A stretch of 52,257 bases of DNA, taken from a virus. Below, in pieces: positions 1-52,257 of this stretch. Positions within the stretch are counted from its first letter, which is position 1; every line of letters begins with the position of its first letter. The notes under the pieces were generated by a model, which did no database searches, was not told the origin of the DNA, and saw nothing but the letters and a program-made list of their open reading frames with translations. Both the position numbers and the translations under genes were made by a program. The stretch lies in the IMG/VR virus record IMGVR_UViG_3300042879_003234, positions 1-52,257 of that record, one strand, 5' to 3'.

Positions 1-519
1 AGTTACAACGTTAACTATATCTGAATTAGCATCCACACTTGCAGTTGCTACGACAACAGGATCGTTTGTTGTAGCAGCAAGTGAAAAACTGGTTGGAATA
101 TTATTGGTTAATTTTACAGTTTCCCATTTTGTTTGTTGAATGGAGTACTCAAAGTCGGTATCGATTAAAGATTCTGGTTCACTAACTCTAAACTTACTTA
201 CAGGATCTAATAAAGTATCTACAGGAGCAAAATTAACTTCCTCTCTTTCATAATAAATTTGAAGATCATCTGTTGAATTTAGTGTTCCAACATTCAAATA
301 AGGAGCATATGAAAGATCAATAGTTGTAGTATCAGAAGATGAGTTATAGGTACAAACTGCTAAAGTATCTGGATCTGAAAAGTTAAATAACGTAGTGTTA
401 TTTGTGCTGTTATTGACCAGCAAAAGTTTAGAAGTAGGTACATATCCCCTCGCTGTTATTATGCCAGTTGAGGGTGTAAATCCTAGGATTTCATTTCCAT
501 AAATTAGTTTTCTGGCCAT
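1..519 (-). CDS. Virion structural protein, N-terminal part (runs off window)
   Basis: The reading frame opens with ATG at 519 and stays open for 173 codons to the window edge, so only the N-terminus is visible. It is clearly related to the start of the 1692-aa protein at 36453-41531: both share the block DPVSKFRVS, then LIDTDFEY and TKWET with nearly identical spacing. The family is seen in cyanophage late regions as a large surface structural protein; its exact role (fibre, whisker or baseplate decoration) is not known to me. It lies just downstream of the 1847-aa structural gene, and a late-promoter-like octamer is at 558-565. Sure of coding and of the paralogy; unsure of function. Confidence 0.85.
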   Translation of the reverse strand, partial: MARKLIYGNEILGFTPSTGIITARGYVPTSKLLLVNNSTNNTTLFNFSDPDTLAVCTYNSSSDTTTIDLSYAPYLNVGTLNSTDDLQIYYEREEVNFAPVDTLLDPVSKFRVSEPESLIDTDFEYSIQQTKWETVKLTNNIPTSFSLAATTNDPVVVATASVDANSDIVNVVT

Positions 520-557
520 TAGATCCCCTTATTTTATGCTGTTTGTATTTCTTGTAT

Positions 558-565
558 TATTTAGT
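558..565 (-). promoter_or_regulatory. Possible late promoter (ACTAAATA)
   Basis: On the minus strand this reads ACTAAATA, related to the T4 late promoter TATAAATA and to the CTAAATA boxes elsewhere in this window. It ends 38 nt upstream of the ATG at 519. Weak as a single site; supported by the repeated pattern. Confidence 0.4.
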
Positions 566-571
566 AAAGAG

Positions 572-3500
572 TCAAAGACCAAATACGATTGTCCAACCAG
601 AAATATATGTTTTAAACTCTTGTTTTCCGTAATAGAATCTATCAGTAAATGTTACAACACCAGCAACTGATAATCCAGTATCCATTCCAACATAATCATT
701 AAATCTTACTGGACCCATGAATGTTGAGAATCCAGAAACATTTAAATTATCCAGTTCAGTATGTCCATTTATATCTAATGAACCTTGTATGTATACATCA
801 TTTGCAAATGTTGAAACTCCACTAATTCTGAAATCTCCACCAACATTCAAATTGCTTCCAATTCCAACTCCACCTTTAACAATAAATGCACCGTTTGCTG
901 GAGTTGTAGATTGAGTATTATTACTGACGGTAGTGACTCCTGTAATTTCAGAGTCTCCTCTTACATACAAACTTACTCCAGATTTAGCAGAATCCGTTCC
1001 AATTCCTACTTTTCTATCTGTATGAATACCAACTGCATCAACTTTCCAAATATCTGAAACATTAAAGAGTCCAGATCCATCTCCGAAGAATGATGGAACT
1101 CCATCGATACCAGACCAAATACCTACAAATCTACCATTATTTTGAATTGGACCCCAACGTTCCCAAGTATTATTAATAGTGTAAACCCATCCAATTGTTT
1201 GTCCACTTACAGGATTATCTGCAAATGTAACGTCACCATAATCACCTGCAGTTGTTGGTGTAGAAATTCCAACACTTATCTTTTGAGTTGTATCAGATTC
1301 TCCTTGTAATAGAAGACTCTTAACTTGAACACCTCTATCTGTGTTTGAAATAATTTTATTGTTGAATACAACTGGACCACTAAACTCAGAAATTGCGTTG
1401 TTATCAGATCCTCCGTCAACTCTCAATGATCTTTGGACATTTGCTTCCAATGGATTGATAAGATCAAATCCAAGATTCAATCCACCGAGATTAACACCAA
1501 TATCTTCACCAGTAACTGTTGGTACAGGTGCGTCAAAAATTTCTTCCTGTCCAGTAGCAGAACTTACTCTCTTATTACCAATGTAAAAATCTCCATCATT
1601 ATTCATTCCAGTGAATACGTTGATACCACCATCAACTCTGGTTGATTGTGCAATAAGTTCCTCTGCTGGTTTTAATTGTCTATCCTGCTTATCTGGTAAT
1701 GCAGTTGAATAGTTACCAGGACCATAACCAACATACTCAAAAGTATGTCCAGAGGCACGAATAATGGAGTGTCTTCTTAGTTCAGATGGTCTAACTTTAA
1801 TTCTTCTAACAGCAGAACCAATTACATGAGGTTGTCTTTGCGATCCAAACAATCCTCTAAAGACTGCTACTGGATTGGAAATAGCACTTCCGATTCCTGG
1901 TGCAGATTTAATTCTAAAAATTTCATCATCTACGGTAAAGTAATCACCAAGTCTAAAGTCAAAATTGCTAACATTATTAATCACTACAGTATCTGTAGCA
2001 GAATCTACAATAGAAGCACCTAAAGTGGTTACAATACCAGCATATTCAGTAACAATTCTTGCTGAAATTCTATCTCCCGTCTTAGTTAGTGCTCCACCAT
2101 TTGCACCAAATCCTCCACGGTAGATCTTGGGAGTTCCTGCAGTAGAAATTGCAACTGTACTAATTCCAGGTCTGATATTGAAAGATGTAAGACTATTAAT
2201 TCTCTTTACAATATAATCTTTGTTAAAGAAGTCGTTATCAAATCCACCTAGACGAACTTTATTATCAACAAATAAACCATGATTATCTGGACAAGTTACT
2301 GTAACAATTCCTGTTACATTATTATATGTAAATGATTGAACTTTAATTGTTGGGGCATTATATTGAAGAGCACTAAATGCTGTAAATGTTGCACCCAATC
2401 CTGTAGTAGTTGCAGCGGAAACTGGAGTTGCTGAATATACTTCAATTTCCTTTGTTTTACCAGTGGAAAGACCAACAACTTCATAAAGAGCATTATATCC
2501 ATCATAAATTGGTGGATAAATTCCCTGAACAGATATGGTCTCGCCAATATTATCATAGATCTTAGAAACTTGAAGAATCGCTGGAACCCAAGGAGCAAAA
2601 GTTACAACACCAACATTTGCTACCGTTAGAGTATCACCAACGCTATATGCACTACCACCGTCCATAATGGCAATTCCAGTGATAGTTCCAGAAGCATCAA
2701 CTTTTACTGCTGCTGTTGCACCATCACCAAAAGTTCCAGCAATACCAACTAAAGGAGCATTATAAAGAGCCGCTGCAGATCCAAATCCATATCCTAAACC
2801 ACCACTTATGATGGAAACCTCAACAAGTCTATTCAGACCATGATCAAGACGAGTATAAATTGTATGCTTATATTGAGAAATTGATGCACCTTCAAACTTA
2901 GAAATAATATTGGTTATTCCAACTCCAACACCAAAATCTAATAAAGCTCTTCCAAGAGATTCTTTAGTAATACTTCTTTCTGGATCATTTACAACTACCT
3001 GACCAATTGGATCTGGTAATGCATGGGAAACTGTTGGAAGAGGATCAGATACTGGATTATCTCTATTAGTTTGTGGATATAAGTATTGAACTGGCTGTAA
3101 AAACTTCAGAGTATTAAATGGAGATGGGGAAGGAGTATTTCCTGAATTAATAACAATCAAATAATAGATTCCATCTTTTTCATTTGGGATATACTCTTGA
3201 ACTTCTTCTACACGATAAATTACATAGGTGCTATAATATTTGGTTCTCTTAAATGCGGGAAGATTAACAGTTCTTTGTGATGTATTTGTTGCAAAAGCAC
3301 CTGGATCTGTTGGTAGTAAAACGACAAACGATTTTCTACTGAGGACAGAGACAACTATGAATTTACCATTAAATCCCAAGTCATCTGCTGCAGTTAAATT
3401 ATTGATACTAGCAATATTAGATATTTCAACTTCAGATCCTAATGCTAAATCGTGAGGAAGTTCTGTAAATATAATCGCAATTCCACCGTTTGCTGGAGAC

Positions 3501-6115
3501 CATACTGCTCCAGAAATAAATCTTGGATTTCTTAGTTCTGTTGAGTTTGAAAGTTCTGCAAAATTTGGGCTATAATATTTTGCTACCTCAGCGTTTGTTG
3601 ATGGAATAGTTCCATTAGATTCTTGAATAATATACCCATCCAAAGGTGGTCTACCTTTAATAGGGGAATCTTTAGGAACAACATATCTGACTCTAAAAAT
3701 TTTATCTGAAAGTGGTCTTGGATCTGGACGACGATAGAGGAAAGTCTTTGGAGTGGTAACACCCAGTTTTCCAACTCCATAAGCGTTTAATGTTTCGTTA
3801 ATGTTGTTCTTTAATGGATCACTTGAAACATTTACATACCATTGTCCAGCAGAAGAATCCCATTGAATAGGATGCCCTAGATCTCCAGGTGCTTTATCAG
3901 AAACACGACTTTCTATGGTTAGCAATCCACCACGATTATTGATGTCTAGTGGAGTATCGTTAATTGCTTCGTTGATTGTCTGTGCTAATTTAATTTGGTT
4001 TACTCCCAAACTTGGAGAAACCTCATTTGTAATTACATAGTAGATTGAATTGAATATAATACCATCAGGTAGAGATCCATTATTACTTAATATCCTAACG
4101 TTTTCTCCAGTTTTAAGAGTGTGTCCCGTATTTAAAGTTATAATGTTATTCTCAATATTATTTTGATTGGATGCTGTTAACGCGACGGTAAATACTTTTT
4201 TAGATGTTGCTTCTGCTCCTGTTCCAGGAGTATTTTGCATTAAGATTGGTGCGGAAATTTCATAAGTATTTTCAGTAGTAATTAAAGTTGCGTTCAACCT
4301 ATCATCTGATTTTGCGCCAAAACGATAACCTTGAATAACGTGTGATGGAGGATTATCGAATGTATTTTGATCATAGAGATATACACGAGTATTATCACCA
4401 ATTGATGTGGTAACTCCAACATCTATTCCTAAAAATTCAATTGTAATATCATCGGTTTCTAATTCTCTTGGAGGAATGATATGGGTGACATATCCAACAT
4501 CATCTTTTACAAATGCGTTTCTCTTAAATCCAGTTGCATAGAGAGACTTAGCACCAAAGTTTGAGTTGGAGTTTGTTAATGATAAATCTCCTCCTGTCTC
4601 TACAACAAAATGATTTGCATATCCAATTGCGAAGATAGAGACTAATTGTAAGATTGAGTCATTAGAAGCTTTAATGTGGAAGTTTTCATATGCTGGCTTA
4701 TAACGTGCTCTAGAATCCGAAGAAATATTTTCATTTCCAGAGGCAGTTCTATCTAGATAAGTACCTGACGCTGAATCGTACTTAACGAAGGCATTTGGAT
4801 CTTTTTGTAGTCCAATACCAGTAAATTGAGCAACAACCATGGACTTGAATCCTGTTGCTTTATCTCCATCTGCATGGAGACCACACATACCATATACAGA
4901 TCTAAGAGATATGTTAAAGATATATGGAGAAGCAGATGAAACAGTATCAACAACCGCAGTGATTGTAGGAACACCACTAACAATGGTTGGTAAAGCATTA
5001 GATGGTGGATTTTGAACTCTATACTTAACCTGAGTCGTATTTACAACTTCACTAATTACAAAGTTTCCATTATATCCAGCAGCATTTACACCAGCAATAG
5101 TAATGGGGGAATCGACTTGGAAGTTTTGATTTGCTGATCCAAAAGTTACTGTAACCGTGCTAGTGGAATTAACTCCATCTCCTGCTTTAATACTAGTAAT
5201 TCCTACAGTATCTCCGACAGAACCAACAATTCTGTATTCATCAATTTTTGGTTCAATATCTACTGTTCCTGCACCAAAATCTGGGGTGATTGGTCTTCCG
5301 CTAGATGCTCCAAATGCTAATCCAACTTTTTCATAATACATTTCAAGATCAGTTCTTGTTGTAGAAAAACTTGAAATAAAATCATCAGCAATCTCTACAG
5401 CGTTAACGCCATCGGCATATTCAAATGCTGTTAGTTTATGGTGAGAAAAGTTGGGAATGAAGGTATTTGTTGTATAATCCTTATAGATTTGTCCACTAGG
5501 ATTAGCATCAAAAATAGTAAACTGCCAGAAATAACTTGCTCCAGTTACTCTAAAAATTGCAGACCTTTCAATTTGATCATTTTCTGGATTTGGAATGTAT
5601 AGAGGTCTGATAACTGTCTTTCTAAGATCTAAACCAACAATAGAGCAACCTCTTGGAATAATTACTCCACCATGAATACTGTTTAACTTATATAAAGCAT
5701 TATCATTTGTGGAAATGTCGAAATTAGTATTTAAATCAAACTGGGAAAAATTGTTTGTATATGATCCTGCTCTTGTTAGATAATTGTTTCCAGAGACTGG
5801 TGCATCATTAATTGGAATAAATCCTGGTCTGTTATCAACTATATGTTCGCCAGGATAAACCATTACTGTGGTACGACCAAATCTATCGTTATTTGGTCCT
5901 CTCTGATATGAAAATCTTGCTACTTCAAGAAGTGCTCTTTGGATTGTTTTAAAGGGTCTGGTTAGAGAATTACCTTGATTTTCAATGCTATCAGTCGCGT
6001 CAATGTTTGAAGGATCAACGTAAATAATATCCCCTTTAGGATTCTTTAAAAAGTTATTTAAACGACTAAGACCCATTTTATTAGCACGGATAGTTCTGTT
6101 AAGATTATTTAGCAT
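572..6115 (-). CDS. Giant virion structural protein, beta-helix/fibre-like (1847 aa)
   Basis: A very large late protein. The first 100 or so residues contain DIIYVDPSN, RPFKTIQRALLEVARFSY and VMVYPGEHIVDNRPG, a start I associate with pectin-lyase-like beta-helix structural proteins of cyanophages. Long beta-rich Gly/Asn/Thr regions follow, with degenerate GLGYG-type repeats, and the C-terminus (about residue 1700 onward) has fibre-like VGIGT and VSGFSTF repeats. I chose the ATG at 6115 because GGAGG lies 9 nt upstream in the 3' arm of a hairpin (6120-6143); a second ATG at 6076 (MGLSRLNNF) has no clear ribosome site. The frame extends 12 codons further upstream but only through that hairpin. 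Probably a tail fibre or baseplate-attached surface protein. Confidence 0.85.
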   Translation of the reverse strand: MLNNLNRTIRANKMGLSRLNNFLKNPKGDIIYVDPSNIDATDSIENQGNSLTRPFKTIQRALLEVARFSYQRGPNNDRFGRTTVMVYPGEHIVDNRPGFIPINDAPVSGNNYLTRAGSYTNNFSQFDLNTNFDISTNDNALYKLNSIHGGVIIPRGCSIVGLDLRKTVIRPLYIPNPENDQIERSAIFRVTGASYFWQFTIFDANPSGQIYKDYTTNTFIPNFSHHKLTAFEYADGVNAVEIADDFISSFSTTRTDLEMYYEKVGLAFGASSGRPITPDFGAGTVDIEPKIDEYRIVGSVGDTVGITSIKAGDGVNSTSTVTVTFGSANQNFQVDSPITIAGVNAAGYNGNFVISEVVNTTQVKYRVQNPPSNALPTIVSGVPTITAVVDTVSSASPYIFNISLRSVYGMCGLHADGDKATGFKSMVVAQFTGIGLQKDPNAFVKYDSASGTYLDRTASGNENISSDSRARYKPAYENFHIKASNDSILQLVSIFAIGYANHFVVETGGDLSLTNSNSNFGAKSLYATGFKRNAFVKDDVGYVTHIIPPRELETDDITIEFLGIDVGVTTSIGDNTRVYLYDQNTFDNPPSHVIQGYRFGAKSDDRLNATLITTENTYEISAPILMQNTPGTGAEATSKKVFTVALTASNQNNIENNIITLNTGHTLKTGENVRILSNNGSLPDGIIFNSIYYVITNEVSPSLGVNQIKLAQTINEAINDTPLDINNRGGLLTIESRVSDKAPGDLGHPIQWDSSAGQWYVNVSSDPLKNNINETLNAYGVGKLGVTTPKTFLYRRPDPRPLSDKIFRVRYVVPKDSPIKGRPPLDGYIIQESNGTIPSTNAEVAKYYSPNFAELSNSTELRNPRFISGAVWSPANGGIAIIFTELPHDLALGSEVEISNIASINNLTAADDLGFNGKFIVVSVLSRKSFVVLLPTDPGAFATNTSQRTVNLPAFKRTKYYSTYVIYRVEEVQEYIPNEKDGIYYLIVINSGNTPSPSPFNTLKFLQPVQYLYPQTNRDNPVSDPLPTVSHALPDPIGQVVVNDPERSITKESLGRALLDFGVGVGITNIISKFEGASISQYKHTIYTRLDHGLNRLVEVSIISGGLGYGFGSAAALYNAPLVGIAGTFGDGATAAVKVDASGTITGIAIMDGGSAYSVGDTLTVANVGVVTFAPWVPAILQVSKIYDNIGETISVQGIYPPIYDGYNALYEVVGLSTGKTKEIEVYSATPVSAATTTGLGATFTAFSALQYNAPTIKVQSFTYNNVTGIVTVTCPDNHGLFVDNKVRLGGFDNDFFNKDYIVKRINSLTSFNIRPGISTVAISTAGTPKIYRGGFGANGGALTKTGDRISARIVTEYAGIVTTLGASIVDSATDTVVINNVSNFDFRLGDYFTVDDEIFRIKSAPGIGSAISNPVAVFRGLFGSQRQPHVIGSAVRRIKVRPSELRRHSIIRASGHTFEYVGYGPGNYSTALPDKQDRQLKPAEELIAQSTRVDGGINVFTGMNNDGDFYIGNKRVSSATGQEEIFDAPVPTVTGEDIGVNLGGLNLGFDLINPLEANVQRSLRVDGGSDNNAISEFSGPVVFNNKIISNTDRGVQVKSLLLQGESDTTQKISVGISTPTTAGDYGDVTFADNPVSGQTIGWVYTINNTWERWGPIQNNGRFVGIWSGIDGVPSFFGDGSGLFNVSDIWKVDAVGIHTDRKVGIGTDSAKSGVSLYVRGDSEITGVTTVSNNTQSTTPANGAFIVKGGVGIGSNLNVGGDFRISGVSTFANDVYIQGSLDINGHTELDNLNVSGFSTFMGPVRFNDYVGMDTGLSVAGVVTFTDRFYYGKQEFKTYISGWTIVFGL

Positions 6116-6119
6116 ACAA

Positions 6120-6143
6120 CAAAACCTCCCGAAGGAGGTTTTG
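6120..6143 (-). terminator. C(UUCG)G hairpin upstream of the giant structural gene
   Basis: On the minus strand this is a perfect 10-bp stem closed by a UUCG tetraloop with a C-G closing pair, followed by a T-rich stretch. The shape fits a rho-independent terminator, and such UUCG hairpins are well known in T4 mRNAs. The 3' arm also contains the GGAGG ribosome site for the ATG at 6115, so it may attenuate or gate translation as well. Confidence 0.7.
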
Positions 6144-6185
6144 AAGCACACGGAAGGGATTGGTCTTAGTATCGCTACATTTCAT

Positions 6186-6214
6186 ATTATACTGTAAAAA
6201 GTCAGTTTTTGCAA
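6186..6214 (-). promoter_or_regulatory. Sigma70-type promoter TTGCAA-17-TATAAT
   Basis: Minus strand: -35 TTGCAA at 6214-6209, 17-nt spacer, perfect -10 TATAAT at 6191-6186. It begins right after the stop codon of the 56-aa gene and would start RNA about 60 nt before the structural gene ATG at 6115, with the UUCG hairpin in the leader. The -10 region TATAATAT also partly resembles a late box. Confidence 0.6.
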
Positions 6215-6385
6215 CTATTCGTACTGACTTGTATCCATCATATATTCAACAGTATTAGCGATATCGTTCATAGCATCTCTTAGATGTGGTTGTTGACCAC
6301 TTTCTTGCCTAACGATTGGGCGATGATCGTCTGTAAGAGACCATCGCCATTGTTTCATTTGACTACAATACCACAAATTAATTTT
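6215..6385 (-). CDS. Small conserved cyanophage-type protein (56 aa)
   Basis: Starts MKINLWYC and contains WRWSLTDDH, RQESGQQ and a C-terminal helix LRDAMNDIANTVEYMM. I recognise the style of a small cyanophage protein but cannot assign a function. The ATG at 6385 overlaps the end of the upstream 51-aa gene by 8 nt, a usual coupling in this genome, so I prefer it over longer in-frame starts at 6427 or 6460 that would overlap much more. No signal peptide or membrane segment. It is the last gene of the tRNA/small-gene unit. Confidence 0.65.
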   Translation of the reverse strand, partial: KINLWYCSQMKQWRWSLTDDHRPIVRQESGQQPHLRDAMNDIANTVEYMMDTSQYE

Positions 6386-6533
6386 CATGTTTGAAATATT
6401 CCAATCGAATCCAGTTGGAAAGGGCATTGAGTTCCATTCTTTTTTCTTCAGTAAGATCATATTGTTTATTAAAGAGATAAAAATCTAAGGCTTCAATGGC
6501 CAATTTACGGTCTTTTTGTGAAATAAGAGACAT
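6378..6533 (-). CDS. Small hypothetical protein (51 aa)
   Basis: The ATG at 6533 (MSLISQKDRKLAIEALDF) is preceded by GGAGG with a 4-nt gap, which decides the start. The frame also runs upstream through tRNA-Leu, but that part is not coding. The product is short, charged and mostly helical, with no known motif. It sits directly after tRNA-Leu(UAG) and overlaps the next gene, so it is probably read from the same unit as the tRNAs. Function unknown. Confidence 0.7.
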   Translation of the reverse strand: MSLISQKDRKLAIEALDFYLFNKQYDLTEEKRMELNALSNWIRLEYFKHEN

Positions 6534-6550
6534 AAACCTCCTGTGTAATA

Positions 6551-6630
6551 TGCCCGAAAGAGGACTTGAACCTCCACGCCTAAGCACATGATCCTAAGTC
6601 ATGCGTGTCTACCATTTCCACCATTCGGGC
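6551..6630 (-). tRNA. tRNA-Leu (anticodon UAG)
   Basis: The minus strand folds into a full cloverleaf with acceptor stem GCCCGAA/TTCGGGC, an extra variable arm as expected for a class II tRNA, and a T-loop with GGTTCAAGTCC. The anticodon stem CATGA/TCATG encloses the loop CTTAGGA, giving anticodon UAG, which reads CUA leucine codons. No CCA is encoded at the 3' end. Confidence 0.93.
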
Positions 6631-6633
6631 GGA

Positions 6634-6707
6634 AGCCCCAAGTCGGACTTGAACCGACGACCTACGGTTTACAAAACCGTTGCTCTATCCAGCTGAGCTA
6701 TCAGGGC
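6634..6707 (-). tRNA. tRNA-Thr (anticodon UGU)
   Basis: A minus-strand cloverleaf with acceptor GCCCTGA paired to TTGGGGC (two G-U pairs), D arm TAGCTCAGCTGGATAGAGCA and T arm GGTTCAAGTCC. The anticodon loop TTTGTAA between ACGGT and ACCGT gives UGU, reading ACA threonine codons. It lies 3 nt from tRNA-Leu(UAG), so the two are likely cut from one transcript. No CCA is encoded. Confidence 0.93.
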
Positions 6708-6708
6708 A

Positions 6709-6978
6709 TTAATCACATGGAAGTATTTCTGGATTTTCCAACTCTACTTCAAACAGCATAGGATGGCACTGTTCATCAATCAAATAAAATGAAGATTTGT
6801 ATAGATCTTCTGGTTCCCATCTTTTTTCATGATCAGCTAAATGAATTAACTCTAAATCATATTTTGCGGTATCTGGGAGTTCATCAAAAGTAAATGGAAC
6901 ATTTTGTATGAAATACATAAGGACTATTTGACTACCTTCATTGTACCAGCAATACCTTGCATCGATACGATATTTCAT
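6709..6978 (-). CDS. Hypothetical protein between tRNA genes (89 aa)
   Basis: Starts MKYRIDARYCWYNEGSQ at ATG 6978 with AGGA about 10 nt upstream. The frame continues upstream but would cross tRNA-Leu(UAA) and the hairpin beyond it, so the longer form is rejected. The product is acidic, ends PEILPCD, and has no membrane segment or motif I know. It ends 1 nt before the 5' end of tRNA-Thr, so mRNA and tRNA are part of one transcript. Function unknown. Confidence 0.72.
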   Translation of the reverse strand: MKYRIDARYCWYNEGSQIVLMYFIQNVPFTFDELPDTAKYDLELIHLADHEKRWEPEDLYKSSFYLIDEQCHPMLFEVELENPEILPCD

Positions 6979-7029
6979 AGGACTTATTCCTACTTTTGAC
7001 TTATTTAGAGAATTTTTTGAATCCTCTAA

Positions 7030-7112
7030 TAGGAGCGGGGGGACTTGAACCCCCACAGGCAATGCCCGACAGATTTTAAGTCTGGTGTGTCTACCGATTC
7101 CACCACGCTCCC
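7030..7112 (-). tRNA. tRNA-Leu (anticodon UAA)
   Basis: A minus-strand class II tRNA with acceptor GGGAGCG (first pair G-U), a long variable arm and T arm GGGGGTTCAAGTCCCCC. The anticodon loop CTTAAAA gives UAA, reading UUA leucine codons. Together with Leu(UAG) it covers the A-ending leucine codons, common in this AT-rich genome. Confidence 0.93.
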
Positions 7113-7121
7113 AAAAAGTAA

Positions 7122-7157
7122 TAGGGCAAAAAATTTGCGGAATTTTTTTTCGCCCTA
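7122..7157. other. Long perfect hairpin between tRNA genes
   Basis: TAGGGC and GCCCTA flank an inner A-rich/T-rich inverted repeat around a short TGCGG loop, so the whole segment can fold into a stem of about 14 bp on either strand. It lies between tRNA-Gly and tRNA-Leu(UAA). It could be an RNase processing site, a terminator or an RNA stabiliser. Confidence 0.6.
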
Positions 7158-7188
7158 AAATGGAATTAAAAATCAATTTTCCCTGGAG

Positions 7189-7259
7189 AGCGGGCAACGG
7201 GGATCGAACCCGTGACTGGAGCTTGGAAGGCTCAGATGTTACCGCTACACCATGCCCGC
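7189..7259 (-). tRNA. tRNA-Gly (anticodon UCC)
   Basis: A minus-strand cloverleaf with acceptor GCGGGCA/TGCCCGC and T arm ACGGGTTCGATCCCCGT. The anticodon loop CTTCCAA gives UCC, reading GGA glycine codons, which are frequent in the phage structural genes here. The outermost anticodon-stem pair is a T-C mismatch. No CCA is encoded. Confidence 0.92.
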
Positions 7260-7266
7260 ATATAAC

Positions 7267-7464
7267 TCACAGGGGACTAGCATAAACTAAGGAATCTTCA
7301 TCGACAGTAGCACGAACAACTTCCAATACATTCATGAACTGCTCTACAGTTTCACAAGAAACTTTTTTTTCTTCACCCAAATTGGAATAAAGATTGAAAG
7401 TACGCTTACTGGTATCTACAACGCAACGTGTAAGATACTCATCTTGTTCGGTTTCAAAACTCAT
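7267..7464 (-). CDS. Small hypothetical protein (65 aa)
   Basis: Starts MSFETEQDEYLTRCVVD and ends YASPL. It is short, acidic and soluble; the stretch LGEEKKVSCETVEQF is followed by a helix. It is the first gene after the strong promoter at 7491-7519 and ends 8 nt before tRNA-Gly, so it leads the tRNA transcript. The ATG at 7464 has a purine-rich GAGAGA upstream. Similar small proteins occur in cyanophages, but I cannot name a function. Confidence 0.72.
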   Translation of the reverse strand: MSFETEQDEYLTRCVVDTSKRTFNLYSNLGEEKKVSCETVEQFMNVLEVVRATVDEDSLVYASPL

Positions 7465-7490
7465 TCGTGGTGTCTCTCGATTACCTAGTA

Positions 7491-7519
7491 ATAATATCAG
7501 ATCTTGATGGTGGAGTCAA
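7491..7519 (-). promoter_or_regulatory. Sigma70-type promoter TTGACT-17-TATTAT
   Basis: Minus strand: TTGACT at 7519-7514, exactly 17 nt, TATTAT at 7496-7491. The -35 overlaps the stop codon of the 102-aa structural gene. It should drive the 65-aa gene, the four tRNAs and the interleaved small genes with host polymerase. Confidence 0.7.
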
Positions 7520-7824
7520 GAGTCAGTGGACTGTTTGAGTTTTGGCACATCCTTGCGCTCTGCCCAGACCTGATAGTAACAGTCTACAGGAAGTCCATTT
7601 GTTTGTAAATGAACTTCATGTTTATTAACTCTTTTGACTATTAGATTTTGATTCGCACCTATTTCTGTTAAATGAACCGTAATAGATTTTTCCTCAACGA
7701 GATCTTCCCATTCCTCTGGTAAATTAATTACATTTTTGGTAGATCTTCCGCGAATAAAAACAGAATTTTCTGTTGTTACTGGAGAAGAAAATTCAATTTC
7801 TTTATTTTTAAGTTTAATTTTCAT
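7516..7824 (-). CDS. Small virion-associated domain protein (102 aa)
   Basis: It resembles the C-terminal domain of the 325-aa protein at 10685-11662. Both have a strand with F-x-RG, a VI-LP--W--LV block, an ITV-LT-IG strand and a Y-V--ERKD ending. I start at ATG 7824 (MKIKLKNKE), which follows the stop of the upstream 479-aa gene by one base; an in-frame TTG further up would overlap that gene. The domain is known to me from cyanophage structural proteins without a defined role. Here it appears alone, as if the C-terminal domain had been duplicated or freed. Probably a minor tail or fibre component. Confidence 0.75.
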   Translation of the reverse strand: MKIKLKNKEIEFSSPVTTENSVFIRGRSTKNVINLPEEWEDLVEEKSITVHLTEIGANQNLIVKRVNKHEVHLQTNGLPVDCYYQVWAERKDVPKLKQSTDS

Positions 7825-7825
7825 T

Positions 7826-9265
7826 TTAGTTATCAATTAAGTCCTTGTATGCGTTGCTGTCTAAATCAAATAGTTTTCCATTATATGTATCAATGCTTGA
7901 AGATGCTTGTCCCATTTGAGATCTATATGCCCATATGCGAATATTCATTTCATTTAATTCAGTACGAATCAAATTAGAAAGTGCAATTTTTTGTTGGAAT
8001 TCTGAGTTAGTATTTGCGAGCGCAGTCTCAGCAGCATCTCTAGCAGATTCGGCATTTGTAATAGAGTTGGTAATTGTTGAAGAGCATGATGGAGTAGAAG
8101 AAACTCTAACTTGATCTGCAATTAGAGGATTATCAGAATTTTGTCCAGTATCGCCAGGTTGTGCTCTAACCCAAGAAGATCCATTGTATTTTTCTGGTAT
8201 AGCATCGAATCCAGTTCTATAATAAACCTTTCCAGCACCAACTTTTGGCTTTACAATCCTAGCAGTGGGGTCGTTTATTCGATCTGGATCTTGAAATCCT
8301 TCCATAAATTGATTCCAAGTCTGTGATATATCTGGATAACCAGAAGCATTATCGAAATCAATAGATGCTCCCATTCCAACATTACTACTATTCATCATTT
8401 TAATAGTTTGTGGGACGTAGGGGCTTGATGCTGGAGGAAGACCAATGTTTTGAAGTTCATCTGGATCTTTTAATATGGTAAATGTTGCAAAAGTTCCATC
8501 ATCTTGAGGTGCTTTTACTTCTGTTAGTGACGAAAATTCTAAAGTTAATTGATCAACAAGTATTGGTGTAGTCCCAAAACCAGCGTCTACTTTCGATAGA
8601 TCTGCTAAAGTTGTTCCAATACCAACAATTTCAACATTTAATCCTGGAAAAGCTTGAGGATCGCTACAGATAATAAGTTGACCTACTTTAATATCATCAC
8701 TAATTTGAGATGATAATCTTGGAGACATTACAGTTAAAACGCTAGATCCCAATCCAATAGTTCCAATAAAAGATCCAACATAAGATTCGATTATATCTTG
8801 ACAATATGGTTCATCATACATTCTAATTCCATATAAATTATCTGGTTGCAAACCAAGTAAATTATTTGATGTTGATGCTGTTCCAGAGTTAGTTAAATAT
8901 GTAATAGTGCTAAGTCCGAGACCATTGGGACTTGCTTTTACACAAACATAATTTTGAAAAGTAAATATAGATCCTGGAGTTTCTCCCTCAGTTGTTGTGA
9001 TCCCAGTATAACGCCAAAACACATCTGTTCTACATCCAGAATTAACTCTGTTATCATATGCAGTTCTTACATCTAAAATTTTATTGTTAACATTTTCAAT
9101 TGGAGGAAGTAATGTACTATCAACTTTATAAACAGCTTTTTGATAGTCTGTTCTAGCATTGTCTAGAATGACTATCTGTTCTCTGAAGAATTCTTTTTCA
9201 GTTTCTGCAGTTGAAATTTTCTCATTCAAGAATTTTTTAATAAAATCTGAAGTGTTATTGCTCAT
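7826..9265 (-). CDS. Virion structural protein with helical ends (479 aa)
   Basis: The first 70 residues are strongly helical (KKFLNEKISTAETEKEFF) and probably coiled coil. The middle is beta-rich with GIGT and GLG turns typical of phage fibres. The last 80 residues are again helical (AESARDAAETALANTNSEF). No enzyme motif. It lies between the baseplate spike block and the tRNA unit and shares the late-gene composition, so a tail or baseplate accessory such as a collar, whisker or fibre connector is likely. The function is inferred from context only. Confidence 0.8.
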   Translation of the reverse strand: MSNNTSDFIKKFLNEKISTAETEKEFFREQIVILDNARTDYQKAVYKVDSTLLPPIENVNNKILDVRTAYDNRVNSGCRTDVFWRYTGITTTEGETPGSIFTFQNYVCVKASPNGLGLSTITYLTNSGTASTSNNLLGLQPDNLYGIRMYDEPYCQDIIESYVGSFIGTIGLGSSVLTVMSPRLSSQISDDIKVGQLIICSDPQAFPGLNVEIVGIGTTLADLSKVDAGFGTTPILVDQLTLEFSSLTEVKAPQDDGTFATFTILKDPDELQNIGLPPASSPYVPQTIKMMNSSNVGMGASIDFDNASGYPDISQTWNQFMEGFQDPDRINDPTARIVKPKVGAGKVYYRTGFDAIPEKYNGSSWVRAQPGDTGQNSDNPLIADQVRVSSTPSCSSTITNSITNAESARDAAETALANTNSEFQQKIALSNLIRTELNEMNIRIWAYRSQMGQASSSIDTYNGKLFDLDSNAYKDLIDN

Positions 9266-9311
9266 AATTATAATATAGTTAACGAAAATAATTTACTCTT
9301 TGTTGATATTT

Positions 9312-10013
9312 ATGAAAGTTTCATTAGTTCTTACTGGATTTATGAGAAATTGGGAGTATAACTACCCAATGGTCAAAGAACAAATTCTGGATCAATACAA
9401 CCCAGATGTTTATATAACATCGTACACATATTCAAAAAATTATTGGATTAATAATTCCGAAGAAGTGGATGTTCAAAAAGTAATCGATACTTATAACCCC
9501 AAAAATTATATCTTTAGAGAAATTGAAACATGTCCCGAAATAAATTTTATCGATAACGGTAGTGAATCAATAGGTAGAAACTATTCTATACTTCAAACAT
9601 ATGGATGGTATACCCAAAAGTTAGCACTTAATCTGTTTAATTTTGATGACTATAACATCATTATAAAACTAAGAACCGATATTGGACTATCAAACTTTAA
9701 AATAATTCAATCAAAACCTTTAGTAATACCAGAGTGGAAATATCGCCCTGGACCATGTAAAGCATCACAGGCATATGTTGACTATTTTGCTTATGGAAAT
9801 CCAAAGATGATGAAAGGATATTTCAGTCTTTATGATAAATTAGAAGAAATGAATCGAATGGGAATAGATGTTTCTTTGGGAGAAACTCTACTAAAAAATT
9901 ATATTGATACCTATGTTACAGATGAAGTGTACAAAGATACCGAAGTCGATTGGATTTTACGAGGTGATATGTGGGCATCTCAATTAGGAACAATATTTCC
10001 CTTACAGTTCTAA
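9312..10013 (+). CDS. Glycosyltransferase-like protein (233 aa)
   Basis: The N-terminus KVSLVLTGFMRNW followed by NPDVYITSY matches the first Rossmann-type strand of cyanophage and bacterial proteins that resemble WavE/DUF7796 sugar transferases. Later come IIIKLRTDIGL, a typical R-T-D motif of that group, and WILRGDMWASQ near the end. I infer a role in glycosylating virion or host surface sugars. The start is ATG 9312; upstream TTG codons in frame are less likely. The gene runs against all its neighbours, has TATAAT at 9269-9274 upstream with a poor -35, and its last 12 nt overlap the oxygenase gene tail to tail. Possible later acquisition. Confidence 0.65.
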   Translation: MKVSLVLTGFMRNWEYNYPMVKEQILDQYNPDVYITSYTYSKNYWINNSEEVDVQKVIDTYNPKNYIFREIETCPEINFIDNGSESIGRNYSILQTYGWYTQKLALNLFNFDDYNIIIKLRTDIGLSNFKIIQSKPLVIPEWKYRPGPCKASQAYVDYFAYGNPKMMKGYFSLYDKLEEMNRMGIDVSLGETLLKNYIDTYVTDEVYKDTEVDWILRGDMWASQLGTIFPLQF

Positions 10014-10685
10014 CCATTGGGATGGGTGAGTGCATCCTTGATGATGCTTATAATACTCTGATTTTAAAGTTACCCTTACATCACCAGCAATCGCAACTCT
10101 TTCATTTGTTCTTGGAGTTTTTTTAATTGTTTGATGATAAGTTTCAGTAGGCATTACAACTACAGTTCCTTCTGTTGGAGTGATAGTATAAAAATTACAA
10201 TTATATCTGTTAAATCCAGTCATAATATTATGATTGTCTACTGTATCAAAAAATCCTTTACACGCTTCATTTCTATTTTGACCAGGCATTTGTACAACGG
10301 TGAATTTGTCTGATGTTTCGTCCGTGTTTAGATAATATACAAAACTAATATTTGCTTCGTTATGATTATGTGGAGCCATTGGAGGAGTAGTATCATCTTT
10401 ATGATATACAACCCACGACTTCGCAATATGGTAGTTTAGTCTATCGTACTTAACATTGAGAGCATCAAAATATCCATCAAAAACTTTTCTCAATCCTTTA
10501 AAAAGGTCTGAATATTTCGGGTTTAGATGTACAAAAATATTTGAAGAATGCTCTGGAGTTTCAAATTCATATCCATTGAACCAATACTTTTTTAATTCTT
10601 CAAAATTATTTCTTTTGAATTCCTCATGGCAATCCAAAGACTCCTGATAGACAATCAGGGGAAAAATTTCATGTATTTTTTTCAT
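10002..10685 (-). CDS. 2OG-Fe(II) oxygenase-like protein (227 aa)
   Basis: It resembles the 2-oxoglutarate/Fe(II) dioxygenases common in T4-like cyanophages. Around residues 105-118 is PHNHNEANISFVYYLN, with candidate iron ligands His105 and His107, and a distal His184 in TYHQT followed by Arg196 in NERVAIAGDVRV, which would bind 2-oxoglutarate. The usual HxD/E is therefore altered (H-N-H-N-E), so the first ligand set is uncertain. The substrate is unknown; protein or glycan hydroxylation has been suggested for the family. Its ATG overlaps the stop of the 325-aa structural gene (TAATG), so it belongs to the late operon. Confidence 0.78.
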   Translation of the reverse strand: MKKIHEIFPLIVYQESLDCHEEFKRNNFEELKKYWFNGYEFETPEHSSNIFVHLNPKYSDLFKGLRKVFDGYFDALNVKYDRLNYHIAKSWVVYHKDDTTPPMAPHNHNEANISFVYYLNTDETSDKFTVVQMPGQNRNEACKGFFDTVDNHNIMTGFNRYNCNFYTITPTEGTVVVMPTETYHQTIKKTPRTNERVAIAGDVRVTLKSEYYKHHQGCTHPSQWLEL

Positions 10686-11662
10686 TACTTAATTAAGTTA
10701 TATTCATTATTATCTCCTGGATAATCATCAGGAGTCAAGCCTTTATATTCTGGAATATTTTTACTGGTGTCTTTTCTTTCTCCATACACTGTAAAGCTGC
10801 AATGTATTGGACCTCCAGATGAATTGATGACTTTAATTTTTGAACCCCATTCTATTTGCTCATAAAATAATTCTTGGAAACATCCAATTGGAGTTAAGTT
10901 TACAGTTATAGTTTCTAAATCAACTAAACCTTTCCAATAGTCTGGAAGTTCAATAACATTATTTTCCTTTAAAACTCCTCTGAAATAAACTTCTGCGGAT
11001 GGTCCTTCTAAAGAAACATATCTTAGTCTATGCCCATCTTTAGTTGGGTGCAAAATATCGAATGGTTTTTTTGATACAGCAATAGAAAACGTTCCATTTA
11101 AGGTTGTTACTTTACTTGAATAATCTGGGTATGGACCAGCTGGAGGAGCACCAAATAATGCTGCACCATTAAATGCAGCACCAATGTTAGAATCAAATCC
11201 CAATTCCGTCTTTGTTCCAGAAAAAACTTTAGCACCAATATCTTGAGATGCTCCCAAAAATGTTTGAGTTGGTGAAATCAAACTAAAGTTTGCAAGAGTA
11301 ATCATACTGATAGTTGTGGACTGTACGATAAAAGGCATCGGACCACAAAAAACAGTTACACCAACTGGACCTGTCGGATCACCAATAACAACATCAATTG
11401 GAGTTGGAGGAAAACCTCTACTCGATACTTTGAAAATTGAAGGAACTAGACCTAACTGGTCCTGGTTGATATTTCTAGCAACCATTAAGTTTGCTTCTGG
11501 ACCATTAGGAATTGGATAACTGATCGGAGCCCCAACCAGCATCGGACCTTCTACATATCCAGATCCCCTAATTTCAGTTGGACCCAATCCAAGACAAAGT
11601 GCTGGTGGATTCGCACATCCAACGTGAAGTTTTTTAGCTACGTGTAAATCAGGTACTTGCAT
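10685..11662 (-). CDS. Virion structural protein with conserved C-terminal domain (325 aa)
   Basis: The N-terminal two thirds is Gly/Pro-rich beta sequence. From about residue 205 comes the motif FDILHPTKDGHRLRYVSLEGP, split here as FDILHPTKDG and HRLRYVSLEGP, followed by VYFRG, VIELPDYWKGLV and GERKD. I know this C-terminal domain from many cyanophage virion proteins, without an experimentally defined role. The shorter 102-aa gene at 7516-7824 repeats it. The start overlaps closely with the upstream spike gene (TAATATG), and the end is coupled to the oxygenase. Probably a fibre or tip-associated protein. Confidence 0.8.
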   Translation of the reverse strand: MQVPDLHVAKKLHVGCANPPALCLGLGPTEIRGSGYVEGPMLVGAPISYPIPNGPEANLMVARNINQDQLGLVPSIFKVSSRGFPPTPIDVVIGDPTGPVGVTVFCGPMPFIVQSTTISMITLANFSLISPTQTFLGASQDIGAKVFSGTKTELGFDSNIGAAFNGAALFGAPPAGPYPDYSSKVTTLNGTFSIAVSKKPFDILHPTKDGHRLRYVSLEGPSAEVYFRGVLKENNVIELPDYWKGLVDLETITVNLTPIGCFQELFYEQIEWGSKIKVINSSGGPIHCSFTVYGERKDTSKNIPEYKGLTPDDYPGDNNEYNLIK

Positions 11663-11663
11663 A

Positions 11664-12287
11664 TTAGAATCCTAACAAATCAAATAAATTTTCTTGAATT
11701 TCAAATGGATATAATGGATTTGGTACTGACTGTGGGGTGCTTGCAGGACAAGATTTAGATCCACCAATCATTGAAGCACCATCTGCAGTTTGCATGAGAC
11801 CTCCGTAAATATTTAGAAGACCCTTTCCAACTGTTTCCAAAGTTCCAGAAGAGAAAAACTTCGCAACTGATGAAGCATTTAGTTCAATATTTTTTGCTCT
11901 TACATCAAACTTTTCATTTGCTTCGATAGTAACGTAACCATTTTTATTATCTTCTCCTTGAGCAGATAAAAATATATTCTTGGCTTGTAATTGAATCTTA
12001 CCTTTCTGTGCAGATAAAATAATGTCTCCTCTCAGAGCATCAATTACAACAGCTGGATCACCATCAGTAACATTCTCCCCTGCCTTTACAGAAAAGACTC
12101 CTGGAACTCTATGCATCGTGTGTCCTTCACGATGACCGTCAGCATCCATCATCATGTAATGATTCTCATCGTATCCACTACGGAGCATGACGGCACAGAT
12201 TACGCCATCCTCATGAATATGTCCGAATTGAACCTCACCATCTACAGTTCCATATCTACAAACGTGATAGTTTTGACCCTGCTTCAT
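11664..12287 (-). CDS. Baseplate spike-like protein with beta-helix repeats (207 aa)
   Basis: After an N-terminal domain, residues about 80-150 show short repeating strands (DIILSAQKGKIQLQAKNIF, then VTIEANEKFDVRAKNIELNA), the pattern of a trimeric beta-helix as in gp5 C-terminal needles and VgrG spikes. It follows the gp5-like gene with a TAATG overlap, fitting a split spike in which the hub OB-fold protein and the needle are separate genes. I infer it forms the membrane-piercing tip. The C-terminus is Pro/Ser-rich and may bind a tip protein. Confidence 0.75.
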   Translation of the reverse strand: MKQGQNYHVCRYGTVDGEVQFGHIHEDGVICAVMLRSGYDENHYMMMDADGHREGHTMHRVPGVFSVKAGENVTDGDPAVVIDALRGDIILSAQKGKIQLQAKNIFLSAQGEDNKNGYVTIEANEKFDVRAKNIELNASSVAKFFSSGTLETVGKGLLNIYGGLMQTADGASMIGGSKSCPASTPQSVPNPLYPFEIQENLFDLLGF

Positions 12288-14704
12288 TATACTTTACCTA
12301 CGCAATCAATAACTTGAATAACTTTTGTTCTATCTTCTGGTGTAAGTTCACCTTCTAAATCATTTCCTTTTCTATTTACACACATAACAGGAATCAAAAT
12401 AGCATTGTATCCCGTTTCACTTTCGATAATCAGATCTGGAACCTCTAAAAATCCCTCACCTTTACTTATTATTTCAGCTCCAACAATTGATCCGTAGGGT
12501 CCAAATACAGGAACAATTTCTGCACCACCAGAATTTGGTTCAATTCTAATTCGATCCGTTGGTAGATAATTTACTCCTGTCCTCTTAATGAAAACATCAC
12601 AAATTTGCATGATAACTGGATAAGATCCATTAGATGTAATCGCTGCATCAATACCTAAATTCTGTATTTGCTGTTCGGTCAGTCCGCCGCCGCCGCCAGT
12701 TCCATCTCCCCCATCACCATCACCATCACCAGTATCAATTAAAACTGGTGCTTCCAGAGTACCGCACTCTTTTTTAACTATGTTTTTTCCACCAACTAAA
12801 ACTTCAGTTACTACTCCTTCAACATTTGTGATCTCTGCAGTAGTTGAAAATGGTATAGTTACAGTATCTCCTGGACATACTTCTGTTCTACTACCAGGAT
12901 TTAGTGGTCTCTCATATTTTCCATTTGATCTTTTAATAGTTGTTTGATCTTTCGTTGCCCAGGTTCTTCCCATTCCTCCTAAACTACCATCATACTTATT
13001 CTTATACCCTGTTCCTGGTCTGATCATTACAACTTCAATAATACCTGTTCCAGGTTTACCTCTGTTTTTATCGGCATTACTTCCACTCCCTGGTGGTCTT
13101 GTTGGACCCAAAACTACCTGACCAACAGCACCCCTTCCTCCACCACAAGGATCTTCAACAGAAACTCTGGTTTTTTCATTGTATCCAATACCAGTTGAAA
13201 GAATATCAACACCCAATACTTCTCCAGTCTTACCGATAATTGCGTTACCAACTGCTCCTACTCCACCTCCTCCCCAGAAGCGAACAGATGGGGGTCCACA
13301 TAATTCTGGACCAACATAGCAGTTTGTAAAGACACCAGCCATATCATCTCCAAGTGATGCAAAATCAAAATTATCCAAATTTACTGCATCAGAAAAAGAT
13401 TGTCCAACTTCTTTCGCTCTATCAAACATATTTTCTATTGAAGAAATAATTCCTCCATTAGATCCTCCCCATTGAGACCACTCAGTAACTTCTGAACATT
13501 CTGGATTTTCGTCGCAAGTTAAGAATCCTTTTAAGTATGCGAGTAAGGCTAGAATATCACCAGCAAAATCTAATGCCCCAACAACTGCATTTAATGGTGC
13601 TAATATTGCATCTAAAGCACCATTAATTAAACCTAAGATACCACCAATGATGGTTCCAATTAATCCCTCAATAAAGCAACTTGTAACATTAACAATATTG
13701 TCGAGAGTACCTTTAAGAGCTGCTTGAATTATATCACAAAGAGCAGCAATAATTTTATTGTAAATGCACAAAAGAATATCTATCGCAGTCTTCTGTGCAT
13801 TCTTAACATTATTTCTTTGATCTACTGGAACAGTATAGAACGTTGGTCTAACAGCTGCTTGTGTTTTTTCCTCAATAAATTTTCTAACAGCATCAATAAT
13901 TGTTTTTATAAACCTAGCAATAACACAAGCGACTTCAGCAAGAGATCTTTCTATAGCCGCTTGAAAGTCTTGTATCTTACCTATTGCTACCTGAGCCCAA
14001 CAATCTATAAGACTTTTAATTCTTTCAATTTCTTTTACTAAATTTTCAATAGCTATTTTTGCTTGATCTAAAGCACTACCCCCACACTTCTGTGTTTTAT
14101 TGATAGATGTTTTATCATCATATCCAGTTTTAGCTTGAATGATGTCTGCATTATTTGTAAGATTTGGAACTGAGGCAGATCCTTCTAGCGGTCTTCCACC
14201 ATTAAAAGGATTGCCGCAACCACTACCCTTCCCAGATGGAATTCCATAGGTAGCAACTCTTTCATTATTAGCGTGAGCACTGAATGGAACAAACCCCTTA
14301 TTTGGAATTGACTTTAGTAATTCTGTTTGAGCATTGTTCTCAAGGATTCCCATGATAACTGGTTGCTGGGATTCCATTCCATCAGCATAGAATCCATACA
14401 CAAAAGTTCCATGTTTAATTAATGGAGTTTGACCAGACTGCATGTGACCAGATCCTGCAGTCACTGGAAGTAATATAGTTGCCCAAGGTAAATTTATATC
14501 AGAAATATCGGTCTTCTTATCTGTTTGATGACCTAAAATTCTGACTTTATATCTTGCTCCCCATCCTTTTATTTCATTAGGATCTTTGATTTTTTTAGAT
14601 GGCGCATTATCTTTCCAGGTGCTGTTATCAACAACCTGTCCAATCCACCAGTAGAAACCATCGGCTCCTATTACGCTAGAATTAAATAGTGAGTTTTCAA
14701 GCAT
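12287..14704 (-). CDS. 5: Baseplate hub protein, gp5-like OB-fold (805 aa)
   Basis: Residues about 15-125 look like the gp5 N-terminal OB domain: FYWWIGQVVDN, GWGARYKVRILGHQTDKK and LPWATILLPVTAGSG. Next comes an Ala/Gly/Ile-rich helical, hydrophobic stretch (about 340-390), then Gly-rich beta repeats containing GTGY, and a run of Gly-Asp near residue 660. I do not see the T4 lysozyme domain that interrupts T4 gp5, so cell-wall digestion is probably done by the 1060-aa neighbour. The ATG overlaps the CP12 stop (TGATG). Confident of the hub role, less so of the rest. Confidence 0.8.
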   Translation of the reverse strand: MLENSLFNSSVIGADGFYWWIGQVVDNSTWKDNAPSKKIKDPNEIKGWGARYKVRILGHQTDKKTDISDINLPWATILLPVTAGSGHMQSGQTPLIKHGTFVYGFYADGMESQQPVIMGILENNAQTELLKSIPNKGFVPFSAHANNERVATYGIPSGKGSGCGNPFNGGRPLEGSASVPNLTNNADIIQAKTGYDDKTSINKTQKCGGSALDQAKIAIENLVKEIERIKSLIDCWAQVAIGKIQDFQAAIERSLAEVACVIARFIKTIIDAVRKFIEEKTQAAVRPTFYTVPVDQRNNVKNAQKTAIDILLCIYNKIIAALCDIIQAALKGTLDNIVNVTSCFIEGLIGTIIGGILGLINGALDAILAPLNAVVGALDFAGDILALLAYLKGFLTCDENPECSEVTEWSQWGGSNGGIISSIENMFDRAKEVGQSFSDAVNLDNFDFASLGDDMAGVFTNCYVGPELCGPPSVRFWGGGGVGAVGNAIIGKTGEVLGVDILSTGIGYNEKTRVSVEDPCGGGRGAVGQVVLGPTRPPGSGSNADKNRGKPGTGIIEVVMIRPGTGYKNKYDGSLGGMGRTWATKDQTTIKRSNGKYERPLNPGSRTEVCPGDTVTIPFSTTAEITNVEGVVTEVLVGGKNIVKKECGTLEAPVLIDTGDGDGDGGDGTGGGGGLTEQQIQNLGIDAAITSNGSYPVIMQICDVFIKRTGVNYLPTDRIRIEPNSGGAEIVPVFGPYGSIVGAEIISKGEGFLEVPDLIIESETGYNAILIPVMCVNRKGNDLEGELTPEDRTKVIQVIDCVGKV

Positions 14705-14916
14705 CAGTCTTCGTAAACTCTACATTCTATAGCACCTGGATTTGCATCACAGAATAATTCCAAAGGAGTTGGATCATGATCATCTTCTGGATGATGTTCT
14801 TTATAAGATTTAAGAGCATTTAATTCCTCCTCAGTATGTCTACGAGCTTGAGGAGAAGTTTGTGGATCGTCTAAAATCCTTTTATCTTTTTCAATATGTT
14901 GATCTATGTTTTCCAT
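14704..14916 (-). CDS. cp12: CP12-like Calvin-cycle regulator (70 aa)
   Basis: The C-terminus LELFCDANPGAIECRVYED is the CP12 signature: two cysteines eight residues apart and an ECR-YED tail, the loop that binds GAPDH. In cyanobacteria CP12 ties GAPDH and PRK together and blocks carbon fixation; phage CP12 is known to steer host carbon toward the pentose phosphate pathway. The N-terminal cysteine pair of host CP12 is absent, and the AWD-VEEL box is reduced to EEELNAL. It sits between the gp27-like and gp5-like hub genes, its stop overlapping the gp5 start, with a late-like box at 14938-14945. Confidence 0.88.
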   Translation of the reverse strand: MENIDQHIEKDKRILDDPQTSPQARRHTEEELNALKSYKEHHPEDDHDPTPLELFCDANPGAIECRVYED

Positions 14917-14937
14917 ATCGGTAACATAATTTTTTAC

Positions 14938-14945
14938 TATTTATT
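14938..14945 (-). promoter_or_regulatory. Possible late promoter (AATAAATA) for CP12
   Basis: Minus strand AATAAATA, 7 of 8 to the T4 late box TATAAATA, ending 21 nt before the CP12 ATG and overlapping the stop codon of the gp27-like gene. Suggests CP12 and gp5 can be transcribed late from their own start. Confidence 0.5.
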
Positions 14946-16317
14946 ATAGTATGCTAGTGATCCCTCCAGAAGAAGCACTCTTCTTACCATCTCCCTCCCT
15001 AACAATGTTTAACTTTGTATAAGAAGTTCCTGGAGTTAATTGATGACAAATATCCGAAATCAAATAGATACCACTTAACTTTGTACTGACTTTCTGTTGC
15101 TCCTGTGCAGATTGTTCTGGGAAAGCAACCTCAATTAAATCTCCAGCATGAAGTGAAAAGTTTGCAGGAATAGTTATCTCAACCTTTCTAGCATACAGTT
15201 GATTATATCTCATTGGTGCTTGAGCAACTGTACTCTCAATATCCATTGTTGATTCTTTTGACTTTTTCAATTGCTCTTCTACAGTTGCTCCACTAGGTAG
15301 AACTCCTACAGGAAGAGTCGATACGAACTCTCTAGACACTTTATCTTTCAACCAATCTGGAAGACACTGCAACTCTTTTCCAGCAGTCTTGACTTTTGAT
15401 TCCTGTTCACTTGCCTTTTTTTCTTGATCTTTATACTCTTGATTATAAGTGTTTAATGTTCTGGTTCTATTTCCGTAAGAACCCATCTGAAGTTTTGATT
15501 GAATGTCCATACCACCAGTATCATCTTCGCTTGCTGCTACTACAGTATAGTCTACAATCTTTCCAAAATATCCATTGGGTAGATCCGTCGTGTTATTCAT
15601 AATATATTTTGGTGGTGTCTTCCCCTTACTATCTAAAAGTTTATCGATAGATTTAAAATAAAATCCATCACTTGTTTCATAAAAGAAATATCCAGCAGTT
15701 GGATTTTTATTTGTTGCCCCTTCCGTTTTCTTATTGGTTTTTGTTTGCTCAATTTTTGGAATAGATTTTTTACATAACCAAGTACAAATGTAAAAAGGTT
15801 TTCTTGAATTTCCTAGAAAATTATACTCATTCAAAGTCTCATCAAAGAAAACTTTCTTCTGCGTTTTAATTATATCTCTCATAATTTTTGCAAAAGAATC
15901 TGAAATTTTTCCGTCATATCTTTTAACAACTCTTTCTATCTCATTCAAGAAATATTCTTTACTTGTAAGTTCCAAAGCAACAATATTCCTAGTTGTACTT
16001 CTTGTAATTCCTGCAGTTTTATTCACATGAACTTTAACTGCTATTTTTTCACCATAGTTGTCGATCATTTCTAAATCTAATTCTTCACCACCACAAACTG
16101 GAAGTCCTTCAATAACTCCCTTTGCATTTTCTCCAGTTCCAACACTTTGTCCTGTCTCGGCAAAAACAATTCCAACATCAATTGTTTCCTGTAAAATACT
16201 CTCACGATATTCTATGCGAGCAAGACCAGTTGATAGGTCAACTTTATTACTTCCTTGATTGGCCTTTAAAATACATTTTTTAACTTCAGCCGATTCAGCT
16301 CTTTTTGTTTCCGTCAT
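14944..16317 (-). CDS. Baseplate hub protein, gp27-like (457 aa)
   Basis: The N-terminal half is beta-rich, with a segment on symmetric strands (VDLSTGLARIEYRESILQET). The C-terminal part has VEITIPANFSLHAGDLIEVAFP and SGIYLISDICHQLTPG, the pattern of gp27/gpD-type hub domains that form a hexameric-looking ring from a trimer. It precedes CP12 and gp5 and follows the tape-measure-like gene (TAATG overlap), as expected for a hub. The Lys/Thr-rich middle (about 190-210) may be a loop. Similarity to T4 gp27 is structural rather than clear at sequence level. Confidence 0.65.
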   Translation of the reverse strand: MTETKRAESAEVKKCILKANQGSNKVDLSTGLARIEYRESILQETIDVGIVFAETGQSVGTGENAKGVIEGLPVCGGEELDLEMIDNYGEKIAVKVHVNKTAGITRSTTRNIVALELTSKEYFLNEIERVVKRYDGKISDSFAKIMRDIIKTQKKVFFDETLNEYNFLGNSRKPFYICTWLCKKSIPKIEQTKTNKKTEGATNKNPTAGYFFYETSDGFYFKSIDKLLDSKGKTPPKYIMNNTTDLPNGYFGKIVDYTVVAASEDDTGGMDIQSKLQMGSYGNRTRTLNTYNQEYKDQEKKASEQESKVKTAGKELQCLPDWLKDKVSREFVSTLPVGVLPSGATVEEQLKKSKESTMDIESTVAQAPMRYNQLYARKVEITIPANFSLHAGDLIEVAFPEQSAQEQQKVSTKLSGIYLISDICHQLTPGTSYTKLNIVREGDGKKSASSGGITSIL

Positions 16318-19300
16318 TATCCTACAGCGTACAATTTGTTAAATGGATCATATGTAGATTTAGTATTATTATTTAATCCCATTCCAGAAGATCCAGATGA
16401 AGATCCTCCTTCAGGTCCTTGAGATGATTCTGAATTATCTACAACGATAACCTCAGATGATCCTCCAAATTCATATGAAGCATACTTACTTAATGATGAT
16501 ATGATTGAAGGCATCTTAGTCTGTAAAGATTTTTTATCATGAACATCATAGTTCAAAATATCAAGTAATCCTGGAGCAACTCTTTCCGTTGCCTTATATG
16601 AGTCAGCATCAATTACATATTCAGCACCCTTTTCACCAATCATAGCTACGTGTGGTTTCGCTAAAGTTGGTCCACCTTTTTCATACAACCTCATCAATTC
16701 TTGTGGAGCAACTTTTCCTTTCTCATCATATCTACCATGAGCAACGAAAGAATTTGATCCTACAATATCAGCACTCACACCAAATCCATTTCTACGATAT
16801 TGCATTCCAGTAGTTCTAAGAGGAAATGGAACCTTTGCCTCAAAATCAACTTGCATATCAATTCCACCCTGAGATCCTTTAGCAGTGTGAACTTGCTGCT
16901 CTCTCGCAATCATTTTTGCAGCTTCTCCAGAAGAAGGTTTGCTTCCTTTCGGAACCGAAACTTTACTTCTTCCAAAGTAAACACTTCTCTTTCCTGCAAA
17001 TTGATTAAAAGCTTTTAGTGCAGTTGATCTAGCATCAGAGTTGTATTGTGATTGTAATATTGTTCCCTTTGTTTGACTTCCAGGACCAATATGAAAGTGA
17101 ACTCCTTCAGATGCTCCAGAATTTCCCTGAATAAATTTACCATCCCCACCGACTTGTCCACCTTCTTTAGTATCAGACATACCAGGACCAGTTGGAGAAC
17201 CTATTTGTCCTTTTTTGTATTTTTCAAGCCTATTATTAGCATATCCAACAAGAGTCTTCATACTTTTTTCTGGTTGACCATAACCAGCACCAGGAAGGGA
17301 AGCCCAAGTTTTTCTCGCACCATGGAAAGCAGTAGCAAAATCTCCTTTATCAATAGCTTGAAGAACATGAGGTGCAAGTAACTTTAAGGCACCCTTATCT
17401 TGGTTAGCAGGACTGAAATCTGGAAGTCCTAAACCATCCCAAGTTGTACTTAAAAACTGATAACGACCCGCAGCATCTGAAGCATATCTACCACTACGTT
17501 GTATTTGTCTGGGGTGATTTCTGTACCCACTAAACTGTTTTCCAGTGAACATAGTATTGTATCCTGTATTAGGATAGTTTGCAGTCCCCTCGGCATAAGC
17601 AAGTGTATCTAAAAATGCTCTCCTATATGGATTTAAAGACGTATCTGCAGTTCCTCCTCCAGTTGTCTCCCCACTAAACTCTTCACCATTTACTCCAGGT
17701 GCTGATTGAGTTTCTTCTTCTTTTTTCTTAAGAAGCATATTTTTCATCAAATCACGAGTCACACTATCCACTTTTGGATAAATTGAATCCTTAGCGGACT
17801 GTTCTATCCACTTAGTAAGATCAACATCTCCATTTGTGATACTAGGATCTACTAATCCACCTTCAGCAAAGGCAGTTATGATACCACCTTTCAATTTATT
17901 TTTAGCAAATCCTTGTTGAATAAGTGCGTTAATACCTAAAGCAACATTTTCAAAATCACTGTTAGATGGTTTCTGTCCCAATAGTAAATTAGATGCCAGA
18001 GTTAATACTGGTCCAAAGAAATCTATTTTTGAATATGTAACAGATGATCTCCTCATGAAACCAAAAGGATCTGGTTGTTCTTGAGGTTTTTCTGTAGTTT
18101 TCTTACCAAAAAGACCAGCAAAAGGGTTTGGGAATAGTCCAAAAAGTTTTTGTTCTCCACCGATATCTTTTCCTGGAACAACCTGTGGAGCGGATGGTAA
18201 CTTAGCAGTGATTCTTCGTTTACCTTTTCCTAGTCGTAATTTTCTACCAGATGGTTTTGATCTTCTAGATTTACGATTTTTATTTCCAGCTTTGCCCCCT
18301 TCAGCATATCCTTTTTTATTCCCAGTTTCTTTTGATGACTTATTATTAAAAAATACATCATAAAGTTTTCCGCCAATATCTCCCCCAACAAAACCTCCAA
18401 CAGCAGCACCTATTGGTCCACCGATAGCAGCTCCAACAGCACCAACTAATAATGAACCAATACCTCTAAATGCTGCTTTACCTATAGGATCACCAAGAGC
18501 CCAAGATAAACCAAATTCAAGGAGTCCCCCGATGATAGGAAGTCTTCCAAGAATCGGTTTTAAACTTCTAAGTGCTGCTCTTTGTGCAACCTTTCCACCA
18601 ACACCTTGAGTTACTTTTGGTCCAGTACCAGGAAATTTAAATCCTTTACCACCACTCGTAGTTACTGTTGGTTTCTTTCTAAATGGATTTCTTACATCAG
18701 GTTTTCCTACTCGACGACCACCTGAAGTTGTTACTCCCCTAAAACCTTTTGCAGATGCTGCTCCTCCTGCTCCCTTACCACCACCAAGACCCATTCCTCC
18801 ACGATTTCTAACAGCAATCAAACCAGCAATGATTGCTAAGTTAATGAATGTGTTTAATGTACTTGAAAATTTATCAAATAATTTTGCTCCCGTATCACCA
18901 AACATATTTTTGATGAATCCACGAGTAGCATCATATGCTTTATATCCCCAATCTATGAATGTAACAAGTCCATCTAGAAGTTTTCCTCCAATATCAATAA
19001 TAAAATCCGCAGCTTTTACCATCACAGATACGAATTTCATCGCAGTTGGTAAGTGTTCAATAAGTCTGTAAGCAAGAAATCCTAGAACAGTATTGAAAAT
19101 AAAGTTTTTAATCCAATCAAATAATCCCATTTTTGGTGTAGGGATTTTTGGTTTCTTTAAGTCATCTTTGGTAGGTTTCTTTTCTAAATCTTTTTCCTTT
19201 TTTTCAAATTCTTCTTTTTCAGATCTTCTTCTTTTCCTTTCAGAGTCTTTTTTTTGAGTAGCAAAACTACTCTGCAACATTTTTTCAATATCAATAACTT

Positions 19301-19499
19301 TTAATTTAATTTCGTAAACGTCTTCTTGAACTCTATCTGAAAAATCTTGTTTTTTCTTTGATAAAATATCAGTTGTTTTAACAGTTTTTTTCGATGCAAA
19401 GAATTTTGTTTGTGGAGAAATTGCACCAGAATTTGATTTGACTAAAGATCCTCCTTTATTCCCTGCAGGTAAAAATTTTCTAGTGTTTAAGTTAGCCAT
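16317..19499 (-). CDS. Tape-measure-like protein with GH104 lytic transglycosylase (1060 aa)
   Basis: The N-terminus is charged and helical, with a Lys/Glu/Arg block at about 83-118. Hydrophobic segments follow at about 126-146, 219-230 and 319-375. Residues about 624-763 closely resemble phage lambda endolysin R: RRAFLDTLAYAEGT with candidate catalytic Glu637, then AGRYQFLSTTWD, DFSPANQD and WASLPGAGYGQ. A later region (about 795-930) has HFHIGPG and GGIDMQVDF, like pieces of an M23 peptidase in swapped order. VAMIGEKGAEYVI near 952 is a motif seen in tape-measure proteins. I infer a tail protein that digests peptidoglycan during DNA entry. Confidence 0.8.
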   Translation of the reverse strand: MANLNTRKFLPAGNKGGSLVKSNSGAISPQTKFFASKKTVKTTDILSKKKQDFSDRVQEDVYEIKLKVIDIEKMLQSSFATQKKDSERKRRRSEKEEFEKKEKDLEKKPTKDDLKKPKIPTPKMGLFDWIKNFIFNTVLGFLAYRLIEHLPTAMKFVSVMVKAADFIIDIGGKLLDGLVTFIDWGYKAYDATRGFIKNMFGDTGAKLFDKFSSTLNTFINLAIIAGLIAVRNRGGMGLGGGKGAGGAASAKGFRGVTTSGGRRVGKPDVRNPFRKKPTVTTSGGKGFKFPGTGPKVTQGVGGKVAQRAALRSLKPILGRLPIIGGLLEFGLSWALGDPIGKAAFRGIGSLLVGAVGAAIGGPIGAAVGGFVGGDIGGKLYDVFFNNKSSKETGNKKGYAEGGKAGNKNRKSRRSKPSGRKLRLGKGKRRITAKLPSAPQVVPGKDIGGEQKLFGLFPNPFAGLFGKKTTEKPQEQPDPFGFMRRSSVTYSKIDFFGPVLTLASNLLLGQKPSNSDFENVALGINALIQQGFAKNKLKGGIITAFAEGGLVDPSITNGDVDLTKWIEQSAKDSIYPKVDSVTRDLMKNMLLKKKEEETQSAPGVNGEEFSGETTGGGTADTSLNPYRRAFLDTLAYAEGTANYPNTGYNTMFTGKQFSGYRNHPRQIQRSGRYASDAAGRYQFLSTTWDGLGLPDFSPANQDKGALKLLAPHVLQAIDKGDFATAFHGARKTWASLPGAGYGQPEKSMKTLVGYANNRLEKYKKGQIGSPTGPGMSDTKEGGQVGGDGKFIQGNSGASEGVHFHIGPGSQTKGTILQSQYNSDARSTALKAFNQFAGKRSVYFGRSKVSVPKGSKPSSGEAAKMIAREQQVHTAKGSQGGIDMQVDFEAKVPFPLRTTGMQYRRNGFGVSADIVGSNSFVAHGRYDEKGKVAPQELMRLYEKGGPTLAKPHVAMIGEKGAEYVIDADSYKATERVAPGLLDILNYDVHDKKSLQTKMPSIISSLSKYASYEFGGSSEVIVVDNSESSQGPEGGSSSGSSGMGLNNNTKSTYDPFNKLYAVG

Positions 19500-19503
19500 T
19501 TAT

Positions 19504-22353
19504 CTACTTGATTCCGTGAGTTGCTCTTGAGTTGCTTGTTCTTCTAGAACTTTGCGCTTGTATTGCTGGTGGTCTGGTGGCACTTCCACCATTTCTTGAT
19601 GATCTTCCACCGTTCATTCCACCACCAGCAGTTGGTCTAACGACTGTTACTTTTGGTTTTGGTGGAGATGGTGGTTTTGTTGTTGATGATGGTTTTGGTG
19701 TTGCTTTTTTTGCAATTTGCGCCTGTCTCGCTTGCTCTTGGGCGACTTTAGAGCCCCCACCAAACCATCCCATTTTATCCCACCAAGCACGTTTTTCTCT
19801 TAACTTTTCTTCATTTGCTCTTCGTTTTGCTAATCGCGCAGCTTCTTGCCTTGCTTTTGCTTGATCTGCAGATATTTGCTGTGCTGATTTTGGCTTTCCT
19901 GTTTTAGGATCAATTGTATTTCTATTAACAGATCCTATCTGAATTCTACTACCAAGAGCTCTTTGATTCAACCAACCAATATCTTGAGCAAATCTACCAA
20001 GCATCGATGCTCCATAATAAGTCGCATCGGACATAGAACCCTTTAATAATGCGTCTTTAGCCTTTGATGCGTATTCTGATACAGTCTTATTAAAGTTATA
20101 TCTATCATCAGAAAACAAAGTGTTTCCAGATCCTTCTGTTGCTGCAGAAAATCTTCCAAGAGTTGAGTTAAAAGATGATCCTCTCTTCCCTAATGTATCA
20201 GTATAAGCACCTCCCCCACGTTGCCCTTTATTAATATCTTCTTGATTCCAATTCATTTTCACTTGACCAGTTTTTGGATCTATCATTAAACCATGTTTGT
20301 TCATTGTGAGATCAATAGTTTTTTGTCTCATCGCATCGACTTCTTTATTGGATAAAATTTTAAAAGGTTTTCCAACAGGACCCAATAATGCTTTAAGGAA
20401 TGTAAGGTTTCTCATATTTGTAGCATTTCCAGTTGGAATAGGGATTAATCCCTTATCCGCCATTTCCTTAAATGGACCATCTGGTAATTTTTTAATGAAT
20501 TTATCACCAAAAGAAATCATTCTGTCCTGTATTTTATTTGTTCTTTCGGAAAACGATTGATATTCTTTTGATGAAGTTGCTCTTTGAATTGAACTTAAAG
20601 CATTAGATGTAGGTTTTTTGGGATCAAGATTAGTAAGGGTTCTAGAAGCATTTTGTGCATAATTCATTCCTTGAGAATAAAGTTGAGATCCAGCTTTATA
20701 TGCTTGATTTCCCAACATCATTACATCTCTTTGCAAGGATCCATTATTTAAATAACGTTGAGCAGATGCTGCTTGATTCATAGCACCACTATAGATGCTA
20801 TTTCCAAGATTTAAAGCAGTATTTTGCAATCCTTTTCCAGCTGTGGAAATAGATCCTGCTAATGATATACCATTTTTAATTGCTAAATTTTTTGCCCAAT
20901 TGTAATGTGGAGATAATTGTTTTACTATTTCATCGACAATTGATTTGAGATTATTACCACCAGATCTCAAACCCTCTCCATCAAATCCAACATATCCTCC
21001 ACCTTGAGCGTATACTGTTCCACTAATTTCTCTTGGTTTATTATTTCCGCCGCCTGCGGCATTCATTGATTCAAGAGTATCTACACCATACTTACGAACT
21101 GCTCCAGCAGACATTACAAATTCACCATCTGTAAGCATCGCTGGGATCTTATCAGTTCCTTTTTGTCCAGCAACTAATCCAGACCATCCACCTCCACTAA
21201 ATCCATATGATTTAGTTTCACCAGTTTTTAATTTAGAAATTTGTTCATCTATCTCAGATCCTTTTCCTTGAAGTTTTTCAAACCAACTTAAGGCATCCTT
21301 CTGTTTTTGAAGTTCTTTTATCTTTTCAGCATTACTACCAGGGGCTTGAGATACCTTTCTTTCTTGCTCGTCAACTGTTTCTGGGAACAACATTGGAATT
21401 GTTGCACCAGCAGTAAATAATCCAGTCGCAATTCCAAGAGGACTCTTTATAAATCTAAGAAGTTGAGGAATAGCAAATTTTGTTAACCTTAATAATCCAG
21501 AACCTACAATACCTAGAATACTACTGGTAAATTTTCCAAAACTTGTACCAAATAAAATGTAAGCCCCTAGTAAAGCAGGCCACCAATCTCCAAAAAATCT
21601 AATTAATGACCTAATTTTTCTAGCATTTTCTGGATTTGCAAACCAATCAACCAATTTAAAAACTATTCTACCCAGTAAAGTTTGTACAAAGAAGTTTAAT
21701 ATTTTTTCCCATATTGATTTAACAGGTGCTAAAATACCATCGATGACTTTTTTCATTACCTTCAATGGTTTTTCTAAAGCAGATTCTCTTGCTCCTCTAC
21801 GTCTAGATTCAGAGTCTTTCCTTTCATTCTCACGAGATTTAAGTTGAAATTTTAATTGCTCCCCAAGAATATTGGCGATAGATTCGACAGACTTTCTAAT
21901 CGCAGAAATATTATTTTCAAACTCATCACCCAAAGTTTTACTTTTATCTGTTACCTCAGCAGCAGTTACTGAAGTTCCTCCAGCTGGTAAAAGTTTTTGT
22001 GGAGAGATTACATTTGTTGATTGATTTAATATGTAATTATTATTTGTAATTTTTGCAGTAACGTTTTTTATCTTAGAAGCACTTACCTTTTTTTCCTTAA
22101 CTTTAAATCTTCCAGTTTTTCCTCTACCTTTTACCCGTTTTAACTCATCCTTTAAAAGATTTACTTCTTCATTAGCGAGTTTATTCTTTCCAGTTACAAC
22201 ACTCTTTACAAGTATTTCTTTTAACAGGGTAATATAAGTTTCATAATCCAAGTCAAAAACATCCTCCAATCCAAGAAGTCTCAGAATTCTTGCATCGATT
22301 TGTTCTGAAACGTTCTTGGAACTAGAGGTTGATCTTGGATTACCAACTACCAT
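19504..22353 (-). CDS. Tape-measure-like tail protein (949 aa)
   Basis: The first 190 residues are largely helical and charged (KDSESRRRGARE). Hydrophobic, probably membrane-inserting segments lie at about 217-237 and 257-318. At about 399-423 is GTDKIPAMLTDGEFVMSAGA, a motif common in phage tape-measure proteins. The C-terminal third is Ala/Gln/Ser-rich, low complexity and basic. The charged-then-hydrophobic arrangement matches the 1060-aa neighbour, suggesting a pair. No T4 gp29 homologue is obvious in the window, and this gene directly follows the frameshifting chaperone-like gene, the usual place of a tape measure. The role is inferred from motifs and order. Confidence 0.7.
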   Translation of the reverse strand: MVVGNPRSTSSSKNVSEQIDARILRLLGLEDVFDLDYETYITLLKEILVKSVVTGKNKLANEEVNLLKDELKRVKGRGKTGRFKVKEKKVSASKIKNVTAKITNNNYILNQSTNVISPQKLLPAGGTSVTAAEVTDKSKTLGDEFENNISAIRKSVESIANILGEQLKFQLKSRENERKDSESRRRGARESALEKPLKVMKKVIDGILAPVKSIWEKILNFFVQTLLGRIVFKLVDWFANPENARKIRSLIRFFGDWWPALLGAYILFGTSFGKFTSSILGIVGSGLLRLTKFAIPQLLRFIKSPLGIATGLFTAGATIPMLFPETVDEQERKVSQAPGSNAEKIKELQKQKDALSWFEKLQGKGSEIDEQISKLKTGETKSYGFSGGGWSGLVAGQKGTDKIPAMLTDGEFVMSAGAVRKYGVDTLESMNAAGGGNNKPREISGTVYAQGGGYVGFDGEGLRSGGNNLKSIVDEIVKQLSPHYNWAKNLAIKNGISLAGSISTAGKGLQNTALNLGNSIYSGAMNQAASAQRYLNNGSLQRDVMMLGNQAYKAGSQLYSQGMNYAQNASRTLTNLDPKKPTSNALSSIQRATSSKEYQSFSERTNKIQDRMISFGDKFIKKLPDGPFKEMADKGLIPIPTGNATNMRNLTFLKALLGPVGKPFKILSNKEVDAMRQKTIDLTMNKHGLMIDPKTGQVKMNWNQEDINKGQRGGGAYTDTLGKRGSSFNSTLGRFSAATEGSGNTLFSDDRYNFNKTVSEYASKAKDALLKGSMSDATYYGASMLGRFAQDIGWLNQRALGSRIQIGSVNRNTIDPKTGKPKSAQQISADQAKARQEAARLAKRRANEEKLREKRAWWDKMGWFGGGSKVAQEQARQAQIAKKATPKPSSTTKPPSPPKPKVTVVRPTAGGGMNGGRSSRNGGSATRPPAIQAQSSRRTSNSRATHGIK

Positions 22354-22540
22354 GTTGCATTGCCTGTTGCTTTGAGTTTTCTTCTTCTAAATGTTGCTTT
22401 AGTAATTCTACATAGATGTCTCGTTCCCAAGGCATCATGTTTTCAACTTCCCATAAAGAATATTTATGGTACTGAACTAAAGAAAAAACCAATTTATAAT
22501 AGCTCTCAAGATCTATGTGAGCTAAGGCTATGCGAAAAAA
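22340..22540 (-). CDS. -1 frame extension of gp26-type gene (chaperone-like tail, 64 aa)
   Basis: If ribosomes slip -1 on TTTTTTC (22540-22534), the gp26-type protein loses only its last Ala and gains 64 residues: RIALAHIDLESYYKLVF, then SLWEVENMMPWERDIYVELL and a charged helix. The W---NM-PWER-IY---L pattern is what I expect of the T part of GT-type tail assembly chaperones. The frame is open exactly from the slip site and its stop (22340) overlaps the next gene start. The fused product would be 302 aa. Independent translation from the ATG at about 22438, with GGGAAG upstream, is the alternative. Confidence 0.7.
   Translation of the reverse strand, partial: FFRIALAHIDLESYYKLVFSLVQYHKYSLWEVENMMPWERDIYVELLKQHLEEENSKQQAMQHGSW
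22506..22540 (-). promoter_or_regulatory. Programmed -1 frameshift site with downstream hairpin
   Basis: The heptamer T-TTT-TTC is in the right phase of the zero frame and is followed by GCA TAG. About nine nt after the heptamer, TAGCTC and GAGCTA can pair around a 13-nt loop, a plausible stimulatory stem. P2 E/E+E' uses the similar T-TTT-TTG. Confidence 0.7.
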
Positions 22541-23247
22541 CTGGATAGACCCTCCAATACTACTTCACTTTCAACATTGGTTACGGGATTTGTTACCTTT
22601 AGTGTGTGTGAAAGTTTAGGCATAGTTTCAAAAAACTTCTCAATTTGTTTAAATTGAGAAGAATTCATCTGATCTAAAAATTCAGTAACCTCTTTCTTTG
22701 TACAATCGGCAGCTGCCCACACTTCATCTTCGGTGTAAATTTTATCTACACAAGATGAAATGAGATCAAATGATTGTTCAATATTAGAGTCTCTTGATAG
22801 ATCGAAATTACTCTTGATAAACTGTTCTAAAGATGGATACTTCATATCCATCGAGATATTTTTATCAACTGTAATGGTTTTAGTATGTTCTTCGTTCTTG
22901 ACCACATTAATATCATCGATATTAATTTTTACAGTAACAGTAGTATCACCGTCATCTGGACAAATAATACTAACTTCTACTTCTTCTCCAACTGATTTTC
23001 CTCTAATGTTAAGGAACAAATATTCAATATCAAAAGTTGGAAGAGTTTCTACTTTAATATTTTTAGTGAGAATACAACTTTTAATTACTGTTTTAATTGC
23101 AGTAGTAATCTGTTTAGTATCTTCACTTTCTAAAGCTAATACAAGAAGTTTTTCTTCTCTTACTAGAAAAGGTCTATATTGTACGGTCTCTCCAGTTGAA
23201 GGCAATTCCAATTCATACGTTGGTGTAGAAATTTTAGGTAAAGGCAT
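22528..23247 (-). CDS. 26: Baseplate hub / tail assembly protein, gp26/gp51 type (239 aa)
   Basis: The N-terminus MPLPKISTPTYELELPSTGE followed by YRPFLVREEKLLVLALESED is the signature of the T4 gp26/gp51 family found in all T4-like cyanophages. The middle is beta-rich, then helical (DLISSCVDKIYTEDEVW). The protein ends SSFFA-stop, with the slippery heptamer TTTTTTC two codons before the stop. The late-like box CATAAATA lies 27 nt upstream. Known role in T4: baseplate hub and its assembly. Position before the tape-measure-like genes and the frameshift suggest it works like the G chaperone of lambda. Confidence 0.85.
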   Translation of the reverse strand: MPLPKISTPTYELELPSTGETVQYRPFLVREEKLLVLALESEDTKQITTAIKTVIKSCILTKNIKVETLPTFDIEYLFLNIRGKSVGEEVEVSIICPDDGDTTVTVKINIDDINVVKNEEHTKTITVDKNISMDMKYPSLEQFIKSNFDLSRDSNIEQSFDLISSCVDKIYTEDEVWAAADCTKKEVTEFLDQMNSSQFKQIEKFFETMPKLSHTLKVTNPVTNVESEVVLEGLSSFFA

Positions 23248-23273
23248 GATCTCCTATAGAAATTCAGATACTT

Positions 23274-23281
23274 TATTTATG
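23274..23281 (-). promoter_or_regulatory. Possible late promoter (CATAAATA) for gp26-type gene
   Basis: Minus strand CATAAATA, 7 of 8 to the T4 late box, ending 27 nt before the ATG at 23247. Consistent with late transcription of the gp26-tape measure-hub operon. Confidence 0.55.
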
Positions 23282-23339
23282 GGTGTTGTGGACAGATCCT
23301 AAACTGACCATGAGAGTTTTAAAGAGACCTCAAATACGC

Positions 23340-23345
23340 TATAAT
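23340..23345 (+). promoter_or_regulatory. -10 element TATAAT for the small membrane-protein pair
   Basis: Perfect TATAAT on the plus strand, 28 nt upstream of the ATG at 23373. The -35 position (TTTTAA at 23317-23322) is poor, so it may need an activator or sigma factor. Its place inside an upstream in-frame extension argues for the later start. Confidence 0.5.
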
Positions 23346-23372
23346 AAGATCATACAAAACAAAACAAGTTTC

Positions 23373-23612
23373 ATGAAAAACTTCTTTTTCGCTATTGTCT
23401 TTCTTTACGGTCTCGGTCTTTCATACTTTTTTGGAACTTGGGTAGTAAAAGATATGATTGCACTTGAACAAGCAGTTGCAGTAGGATCTGAAAGAGCAGA
23501 AATGAGACATCGAATCAACGTATTTGCAGATGGAACTTGGTTTCTTCTTTCAAATATTATGGTTATTTCTTCTGTTTATGGAATGAAGAAAATCAAAGGA
23601 AGTGAAAAATGA
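23373..23612 (+). CDS. Small membrane protein (79 aa)
   Basis: MKNFFFAIVFLYGLGLSYFFG forms a first membrane helix (about 3-22) and WFLLSNIMVISSVYGM a second (about 56-71), with a charged helix in between and a basic tail. The frame runs upstream to an ATG at 23310, but the TATAAT at 23340 lies inside that part, so I take 23373. The stop overlaps the next ATG (ATGA). A holin, antiholin or host-membrane modifier is possible, but nothing in the sequence proves it. It stands on the opposite strand to the late genes on both sides. Confidence 0.65.
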   Translation: MKNFFFAIVFLYGLGLSYFFGTWVVKDMIALEQAVAVGSERAEMRHRINVFADGTWFLLSNIMVISSVYGMKKIKGSEK

Positions 23613-23746
23613 ATAAATTTGTTTCTTACGCAATCGGAAGTGTACTTCTAATTCTATTGGGATACTCTTCTTTAGTTGTAACTTTACACGCAGTATCAAG
23701 TGTTATATTACCATCTTCAGATGCTCCAAAAGACTGGAGAGAGTGA
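23609..23746 (+). CDS. Single-span membrane peptide (45 aa)
   Basis: MNKFVSYAIGSVLLILLGYS leads into one membrane helix, followed by SSVILPSSDAPKDWRE. It overlaps the preceding membrane-protein gene by 4 nt (ATGA), so the two are translated together and probably act together. The stop TGA is directly followed by a strong terminator hairpin, which also supports it being the true end of the unit. Function unknown. Confidence 0.65.
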   Translation: MNKFVSYAIGSVLLILLGYSSLVVTLHAVSSVILPSSDAPKDWRE

Positions 23747-23767
23747 GTCCCAATAAGGGACTTTTTT
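23746..23767 (+). terminator. Rho-independent terminator of the plus-strand pair
   Basis: AGTCCC, loop AATAA, GGGACT, then six T. The stem starts in the stop codon of the 45-aa gene. The convergent 315-aa gene ends 9 nt beyond. Confidence 0.85.
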
Positions 23768-23775
23768 ATTGCATA

Positions 23776-24723
23776 TTAAAATTTAACTTTTGGATTCATT
23801 GTTTGAGCTTTTTGCAGTAACAAGGTTCTTTGAGGAGAACCTACTGGATATGCTGCATTAGCATTATTTAAAATTTGTTTTTGATCTGCAAGATAGTTAC
23901 CAGGAGTTGATATCTTTTGACTGGTAATCATATTTTGATTTGATAAAGCCCATATTGCAAGATTTTCATTGATACCTGTACCTTGAGCGAATGGCGCTGA
24001 AGGTCCTTGTAGTCCTGTTGTATCTACCCCAAAGATTCCAGGGGATCCAGGAACACCAAGAGTAGATTGTTCTGCCTGTGTTCCAGAAAAAGCAGAACTA
24101 TTTGCAATAACATATCTACTATATGTAAAAGACACTGTTACTTTTAAAAGAGAAGAAGAATCATATGTTACAGGCATCGAATTGATACTTGTTGGGAATG
24201 CTTTAATAAACTTATATACTAGTGGAGAATTTTTGTATCCTCTTCCCCTTACAGATGATCCATAGTCTTTTTCAAACTTACTGATAAAAATATCTGTTTG
24301 ATAAGTGGATGGATAGTTTACCCTATAAGTATAATTTGGTTTAGTATCATATCCTGCGGCATACTGTTCATTTACAACATACCTCATCCAGGTTTCAAAA
24401 AATTTAATTTGATAATATTGTGTATCAACATAAAAAGTAAAGTCTGCTTTATCATCGTATAATCTACGATAACCATGCCTCTCAGTTATTCCAGTGTAAT
24501 CATTATTAATTTCATGAGTAGCGATGGATGATCCAGGAAGAGATGCTTCAGAGCACGTAATTACTAGTCTGTCTGGATCATATGGGATCTTATTAGCAGC
24601 CAGAGGAAGTCCAGAAGGAACTGCAAACCAACATTCAAAATTAGATGTAGTTGCTGGTTGCAATAACTTTGCTTTTATATCAGATAATTTTCTTGGTTTT
24701 GGTGCTGGTGCCCGAGTAGACAT
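23776..24723 (-). CDS. Tail-tube-like baseplate protein, gp54/gp19 type (315 aa)
   Basis: After a basic N-terminus (APAPKPRKLSDIKAKL), the core has FECWFAVP, a strand pair ending VITCSEASLPGSS, the block DKADFTFYVDTQYYQIKFFE plus TWM, and SLLKVTVSFTYSRYV. This is the fold pattern of T4 tail-tube proteins (gp19) and their relatives gp54 and gp48, which seed the tube on the baseplate. The gp48 gene lies just across the divergent gap, so gp54 is the likely counterpart. The C-terminal 90 residues are Gly/Pro/Gln-rich. The exact T4 name is uncertain; the tube-like fold is fairly sure. Confidence 0.68.
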   Translation of the reverse strand: MSTRAPAPKPRKLSDIKAKLLQPATTSNFECWFAVPSGLPLAANKIPYDPDRLVITCSEASLPGSSIATHEINNDYTGITERHGYRRLYDDKADFTFYVDTQYYQIKFFETWMRYVVNEQYAAGYDTKPNYTYRVNYPSTYQTDIFISKFEKDYGSSVRGRGYKNSPLVYKFIKAFPTSINSMPVTYDSSSLLKVTVSFTYSRYVIANSSAFSGTQAEQSTLGVPGSPGIFGVDTTGLQGPSAPFAQGTGINENLAIWALSNQNMITSQKISTPGNYLADQKQILNNANAAYPVGSPQRTLLLQKAQTMNPKVKF

Positions 24724-24730
24724 CTAAATA
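24723..24730 (+). promoter_or_regulatory. Possible late promoter (TCTAAATA) for gp4
   Basis: Plus strand TCTAAATA, 32 nt before the gp4 ATG, in the divergent gap with the tail-tube-like gene. It matches the CTAAATA form seen before gp48 and the 690-aa fibre. Confidence 0.5.
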
Positions 24731-24762
24731 AATTTAGTTTTATATATTATGTAGTAGAGATA

Positions 24763-25215
24763 ATGGCAGAAAGTATCAAAAGCAAATACAGACCATCACA
24801 TCCAGATAAGTACAAAGGAAACCCAAATAATATTATCTGTCGTAGCAGTTGGGAAAGGAAATTTTGCGTTTGGTGTGATCTGAATGAAAGTATTCTGGAA
24901 TGGGGAAGTGAAGAATTTTGGATCCCATACAGATCACCAGTAGATAATAAAATGCATAGATATTTTCCAGACTTTATCACAAAAGTAAAAGATAAAGATG
25001 GGCATATTACTACATATGTAATCGAAGTTAAACCAAAAAGGCAAACAAAACCACCAAATCCAAACCCATCAAGAAAAACTAAGAGTTGGATTAGAGAAGT
25101 TAAAACATACGCAGTCAATCAAGCAAAATGGAAAGCAGCTGATGAATTTTGCAAAGATAGAATGATGGTATTTAAAGTTATAACCGAAGACGAGTTGGGA
25201 ATAACGTCTAAATAG
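24763..25215 (+). CDS. 4: Head completion protein gp4 (150 aa)
   Basis: The series YRPSHPDKYKGNPNNIICRS, SWERKFCVWCD, WIPYRSP, HRYFPDF and YVIEVKPKRQT is that of T4 gp4, 150 aa like T4. The family shares the TnsA-type nuclease fold: Glu in SWERKF, Asp in YFPDF and E-V-K in IEVKP are the candidate active site. In T4 it finishes filled heads by trimming or protecting DNA ends so tails can join. It begins a plus-strand late set with gp48 and gp53. Confidence 0.93.
   Translation: MAESIKSKYRPSHPDKYKGNPNNIICRSSWERKFCVWCDLNESILEWGSEEFWIPYRSPVDNKMHRYFPDFITKVKDKDGHITTYVIEVKPKRQTKPPNPNPSRKTKSWIREVKTYAVNQAKWKAADEFCKDRMMVFKVITEDELGITSK
25207..25214 (+). promoter_or_regulatory. Possible late promoter (TCTAAATA) for gp48
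   Basis: Plus strand TCTAAATA overlapping the gp4 stop codon, 32 nt upstream of the gp48 ATG. Same form and spacing as the box before gp4. Confidence 0.5.
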
Positions 25216-25246
25216 GTTGTATAATAACCGATAACATAATGCCATA

Positions 25247-26674
25247 ATGGCTATCGAACTAAAAACTGTACCAAATGGGTGGGTAAAAGATGGTACTAAT
25301 GGTTACTACTCTGCTACATTCCCAGGGGTAACTAAAGGTTCTGCTACGGCAGGGGCGAATCCAAATTTAAGTTATACTTATTCAGTAAATCCCGAAACGG
25401 GAGATAGAATTATCTATGCGAATGCGCCACAGATATCAACTGGATTAAGAAATCAAACAACGGGTCAAAGTTTTGATATTGGTGGATCAAGAACACCAGT
25501 TATGTCTATCGATGCTAATGGAAATAAAACAAATCTTTCTGGATACAATCAAATTAAAGCGAGTTATGGAGATGCTGGATTAAAGTCATTGGAAGATGGA
25601 AGTCGAAAAGCATCATCTGCTTTCATGACTCAAACTGGTACAACAGATACTGTTAAGAACTCTAAAGAATTTAAAAGTTCTTTGGGGAATGTAGCAACTT
25701 TAAATAAGGATGGAACAACAGGCGAAAGTTCACAGAATGGTGATGGAGAATCTGGAACTCCATCAGTTGATAAATTAAGTGATCTCAATTTTAGTGTATC
25801 TGATGCGGCAGGAAAAGTTCGCCAATCATATCCTAAAAATTTAAAATATCCAGCAGATCTTGATGTATCTCTTCAAGACTATATTAAAGTAAATATGTAT
25901 CGTTATGTTCCAACTCCATTAAGCGCAAGTCAAATAGCTAGTGGCGGTGGATTGAATAGATCTGGAAGACCATTTGAAAAAAGGAATTCAATAGGTCAAT
26001 GCATTCTTCCGATTCAAGGTCAGATTAGCGATACCAATACAGTTGATTGGTCAAGTGCAAATTTATCACCCGTTCAAGCAATGGCGGCATCTGCATCATT
26101 TGAAATAATAAAAAGTGGTGGACAAGATACAGATCTAGCAGCAGAAGGGATGTCGAAATTAATTAAAGAAAATAAAGGAGATATACAAAACGCATTAGCT
26201 ACATATTTTGCAGGTGAAGCTGCTGGTGCTCAAAATTTACTCTCTAGAACAAGTGGTGCAATTATCAACCCAAACATGGAGCTATTGTTTAATGGCCCAC
26301 AACTAAGACAATTTACATTATCGTTTAGAATGTCTCCAAGAGGAAGAGCAGATGTGGATAATGTAAGAAAAATTATCAGATTCTTTAAGCAAGGTATGTC
26401 GGTAAAACAAAGTTCATCAGAATTATTTTTAAAATCTCCAAACACATTTCAAGTTCAATACATTAATGCAGGAAAAGATCATCCTTATATTGGAAGAATT
26501 AAAGAATGTGCATTACTAAATTGCACCGTTAATTATGTACCAGAGGGGACATATATGACCTTTGCAGAGGTTCCTTCTATGACTTCCTACGATATGCAAC
26601 TTACATTCACAGAACTAACCCCAATTTATGATGGAGATTATGCTAATGATAACGATTCAACTGTAGGTTACTAA
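25247..26674 (+). CDS. 48: Baseplate tail-tube cap gp48 (475 aa)
   Basis: The C-terminal half has the gp48 pattern: INPNMELLFNGPQLRQFTLS, FRMSPRGRADVDNVRKIIRF and FK, then LNCTVNYVPEGTY and a final strand MQLTFTELTPIYDGDY. In T4, gp48 and gp54 cap the baseplate and start tube polymerisation. The N-terminal 190 residues are Gly/Ser/Thr-rich and longer than in T4 gp48 (364 aa), so there is an extra domain here. It is followed 2 nt later by gp53. Confidence 0.88.
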   Translation: MAIELKTVPNGWVKDGTNGYYSATFPGVTKGSATAGANPNLSYTYSVNPETGDRIIYANAPQISTGLRNQTTGQSFDIGGSRTPVMSIDANGNKTNLSGYNQIKASYGDAGLKSLEDGSRKASSAFMTQTGTTDTVKNSKEFKSSLGNVATLNKDGTTGESSQNGDGESGTPSVDKLSDLNFSVSDAAGKVRQSYPKNLKYPADLDVSLQDYIKVNMYRYVPTPLSASQIASGGGLNRSGRPFEKRNSIGQCILPIQGQISDTNTVDWSSANLSPVQAMAASASFEIIKSGGQDTDLAAEGMSKLIKENKGDIQNALATYFAGEAAGAQNLLSRTSGAIINPNMELLFNGPQLRQFTLSFRMSPRGRADVDNVRKIIRFFKQGMSVKQSSSELFLKSPNTFQVQYINAGKDHPYIGRIKECALLNCTVNYVPEGTYMTFAEVPSMTSYDMQLTFTELTPIYDGDYANDNDSTVGY

Positions 26675-26676
26675 TC

Positions 26677-27348
26677 ATGTCTAGACCTTACTTCAGACAA
26701 ATACCAAATGTAGATTATATCAGTAGAGGTGCTGATAAAAAAAATATCTCTGATTACATCACTGTTAAAAATTTATTTAAAAGGGGTAAAATCAGAGAAG
26801 AAATATCTGAGAATCTAACATTCTTTGATAAGTATAAAATTCTTGGAGATGAACGTCCAGATAACGTTGCATATAATGTGTATCAAGATGCAACATTAGA
26901 TTGGGTAGTTCTTCTATCAAATAATATTCTAAACATTCAAACTGAATGGCCTCTTTCTCAAGATGCATTTTTTGATTACCTTGATAAGAAATATGGGTCA
27001 ATTGATAAGGCATCCTCGGTAAGTCATTACGAAACAAGAGAAGTTAGATCTTCAAACAATCTTCTCATTCTACCAAAGGGTTTGATAGTACCACAGAACT
27101 ATTCATTCTCATTCTATGATCCAGGATTAAATCAAAATATTGCCGTTTCTAATGTAACAGATCCTGTTACTTATTATGAAATGGAAGTGAAAGAACAAGA
27201 TGATAGAAGAAATATTTTTGTATTAAAACCTAGTTATGTGAATGTCGTGTTCAATGATATGGATGAAATCATGCCATATAAAGAAGGTTCCGAACAGTAT
27301 GTGTCCGAAACCTTAAAGAAAGCAGATAATATTAGACTATTTGGTTAA
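26677..27348 (+). CDS. 53: Baseplate wedge protein gp53 (223 aa)
   Basis: Starts MSRPYFRQIPNVDY and continues FKRGKIREEISENLTFFDKY, then DERPDNVAYNVYQDATLDWV and VLLSNNI, the conserved course of T4 gp53. The last part ends PYKEGSEQYVSETLKKADNI, also typical. In T4 it joins the wedges together. The ATG follows the gp48 stop by 2 nt. Its stop overlaps the gene 32 stop on the other strand (TTAA), so there is no room for a separate bidirectional terminator. Confidence 0.93.
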   Translation: MSRPYFRQIPNVDYISRGADKKNISDYITVKNLFKRGKIREEISENLTFFDKYKILGDERPDNVAYNVYQDATLDWVVLLSNNILNIQTEWPLSQDAFFDYLDKKYGSIDKASSVSHYETREVRSSNNLLILPKGLIVPQNYSFSFYDPGLNQNIAVSNVTDPVTYYEMEVKEQDDRRNIFVLKPSYVNVVFNDMDEIMPYKEGSEQYVSETLKKADNIRLFG

Positions 27349-28319
27349 CTCTCTGCAAGTTTTTGGAAGTAACTGAGAGTATCATCTTCATCATCATCCG
27401 AAGATGAAGAGGAAGAAAGATTATTGAGTTCAGTACGAAGGTCTTCTGGAACAGGAGGTGCTGACTTACTACGCTTGTAAGATTCCTCAAGTTCTTGCAT
27501 AACCCTGTCTTCCTTAGAAGGAGTTTGAGTATAGGATTCGTACTCATCATCTTCGTCAATAACTTGACTCTTAGCAGATCCCTTCTGACCAAGGACATAC
27601 TTAAGACGCTTATCAAGATCTTCATAAGACTTGAACTGGTCTGCAGCAGTCAGAGCAGTCAGAGAATACTGCTTCTTCCAAAGTGCTTCCATTGCATCGT
27701 CATCATCAAGAAGAGATGCAGGAGAATCAAACTCGGACTTATCGTAGTTCCAGTAACCATCAACCTTACGAATCTTCAGTTTAAAGTTCGCACCCTTCCA
27801 GAAATCAAAGGGATTGATGGGAGTTTCATCTTCAAATTCAGGTTGCATAGCAGCCATGATCTTATCAAAGATCTTTTTTCCATACTTGAAGAGGAAGACT
27901 TTTCCCTCATTAGCAGGGTTAGTGGGATCCTTCACAACATAAATGTTGGAGTAATATGAAAGTTTACGCTTTTGCTTACGGACAGTTTCTTTATCCTTGT
28001 CGTTACCGCTGTTCCAAAGTTCACGATTGTACTCGGAAACGGGATCTTTCTGACCCAGAGTAGTCAGAGAATTTTCGATGTACCAACCGCCAGGACCTTG
28101 GAATCCATGACTATACATTTTGACCCATGGAATATCTTCTCCCTCAGGAGCAGGAAGGAAGCGAATGATTGCGAAACCATTACCAGTCTTATCTACTTCT
28201 GGTTTCCAAAGACGGTCATCGGTATTTGAAGATGCAGTGCTCATCTTCTCCACTTCTTTCACCAGTTTCTGAGTGAGAGAACCGATAGTGGATTGTTTTT
28301 TAAGATCTGAAAAAGACAT
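27345..28319 (-). CDS. 32: Single-stranded DNA-binding protein gp32 (324 aa)
   Basis: The N-terminus MSFSDLKKQSTIGSLTQKLV is the cooperativity domain. The core has FAIIRFLPAPEGEDIPWVKM and YSHGFQGPGGWYIENSL, and the C-terminus is a long acidic tail (SSSSSSDDDEDD) used for contacts with replication proteins. It coats ssDNA in replication, recombination and repair. The protein contains no cysteine at all, so T4's zinc site is missing. It has its own strong promoter at 28372-28400. The gp59 loader and gp33 are encoded just upstream, as in T4. Confidence 0.95.
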   Translation of the reverse strand: MSFSDLKKQSTIGSLTQKLVKEVEKMSTASSNTDDRLWKPEVDKTGNGFAIIRFLPAPEGEDIPWVKMYSHGFQGPGGWYIENSLTTLGQKDPVSEYNRELWNSGNDKDKETVRKQKRKLSYYSNIYVVKDPTNPANEGKVFLFKYGKKIFDKIMAAMQPEFEDETPINPFDFWKGANFKLKIRKVDGYWNYDKSEFDSPASLLDDDDAMEALWKKQYSLTALTAADQFKSYEDLDKRLKYVLGQKGSAKSQVIDEDDEYESYTQTPSKEDRVMQELEESYKRSKSAPPVPEDLRTELNNLSSSSSSDDDEDDTLSYFQKLAES

Positions 28320-28371
28320 TAGATTACCTCGGATTAATTAGATTCGGCTTTTGTGTATTCGGTACTTGAAC

Positions 28372-28400
28372 AGTATAGCACGTCCGTCAGGCACGGTCAA
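28372..28400 (-). promoter_or_regulatory. Sigma70-type promoter of gene 32 (TTGACC-17-TATACT)
   Basis: Minus strand: TTGACC at 28400-28395, 17 nt, TATACT at 28377-28372. The -35 lies inside the end of the upstream 110-aa gene. It gives gene 32 an independent, host-polymerase start with a leader of about 45 nt. Confidence 0.7.
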
Positions 28401-28719
28401 TAGACTGCTTCATAGCATCAATCACACGAGTCATATTATTGAAAATGATATTCATATCCATGTTGGCGGGCAAACCCATCATTTGAGCTGAATGAATAAT
28501 CTTATTCTTCATCTCAACTGCTTCTGGATCATCTGATAAACTTAAACGAGTGTATAAAACTTTTTGCTTTTCTAAAAGTTTTTCTAAGAGTTCTACATGC
28601 TCTAAACGTTCTTGTCTTCCCATTGAAGGAAATTTGAAGATGCTTTGGTAAACATCTTCTTGAAGTTCTGCGATCTCTGCCATTTCTGATCGAACAACTT
28701 CAGACTCAAAAAAACTCAT
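28387..28719 (-). CDS. DUF1825-like protein (110 aa)
   Basis: Begins MSFFESEVVRSEMAEI, matching the start of the cyanobacterial DUF1825 family (FFDSDIVQEE-type), with a mostly helical body and a C-terminal end ANMDMNIIFNNMTRVIDAM. The host proteins are conserved in cyanobacteria but of unknown function, so this is probably a host-derived gene kept by the phage. The start at 28719 overlaps the gp59 stop (ATGA) and has AGGAG upstream, which is why the three-codon longer form is not used. It lies between gp59 and gene 32, a replication setting. Confidence 0.75.
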   Translation of the reverse strand: MSFFESEVVRSEMAEIAELQEDVYQSIFKFPSMGRQERLEHVELLEKLLEKQKVLYTRLSLSDDPEAVEMKNKIIHSAQMMGLPANMDMNIIFNNMTRVIDAMKQSIDRA

Positions 28720-29306
28720 AATACACACTCCTTAAGTATTTTTTTGTACCGAAATACATCAATATTTAGGAACGGTGAGTACTTTTTGAGTTTCAATGAG
28801 ACAAACTTCCAGATAGGATCGTCTAATTTTTTATCAAACTCGCTGGTGTATCCTAGAATTCTATCTAGGATAAGCATAGTCTCTAAGGAAATCTTTCCCT
28901 GTAAATGCTCTTTTAAAATTTGAGGATGTCTATGTCCTTCAATTTTAAATACCTGATCAAAATTATTTTTACTTAAACTACCTTCAACCTCTTCTTTAAA
29001 AGTATAGGACAATGATTGAATTCTACGCATCCATTGTTTATATCTACCTTCACCATCTCTAATCATTTCCCCAATCCATAAAGATTGAGGATCATCGCAT
29101 GAAACAAAGTTAGCAACGAAAAAATTTTCTACTTCTTTATCGTCCTTTTGTCTAGAAATTTTTTCAAACCAAAACCTATCCTTCCGTTTATAGAAGGATT
29201 CTAAACTTGCTCTTGTCTTACCACAATACTTATGGTAGTCGTAGTTGTCTTTTGTGAAATGATTTTTTAATGCAAGATAAGTTTTATAACATTCAAAAGG
29301 CATCAT
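28716..29306 (-). CDS. 59: Helicase loader gp59 (196 aa)
   Basis: Starts MMPFECYKTYLALKNHF and holds KDRFWFEKISRQKD, FFVANFVSCDDPQSLWIGEM, FEEIKK-like helices and LDDPIWKFVSLKLKKY, in the same order as T4 gp59 (217 aa). In T4 it loads the gp41 helicase onto gp32-coated forks. It is nearly all helical, as known for the family. It starts right after the gp33 stop (TAAATG) and precedes the DUF1825-like gene and gene 32, as in T4 gene order. Confidence 0.88.
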   Translation of the reverse strand: MMPFECYKTYLALKNHFTKDNYDYHKYCGKTRASLESFYKRKDRFWFEKISRQKDDKEVENFFVANFVSCDDPQSLWIGEMIRDGEGRYKQWMRRIQSLSYTFKEEVEGSLSKNNFDQVFKIEGHRHPQILKEHLQGKISLETMLILDRILGYTSEFDKKLDDPIWKFVSLKLKKYSPFLNIDVFRYKKILKECVL

Positions 29307-29570
29307 TTAAAAAACTAATTTGGCGCGGGAAGTTCTCTTCAAGAAATTAAGTTCCATAGCATCATACTTTAATTTCTCCTTTAATGGTTTAGAAATTAAT
29401 TTAGGAACAGATTCAAGATCAATATTATTCATTTCACAAAAATGAACAATAGCGTCAATGTAATTCATATCAGAATTACGCTTGACTATCATTTCTATTT
29501 CTTGAGAAAACTTTGATGGGCATAAGAATTTACTTTCCAATGCCTTTTCTAACTCTAAATCAGTCTCCAT
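29307..29570 (-). CDS. 33: Late transcription coactivator gp33 (87 aa)
   Basis: The part FSQEIEMIVKRNSDMNYIDA and IVHFCEMNNIDLESVPKLIS, followed by a basic KLKYDAMELNFLKR, lines up with T4 gp33 in length and pattern. gp33 links RNA polymerase to the sliding clamp and gp55 at late promoters, so it fits the many late boxes in this window. I chose ATG 29570 (METDLELEKAL), which overlaps the nuclease gene by 11 nt; the longer frame from 29651 would overlap it by over 90 nt. The ribosome site is poor, so translation may depend on coupling. Confidence 0.8.
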   Translation of the reverse strand: METDLELEKALESKFLCPSKFSQEIEMIVKRNSDMNYIDAIVHFCEMNNIDLESVPKLISKPLKEKLKYDAMELNFLKRTSRAKLVF

Positions 29571-30252
29571 ATCCTTGCAGTCTATGTTGAACAAATTCTC
29601 TAATATACTCCGTGAGTAACCTAATGTATTTTGCTTTATCGTATTCTTCATAAACTACACATTCTCCATTTTCACAAGACATTAAAATAACAAGTTTTTT
29701 TACTGGGATTCCAGTGAGTTCATAAAACATACATGCATATGCTACTGCTTGAACAAAATAATGTTCAATCCACTCTTTTGGTTTTGGTTTTTTAGAGGTT
29801 TTAAAATCGATAACAGCAAGTTCAGGAACTCCACTGTCGCCAATATATTCTGCTATACAATCTACAGTTCCAGCAACTCCCAGTTTTTTACTGTATAAAG
29901 AACCTTCAAGTGCATAGATATTATTTATATTATTTAATTTTGGTTTAGAAATTTTAAATAAAAGATCAGAAAGAGGTTGAACTTCTGGTAGTTTCTCATT
30001 TTTAAGATGATGTTCAACTAGAAGATGCATATCAGTTCCACGACTGGTAGCCTGTCTGGTAATCTTATCTGCTTCTTCCTCTCCAATTTTTTTACGCCAG
30101 TTCGCAAAGAACTGGCGATTTTTATGACTGGTAACGGAGGTAATAGAAACTAAATTCAGAGGTTCCTTTTCATCAGGAACCTCATAAATTCTAATACCAT
30201 CTACAGTCTTTCGATTTAACTTTGGAAGTTGAATATCAACGTGATTAAACAT
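29560..30252 (-). CDS. PD-(D/E)XK exonuclease-like protein (230 aa)
   Basis: Nuclease motifs appear in order: GTDMHLLVEHH (about 73-83), LGVAGTVDCIAEYIG with the catalytic Asp (about 125-139), AVIDFKTSKKPK with D-x-K (about 145-156), and YFVQAVAYACMFYE. This is the RecB/Cas4-like PD-(D/E)XK fold seen in cyanophage exonucleases. It likely trims DNA ends in recombination or host DNA breakdown. No cysteine cluster for an iron-sulfur centre is obvious. It overlaps PhoH (TAATG) and gp33. Confidence 0.82.
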   Translation of the reverse strand: MFNHVDIQLPKLNRKTVDGIRIYEVPDEKEPLNLVSITSVTSHKNRQFFANWRKKIGEEEADKITRQATSRGTDMHLLVEHHLKNEKLPEVQPLSDLLFKISKPKLNNINNIYALEGSLYSKKLGVAGTVDCIAEYIGDSGVPELAVIDFKTSKKPKPKEWIEHYFVQAVAYACMFYELTGIPVKKLVILMSCENGECVVYEEYDKAKYIRLLTEYIREFVQHRLQGYGD

Positions 30253-31004
30253 TACAGATTGAGTTCCATTTTTGCAATAATATATTCTTTCACTAATCCA
30301 GAGCGGACAATATCTTCCACACCGAATTCAATAATATCAAAAGAGGGCATTGCCTGCAAGATAGACATGAAATCTACGATTCCATTTCTTTCATTTGTTT
30401 TTGTAAGATCAGACTGACTAGCATCACCACAGAAACAAATTCTTGAGTTCTCACCAACTCTTGTAATTATACTATCAAGTTCATGAAAATTCAAGTTTTG
30501 AAATTCATCAACGATGATAATTGAATTATCGAGAGTTGTTCCACGAAGAAATGAAGTGCTCCAAAACTTGATTGTTTCTTGTGCTTTAAGGTTACCATAA
30601 AGCATTTCAAAGGAAGCATCGTCAGGCATTTGGAACATATACTTCACCATATTCTTATATGGAATTTGATACAGTGAAGATTTATCCTCATGGTCTCCAG
30701 GGAGAAATCCAATTTCTCTCGTAGCTACTAGTGAACGAACAAGATAGATTCTTTCGTATGGAGAACGTTCATCCAAAACATCTTGAAGAGCGTTATAAAA
30801 AGTGATAAACGTTTTACCTGTTCCTGCTGCACCATAAGCGACTAAATGTTTTCCAGATGCATAAGAATCAAAAAGGCGTTTTTGATTATCTGTGAGAGGA
30901 TCAATATCTAAGAGTAGATCTTGACTGATCGGTTTTTTTCTCTTCATCTGCTTAGCAGTCATACCAACACCGATTGGTTGGTCGGTCTTTCTTCTTCTAG
31001 CCAT
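30252..31004 (-). CDS. phoH: PhoH-like P-loop NTPase (250 aa)
   Basis: Walker A GAAGTGKT lies at residues 58-65, Walker B IIIVDEFQN near 165-172, and ICFCGDASQSDL near 190 is the PhoH sensor-like motif. The N-terminus is Lys/Arg-rich. PhoH proteins are ATPases related to the helicase core; in marine phages they are among the most common genes, but their task is still unclear (RNA or phosphate stress has been proposed). Here it is part of a unit with a nuclease and replication genes, hinting at nucleic-acid work. Confidence 0.93.
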   Translation of the reverse strand: MARRRKTDQPIGVGMTAKQMKRKKPISQDLLLDIDPLTDNQKRLFDSYASGKHLVAYGAAGTGKTFITFYNALQDVLDERSPYERIYLVRSLVATREIGFLPGDHEDKSSLYQIPYKNMVKYMFQMPDDASFEMLYGNLKAQETIKFWSTSFLRGTTLDNSIIIVDEFQNLNFHELDSIITRVGENSRICFCGDASQSDLTKTNERNGIVDFMSILQAMPSFDIIEFGVEDIVRSGLVKEYIIAKMELNL

Positions 31005-31009
31005 ATAAA

Positions 31010-31258
31010 TTAAACTGGTTTAACTTTTGATCCTGGTGCTTTTGATGCCTTGTAAAGAACATCATTCCAACCAGGGTGAGACTTTTTCAACTTATCGTAT
31101 ACTTCCCCAATTTCTCCAGAGGCGGGGCAAGTAGATGGGTCAGACCAATCTCTATCCCAATCAGGATTATCTTTTTTCCACTGGTCCCAATCGTGAACAC
31201 TCATCTTCACTTCTTTTTGTTCACCAGAAACTTTATTAACAACAGGGTATGTCGGCAA
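31010..31258 (-). CDS. Small FmdB-like protein with TTG start (82 aa)
   Basis: The protein begins MPTYPVVNKVSGEQKEV and contains WDQWKKDNPDWDRDW. The opening resembles FmdB-type zinc ribbons (MPTY-Y-C), but the zinc cysteines are absent; only one Cys occurs later. The start codon is TTG at 31258, chosen because GGAGG lies 7 nt upstream and the family opening follows; the next ATG (MSVHDWDQW) has no such site. It lies between ThyX and PhoH, with a late-like box at 31285-31292. Function unknown. Confidence 0.72.
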   Translation of the reverse strand: MPTYPVVNKVSGEQKEVKMSVHDWDQWKKDNPDWDRDWSDPSTCPASGEIGEVYDKLKKSHPGWNDVLYKASKAPGSKVKPV

Positions 31259-31284
31259 TGTTAATCCTCCATTTTGTATATGGG

Positions 31285-31292
31285 TATTTATT
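31285..31292 (-). promoter_or_regulatory. Possible late promoter (AATAAATA)
   Basis: Minus strand AATAAATA overlapping the ThyX stop, 26 nt before the TTG start of the 82-aa gene. It could add late transcription to PhoH, the nuclease, gp33, gp59 and the DUF1825-like gene. Confidence 0.45.
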
Positions 31293-32007
31293 CAATGGTA
31301 ATAGATGGTGCATCTACACATTCTGGACAATCTTCACCACGTTTCCAATCAAGTGCTTCTGCAACACTTGGGAATTCGCAGCAGAAAATGCACTTTGCTG
31401 CTTCCGCAATATCCATATGTTCTTTCTGAGTTCCATGCCCCGAGCGAAGACCGATGTAATGCGCCCAGGAGCGGCAGGAACCCGTCATGTAGATGCGAGT
31501 GGGGGTTGCTAGGGGTAGAACGAAACGAGCGCACTCCTTCGCCACTCCCTTCTCTAGGAGAGAGTTGTAAAGATTCTGACCATGCTCAAAATACTTTGCG
31601 ATTTCACCTTGCATTCCCAGTTTTACATAATCACCAAAATCATCAATCGAGTTTTGGCGATTCTTAGTATCTTGTCTACGAAGATCTGGAATCTCTGGTT
31701 TATCAGATAGTAGATTTGTATCAGCATAACGCTGCGAAAATTCCTGAAATGTAAACGAACGGTGACGCAAAATCTGAGCTGCGATACCACGAGTTGTATT
31801 GATCTCCAGAGTCATGTATGCCTGTTCAAAAATAGACCAGTGATCATGCTTGATGCAATATCGCAGAAGACCTGCAGCAGTATCAAAGTTAAGTTGGTTA
31901 TTTGGATTACTCACCCGAGCAATATAAGAAATAACTTCCTGTGCATTTTTATTAATAAGTTCTCCCGCACCACGAGTAATTGCGATTAACTTTACAGTTG
32001 GTTTCAT
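31288..32007 (-). CDS. thyX: FAD-dependent thymidylate synthase ThyX (239 aa)
   Basis: The ThyX signature RHRSFTFQEFSQRY is at residues 81-94 (RHR, then Ser at +7). ThyX makes dTMP from dUMP with methylene-tetrahydrofolate and FAD, supplying thymidine for the AT-rich phage genome. Further family parts are DHWSIFEQAYMTLEI and LPLATPTRIYMTGSCRSWAH. The C-terminus has a Cys-rich end (CIFCCEFP, CPEC). The ATG overlaps the stop of the upstream 63-aa gene (ATGA). Confidence 0.95.
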   Translation of the reverse strand: MKPTVKLIAITRGAGELINKNAQEVISYIARVSNPNNQLNFDTAAGLLRYCIKHDHWSIFEQAYMTLEINTTRGIAAQILRHRSFTFQEFSQRYADTNLLSDKPEIPDLRRQDTKNRQNSIDDFGDYVKLGMQGEIAKYFEHGQNLYNSLLEKGVAKECARFVLPLATPTRIYMTGSCRSWAHYIGLRSGHGTQKEHMDIAEAAKCIFCCEFPSVAEALDWKRGEDCPECVDAPSITIE

Positions 32008-32195
32008 TTAAATTCCTCTTCTTCGTTTAGATCGCTGTCTTCAAATACTTCATCATAATCGTGAAAATATGAAGCTACTTGTTCATATTCAAGATTGTTT
32101 TTATAAGAATCTACGTCTGAATAGATTTCAGATTTAAGAGAATCAACAAGTAATTCAAGATTACCAATAATCAATTTTAGTTTTTCTCTATCCAT
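32004..32195 (-). CDS. Small acidic protein upstream of ThyX (63 aa)
   Basis: MDREKLKLIIGNLELLVDSL is one helix, followed by a very acidic C-terminus (EVFEDSDLNEEEEFK). It overlaps ThyX by 4 nt (ATGA), so the two are translated together. Nothing else in it is recognised. An acidic partner, for example a DNA mimic or a subunit contact, could be imagined but is not supported. A terminator-like hairpin with TTGATC in its loop lies just upstream (32227-32253). Confidence 0.65.
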   Translation of the reverse strand: MDREKLKLIIGNLELLVDSLKSEIYSDVDSYKNNLEYEQVASYFHDYDEVFEDSDLNEEEEFK

Positions 32196-32226
32196 AAAAT
32201 TTTGTTGACTCGTATCAGTTTAACAT

Positions 32227-32253
32227 AAAAAAGGGAGGGGATCAACCCTCCCT
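32227..32253 (-). terminator. Terminator hairpin with TTGATC loop
   Basis: Minus strand: 8-bp stem AGGGAGGG/CCCTCCCT, loop TTGATC, then six T. It ends the unit of the 58-aa gene. The loop resembles a -35; TAAACT 18 nt later is a weak -10 for the 63-aa/thyX unit. Confidence 0.85.
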
Positions 32254-32258
32254 ACAAA

Positions 32259-32435
32259 TCACAAACGACTCAACATACTTCTACAGACCCTTTTACACGT
32301 TTGTTCATTTTCATCACACTCAACTAAACAATCAAAATAATCGTTCATTACCTCATGCTTATCAATAAATTCGTTTACAGTTTTTTCTAAATTGTTCCAA
32401 GCAGCCAATTGATTAAAAGAAATTAAGTTGTGCAT
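32259..32435 (-). CDS. Small Cys-containing protein (58 aa)
   Basis: The start at ATG 32435 (MHNLISFNQLAAWNNLEK) is fixed by GGAGG 5 nt upstream; in-frame ATGs further up have no such site. The product is helical and acidic, with four cysteines at the end (CLVECDENEQTCKRVC) spaced in two pairs, which could form two disulphides or hold a metal. It is alone between two terminators, preceded by a long leader that has an inverted repeat and a small upstream frame. Function unknown. Confidence 0.68.
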   Translation of the reverse strand: MHNLISFNQLAAWNNLEKTVNEFIDKHEVMNDYFDCLVECDENEQTCKRVCRSMLSRL

Positions 32436-32484
32436 AATAACCTCCATGCACAAAGAACATCATAATAAAGGAGTTTTCGCTCAT
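32413..32484 (-). CDS. Possible 23-aa leader peptide
   Basis: ATG 32484 is preceded by GAGGTGATACAA, a fair ribosome site, and opens MSENSFIMMFFVHGGYYAQL. It overlaps the start of the 58-aa gene in another frame, and its own Gly-Gly codons form the GGAGG site of that gene. This could couple or gate its translation. There is no conservation evidence, so it may be chance. Confidence 0.35.
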   Translation of the reverse strand: MSENSFIMMFFVHGGYYAQLNFF

Positions 32485-32517
32485 TTGTATCACCTCATAT
32501 ATTCTATCACTATCTAG

Positions 32518-32539
32518 GTAATTATGTTCAGATAATTAC
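32518..32539 (-). repeat. Perfect inverted repeat in the 58-aa gene leader
   Basis: GTAATTAT, six-nt spacer, ATAATTAC: an 8-bp dyad just downstream of the promoter at 32554-32582 and upstream of the 58-aa gene. It could be a repressor operator or an RNA hairpin in the leader. Confidence 0.55.
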
Positions 32540-32553
32540 ATTCTCGCAACAAA

Positions 32554-32592
32554 AATTTATACCTATAAAAAAAGAGGGTCAACCCCTCTTTT
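32554..32592 (-). terminator. Terminator hairpin carrying a promoter -35 in its loop
   Basis: Minus strand: stem AAAAGAGGG/CCCTCTTTT around GTTGA at 32592-32567, ending the microprotein unit. TTGACC (32582-32577) lies across the loop; TAAATT follows after 17 nt, or TATAAA after 15 nt. A combined terminator and promoter is likely. Confidence 0.75.
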
Positions 32593-32602
32593 AATATTAA
32601 TT

Positions 32603-32686
32603 CTACCTGAATAGAATTTGAATATAAAGAGATATTACCACAATTGCAACTGCAGATCCTGCAGCAATTTGCAGTATTGCAAACAT
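32603..32686 (-). CDS. 27-aa single-span membrane microprotein
   Basis: The whole product is one membrane helix: MFAILQIAAGSAVAIVVISL followed by YIQILFR. Its ATG overlaps the stop of the 37-aa gene (TGATG) and has GGGGAG upstream, and it ends just before a terminator, all of which supports coding. The size is like the small subunits of photosystems or the b6f complex, but it matches none that I know. It may act in the host thylakoid or cell membrane; this is a guess. Confidence 0.6.
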   Translation of the reverse strand: MFAILQIAAGSAVAIVVISLYIQILFR

Positions 32687-32799
32687 CACTTCTTCTCCCC
32701 TACAGAACAATGACCTGCACTGCAGAGTGATGCTTGACGACGACGTTCTTCTCTTTGCTTTTGCTCTTTAATGAGTTGTAGGAAGTTTAACTTTTGCAT
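32686..32799 (-). CDS. 37-aa basic microprotein
   Basis: MQKLNFLQLIKEQKQREERR followed by RQASLCSAGHCSVGEKK: a strongly basic helix and a short tail with two cysteines. GGAGGGG stands 4 nt before the ATG, inside the end of the upstream gene, and both ends overlap neighbours as TGATG. These overlaps make a real gene likely despite its size. No function recognised. Confidence 0.6.
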   Translation of the reverse strand: MQKLNFLQLIKEQKQREERRRQASLCSAGHCSVGEKK

Positions 32800-32927
32800 C
32801 ACTTCCCCTCCTTTACAAACTTAACACCACGATAAGTTTCGTTGTGCTGTTGGGGTTGTTGTTGTGCCTGTTCTTGGCGACGAACTTCGGTGTCGTATGG
32901 GACACCACGATAAACGACTTGAGACAT
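32799..32927 (-). CDS. DUF4278-like microprotein (42 aa)
   Basis: Two copies of a YRGV motif, VVYRGVPYDTE near the start and ETYRGVKFVKEG at the end, are separated by a Gln-rich linker. This is the layout of the small DUF4278 proteins of cyanobacteria and their phages. The ATG has AAAGGAG upstream with a 7-nt gap. It is the second gene of the unit driven by the promoter at 33185-33214. Function of the family unknown. Confidence 0.7.
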   Translation of the reverse strand: MSQVVYRGVPYDTEVRRQEQAQQQPQQHNETYRGVKFVKEGK

Positions 32928-32968
32928 TAGGTTTGCTCCTTTACTTGTTAAGGTGAGGTGGCGTTCCT

Positions 32969-33121
32969 TCAGTCGGCTTTTGCGTCTATTTTACACTCTT
33001 TGGGGGAGATTTGTTTTATTTCCCATATCAAGTCGTTTTTGGATTGATACGGAATATTAGTTTTATGGACTCTTCCAACCATCAACTGTGCTTGTAGGCA
33101 AGTTAAAATGAGTGCTTCCAT
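32969..33121 (-). CDS. Small hypothetical protein (50 aa)
   Basis: MEALILTCLQAQLMVGRVHK leads into NIPYQSKNDLIWEIKQISPK and ECKIDAKAD. The opening ILTC-QA and the ending with Cys resemble small host proteins of marine picocyanobacteria, some exported, though no clear cleavage site is seen. The ribosome site is poor (GGAT upstream). It is the first gene behind the strong promoter at 33185-33214, with a leader of about 55 nt. Function unknown. Confidence 0.6.
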   Translation of the reverse strand: MEALILTCLQAQLMVGRVHKTNIPYQSKNDLIWEIKQISPKECKIDAKAD

Positions 33122-33184
33122 AGATGAACGATCCGTTCCGAGTCGGCTTACTTCCGTCCCATATTGGGATGAACGTTAGAGGAT

Positions 33185-33214
33185 ATTATACCTCCATTCA
33201 ATCTATATAGTCAA
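33185..33214 (-). promoter_or_regulatory. Strong sigma70-type promoter TTGACT-18-TATAAT
   Basis: Minus strand: TTGACT at 33214-33209, 18 nt, TATAAT at 33190-33185. The closest match to consensus in the window. It should drive the four small genes down to the terminator at 32567-32592, probably early in infection. Confidence 0.8.
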
Positions 33215-33239
33215 GCAAAAATGTATAATCGATTACTTA

Positions 33240-33443
33240 TCAATAGGGAAGAGACTTTAACCCATCCAGAACTTCCTGAAAGCGTTCGGAACGACTTCTA
33301 TGATGTGCTGCATTTTCCTCAAGCACACTCACAATATCGTCGAGAACAACATCAACAGACGCATCAGTATCAAAGTATTGTTGGATTGCTTCGGCAAGAT
33401 AACGCCGCCGACTCCATTCCATACTATAGGGTTTGTAAGTCAT
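33240..33443 (-). CDS. Small conserved cyanophage-type protein (67 aa)
   Basis: Starts MTYKPYSMEWSRRRYLAEAI and continues as a long helix (DDIVSVLEENAAHHRSRSERF). I know this style of protein from many cyanophage early regions, always without function. The ATG at 33443 fits the conserved opening; the frame extends 25 codons upstream without support. It is the last gene of the glutaredoxin-SpeD unit and ends about 25 nt before the next strong promoter. Confidence 0.72.
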   Translation of the reverse strand: MTYKPYSMEWSRRRYLAEAIQQYFDTDASVDVVLDDIVSVLEENAAHHRSRSERFQEVLDGLKSLPY

Positions 33444-33489
33444 AATGATAAGGTATGTTCTGGTATTATAAAGTGTTTGAGATAATACG

Positions 33490-33690
33490 TCAAGTATTAA
33501 TGTCCCAACATTTCTCAAATTTATGTCTTAACTCATTGAGTTTCATTTCTTCCCAATAAGTTAGAAGATGTTGATTAATTTCTTTCTCCTCTTCGGTAAA
33601 ACTTAGACGATACTTATTTTTAATTGTAACGACCTGCAGCATATCATCCATAAAAGTTGTTGGCCTATCCAAGAACTCCTCGTAGGTCAT
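33490..33690 (-). CDS. Small hypothetical protein (66 aa)
   Basis: Starts MTYEEFLDRPTTFMDDMLQV; the rest is charged and helical (TEEEKEINQHLLTYWEEMK). The ATG at 33690 overlaps the stop of the upstream gene (TGATG), which decides the start over a longer form. No motif is recognised. It lies in the compact early unit between SpeD and the 67-aa gene. Confidence 0.68.
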   Translation of the reverse strand: MTYEEFLDRPTTFMDDMLQVVTIKNKYRLSFTEEEKEINQHLLTYWEEMKLNELRHKFEKCWDINT

Positions 33691-34016
33691 CAGTCCCTTT
33701 GCCTCCAATCTTCTGGTTTATCTCTTCCCTCAGAAAAGAAATCTATAATATCATCAACACTATCAAACCCACTTCTACCAAATCTTTCATGCCCCAACCC
33801 ACCAATATCAAGTTGATTTAAAAAATCATCTAAATCTCCTTCTTGCATATCTGGATTTTCTGCTCTACGTCTTGCTTGACGTAACATCGTTCCAGCAGTT
33901 CGATTTGCTTTAGCTAATTTCTCCGCCCAAATCATATCTTCCAAACTTACTTCTTCATGTTGTGCAATTTTTGCACAGATTGCTTCAAGACGAAGACGAT
34001 ATTGTGTAGAGAGCAT
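33690..34016 (-). CDS. Small conserved cyanophage-type protein (108 aa)
   Basis: MLSTQYRLRLEAICAKIAQH and EEVSLEDMIWAEKLAKANRT look like a conserved helical N-terminal half; the C-terminal half is acidic with GLGHERFGRSGFDSVDD. I chose ATG 34016 because GGAG lies 8 nt upstream; an alternative ATG at 34046, adding 10 residues and following the SpeD stop directly, has AAGG only 3 nt away. Function unknown; it is translated from the same unit as SpeD. Confidence 0.7.
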   Translation of the reverse strand: MLSTQYRLRLEAICAKIAQHEEVSLEDMIWAEKLAKANRTAGTMLRQARRRAENPDMQEGDLDDFLNQLDIGGLGHERFGRSGFDSVDDIIDFFSEGRDKPEDWRQRD

Positions 34017-34046
34017 GTGCAATCTCCATATAGGGTTATTTAGCAT

Positions 34047-34373
34047 TCACCTTTCAATATAACTGAGAGTATGCTGAGTTGCATACAATTGTTGAATAAT
34101 TATATCACAACCAATCTTTGGATTGCAATCTCCACAAGTATAAACATCTACTGCTGCTTTACCTTCCTCAGGCCATGTGTGAATGCTGATATGACTTTCT
34201 GAAAGTAAACATATTACAGTAACTCCCTGCGGGTCAAATTTTTTTGATATTGTTTGTACTACGGTTGCACCGCTTGCTGCTGCTGCATTTTCTAGCAAAT
34301 CTATAAGACAACGCTCGTCGTCCAGAAGAACAAACGAGCAACCGTACAAATTAAGTAAATAATGCTTCCCCAT
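34047..34373 (-). CDS. speD: S-adenosylmethionine decarboxylase SpeD (108 aa)
   Basis: The self-cleavage site LLSESHISIHTWPE is at about 56-69, where the chain breaks before Ser60 to make the pyruvoyl group; His61-region and Cys80 in VYTCGDC complete the active site. Length fits the short bacterial form. It makes decarboxylated SAM for spermidine, possibly to support DNA packaging or host photosystems. Known as a cyanophage auxiliary metabolic gene. It is in the middle of the early unit starting at glutaredoxin. Confidence 0.95.
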   Translation of the reverse strand: MGKHYLLNLYGCSFVLLDDERCLIDLLENAAAASGATVVQTISKKFDPQGVTVICLLSESHISIHTWPEEGKAAVDVYTCGDCNPKIGCDIIIQQLYATQHTLSYIER

Positions 34374-34381
34374 TTTAATCT

Positions 34382-34570
34382 TTAAGAATCGTCCTTTAGT
34401 TCATCAAGAAGTTTTGATACTATCTTCTCATCGCCATCCATGACTTTAATCTTAAAGATGGGAGACTTCATATATTTTTTTATTTTTTTATAATCTTTTA
34501 GTAGTTTCTTAACTTCATCTTTGTATATAGTGACTTTGATATTATCACTATTTTCAAATCCTTTACTCAT
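34382..34570 (-). CDS. Small lysine-rich protein (62 aa)
   Basis: MSKGFENSDNIKVTIYKDEV is followed by a very Lys-rich helix (KKLLKDYKKIKKYMK) and an acidic end (LLDELKDDS). The ATG overlaps the stop of the upstream 86-aa gene (ATGA). No recognised domain; the charge pattern could suit nucleic-acid or protein binding, but that is a guess. It directly precedes speD. Confidence 0.65.
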   Translation of the reverse strand: MSKGFENSDNIKVTIYKDEVKKLLKDYKKIKKYMKSPIFKIKVMDGDEKIVSKLLDELKDDS

Positions 34571-34827
34571 TTTCTTTTCTTTTTTTCAGTTGGTTTGTTT
34601 CCCCACACTTTTGGATTTATTCTTCCCTCTGATTGTTTAAACCATTGTAGACCTTCACGATACCTATCCCAATAATAGTCGAATATATCGACTTTTTTAT
34701 TGGTCATTACGAGATCGTAAAAAACTTCATCATCTTCCATATACTTTACTAGGTAAGTATTATATGGAAGAGTTCTATCATCCGCAACTGCTGGATCACA
34801 TTTTTGATGAAGAATGGTAACGCTCAA
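34567..34827 (-). CDS. Conserved cyanophage-type protein with TTG start (86 aa)
   Basis: The opening MSVTILHQKCDPAVADDRTL plus PYNTYLV and the middle FDYYWDRY are a set I associate with many T4-like cyanophages. The start codon is TTG at 34827: GGAGG lies 6 nt upstream and the TTGA overlap with the previous stop is typical of coupled genes here. The C-terminus is Lys-rich (NKPTEKKKRK). Function unknown. Confidence 0.75.
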   Translation of the reverse strand: MSVTILHQKCDPAVADDRTLPYNTYLVKYMEDDEVFYDLVMTNKKVDIFDYYWDRYREGLQWFKQSEGRINPKVWGNKPTEKKKRK

Positions 34828-35405
34828 GACCTACCTCCCCATTGGATATCAGGATATGCCTGCTTAACATTTTCAAACCCGATCTTATATTTCTCTTCAA
34901 GTCTCTTGTCTTTAACAAGGCAGAGCAGTTCAGCTTCCCTGGGATGCAAACTTTCAAGGAGATTAATGAACATCATTTCTCTACGAATCTTAGATAGAGA
35001 GTCATTACCTCCTTTTACATAATGATAAAGGTTAGCATAATCACGACGAAGAGTACTTCTACCTCTACCATCAAGATCTTGACCAGTTGCAGATTCTCCT
35101 CCCTTCGCTTCCTTTGAAAGGTTATCTGAAAGAGATCCAGAATAAACATTCTGCTCTTTCACATTTCCATACGGAACATCCCCTTCTGGTAAAAGTGAAA
35201 CTACAGATTCATCATAATTCCAAACAAAAATAACTTTCAAAGAATCGTGTGCATATTCTTTGAGAAGATCTACTTTTTTTGCATTGGTTCTTTGCTTAGA
35301 TACTAGATCTAAAACTTCAAATAAAAATGGATTTGGTGGAAGTTTTTCAACTACAGTTGGTGTTGTTGTAGTGGTTTTACTCTTCCTCGTCTTCGTTGTC
35401 GTCAT
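34824..35405 (-). CDS. DUF6433-like conserved phage protein (193 aa)
   Basis: A Thr/Lys-rich N-terminus (TTTKTRKSKTTTTTPT) is followed by the conserved PPNPFLFEVLDLVSKQRTNA, VIFVWNYDESVVSLLPEGDV and LHPREAELLCLVKDKRLEEK, which I recognise as DUF6433 of T4-like phages. Function unknown; the pattern suggests a soluble helical protein. I start at ATG 35405; a TTG four codons earlier is possible. It overlaps the membrane-protein gene by 29 nt and the next gene by 4 nt. Confidence 0.75.
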   Translation of the reverse strand: MTTTKTRKSKTTTTTPTVVEKLPPNPFLFEVLDLVSKQRTNAKKVDLLKEYAHDSLKVIFVWNYDESVVSLLPEGDVPYGNVKEQNVYSGSLSDNLSKEAKGGESATGQDLDGRGRSTLRRDYANLYHYVKGGNDSLSKIRREMMFINLLESLHPREAELLCLVKDKRLEEKYKIGFENVKQAYPDIQWGGRS

Positions 35406-35595
35406 AATCGTTTTCAAACCTCACGGCTAAAATTTCATCGGGTATTACATTCCCATTTGAGTCGAACATCTCAGGGTGTGTATAAATTGGGGATGTCTGA
35501 TAGAAATGCTCTTTGGCTAACCATCCTACCACACCTCCTACAAAAAAGAACATAATCGAAACTAAAGTTCCTATGGTTAGAGTTACTGCTAACAT
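35377..35595 (-). CDS. Small membrane protein with acidic tail (72 aa)
   Basis: LTIGTLVSIMFFFVGGVVGW forms one membrane helix near the N-terminus, followed by a soluble part with HPEMFDSNGNVIPDEILA and an acidic end (NDYDDNEDEEE). The ATG has AGGAG upstream. The HPEMFD-GN-I block is familiar from cyanophage small membrane proteins, though no function is known. The gene ends inside the next one. Confidence 0.75.
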   Translation of the reverse strand: MLAVTLTIGTLVSIMFFFVGGVVGWLAKEHFYQTSPIYTHPEMFDSNGNVIPDEILAVRFENDYDDNEDEEE

Positions 35596-35596
35596 T

Positions 35597-35818
35597 TTAT
35601 TTCTCCTGAGAGTTTTGTTTTCGGATGTCTAAACTAATTTCAAAATAAAAATGAAACTCTCTTTTGAAGAGAGACATCATTTTCCCAAAACATACTTTGA
35701 ACATTTTGGATTTTAATGATTCTCTCCTCCTATTGCGTAACAGTAATTCAATTCCTCGATTTATTCGGGGATCTTTATTATTTAGATTGCTTCTTTCGTC
35801 GTCCTGGTCTCCTATCAT
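35597..35818 (-). CDS. Small basic protein (73 aa)
   Basis: The frame from ATG 35818 (MIGDQDDERSNLNNKDPRIN) has GGAAG upstream, overlaps the 119-aa gene by 41 nt and ends 2 nt before the next ATG. The body is Arg/Lys-rich (LLLRNRRRESLKSKMFK) and the end is LFKREFHFYFEISLDIRK. The tight junction with the next gene supports coding, but the long overlap at the start is unusual; a shorter form from an inner Met (MFKVCFGKMM) is possible. Confidence 0.55.
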   Translation of the reverse strand: MIGDQDDERSNLNNKDPRINRGIELLLRNRRRESLKSKMFKVCFGKMMSLFKREFHFYFEISLDIRKQNSQEK

Positions 35819-36137
35819 GATTATACTTCCAAGCATCTTCTATAATGCTATACAAATAGTTTCTAATTTTTCGTGCTTCTGGTTTTGAAATGTGCCCATA
35901 TGCCTCACGAAGTTGCTTATGCTGGTTATCAGATCCTCCTTCTAGATATTCATCTAGATCATTTACAATGCTATTAATGTTTGATGCGGTTTTACTTTCA
36001 ATAAACTCTTTGACTTGATCCTTTTTAGCTTCTTTTACTTTTAGATAGTCATAAAAATTAATCATGAATTTTCCTTCAAAGGCATAATCAATTGCCATTT
36101 CAACATCAAAATAAACTTCGCCAAATGTTCTGTCCAT
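35778..36137 (-). CDS. Conserved cyanophage-type helical protein (119 aa)
   Basis: MDRTFGEVYFDVEMAIDYAF leads into KFMINFYDYLKVKEAKKDQV and ends with a basic tail (DRRPGRRKKQSK). Mostly helical and charged; the basic tail could bind nucleic acid. The ATG overlaps the glutaredoxin stop (TGATG). I recognise it only as a typical early-region cyanophage gene without known function. Confidence 0.72.
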   Translation of the reverse strand: MDRTFGEVYFDVEMAIDYAFEGKFMINFYDYLKVKEAKKDQVKEFIESKTASNINSIVNDLDEYLEGGSDNQHKQLREAYGHISKPEARKIRNYLYSIIEDAWKYNHDRRPGRRKKQSK

Positions 36138-36373
36138 CAGACCAAATTTTGTTCTTTTAGATATTGTACAGTATCAGTACATCCACCAATATGCTTATCA
36201 TCAACTATTACTTGAGGAAACGTGGAACCTTCACCAAATTCTGCATAGAATTCTTCACGATTAAAGTCAACATTTAATTTGTAGACTACGTGCTGAAGTT
36301 CTGCTAATTTTAGCACCTGTTCGATTTTACTGCAATATGGGCAGCCATCTTTAGAATAAACTGTAAATTTCAT
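36137..36373 (-). CDS. Glutaredoxin (78 aa)
   Basis: A short thioredoxin-fold redox protein with active site CPYC at residues 11-14, cis-Pro in STFPQVIVDD and the glutathione-binding GGCTDT near residue 63. It reduces disulphides, most likely supplying electrons to ribonucleotide reductase or protecting proteins; T4 NrdC has this role. It is the first gene behind the promoter at 36395-36423 and leads an unbroken run of about eleven small genes including SpeD. Confidence 0.93.
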   Translation of the reverse strand: MKFTVYSKDGCPYCSKIEQVLKLAELQHVVYKLNVDFNREEFYAEFGEGSTFPQVIVDDKHIGGCTDTVQYLKEQNLV

Positions 36374-36394
36374 GTGACTCTGACTGTTAAGACT

Positions 36395-36423
36395 ATTGTA
36401 TACAAAAAAAGAGGGAGAGTCAA
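36395..36423 (-). promoter_or_regulatory. Sigma70-type promoter TTGACT-17-TACAAT
   Basis: Minus strand: TTGACT at 36423-36418, 17 nt, TACAAT at 36400-36395. The -35 is in the terminator hairpin of the upstream late gene and the U-tract forms the spacer. It drives the glutaredoxin-SpeD unit. Confidence 0.75.
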
Positions 36424-36433
36424 GGACCCTCCC
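36404..36433 (-). terminator. Terminator of the 1692-aa structural gene
   Basis: Minus strand: 9-bp stem GGGAGGGTC/GACTCTCCC (one G-U) with a CTT loop, then TC and seven T. It separates the late cassette from the early unit. Confidence 0.88.
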
Positions 36434-36452
36434 AAAATTATGTATATTAGTA

Positions 36453-39400
36453 TTATGCTTGAGACTCAGACCAAGTAATTCTACCAGAGACCGAGAATGG
36501 TGATGATAGAGTAATCTGAGTTGGGTTCAGTGGAACAACCGCAAGAGTAAGAACGTCTGGACCATCAGGGAAAGCACTATCTCCACCAAGAATAGCATTA
36601 CCAAGAGAAAGAACAGAACTGATGTCCTGAGAGAAGGTGTTAGAAGATCTTCTACCACCAGAGGTTACTTCGTTACCGCCAGAAGCACGGAAAGAGAACA
36701 CTTTAACTCCGCTATCAGTGGTATCATTATTCTGGTGAGCAACTAGTTGACTCAAACTAGGTGCTCCTTGATTCTGCCAGTTTACGTTGTCTAATTGGGC
36801 ATTAAGGATGAGACGAATCTCAACGTCATGTGTTGTTAGAAGTCCAACACTTTGCAGACTCAATTGCATTCTATTAATAATTTCCTTAGCGCCTACTGCT
36901 CCAGTAAGTCCACCATCAACAGAAGGAGAAAGTCTGATTGAAATCAACGGAATCAGAGATGGTGGTGGAGTATTTTCACCCAAAGTATGAGCAACACCAC
37001 AAGTAGTACCTGCACCAATAAATCCTACACTTCCTAAAGATGGGTATGCTGGGTATTGAGAAGATACTGGAGAGTCAACAAAGAAGAAGTCAACATCTGC
37101 AGAATTACTTGAACCAATTCTTGAAACCCTATAAAGAAGTGCTGCTGGGTTTGTATTAACTCCAACTCTTGCTAAAATTTTGGAAGATTCTATTGGAGTA
37201 CCGAAAGATAAAGTATCTACAGTTTCCCATTCACCATCATTACTTCTGAATCTATGAATGAGTCTTTCACCATAACCAGATATAGTTGTTGGGGTAACAG
37301 TAAATCTAAATGCAGATCTAATTTGATGCGCTACACCAGTTCCAACTGATGAAATATTAACTCTACCTGTAACTCCACCTACAAGAGCATTTGCTTCAGT
37401 ATTATAAAAATAGAATGAATTATTATCACGTTTTCCAACGTAATAGAAAGATTCATTAGTCAAACCTCCAATTACAGTTCCTCCTCCATGACTATATTGA
37501 ATCAACTGACCAGAAGAGTATCCATGATTGTTTATAACAACATAATCAGATGCAGCAACTACTACTCCAGCGTTAGATCCATCAAATGTCCTAATTGTTG
37601 ATGTTGAAATTCCAGTTGATTCAGATCCACTTGCATTCACATAACGATAAAAAGTAGATGTTCCAGATCCAGCTACAACCCCAAATCCATCAACAATTTC
37701 GGTAGATCCAGAGAAAGTCAAGAGACTGGATGATGCAGTAAATAGATATGCCTGGTCACTTTGGAACTGACCATCCATAGCAACTGTCGATCCCCAGTGA
37801 GCTAGACTTGGTGCAAATGATGGGACACCTTCATTTTCAATTTCATATCTTGCAGGAAGATTACCAGACCTAAAGTATGCTTCGTTTAATTTATTATTAT
37901 GAATAAATTGATGAACATAAATTACTTCGCCATTTGAACCTTTGAATCCAAATCTTGCTTTACCAGCACCATACCAAGAATAATCAATATAAACCATTTG
38001 AATTCTGGTAACATCAAGATCATATCCAAACTTACCAGTTCCATCGCAAGGATCTATGCTAAAGTTTGCCTGACTTACTTTATCATCTACAGTTTTGGAA
38101 ATAATTGCTCCAGATAAGTCAGCACCTCTATATGCAGGTTGAATATAAAGTGTTGTATTAGCGCCAATAGATACAACCTTATAAGATTGTCCGCGAATTA
38201 CAATTTTATCACCCTCGATTAATTGATCAAGGAATCTTGTATTAGTTCCAGAAACAACATTTTCTCTTAAGTTAACTGATATTCTCCCAGAAAGTTGTTG
38301 AATACTATTTCTTCTAACAGCCTTTAAAGTAGTACCGTCATACTCCCAGAATAATCCATTTTGATCATCAAACATTCCAGCCTTTAATTTTGATCCTCCC
38401 CAATTTCTTACAATTAGTTGAGGAAATCCTTTAGCGGAAACTGTTGTTGTTGGAGTCCCATTCATTGTATATGTAAATGTTGTTGGAGATGGAACAGAAG
38501 TAATAGCAAAAGTTCCGTTATAATAATTGGTTTCTCCATTAGCAACTTCAGCATCTCTAATTAGAGCACTGGGCAATGATGATGTACTAATACCATGAGG
38601 ATAGCGAGTCGTAACTGTAGCAGTGGTTCCAGAGGAAACAATTGTTTCAACATCAACTGGAGGATTGAAATTAATTGCAAATTGTGCATTAATTCCTTTA
38701 CCAGATTGATATCTAAAGTAACGTCTCGTTTGACGAATAATTCTAGTATCAGCTACTTTTCCTGGATTAATTTCAACTCCACCATCAAATGGTCTGTGTA
38801 AACTATATGCTTCAGATTTAACGTATAAACCACTTCTTATCAAATAAGTGAGTCCGACACCAGTTAATGGTGAACTATCTACAACAGACAATTGTTGATT
38901 GCTACCAACAGAAGCAACAGTAGTTTCAAAAACAGAACTAATTCCAAGGTTTACTACGAATGGATCCCCTGGTTTGAATTGATTTAAAAATGCTGTATCT
39001 TCTCCAACAACTCTCAGAGATCCTTCGGTAATAGAAACTGATCCAATACCAGAGCTTTCACCAACTAGACTATATGAAGTGAAGGTATGTTCTGTTCCCG
39101 TTCCAACAGAAGTTAAATTTGTAGAAATTCCACTTAAAGCATTTGTTAAATCAGTTGCCAGTTTAATTCTATCTTTACTAATTCTAATCGCATAATATGT
39201 TCCAAGACCAGTCAATCCACCAATCGCAGTTCCCCCTCCAGTTTCATAAATGATTGGTGTTCCAGTAATGTATCTGTGTTCATTTAAATCTACTGTGTCT
39301 TCAGTAAGACCCACAGCAACAGATGGATCAAAAGTAATAATTGTTGGAGAAATTTGAGCTACATTTTTAAGAGTAAAGGATGTACTATCAACAATACTAT

Positions 39401-41531
39401 CTACTTCATATGCTCCATCTGTAGCACCAGTTGTACTTAAAGTGAGAGTATGAATACCAGCACCAACTGAAGTTAAATCAACTGCAGATCCTCCCAAAGA
39501 TGTTGCTAATTTAATTCTATTAGTGCTATCTTCAGAAGAAGGAAGTACAAAGTATGAAAGTCCATCAGACAATCCACCAATACTTGTTCCAGATCCAACT
39601 TCATATGTAACAAGTTCACCAGAAGTTAATCCGTGACCAGGAATATAAAATGTGTTAGCAGTTGTATTATTAGGATGTTGGGTAAATTTATGATCTGTTG
39701 CGATTCCGATTCCAGTATATGCAGTAATGTTTATTCTGGATCCATTTGATGTAGACTTCAATCCAAAGGTGTTGCTGTTTACTGGATCAATAAAGTAATT
39801 CGTACCACTTGTTAATCCAGATATAGCACTTCCAACTCCGACTTTATCATATCTTAATGTTGTAGCAATACCGACTACTGGATCATTTTCAAAGAATCCA
39901 TGATTATTAATACTAATTGTATTCGCTGTAGGATTAGTTTTTACAGGAATAAGAACTGCACCAGTTCCAGATGTGGGGAAAACATTACTGGTAAAGTTAA
40001 CTAAAGTTCCTCCACCATCGGCCGAAGTTCTTAACTGTGCAGTATTAACTCCCACAGATGTAACTGTTCCAAAATAATAGAATGATGTGGTTATACTTCC
40101 ACCATCCCAAAATCTTTCCTTGATTGATGTTGAAAAGCCAACTCCATGACCACCAGTAGCAGTTGCACCAATTGCAACTCCAGTATTAAATAACATCAAT
40201 GGAACATCTCTAGCGATACCAGTAGTATCGTCTGGATCCCAAACTTCACTTAAAGTTACTAAGTCTGTTGTAGAGTTAATTCCAGTGATACCAAATCCAC
40301 GTACAACATAAAAGATACCATTACCAGAAGATGTAGTAATTCCAGTAGCAGCTCCACCTACAGTCACTGCTAATTGAAATGTAGTTCCTCCAGCACCAAC
40401 AACAAAATATCTTCTTCGGTCTGTTAGTCCAGTTGGAAGTGTTGAATCTGGACCATTAATTACAACAACACACTGACCATCGGAGAAGATTGTAGTTGTT
40501 CCTAGTCCAACTGTAATTGTATTGGTCTGTACTTGTCCATTGGCTCCAGCACGGACAAGCAATGAAGTCATAAATCCAACGTAATCCCAAGGATCTACTC
40601 TAACAATATTTCCACTTGATACTCCATCATTATATACTTCATAAGGATTAAAAGTTTGAGTAATTACATCAAAATTTTCAATGTCTACTGCAGAAGAATC
40701 AAAAGAAATATTTTCTGTTCCTACAGTGTTAACTAAATAAAACTCAGATCCAACCTTAAATCCAGATGGATATTCAGTTGTAATTTTAATTTCCGATGGA
40801 TCTTGTGCATTAGAAACAATATTTGCATAATTTAATTGTGATCCAGCATAAAATCTTCCTGGAATAATGGTTGTATATGGTGTTAATAATGATCCACTTG
40901 TTACTGAGATATTTTTTGCAGTAATTGTAATCGTATCTGCGTCAGGAACTGAAGCAATTAAATAACTTCCATCAAGATTTGATTGAGACAATCCACGAAT
41001 ATCAATCGGAGTTCCTACTGTTAGTCCGTGAGCGGGTGCGTTAATTGCTAGTGAAGTGCTTCCATTAGTTCCAGTAACAGTAGAAACTTCAATAGAAGAA
41101 TCTCCACTCTTAGAATAAAATCCTGGAACATTATTAACTAACTCCAAAGTTTCCCATTTTGTTGGTTGTAGACCATATTCAAAGTCAGTATCAATTAGAG
41201 TTTCTGATTGAGATACACGAAACTTAGATACTGGGTCCGTAAAAGTTGCTGATGGCTCAAACTCTACAACATCATCTTCAATGAAAATCTGAAGTTCATC
41301 TCCAGAACTCATCGATGCACAGTTATATTCTAAAACAACCGTTGTTAAATCTGTAGTATCACTATAGGTAACAGAAGATGCACCTAGACCAGAATCGGCA
41401 AAATTATAAATTATATTACCACTTGTAACATTAGTAATTAATAAAAGCCTTCTTTGAGCGACTCTACCATAAATTTGTACAGTATCGTTGCTTGGGTCAA
41501 AGATATATCTAAACTTGAGTTTTTTTGCCAT
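36453..41531 (-). CDS. Giant virion structural protein (1692 aa)
   Basis: The N-terminus MAKKLKFRYIFDPSNDTVQI and DPVSKFRVSQSETLIDTDFE are shared with the partial gene at 1-519. The middle is a long series of beta repeats built on LT-G--Y-V and TI-NHG turns (residues about 330-900). The later part contains RRYFRYQSGKGINAQFAINF, LFWEYDGTTLKAVRRNS and MVYIDYSWYGAGKARFGF, conserved in cyanophage structural proteins of this kind. Probably a tail or fibre-base component. The ATG has a late-like box 39 nt upstream and the gene ends at a strong terminator. Confidence 0.87.
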   Translation of the reverse strand: MAKKLKFRYIFDPSNDTVQIYGRVAQRRLLLITNVTSGNIIYNFADSGLGASSVTYSDTTDLTTVVLEYNCASMSSGDELQIFIEDDVVEFEPSATFTDPVSKFRVSQSETLIDTDFEYGLQPTKWETLELVNNVPGFYSKSGDSSIEVSTVTGTNGSTSLAINAPAHGLTVGTPIDIRGLSQSNLDGSYLIASVPDADTITITAKNISVTSGSLLTPYTTIIPGRFYAGSQLNYANIVSNAQDPSEIKITTEYPSGFKVGSEFYLVNTVGTENISFDSSAVDIENFDVITQTFNPYEVYNDGVSSGNIVRVDPWDYVGFMTSLLVRAGANGQVQTNTITVGLGTTTIFSDGQCVVVINGPDSTLPTGLTDRRRYFVVGAGGTTFQLAVTVGGAATGITTSSGNGIFYVVRGFGITGINSTTDLVTLSEVWDPDDTTGIARDVPLMLFNTGVAIGATATGGHGVGFSTSIKERFWDGGSITTSFYYFGTVTSVGVNTAQLRTSADGGGTLVNFTSNVFPTSGTGAVLIPVKTNPTANTISINNHGFFENDPVVGIATTLRYDKVGVGSAISGLTSGTNYFIDPVNSNTFGLKSTSNGSRINITAYTGIGIATDHKFTQHPNNTTANTFYIPGHGLTSGELVTYEVGSGTSIGGLSDGLSYFVLPSSEDSTNRIKLATSLGGSAVDLTSVGAGIHTLTLSTTGATDGAYEVDSIVDSTSFTLKNVAQISPTIITFDPSVAVGLTEDTVDLNEHRYITGTPIIYETGGGTAIGGLTGLGTYYAIRISKDRIKLATDLTNALSGISTNLTSVGTGTEHTFTSYSLVGESSGIGSVSITEGSLRVVGEDTAFLNQFKPGDPFVVNLGISSVFETTVASVGSNQQLSVVDSSPLTGVGLTYLIRSGLYVKSEAYSLHRPFDGGVEINPGKVADTRIIRQTRRYFRYQSGKGINAQFAINFNPPVDVETIVSSGTTATVTTRYPHGISTSSLPSALIRDAEVANGETNYYNGTFAITSVPSPTTFTYTMNGTPTTTVSAKGFPQLIVRNWGGSKLKAGMFDDQNGLFWEYDGTTLKAVRRNSIQQLSGRISVNLRENVVSGTNTRFLDQLIEGDKIVIRGQSYKVVSIGANTTLYIQPAYRGADLSGAIISKTVDDKVSQANFSIDPCDGTGKFGYDLDVTRIQMVYIDYSWYGAGKARFGFKGSNGEVIYVHQFIHNNKLNEAYFRSGNLPARYEIENEGVPSFAPSLAHWGSTVAMDGQFQSDQAYLFTASSSLLTFSGSTEIVDGFGVVAGSGTSTFYRYVNASGSESTGISTSTIRTFDGSNAGVVVAASDYVVINNHGYSSGQLIQYSHGGGTVIGGLTNESFYYVGKRDNNSFYFYNTEANALVGGVTGRVNISSVGTGVAHQIRSAFRFTVTPTTISGYGERLIHRFRSNDGEWETVDTLSFGTPIESSKILARVGVNTNPAALLYRVSRIGSSNSADVDFFFVDSPVSSQYPAYPSLGSVGFIGAGTTCGVAHTLGENTPPPSLIPLISIRLSPSVDGGLTGAVGAKEIINRMQLSLQSVGLLTTHDVEIRLILNAQLDNVNWQNQGAPSLSQLVAHQNNDTTDSGVKVFSFRASGGNEVTSGGRRSSNTFSQDISSVLSLGNAILGGDSAFPDGPDVLTLAVVPLNPTQITLSSPFSVSGRITWSESQA

Positions 41532-41569
41532 CAGAAATAATCTCTAGTCTACAAGATTTTAGTTAATAG

Positions 41570-41577
41570 TATTTATT
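41570..41577 (-). promoter_or_regulatory. Possible late promoter (AATAAATA)
   Basis: Minus strand AATAAATA, 38 nt upstream of the ATG of the 1692-aa gene. Same family as the exact TATAAATA at 45310-45317. Confidence 0.55.
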
Positions 41578-41580
41578 AAG

Positions 41581-41769
41581 TTAGGATCCAAGAGCTACTG
41601 AAAGTGCAATAACATCAGATGCTTTTGCTAGTTTTGTTCCCCCAACCGTTGAACCATCGTGGGTAACAAGTGTTTTTGCATCAGTATTGTAAGTTACTTC
41701 TCCCTCGGCTCCAGTAAACACAGAATGCTGAACATCTGTTCCTCTTCTAAGTTGAACCTGTTTAGCCAT
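41581..41769 (-). CDS. Stand-alone fibre N-terminal domain (62 aa)
   Basis: MAKQVQLRRGTDVQHSVFTG and AEGEVTYNTDAKTLVTHDGS match the N-terminal domain of the three large fibre genes downstream in the window (LRRG, FTG-EGE, D-K--V-HDG, GG). Here the protein stops 62 residues in, so it is only the base domain. In the 690-aa fibre the same domain is followed by a shaft and head. It may be a small attachment protein or the remnant of a fibre gene. It has its own late-like box at 41793-41800, so it is probably expressed. Confidence 0.78.
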   Translation of the reverse strand: MAKQVQLRRGTDVQHSVFTGAEGEVTYNTDAKTLVTHDGSTVGGTKLAKASDVIALSVALGS

Positions 41770-41792
41770 GATACTCTAGGAATATTATGAAT

Positions 41793-41800
41793 TATTTATC
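41793..41800 (-). promoter_or_regulatory. Possible late promoter (GATAAATA)
   Basis: Minus strand GATAAATA, 7 of 8 to the T4 late box, 23 nt before the ATG of the 62-aa gene and directly after the stop of the 627-aa fibre. Confidence 0.55.
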
Positions 41801-43684
41801 TTATGTAAAGATACCGACACTTGTTGCAGACGGTAACTCTCTAACACTATACCAACTACCCCTCAATGGAGTTAGTGTTCCCGCACTACAAGTTACTCGT
41901 AAGGCTAATCCAGTTGAGGTAGCATTTTCCAATAAAACTCTAATGTTCGCATAGTTATTGGATCCAGAAATAATCGTTGGAGTAACTGGAAGAGCAACTG
42001 ATGCTGCAGTTTGTGTGACTACACCTCTCAAAGCAGATGCATCAGCTGTTGTAGTAATACCAGCAAAGTTAGAGTGTTCATAAACTGCGACCATATTAGT
42101 TACGGTTTGAGTATTTACAAGAGTATAAGTAACTGTTCCGTTTGTTGTTTTTGTGTAATATAAATGATAGTCAAAAAGATAAATTCCATTAGTAGGTAAA
42201 GTCAGTGTACTTCCAGTGTTTCCAAAGTAATTTGTAATGGCGACTCCGATTGGGTTTCGGTTTGCATTCAATCTATAATATTGGGTTGCATCAAGCATAC
42301 CTCTTCCGTTTGCCGTATTCGCAGTCGCATAAAAGACATCACCATCAAATTCAATAGCTCCAACTTCAGCATTAGTTAGAAGAGGTCCTGCAGCAAACTT
42401 TAGTGGAGAAGTATTTGCAGTAGCACTTCCTGGAGGTATCTGAAGTCTTGCTGTTGGATTTGTGGTTCCTATACCGACAGAACCAGAAAAATAAGCACCA
42501 CCAGATACTTGAAGTGATTGTGATGCTGTTCCTGTTGCTGATGCAGTGTTTATAAGAAAATTACCAGAACCATCAATAACTGATCTTATTGCTGAATTAC
42601 TAACATCAATAAAACGAAGACTTGGTGTTGAAGTACTACCAAAAACATCAATATACCAAGCAGTTGTATTATCAGTTGCTCTACCAAAACTTACCTGACC
42701 ACCTTCTTCATTAGTATCAACTCTACCTGCCTTGATTTCTCCACCAACAACATCAAGTTTAATTCCTGGTGCTGGATTTGTGGTTCCTATACCGACAGAA
42801 TCAGAAACATAAGCACCACCAGTAACTTGAAGAGGTTGATCTACTGTTCCTGTTGATGTTCCACCACCAATAATGGTTACAGATTGTAGTGTAGAAACGC
42901 CAGATACATTAATATTTCTTACAACACTTAAATCATCTTGTGTAAATTGAACACTACCTGCAGCAAGTCTGACGCCATTTGGAATTTGTGTAGAACCTAT
43001 TCCAACACCATAATTAAATAACCAAGCATCCGTGTTCAATCCAGTAGCAGTACCAGACTTGAACCACATAATTTTCTTATATGTGGAGGGATTGGTTTCA
43101 GCAGCAACAATATTCAAATCTACAAGTGGAGTTCCTTCAGTACTCGCAATTGCGATTCCACCGTGATTAGCAGTAGTATCTGATGAAGCAAAAGTAGTTC
43201 CTATACCAAGAATAATATCAGAATCTTCGATCTGTAATTGTTGCGTATTTAAAGTTACTGTAGTACCACCAACCGTAATACTTCCATATACTTGTAAATT
43301 TTGTTGAGCAACTACATTTCCATTAAATGTACTAGTGGTATCGACAACTAAAGAATTTAATGTTGCAATTCCAGTTGTTCTTAAAGTAGTTGCTCCAATA
43401 CTTGTTACTGTGGTAAATCCAGATACATTTAAAGTAGTTGCTCCAATACCTGTGAATGTAGAAACACCAGAAGCATTTAAATTAATTGCTTGAATATTTT
43501 TATTTGAAATAGTCTGAGTTACAGCAACTCCAACAGATTCATGTCCACCTTTGGTGACTCCATCATGAACTCTTAGAGTATTGTTTGTAGTATCAACTGT
43601 AACTTCTGCAACTGCACCAGTAAATCCAGCACCAGAAATATGATCTGAAGTTGAACCTCTTCTAAACTGAATTTCCTTAGTCAT
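41801..43684 (-). CDS. Tail fibre-like protein (627 aa)
   Basis: The N-terminal domain (IQFRRGSTSDHISGAGFTG, then EVTVDTTNNTLRVHDG) is shared with three neighbours and resembles the Mtd N-terminal domain of phage receptor binders. The shaft has VSGFTTVTSIGATTL and SVGIGTTNP repeats. The last 160 residues (YYRLNANRNPIGVAITNYFG to LRGSWYSVRELPSA) match the C-terminus of the 525-aa fibre and probably form the receptor-binding head. Expected on the virion surface. Confidence 0.85.
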   Translation of the reverse strand: MTKEIQFRRGSTSDHISGAGFTGAVAEVTVDTTNNTLRVHDGVTKGGHESVGVAVTQTISNKNIQAINLNASGVSTFTGIGATTLNVSGFTTVTSIGATTLRTTGIATLNSLVVDTTSTFNGNVVAQQNLQVYGSITVGGTTVTLNTQQLQIEDSDIILGIGTTFASSDTTANHGGIAIASTEGTPLVDLNIVAAETNPSTYKKIMWFKSGTATGLNTDAWLFNYGVGIGSTQIPNGVRLAAGSVQFTQDDLSVVRNINVSGVSTLQSVTIIGGGTSTGTVDQPLQVTGGAYVSDSVGIGTTNPAPGIKLDVVGGEIKAGRVDTNEEGGQVSFGRATDNTTAWYIDVFGSTSTPSLRFIDVSNSAIRSVIDGSGNFLINTASATGTASQSLQVSGGAYFSGSVGIGTTNPTARLQIPPGSATANTSPLKFAAGPLLTNAEVGAIEFDGDVFYATANTANGRGMLDATQYYRLNANRNPIGVAITNYFGNTGSTLTLPTNGIYLFDYHLYYTKTTNGTVTYTLVNTQTVTNMVAVYEHSNFAGITTTADASALRGVVTQTAASVALPVTPTIISGSNNYANIRVLLENATSTGLALRVTCSAGTLTPLRGSWYSVRELPSATSVGIFT

Positions 43685-43702
43685 ATTAAATTATATTAAA
43701 TA

Positions 43703-45280
43703 TTAAATATTTACTGGTAATGTAGCTCCAATTCCAACAGCACTTGGTAATTGTCTGATTCTCCAATAACTTCCCCTCAATGGAATGAAGTTACCATTGG
43801 TAGATATAACATGCAAACCTAATCCTTGGGCATTATTGTTATCCACAATAATCTTATATGCAAATTGATGACTTATGTTAGCACTCAGAGAACCAGTAAC
43901 TAAGTTTGATGAACTTACAGCAAGTCCAACTTGTCCAAAGTAAAGAGGAGCAGCAGCTGCTGCTGAGCTAACACCAGTAATTGGAGAATAAATGACGAAA
44001 TAATTTAAATGTGTGGGTGTTCCTTGATGAGTTAAGATTTGGAATGTTGTAATTCCAGCAGCTCCTCTACGCAAATATAAATGAGCATCTATCTCATATG
44101 TTTTACCTGCTGCAAGTGGAATTATATTTCCAAAGAAATTTGTGCTTGCTGTTCCAGTTACTCCAGTAATTGCACCTCTATCGGCATTTAATCTGAAATA
44201 ACTTTCAGCTGCAATGTGTCCTCTTCCAAGAGTTGAACTTGCAGTACCATAGAAACCTTCAGAAGCAAATTCAATTGCTCCCGTCTGAGCAATACTTAAA
44301 ACAGTATCTGAAAGGTTATGTAACTTAAGTGGAGAAGTTGTTGCTGTTCCAGCTTGAATAGCCACAAATGCAGCTGGATTTGTTACACCAAATCCAACGC
44401 CATTAGTAGTAACACTAAGTTTTTCTGCTGCTTGATCTAAACCACCAGCAAACAATGCAACTCTTTCGCCTGCTGCTGCAGCTCCAATTGATAAATTACC
44501 CGAAACTGTATATAAGTAAGCGTCTAATGATCCATTAATACTCCAAAATTCTGATGTAGTAAATCCACTATTATTGATACCGAGATCAACATATCCTGAA
44601 ACATCATTTCCAGTATCAGCAGTTACAACAAAGTCTGCAGATGCAGTAGTTCCATTATTGGTATTTCTTAAATTTAATTGAGTATAAGTAGTAGAATTAC
44701 CAGTGAAATCTCCAACCGCTCCAGCAAATCCAGGTGTATTAGCGGTAGCACCACTTCCAACAACTGATAAAGGATATGGTGGAAGCAATGTTCCAATACC
44801 AACAGATCCGATACCAGTTACAACAAAAGGAGTTAAATCTGGGTTTGCAGAATCTTCAACTAAAATTGCGTTTCCTGTTCCCAACTGATTGATTCTTAAA
44901 GCAGATCCTGTAGTATCAACTGCAATCGTAGCAATTCCACTTACATTTAAATTGGTTATATTAGAACTAGTTGCTGATAAAACTCCTACTGTAGCAACTC
45001 CAACATACCCATTAGTTATTGTAGCAACTCCAAGTGTTGTAATACCAGTTACAACTAAATCATCACCCCTTGCATCTACAAATGTTGTTAATCCAGAAAA
45101 TCCTTTGTTTGATAAAATCTGAGTTACTCCAACACCAACCAATTCATAACCGCCAACTTTATTATCGTCATGAACAACGACTATTTTTTTATCAGTATCT
45201 ACTGTGATTTCACCTTCTCTACCAGTAAAACTAGCATGAGCTGCAGAACCACCTCTTCTAATCTGAACACCTTTAGTCAT
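43703..45280 (-). CDS. Tail fibre-like protein (525 aa)
   Basis: Same N-terminal domain as its neighbours (VQIRRGGSAAHASFTGREGE, IVVVHDDNKVGG), a shaft of VTGITTLGVATI-type repeats, then a C-terminal head beginning YFRLNADRGAITG and ending LRGSYWRIRQLPSAVG. The head matches that of the 627-aa fibre but differs in many surface positions, as expected of duplicated receptor-binding domains. An exact T4 late box TATAAATA lies 29 nt upstream of its ATG. Confidence 0.85.
   Translation of the reverse strand: MTKGVQIRRGGSAAHASFTGREGEITVDTDKKIVVVHDDNKVGGYELVGVGVTQILSNKGFSGLTTFVDARGDDLVVTGITTLGVATITNGYVGVATVGVLSATSSNITNLNVSGIATIAVDTTGSALRINQLGTGNAILVEDSANPDLTPFVVTGIGSVGIGTLLPPYPLSVVGSGATANTPGFAGAVGDFTGNSTTYTQLNLRNTNNGTTASADFVVTADTGNDVSGYVDLGINNSGFTTSEFWSINGSLDAYLYTVSGNLSIGAAAAGERVALFAGGLDQAAEKLSVTTNGVGFGVTNPAAFVAIQAGTATTSPLKLHNLSDTVLSIAQTGAIEFASEGFYGTASSTLGRGHIAAESYFRLNADRGAITGVTGTASTNFFGNIIPLAAGKTYEIDAHLYLRRGAAGITTFQILTHQGTPTHLNYFVIYSPITGVSSAAAAAPLYFGQVGLAVSSSNLVTGSLSANISHQFAYKIIVDNNNAQGLGLHVISTNGNFIPLRGSYWRIRQLPSAVGIGATLPVNI
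43708..43715 (-). promoter_or_regulatory. Possible late promoter (AGTAAATA)
   Basis: Minus strand AGTAAATA, 6 of 8 to the T4 late box, 23 nt upstream of the ATG of the 627-aa fibre and inside the end of the 525-aa gene. The weakest of the set. Confidence 0.35.
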
Positions 45281-45309
45281 TTATATTAAGCGATTAAGTC
45301 TAATATGTT

Positions 45310-45317
45310 TATTTATA
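45310..45317 (-). promoter_or_regulatory. Late promoter, exact TATAAATA
   Basis: Minus strand TATAAATA, identical to the T4 late consensus, 29 nt before the ATG of the 525-aa fibre. The best late promoter in the window. Confidence 0.75.
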
Positions 45318-45347
45318 CTATTAGATAAACTAAGATCAAATTGATTA

Positions 45348-45617
45348 TTATGGTTTTGACCCCAATATTTCTTCATCCCAAATTGCTTTAAGTTCTGATG
45401 TAACTTCATCAACAGTAGTTCCAGAAATTTCTGCTTCTGTGACTATGTTTGTCACATCTCTAAGTGCTTGCTTTTGTGCTGCAATAGTAGAAGTATCTTC
45501 ACCCATTTCTAATGCACGCACAAAGTCTACATCCAGTTTTTCTAAAAGTGGTTTTCTTACCACTCGCATTTTATCTTTTTGAATTTCTTTTGCTTTGTCT
45601 ACATTAATTTTAATCAT
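45348..45617 (-). CDS. Small helical protein, fibre/tail assembly-like (89 aa)
   Basis: MIKINVDKAKEIQKDKMRVV, RKPLLEKLDVDFVRALEMGE and QKQALRDVTNIV resemble small phage proteins that help assemble tail fibres (the KQALRD motif is common among them). It overlaps the 87-aa gene upstream (ATGA), and both stand between two fibre genes. No membrane segment. Assembly helper is an inference from motif and place. Confidence 0.72.
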   Translation of the reverse strand: MIKINVDKAKEIQKDKMRVVRKPLLEKLDVDFVRALEMGEDTSTIAAQKQALRDVTNIVTEAEISGTTVDEVTSELKAIWDEEILGSKP

Positions 45618-45877
45618 TTTCTATACTCCCTTTCCCAATCTTCATAATTCATTCCATAACCTGTTGGTTCTCCAAGTGCTTCTAAATCAAGTTCCCAAGC
45701 ATTAAAGAATGTGTGATCATTTGATACTTGTTCTTCATCAACAATCCAAAATGGTTTTCCAGTTGGAACTGCTTTAAATGCAATTTCAGTAATAGTATAT
45801 GTTTGGAGTGCCTCTGGTGTTGGGTATCCCACTGCTACCCCAGAATTTTCATTTTCGTAAAGGAATAATTCAGACAT
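45614..45877 (-). CDS. Small protein linked to fibre genes (87 aa)
   Basis: MSELFLYENENSGVAVGYPT, then KAVPTGKPFWIVDEEQV and an end FFNAWELDLEALGEPTGYGM. Short proteins of this kind accompany fibre genes in cyanophages; the KP-WIVDE block is shared with phage proteins that follow fibres. Its late-like box is at 45901-45908 and its stop overlaps the 89-aa gene, so the two form a pair. Probably a fibre assembly partner. Confidence 0.72.
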   Translation of the reverse strand: MSELFLYENENSGVAVGYPTPEALQTYTITEIAFKAVPTGKPFWIVDEEQVSNDHTFFNAWELDLEALGEPTGYGMNYEDWEREYRK

Positions 45878-45900
45878 AAATGAAAGTTTTATCTTAAGAA

Positions 45901-45908
45901 TATTTATT
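45901..45908 (-). promoter_or_regulatory. Possible late promoter (AATAAATA)
   Basis: Minus strand AATAAATA, 23 nt before the ATG of the 87-aa gene, right behind the stop of the 690-aa fibre. Confidence 0.55.
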
Positions 45909-45912
45909 TAAA

Positions 45913-47985
45913 TTAACGATGAACAACACAACATACAATTGCAGAATCTTCAGTTGATCCTGGACCATTCAGTGCATAAGCTGTAAAAGATCCTACTGCA
46001 AAATTTGCTGCAGAAAAATAGTTGTCACTACTGGTTGTCGATTGTGATGCTTCTCCAGAAACTGCATAATTAGCATCTTGAATATCAGTGGCAATTGTTA
46101 CTGTATAAGTTCCAGTTGCAGTTTTACTTACACTTGTAATATTACCAGAACCATTAACTGTTTGAGATCCAACTGCTCCAGTGCCATTAAATCTTACCCA
46201 AGCTCTTGCACCATATATTGGAGCACTTCCAGATTGTGCCCCATCAAGATTTGCAGCTGCAACAACTCCACTTGCAAGAGTTGTTGCAAAACTTAGGTTT
46301 GCTGTTCCATTAAATGATCCAGAAGTACCAGTTACATCACCAGTTAATGAAATTGTTCTACCTGTAGTCCAAGATGCTGCAGATCCACTAACTGTAGCGC
46401 CAAGAACATTAGTTGAAGCATTATAAGTCAGTCCAGTATCAGTTAAAAGAGCTCTATTTCCAGTAGCAGTAGCAGAAAATACAACATAATTGGAAGTTCC
46501 AGATCCAGCAGCAAGAGTAACAGTACTAGCAGCAGTAGCAGTTGCAGCACTACCAGAAATACTTGCACCTAAAAGGTTGGTTGAAGCATTATAAGTCAGT
46601 CCAGTATCAGTTAAAAGACTACTTGAACCAGTAGCAGTTGTAGAAAATGTAACATAATTAGTAGCTCCAGATCCTGATGCTAAAGTAACGGCACTAGAAT
46701 TTGTTGCTGTACCGCTGAATGTAGTAGCAGTAATGACTCCAGTGACTCTTGCATCACCAACAACATGAAGTTTTGATGTTAGATTTGTGGTTCCTATGCC
46801 AACTCTTTGAGAACTATCAATTCTTAATGCTTCAGTATCATTGGATCCTAAAATTAATGGAGATGCATTTTGTGTCCCAACTAAAAGTCCATTTCCAGAA
46901 CTCAAAGAAATTTCACCAAATCTTGCTAAAACAGTTCCAAATCTGGATGCAACTCTCCCAGAACCATGAGCTAATTGAGTGACTGTAGCAGTATCAGAGA
47001 ATAATCTCACTGATGCATTTGCAGCAGTTCCTGTATTTGGATTCTCAACTCTAAATACTGTTCCTTCATTTTGAGAATTGTATAAATGCAATTCTTCTAC
47101 TGGATTTGTAGTTCCTATACCAAGATTACCAGAAATGTAAGTACTTCCAATTACATCAAGTTTATTATTTGGTAGTGTGCTACCAATACCAACGTTAGTA
47201 CCATTATCAGTAATAATAGTATTAGTTAATTGTTCATTACTACTATTCCATTTAGTGACTATATTATTTGTTAAAGATCCAGCATTCTTTAACTGAACAT
47301 TATCAGCATTAACGGTAATACCAGAACCAGCACCGACATTAAGAGTAACATCAGCAGTTAAAGTTCCACCACCACTTAAACCAGATCCAGCGGTTACAGT
47401 TCTATTCAAATTTGTTGCTGTTCCAGTTAAACCACCTACAAATGTAGTTGCCGTTACATCGCCAACAACATGAAGTTTAGAAGTTGGATTGGTTGTTCCA
47501 ATTCCAATTAATCCTAAAGAAGTTGAAGTAATTATAGTTCCACCAACACCAACATTTAAGTTTGATATTGTCGAAACACCACTCACATATTCATTAGTGT
47601 AAGAGACGCTATCATTTAAACTAACACTAACAATTCCTGAGTTAATAGTTGCTTTTATATTATCCGCAAAATTTACAGTCGCAGCAGTTCCTATTGGTGA
47701 ATCATCATCTCTAACTTCTATTCCAGAACCAGTACCAACAATACCAGTCAGTTGAGAACCATCGCCTCTAAAAAATGAAGCGGTTATAACGCCAACGGTA
47801 TTAATATTTTTATTAGTTAGAGTTTGAGTAGCAGCAACTCCAACAAGCTCATATCCACCTACCTTATTACCGTCATGAACCACGGCAATTTTTTTATCAG
47901 TATCTACTACAATTTCACCAGAAAGTCCTGTAAAAGATGAAATCTGAGTGGAATTTCCTCTTCTAAATTGAAAGGCTTTAGCCAT
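45913..47985 (-). CDS. Tail fibre-like protein (690 aa)
   Basis: N-terminal domain as in its neighbours (FQFRRGNSTQISSFTGLSGE, KKIAVVHDGNKVGGYE). The shaft holds repeats such as VGIGTTNPTSKLHVVGD and a duplicated block with LLTDTGLTYNASTN (twice, about residues 455 and 500). The C-terminal head begins ARAWVRFNGTGAVGSQTVNG and ends AIVCCVVHR, a head type different from the 525- and 627-aa fibres. So the base is common and the tips differ. Late-like box TCTAAATA is 22 nt upstream. Confidence 0.85.
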   Translation of the reverse strand: MAKAFQFRRGNSTQISSFTGLSGEIVVDTDKKIAVVHDGNKVGGYELVGVAATQTLTNKNINTVGVITASFFRGDGSQLTGIVGTGSGIEVRDDDSPIGTAATVNFADNIKATINSGIVSVSLNDSVSYTNEYVSGVSTISNLNVGVGGTIITSTSLGLIGIGTTNPTSKLHVVGDVTATTFVGGLTGTATNLNRTVTAGSGLSGGGTLTADVTLNVGAGSGITVNADNVQLKNAGSLTNNIVTKWNSSNEQLTNTIITDNGTNVGIGSTLPNNKLDVIGSTYISGNLGIGTTNPVEELHLYNSQNEGTVFRVENPNTGTAANASVRLFSDTATVTQLAHGSGRVASRFGTVLARFGEISLSSGNGLLVGTQNASPLILGSNDTEALRIDSSQRVGIGTTNLTSKLHVVGDARVTGVITATTFSGTATNSSAVTLASGSGATNYVTFSTTATGSSSLLTDTGLTYNASTNLLGASISGSAATATAASTVTLAAGSGTSNYVVFSATATGNRALLTDTGLTYNASTNVLGATVSGSAASWTTGRTISLTGDVTGTSGSFNGTANLSFATTLASGVVAAANLDGAQSGSAPIYGARAWVRFNGTGAVGSQTVNGSGNITSVSKTATGTYTVTIATDIQDANYAVSGEASQSTTSSDNYFSAANFAVGSFTAYALNGPGSTEDSAIVCCVVHR

Positions 47986-48007
47986 CTATATTTTACCTCC
48001 GATATCA

Positions 48008-48015
48008 TATTTAGA
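48008..48015 (-). promoter_or_regulatory. Possible late promoter (TCTAAATA)
   Basis: Minus strand TCTAAATA overlapping the stop codon of the giant repeat protein, 22 nt before the ATG of the 690-aa fibre. Same form as the plus-strand boxes before gp4 and gp48. Confidence 0.5.
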
Positions 48016-51000
48016 TGATTTGAATAAATGCCGTTCCAGGAACAAATGGATTTCCTTGATCCGTTGCAATTCCAGAGAATATAGCAGTACCAAATCCAAT
48101 ATATGTAGCGGGAGTAAAGGATTCTCTTGCGTTTCCGAAGATTGAGAAAAGAAGATCACTCTCTGGTGGATTTGCACCGAAGGCAATTGAAGAACCACTG
48201 AATATACCAATTGATCCAGATCCAGAAATTCTAGCAGAAATTGGAACAAGAGCATCTCCACTAACAGTGATTGTTCCGCTACCAATCTGCTTGAACTCTG
48301 TGATGAATGAAACGTTTGCAGATCCAGAGAATGTAAAGAGTCTTGTATCTTCTTCGGGATTCGCAGTGAAGGCTTCAGCAGAACCACCAAAGGAACTAAA
48401 GGTTCCAAGACCAACATAAGATCTAGATACTCTTTCGATTTTCTCTCCAGAGATTGTAATAACAAGATCTTGATCTGGTGGATTAGGACCAAACGATTCT
48501 GCAGATCCACTAAAGACACTGAAGGTTCCAAAACCAACATAGGATTCTGTATTCTTTTGACCAGCAGATCCAGAGATCGTAATGGTAACATCATTATCTG
48601 GTGGGTTCGCACCAAAGACTTCCGCTGCCCCACCAAATGCACTGAAAGATCCAGATCCGATTTCAGTTGCTGGAGTATAACTTTCTCTAAGAGATCCACT
48701 GATTTGGATATCAGTAAATCCATTGTAAGTTGCTGGAGTAAAGGATTCTCTAGCAGATCCTGTGATGAGTATAGTTCCAGAACCAATCTGTTTGAATTCT
48801 GTAATAAACTCTACATCTGAAGATCCAGAAATACTTAAGGTTCCTACACCATCATAGGCATAAGATCTTCTTTCAATCTTCTCACCAGAGATTGTAATGG
48901 TAACATCATTGTCTGGTGGGTTCGCACCGTAGACCTCTGCTGCTCCACCAAATGCACTAAAGGTTCCAAGACCAATATATGTTGTTGGAGTAAAGGATTC
49001 TTTACTATCGACTTCAATTTGAATACTACCAGAACCTGAATAATCAAATATTGCTTTGTTTACAGAATTTCCAGTAAATGTAGCAATTCCAGTAGCAACA
49101 TGAGTGTATACAGAAATTACTCTTGTTTCTGCCTGACCAGATATCGTAATGAGAACATCATTATCTGGAGGATTAATTCCTATTACTTCAGCAGATCCAC
49201 CAAAAGAACTAAATGCACCGAGACCAACATAAGACTTAATGTTCTTATCAACACCAATACCATCAATATTGATTTGTCCAGATCCAGAGTATATTACCTC
49301 ACCTGTGAATTCAACTCCAGTCGCTCCACCGACAATAGAAAGTGAAGTAAATCCAACATAAGCATGAGTTTTTCTTTCAATCCTATCTCCAGATATCGTA
49401 ATGGTAACATCATTATCTGGTGGGTTAGCACCATAAACTTCAGATGCTCCACCGAATGCGCTAAAGGATCCGAAACCAATATATGTTGTTGGAGTAAATG
49501 ATTCATTAGCAGATCCAGATATTGTAATGGTAACATCTTTATCTGGTGGATTTGAACCAAATACTTCTGCAGATCCAGAGAATGCGCTAAAGGTTCCGAA
49601 ACCAACATTTGCATGAGTAAGTTTAATATCAAGAGCTGATCCAGAGAAAGAGAATAATCTAGTATCCTCTGGTGGATTAGGTCCGAAGGATTCTGCTGCA
49701 CCACCAATGAAACTAAATGATCCAGATCCAATATAAAATTCTGGTAAGAATCTGATATCAGATTCTCCAGAGGCATTAATTGTACCAACTCCAGTATAAA
49801 TTCTACTGAAAGGTGTAGATGCAGATCCACTAATATTGAATAGACCAAATGGACTGGTTGAATCTACAGAAGTTACATTTCCATAATCATCTTCTTCAGT
49901 TACAGAATTTTCAATCGAACCATAATCTTCATAAGGAGGTGTAGAAACTAGATCCGCACCATAATCATCAACGGTGAAAGAAGAATCTATAGCGAGTTCG
50001 TTGTAACTATAGGTTCTTCTTTCAACTTTCTCGCCAGAGATAGTAATAGTAACATCATCATCTGGTGGATTTGCACCAAATACAACTGCGGATCCACCAA
50101 ACGCACTAAAGGTTCCAAGTCCAATATATGATGTTGGAGTAAAGGATTCCTTAGCAGATCCAAAGAATTCAGCAGATCCAGATCCTTGATAACTTGTTGG
50201 AACGAAAGATTCGGTAACTGTCCCTTCAATTAGAATTGAAGTTAAATTAAGTAGCCCTCCAGCATCTTCATAAGAAGTGTTTGGATCATCTACTGAACCA
50301 AAATCTTCACTTCCAGTATCTTCATTTAGATCTATAATTTGATTATCAGATGTACCAACGTAAGATTTGCTTATTCTCTCAATCTTTTCGCCAGAAATCG
50401 TAATGATAACATCTTTATCTGGTGGGTTCGCACCAAATACAACTGCAGATCCACCAAATGCGCTAAAGGTTCCAAGGCCAACATAAGAGAAAGTATTTCT
50501 TTCAACAAGAGATCCAGAAGCATTAAAGGTTCCTACACCGACATAAGTAGATGGAGTAAAGGATTCATTAGCAAATCCAGAAATTGTAAAGGAACCAAAT
50601 GGATAGCGATCAGAAGAAATCGCTACTGAACCATAATCTGATTGTTGAGCACCAGTAGAATCTGCAATAGAACCATAATCATCAACTATGGTTACTGATG
50701 TACCAATACCACCATAATCTTGTGATGGTTGAGATAGGAAAATTGATTGTTCATTGTAATCATAGGAAACGGATTCAACAGTTCCACCAAAGGAACTAAA
50801 GGTTCCTACACCGACATAAGAGAAAGTATTTCTTTCAACAAGAGATCCAGAAGCATTAAAGGTTCCTACACCGACATAAGATTCAGTGTTTCTTTCTACT
50901 AATGATCCAGAAACTTCAATAGTTCCAGAACCAATATGTATCTTCTGAGCATTTACAAACGTGTTAGCGGATCCAGAAGCATCAAAGGTTCCTACACCAA

Positions 51001-52257
51001 CATAAGATCTTAGAGTTCTTTCTACCTTTTCACCAGAGATTGTGATAGTAACGTCATCATCTGGAGGATTAGCACCAAATACAACGGAAGAACCACCAAA
51101 AGAACTAAAGGTTCCAAGACCAATATAAGATTCAGTGTTCTTCTCTATTGCAGATCCAGAAACTTCAATAGTTCCAGATCCAACCTGAATCTTAGCACCA
51201 AAGAACTGCTCATCAGCAGATCCACTAATATTGAATAGACCAAATGGACTGGTTGAATCTACAGAAGTTACGTTTCCATAATCATCTTCTTCAGTGATCG
51301 AGTTCGTAATCGAACCATAATCTTCATAAGGAGGTGTAGAAACTAGATCCGCACCATAATCATCAACGGTGAACGTAGAATCTACAGCAAGTTCATTATA
51401 ACTATAAGTTCTTCTTTCTACCTTTTCACCAGAGATCGTAATGGTAACGTCATTTTCTGGTGGATTCGCACCAAAGACTTCTGCAGATCCACTAAAGGCA
51501 CTAAAGGTTCCAAGACCAACATAAGAGAATGCATTTCTTTCAACAAGAGATCCAGAAGCATTAAAGGTTCCTACACCAACATAGGATCTTAAAGTTCTTT
51601 CTACCTTTTCACCAGAGATCGTAATGGTAACGTCATTTTCTGGTGGATTCGCACCAAATACAATAGAAGAACCACCAAAGGAACTAAAGGTTCCAAGACC
51701 AATATAAACAAATGTATTAACAATACCAAGAGATCCAGAAGCGTTGAAAGTTCCTACACCAACATAGGATTCTGTATTTTTCTCTATGAGAGATCCAGAA
51801 ACTTCAATAGTTCCAGATCCAATATGAATATTTTCAACTTCTCTGGTTGTTATTGCATCTCCAGAAATAACAAATAGACCGAATGGACTTCCTGACTGTG
51901 AAGAAGTTACATTTCCATAATCATCTTCTTCAGTTACAGAATTTTCAATCGAACCATAGTCTTCATAAAGAGGTGTGGAAACTAGATCCGCACCGTAATC
52001 ATCAACACTAAATGTCGAATCTACAGCGAGTTCATTATAACTATAGGTTCTTCTTTCAACTTTCTCGCCAGAAATTGTAATAGTAACATCATTGTCTGGA
52101 GGATTTGCACCAAAGACTTCAGCAGAACCAGAGAATGCACTGAAGGTTCCTACGCCAACATAGGATCTTAGAGTTCTTTCTACCTTTTCACCAGAGATTG
52201 TGATAGTAACATCTTTATCTGGAGGATTAGCGCCAAATACAATAGAAGAACCACCAA
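48011..52257 (-). CDS. Giant repeat-rich surface protein, C-terminal part (runs off window)
   Basis: One frame stays open from the right edge to a TAA at 48011, giving at least 1414 residues with no start seen. It is built of short beta repeats: about 16 copies of a block like FGANPPDNDVTITISGEKVE, many copies of SYVGVGTFNASGS, and three long cassettes with VDDYGADLVSTPPYEDYGS and EEDDYGNVTS. The end is TAFIQII. Very large repeat proteins of this type occur in cyanophage late regions; a long fibre or adhesin is likely. Shorter frames on both strands here are repeats read out of frame. Confidence 0.8.
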   Translation of the reverse strand, partial: GGSSIVFGANPPDKDVTITISGEKVERTLRSYVGVGTFSAFSGSAEVFGANPPDNDVTITISGEKVERRTYSYNELAVDSTFSVDDYGADLVSTPLYEDYGSIENSVTEEDDYGNVTSSQSGSPFGLFVISGDAITTREVENIHIGSGTIEVSGSLIEKNTESYVGVGTFNASGSLGIVNTFVYIGLGTFSSFGGSSIVFGANPPENDVTITISGEKVERTLRSYVGVGTFNASGSLVERNAFSYVGLGTFSAFSGSAEVFGANPPENDVTITISGEKVERRTYSYNELAVDSTFTVDDYGADLVSTPPYEDYGSITNSITEEDDYGNVTSVDSTSPFGLFNISGSADEQFFGAKIQVGSGTIEVSGSAIEKNTESYIGLGTFSSFGGSSVVFGANPPDDDVTITISGEKVERTLRSYVGVGTFDASGSANTFVNAQKIHIGSGTIEVSGSLVERNTESYVGVGTFNASGSLVERNTFSYVGVGTFSSFGGTVESVSYDYNEQSIFLSQPSQDYGGIGTSVTIVDDYGSIADSTGAQQSDYGSVAISSDRYPFGSFTISGFANESFTPSTYVGVGTFNASGSLVERNTFSYVGLGTFSAFGGSAVVFGANPPDKDVIITISGEKIERISKSYVGTSDNQIIDLNEDTGSEDFGSVDDPNTSYEDAGGLLNLTSILIEGTVTESFVPTSYQGSGSAEFFGSAKESFTPTSYIGLGTFSAFGGSAVVFGANPPDDDVTITISGEKVERRTYSYNELAIDSSFTVDDYGADLVSTPPYEDYGSIENSVTEEDDYGNVTSVDSTSPFGLFNISGSASTPFSRIYTGVGTINASGESDIRFLPEFYIGSGSFSFIGGAAESFGPNPPEDTRLFSFSGSALDIKLTHANVGFGTFSAFSGSAEVFGSNPPDKDVTITISGSANESFTPTTYIGFGSFSAFGGASEVYGANPPDNDVTITISGDRIERKTHAYVGFTSLSIVGGATGVEFTGEVIYSGSGQINIDGIGVDKNIKSYVGLGAFSSFGGSAEVIGINPPDNDVLITISGQAETRVISVYTHVATGIATFTGNSVNKAIFDYSGSGSIQIEVDSKESFTPTTYIGLGTFSAFGGAAEVYGANPPDNDVTITISGEKIERRSYAYDGVGTLSISGSSDVEFITEFKQIGSGTILITGSARESFTPATYNGFTDIQISGSLRESYTPATEIGSGSFSAFGGAAEVFGANPPDNDVTITISGSAGQKNTESYVGFGTFSVFSGSAESFGPNPPDQDLVITISGEKIERVSRSYVGLGTFSSFGGSAEAFTANPEEDTRLFTFSGSANVSFITEFKQIGSGTITVSGDALVPISARISGSGSIGIFSGSSIAFGANPPESDLLFSIFGNARESFTPATYIGFGTAIFSGIATDQGNPFVPGTAFIQII
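49835..50035 (-). repeat. 201-bp coding cassette, copy 1
   Basis: Encodes the DDYGADL, YEDYGS and EEDDYGNVTS stretch of the giant protein. It is the same length as the copies at 51230-51430 and 51869-52069 and mostly identical to them at the DNA level, keeping the frame. Confidence 0.85.
50481..50547 (-). repeat. 67-bp exact repeat, copy 1
   Basis: Identical to 50814-50880, in the same frame of the giant protein. Encodes a YVGVGTFNASGSLVERNTFS unit. No base differs, pointing to a recent copy or conversion. Confidence 0.9.
50814..50880 (-). repeat. 67-bp exact repeat, copy 2
   Basis: Exact copy of 50481-50547, 333 bp away, which is a multiple of three, so exchange between them would keep the reading frame. 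Confidence 0.9.
51230..51430 (-). repeat. 201-bp coding cassette, copy 2
   Basis: Second copy of the DDYGADL cassette, 1395 bp from copy 1 (a multiple of three). Differs from copy 1 at scattered, mostly silent positions plus a few changes such as ITNS for IENS. Confidence 0.85.
51869..52069 (-). repeat. 201-bp coding cassette, copy 3
   Basis: Third copy, 639 bp from copy 2 (again a multiple of three). More diverged at its 3' coding end (SQSGSP for VDSTSP) and PLYEDYGS for PPYEDYGS. Confidence 0.85.

Follow-up and report, generated by a model that had tools for sequence, protein, structure and literature searches.

Organization of the gp26-type locus

The window analysed here comprises positions 1 to 52,257 of virus record IMGVR_UViG_3300042879_003234, from a T4-like cyanophage. 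On its minus strand a gp26-type gene ends in a T-rich heptamer, from which an open extension in the -1 frame runs into the first of two large downstream genes:

22528..23247, minus strand: gp26-type gene, 239 aa, putative short chaperone form (G-like, TAC-N), stop codon TAG at 22530..22528
22534..22540, minus strand: slippery heptamer T TTT TTC, read in the zero frame as X XXY YYZ, which fits tandem -1 slippage
22340..22534, minus strand: -1 extension, 64 codons plus stop codon TAA at 22342..22340, gp51-type C-terminal domain of a predicted 302-aa fused form
19504..22353, minus strand: next gene (949 aa), whose position and weak family matches suggest a tape measure, overlapping the extension by 14 nt
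16317..19499, minus strand: following gene (1060 aa), set among tail genes, whose product carries an endolysin/lysozyme-like domain (about residues 593-763)

The gp26-type product matched PF12322 (T4_baseplate) over residues 9-239 with an E value of 7.4e-75 and 251.8 bits, exceeding the curated cut-off of 24.5 over the domain, which places it in the gp26 family. It also matched the T4 gp26 family phrog_150 (E 2.5e-80), and matches to this gene were found in 718 phage records. The AlphaFold model of the protein is confident (pLDDT 87). Foldseek comparison of this model with the PDB gave no significant match; the HK97 chaperone 2ob9 (E 0.7 and 1.7, best probability 0.54) and YqbN 3klu (E 2.1, probability 0.35) were within the top twelve PDB matches, both sub-threshold. 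Among viral models the best named matches were mostly gp26-family proteins. A PDB profile search returned no relevant sequence match, and Foldseek with T4-type gp51 returned nothing useful. Downstream, the 949-aa gene had weak matches to the tail length tape measure families phrog_23013 and phrog_25241, and in HTVC008M and phiM12 a tape-measure-like protein is annotated shortly downstream of gp51. The 1060-aa gene matched phrog_90 (E 7.2e-36) and phrog_17230 (E 8.9e-32).

The zero-frame 3' end of the gp26-type gene reads ...TCC AGT TTT TTC GCA TAG. The initial annotation had placed the heptamer two codons before the stop; its phase was correctly called, but only one sense codon (GCA) separates it from the stop. 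Likewise, the -1 frame is open for 64 codons after the heptamer as proposed, but the open stretch does not start exactly at the heptamer; it already begins 24 nt before it, at 22564. The extension (RIALAHIDLESYYKLVFSLVQYHKYSLWEVENMMPWERDIYVELLKQHLEEENSKQQAMQHGSW) ends at 22342..22340, inside the start of the next gene (ATG at 22353), as had been described, and the fused product of 302 aa was confirmed as 238 plus 64 residues. The gap that separates gp26 from the next ATG, said to be 175 nt long and not empty, measures 174 nt and does carry this coding extension. Since an open frame of 64 codons has a chance probability of about 0.013 in sequence of such composition, the window alone is merely suggestive and the proof has to come from conservation.

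Profile comparison of the extension gave a match to phrog_634 ("baseplate hub assembly catalyst", gp51; E 6.5e-20) and to the last part of the phrog_150 profile, while Pfam contained no match for it. Using tblastn, matches to the extension were found in 552 phage records; in the annotated rows among the matches listed it sits at the end of gp26, where it is labelled gp51, labelled hypothetical, or left unannotated. The name under which databases list the extension is gp51.

Conservation of the heptamer and selection on the -1 frame

The initial annotation had suggested looking for the heptamer and the open -1 frame in related phages. Both were present in all 81 sequences of the near set (80 near relatives from IMG/VR plus the window), with TTTTTTC at the same place. 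In a wider survey, 258 of 261 loci had an in-phase TTTTTT[C/T] at the gp26 end followed by an open -1 extension, and all complete extensions in these 258 loci were at least 54 codons long. When one locus was taken per 60%-protein-identity cluster, the arrangement was found in 33/33 clusters. The codon preceding the two Phe codons is variable in these clusters (Ser, Asn, Asp, Ala, Thr) and always ends in T. Treating the clusters as independent, codon usage alone would give the heptamer in all 33 with a probability of about 1e-17, a value to be taken as an indication because the clusters are not fully independent. Isolates with the arrangement include P-SSM2, syn9, S-SM1, S-CAM4, KVP40, phiN3, phiM12 and Melnitz-3, and further HTVC008M, pf16, Ps15, Ah1, ACP17, LPCS28 and OLIVR5.

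The heptamer was absent in three of the 261 loci (L110, L090 and L095). In L110 the gp26 frame ends early and differently, resembling a frame break, and in L090 and L095 the -1 extension is kept and gp26 ends in other T-rich sequences. Ackermannviridae gp26 genes have a -1 extension with the gp51-type motif YFxMCDxLKxHGYSxFEIS; in Salmonella phage SFP10 (L278, gp26 end near 2744) and Serratia phage KNP4 (L090, near 2986) the sequence is ATTTTC or GTTTTC, not TTTTTTC, so that these genes may rely on another slip site or on a restart. In six contigs (L152, L171, L172, L174, L186 and L126) the heptamer lies about ten codons before the gp26 stop, where one or two is usual, so that the short form ends in a longer zero-frame tail.

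Among 78 near relatives, the median pN/pS of the extension was 0.21 in the -1 frame vs 1.17 and 2.98 in the other two frames, and diversity by codon position was 0.19/0.09/0.38. The other two frames contained 4-5.6 stops per sequence in the near relatives. Purifying selection thus acts on the extension in the -1 frame only, and the extension is protein-coding in that frame, in line with the initial impression that it reads like protein. Frame breaks of such appearance are a common sequencing artefact, and the extension might also be a decayed remnant; yet the same frame relation recurs in more than 250 contigs and isolates together with purifying selection, and this conservation refutes both origins with near certainty.

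The frames might alternatively be joined by RNA polymerase slippage on the T run, in which case a minority of transcripts with indels would fuse them and the ribosome itself would not slip. The run of six T, extended to seven or eight in HTVC008M, Melnitz-3 and phiN3, is compatible with such an origin. However, six T are short for efficient polymerase slippage, and most loci hold exactly six T followed by C in the codon phase for tandem tRNA slippage, which makes polymerase slippage very improbable.

Sequences that might stimulate frameshifting

Three short elements flank the heptamer in the window:

22519..22524, minus strand: 5' arm TAGCTC of a downstream stem, starting 9 nt after the heptamer
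22500..22505, minus strand: 3' arm GAGCTA, pairing with 22524..22519
22551..22555, minus strand: Shine-Dalgarno-like GGAGG, 10 nt upstream of the heptamer, a possible frameshift stimulator

The stem expected about 9 nt downstream of the heptamer is present in the window at that distance (about -8 kcal/mol), but a role as conserved stimulator was not borne out. RNAalifold gave no meaningful consensus fold downstream of the heptamer in the near relatives, and in the window the stem was not significant relative to synonymous recoding (p about 0.07-0.15); on these two grounds a conserved downstream stem was rejected as stimulator. In the near relatives 4.05 of the 6 pairs are kept at the stem columns vs 1.5-3.05 when the columns are slid, and compared with synonymous recoding the relatives were modestly richer in structure (mean z -1.5; control -0.47).

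In E. coli dnaX, a Shine-Dalgarno-like element at 10-nt spacing stimulates -1 slippage. At that spacing, GAGG or GGAGG occurs in 37/79 near relatives, and GGAGG is absent in many clusters. The GGAGG of the window could stimulate slippage, although it is partly dictated by conserved Glu-Gly codons.

Fusion by frameshift or separate translation of the extension

An extension that is coding in its own frame could also be a separate small gene (gp51) that has its own start in the -1 frame and whose translation may be coupled to gp26 termination. It is annotated in this way in P-SSM2, syn9, S-SM1, KVP40, phiN3, phiM12, Melnitz-3, HTVC008M and OLIVR5, and in 76 of 77 near relatives codon 3 or 6 of the extension is an ATG, so that these phages could make a separate short product (free gp51). 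The window is alone among the 77 in having its first extension ATG as late as codon 32:

22436..22438, minus strand: codon 32 of the extension, its first in-frame ATG and too late for the conserved N-terminal half

A protein started separately in the window would accordingly lack the conserved N-terminal half, and initiation at the earlier TTG (22492, codon 14) would still lose conserved residues. This contradicts, for the window, the possibility raised in the initial annotation that the tail is made from its inner ATG alone. Furthermore, 24 of the 33 clusters have no ATG before extension codon 15 despite conservation of the residues encoded there (RIALxHxsLexYY). A separate gene also leaves the in-phase heptamer unexplained, and T4 gp51 is an in-frame fusion. 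The late ATG, the conserved early residues and the invariant in-phase heptamer together favour a fused product, and we regard translation of the extension solely as a separate gene as unlikely.

An ATG in the -1 frame overlaps the gp26 stop (TAATG or TGATG) in KVP40 (L084, near 3007), phiN3 (L085, near 3004) and Ps15 (L091, near 3753). This overlap, a further point in favour of a separate gene, implies that coupled restart could give these three phages a free C-terminal product besides the fusion.

Relation to T4 gp26 and gp51

In T4, gp26 (208 aa) and gp51 (249 aa) are encoded by divergent neighbouring separate genes and no frameshift is involved; the T4 pair thus differs from the locus studied here in gene arrangement and shares with it the PF12322 domain. 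Residues 1-201 of T4 gp51 matched PF12322 (E 3.9e-52) and the whole protein covers positions 13-280 of the 282 of phrog_150. The conceptual fusions aligned with gp51 with an hhalign probability of 99.2% and an E value of 2.7e-19, colinear across the junction, so that T4 gp51 corresponds end to end to the conceptual frameshift product. Concordantly, in profile comparison the extension alone matched the C-terminus of gp51 (E 3.1e-8) and not its N-terminal part. If the frameshift occurs, its product has the architecture of gp51, in which a single protein carries a gp26-like domain and, behind it, the C-terminal domain. This colinearity supports a chaperone pair resembling lambda G/GT upstream of the tape-measure-type genes.

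In a tree of the shared domain, which is midpoint-rooted with long branches and serves as a lead and not as proof, T4-type gp26 and gp51 form sister clades (94/91). The simplest reading of these comparisons is that in Tevenvirinae such as T4 the frameshift was replaced by a duplicated pair, gene 26 for the short and gene 51 for the long form. The T4 split means that the two forms need not come from frameshifting. T4 gp26 and gp51 have been listed as hub assembly chaperones, and T4 gp51 was described as essential, absent from the particle and of a function called unknown (PMC3004832).

A predicted tail assembly chaperone gene with two products

Altogether, the locus is best explained as a gene for tail assembly chaperones of the lambda G/GT kind that yields two forms by -1 frameshifting, a reading to which we assign a probability of about 0.88 from sequence comparison. 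Most ribosomes would stay in the gp26 frame until its stop and produce the 239-aa short form, and a minority would slip back by one base on T TTT TTC (Phe-Phe), bypass the stop and add 64 residues, giving the 302-aa long form whose extra domain would be the annotated gp51. By analogy with lambda, many short and few long forms would cover the tape-measure-type protein of the adjoining downstream gene, and this coating would couple it to the assembly of hub and tube. The initial proposal that the gp26-type protein and its fused form are the tail assembly chaperones thus gains support from the conservation of the arrangement, the selection on the -1 frame and the colinearity with gp51.

More tentatively, the long form may be a hub-loading variant of GT, in which the 64-aa domain recruits a baseplate hub component, whereas in lambda it is the tail tube protein that is recruited; we consider this possible, at clearly less than even odds. 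If true, the frameshift rate would set the number of tape-measure/hub complexes, and the need for T4 gp51, as a split-off long form, in hub assembly would be explained.

Bacteriophage P2 uses a -1 slip on a T-rich heptamer ahead of its tape measure gene (E/E+E'), an arrangement like the one described here. The lambda heptamer is GGGAAAG and differs from that of the gp26-type genes, and the partner of the long form may here be the hub and not the tail tube. Lambda gpG and gpGT are two products neither of which is found in the virion, and G-T frameshifting was described in 2016 as widely conserved in long-tailed phages "except T4" (PMC5009743).

The kind of gene proposed here is already known, T4-like phages included. 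Tail assembly chaperones of T4-like phages were identified by Vladimirov, Gautam and Davidson (2022, Virology 566:9-15), as cited in PMC10274946 and PMC12846349. According to the former, citing that study, some T4-like phages have a short gene and a fused long gene, which parallels the short (TAC-N) and long (TAC-NC) forms predicted here; the latter, citing prior work, refers to known poly-T slip sites in TAC-N genes of T4-like phages. In our literature search, where this prior art was reached through such citations, we found no direct report of a frameshift in gp26/gp51 or in cyanophages. A similar locus exists in the Vandenendeviridae (phage Adele), with an invariant poly-T at the TAC-N end and an open -1 frame formerly annotated as intergenic or hypothetical (PMC12846349); its motif is GTTTTT, unlike the TTTTTT[C/T] observed here.

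In many cyanophage genomes gp51 is annotated as a truncated separate gene, or the stretch is left blank, and cyanophage gp51 was noted to be short, about 20% of its usual length (PMC3037559). Recognition of gp51 as the frameshift half of a chaperone would account for this short "gp51", and it would give the essential T4 gp51 a testable role, that of the long chaperone form. The same source reported gp51 missing in Aeh1 (PMC3037559). In Aeromonas phage Ah1 (L092), the phage examined here, a gp51-type extension lies unannotated in the -1 frame from just after gp26 (stop at 3717) to about 3887. An extension of this kind may account for the gp51 reported missing in Aeh1.
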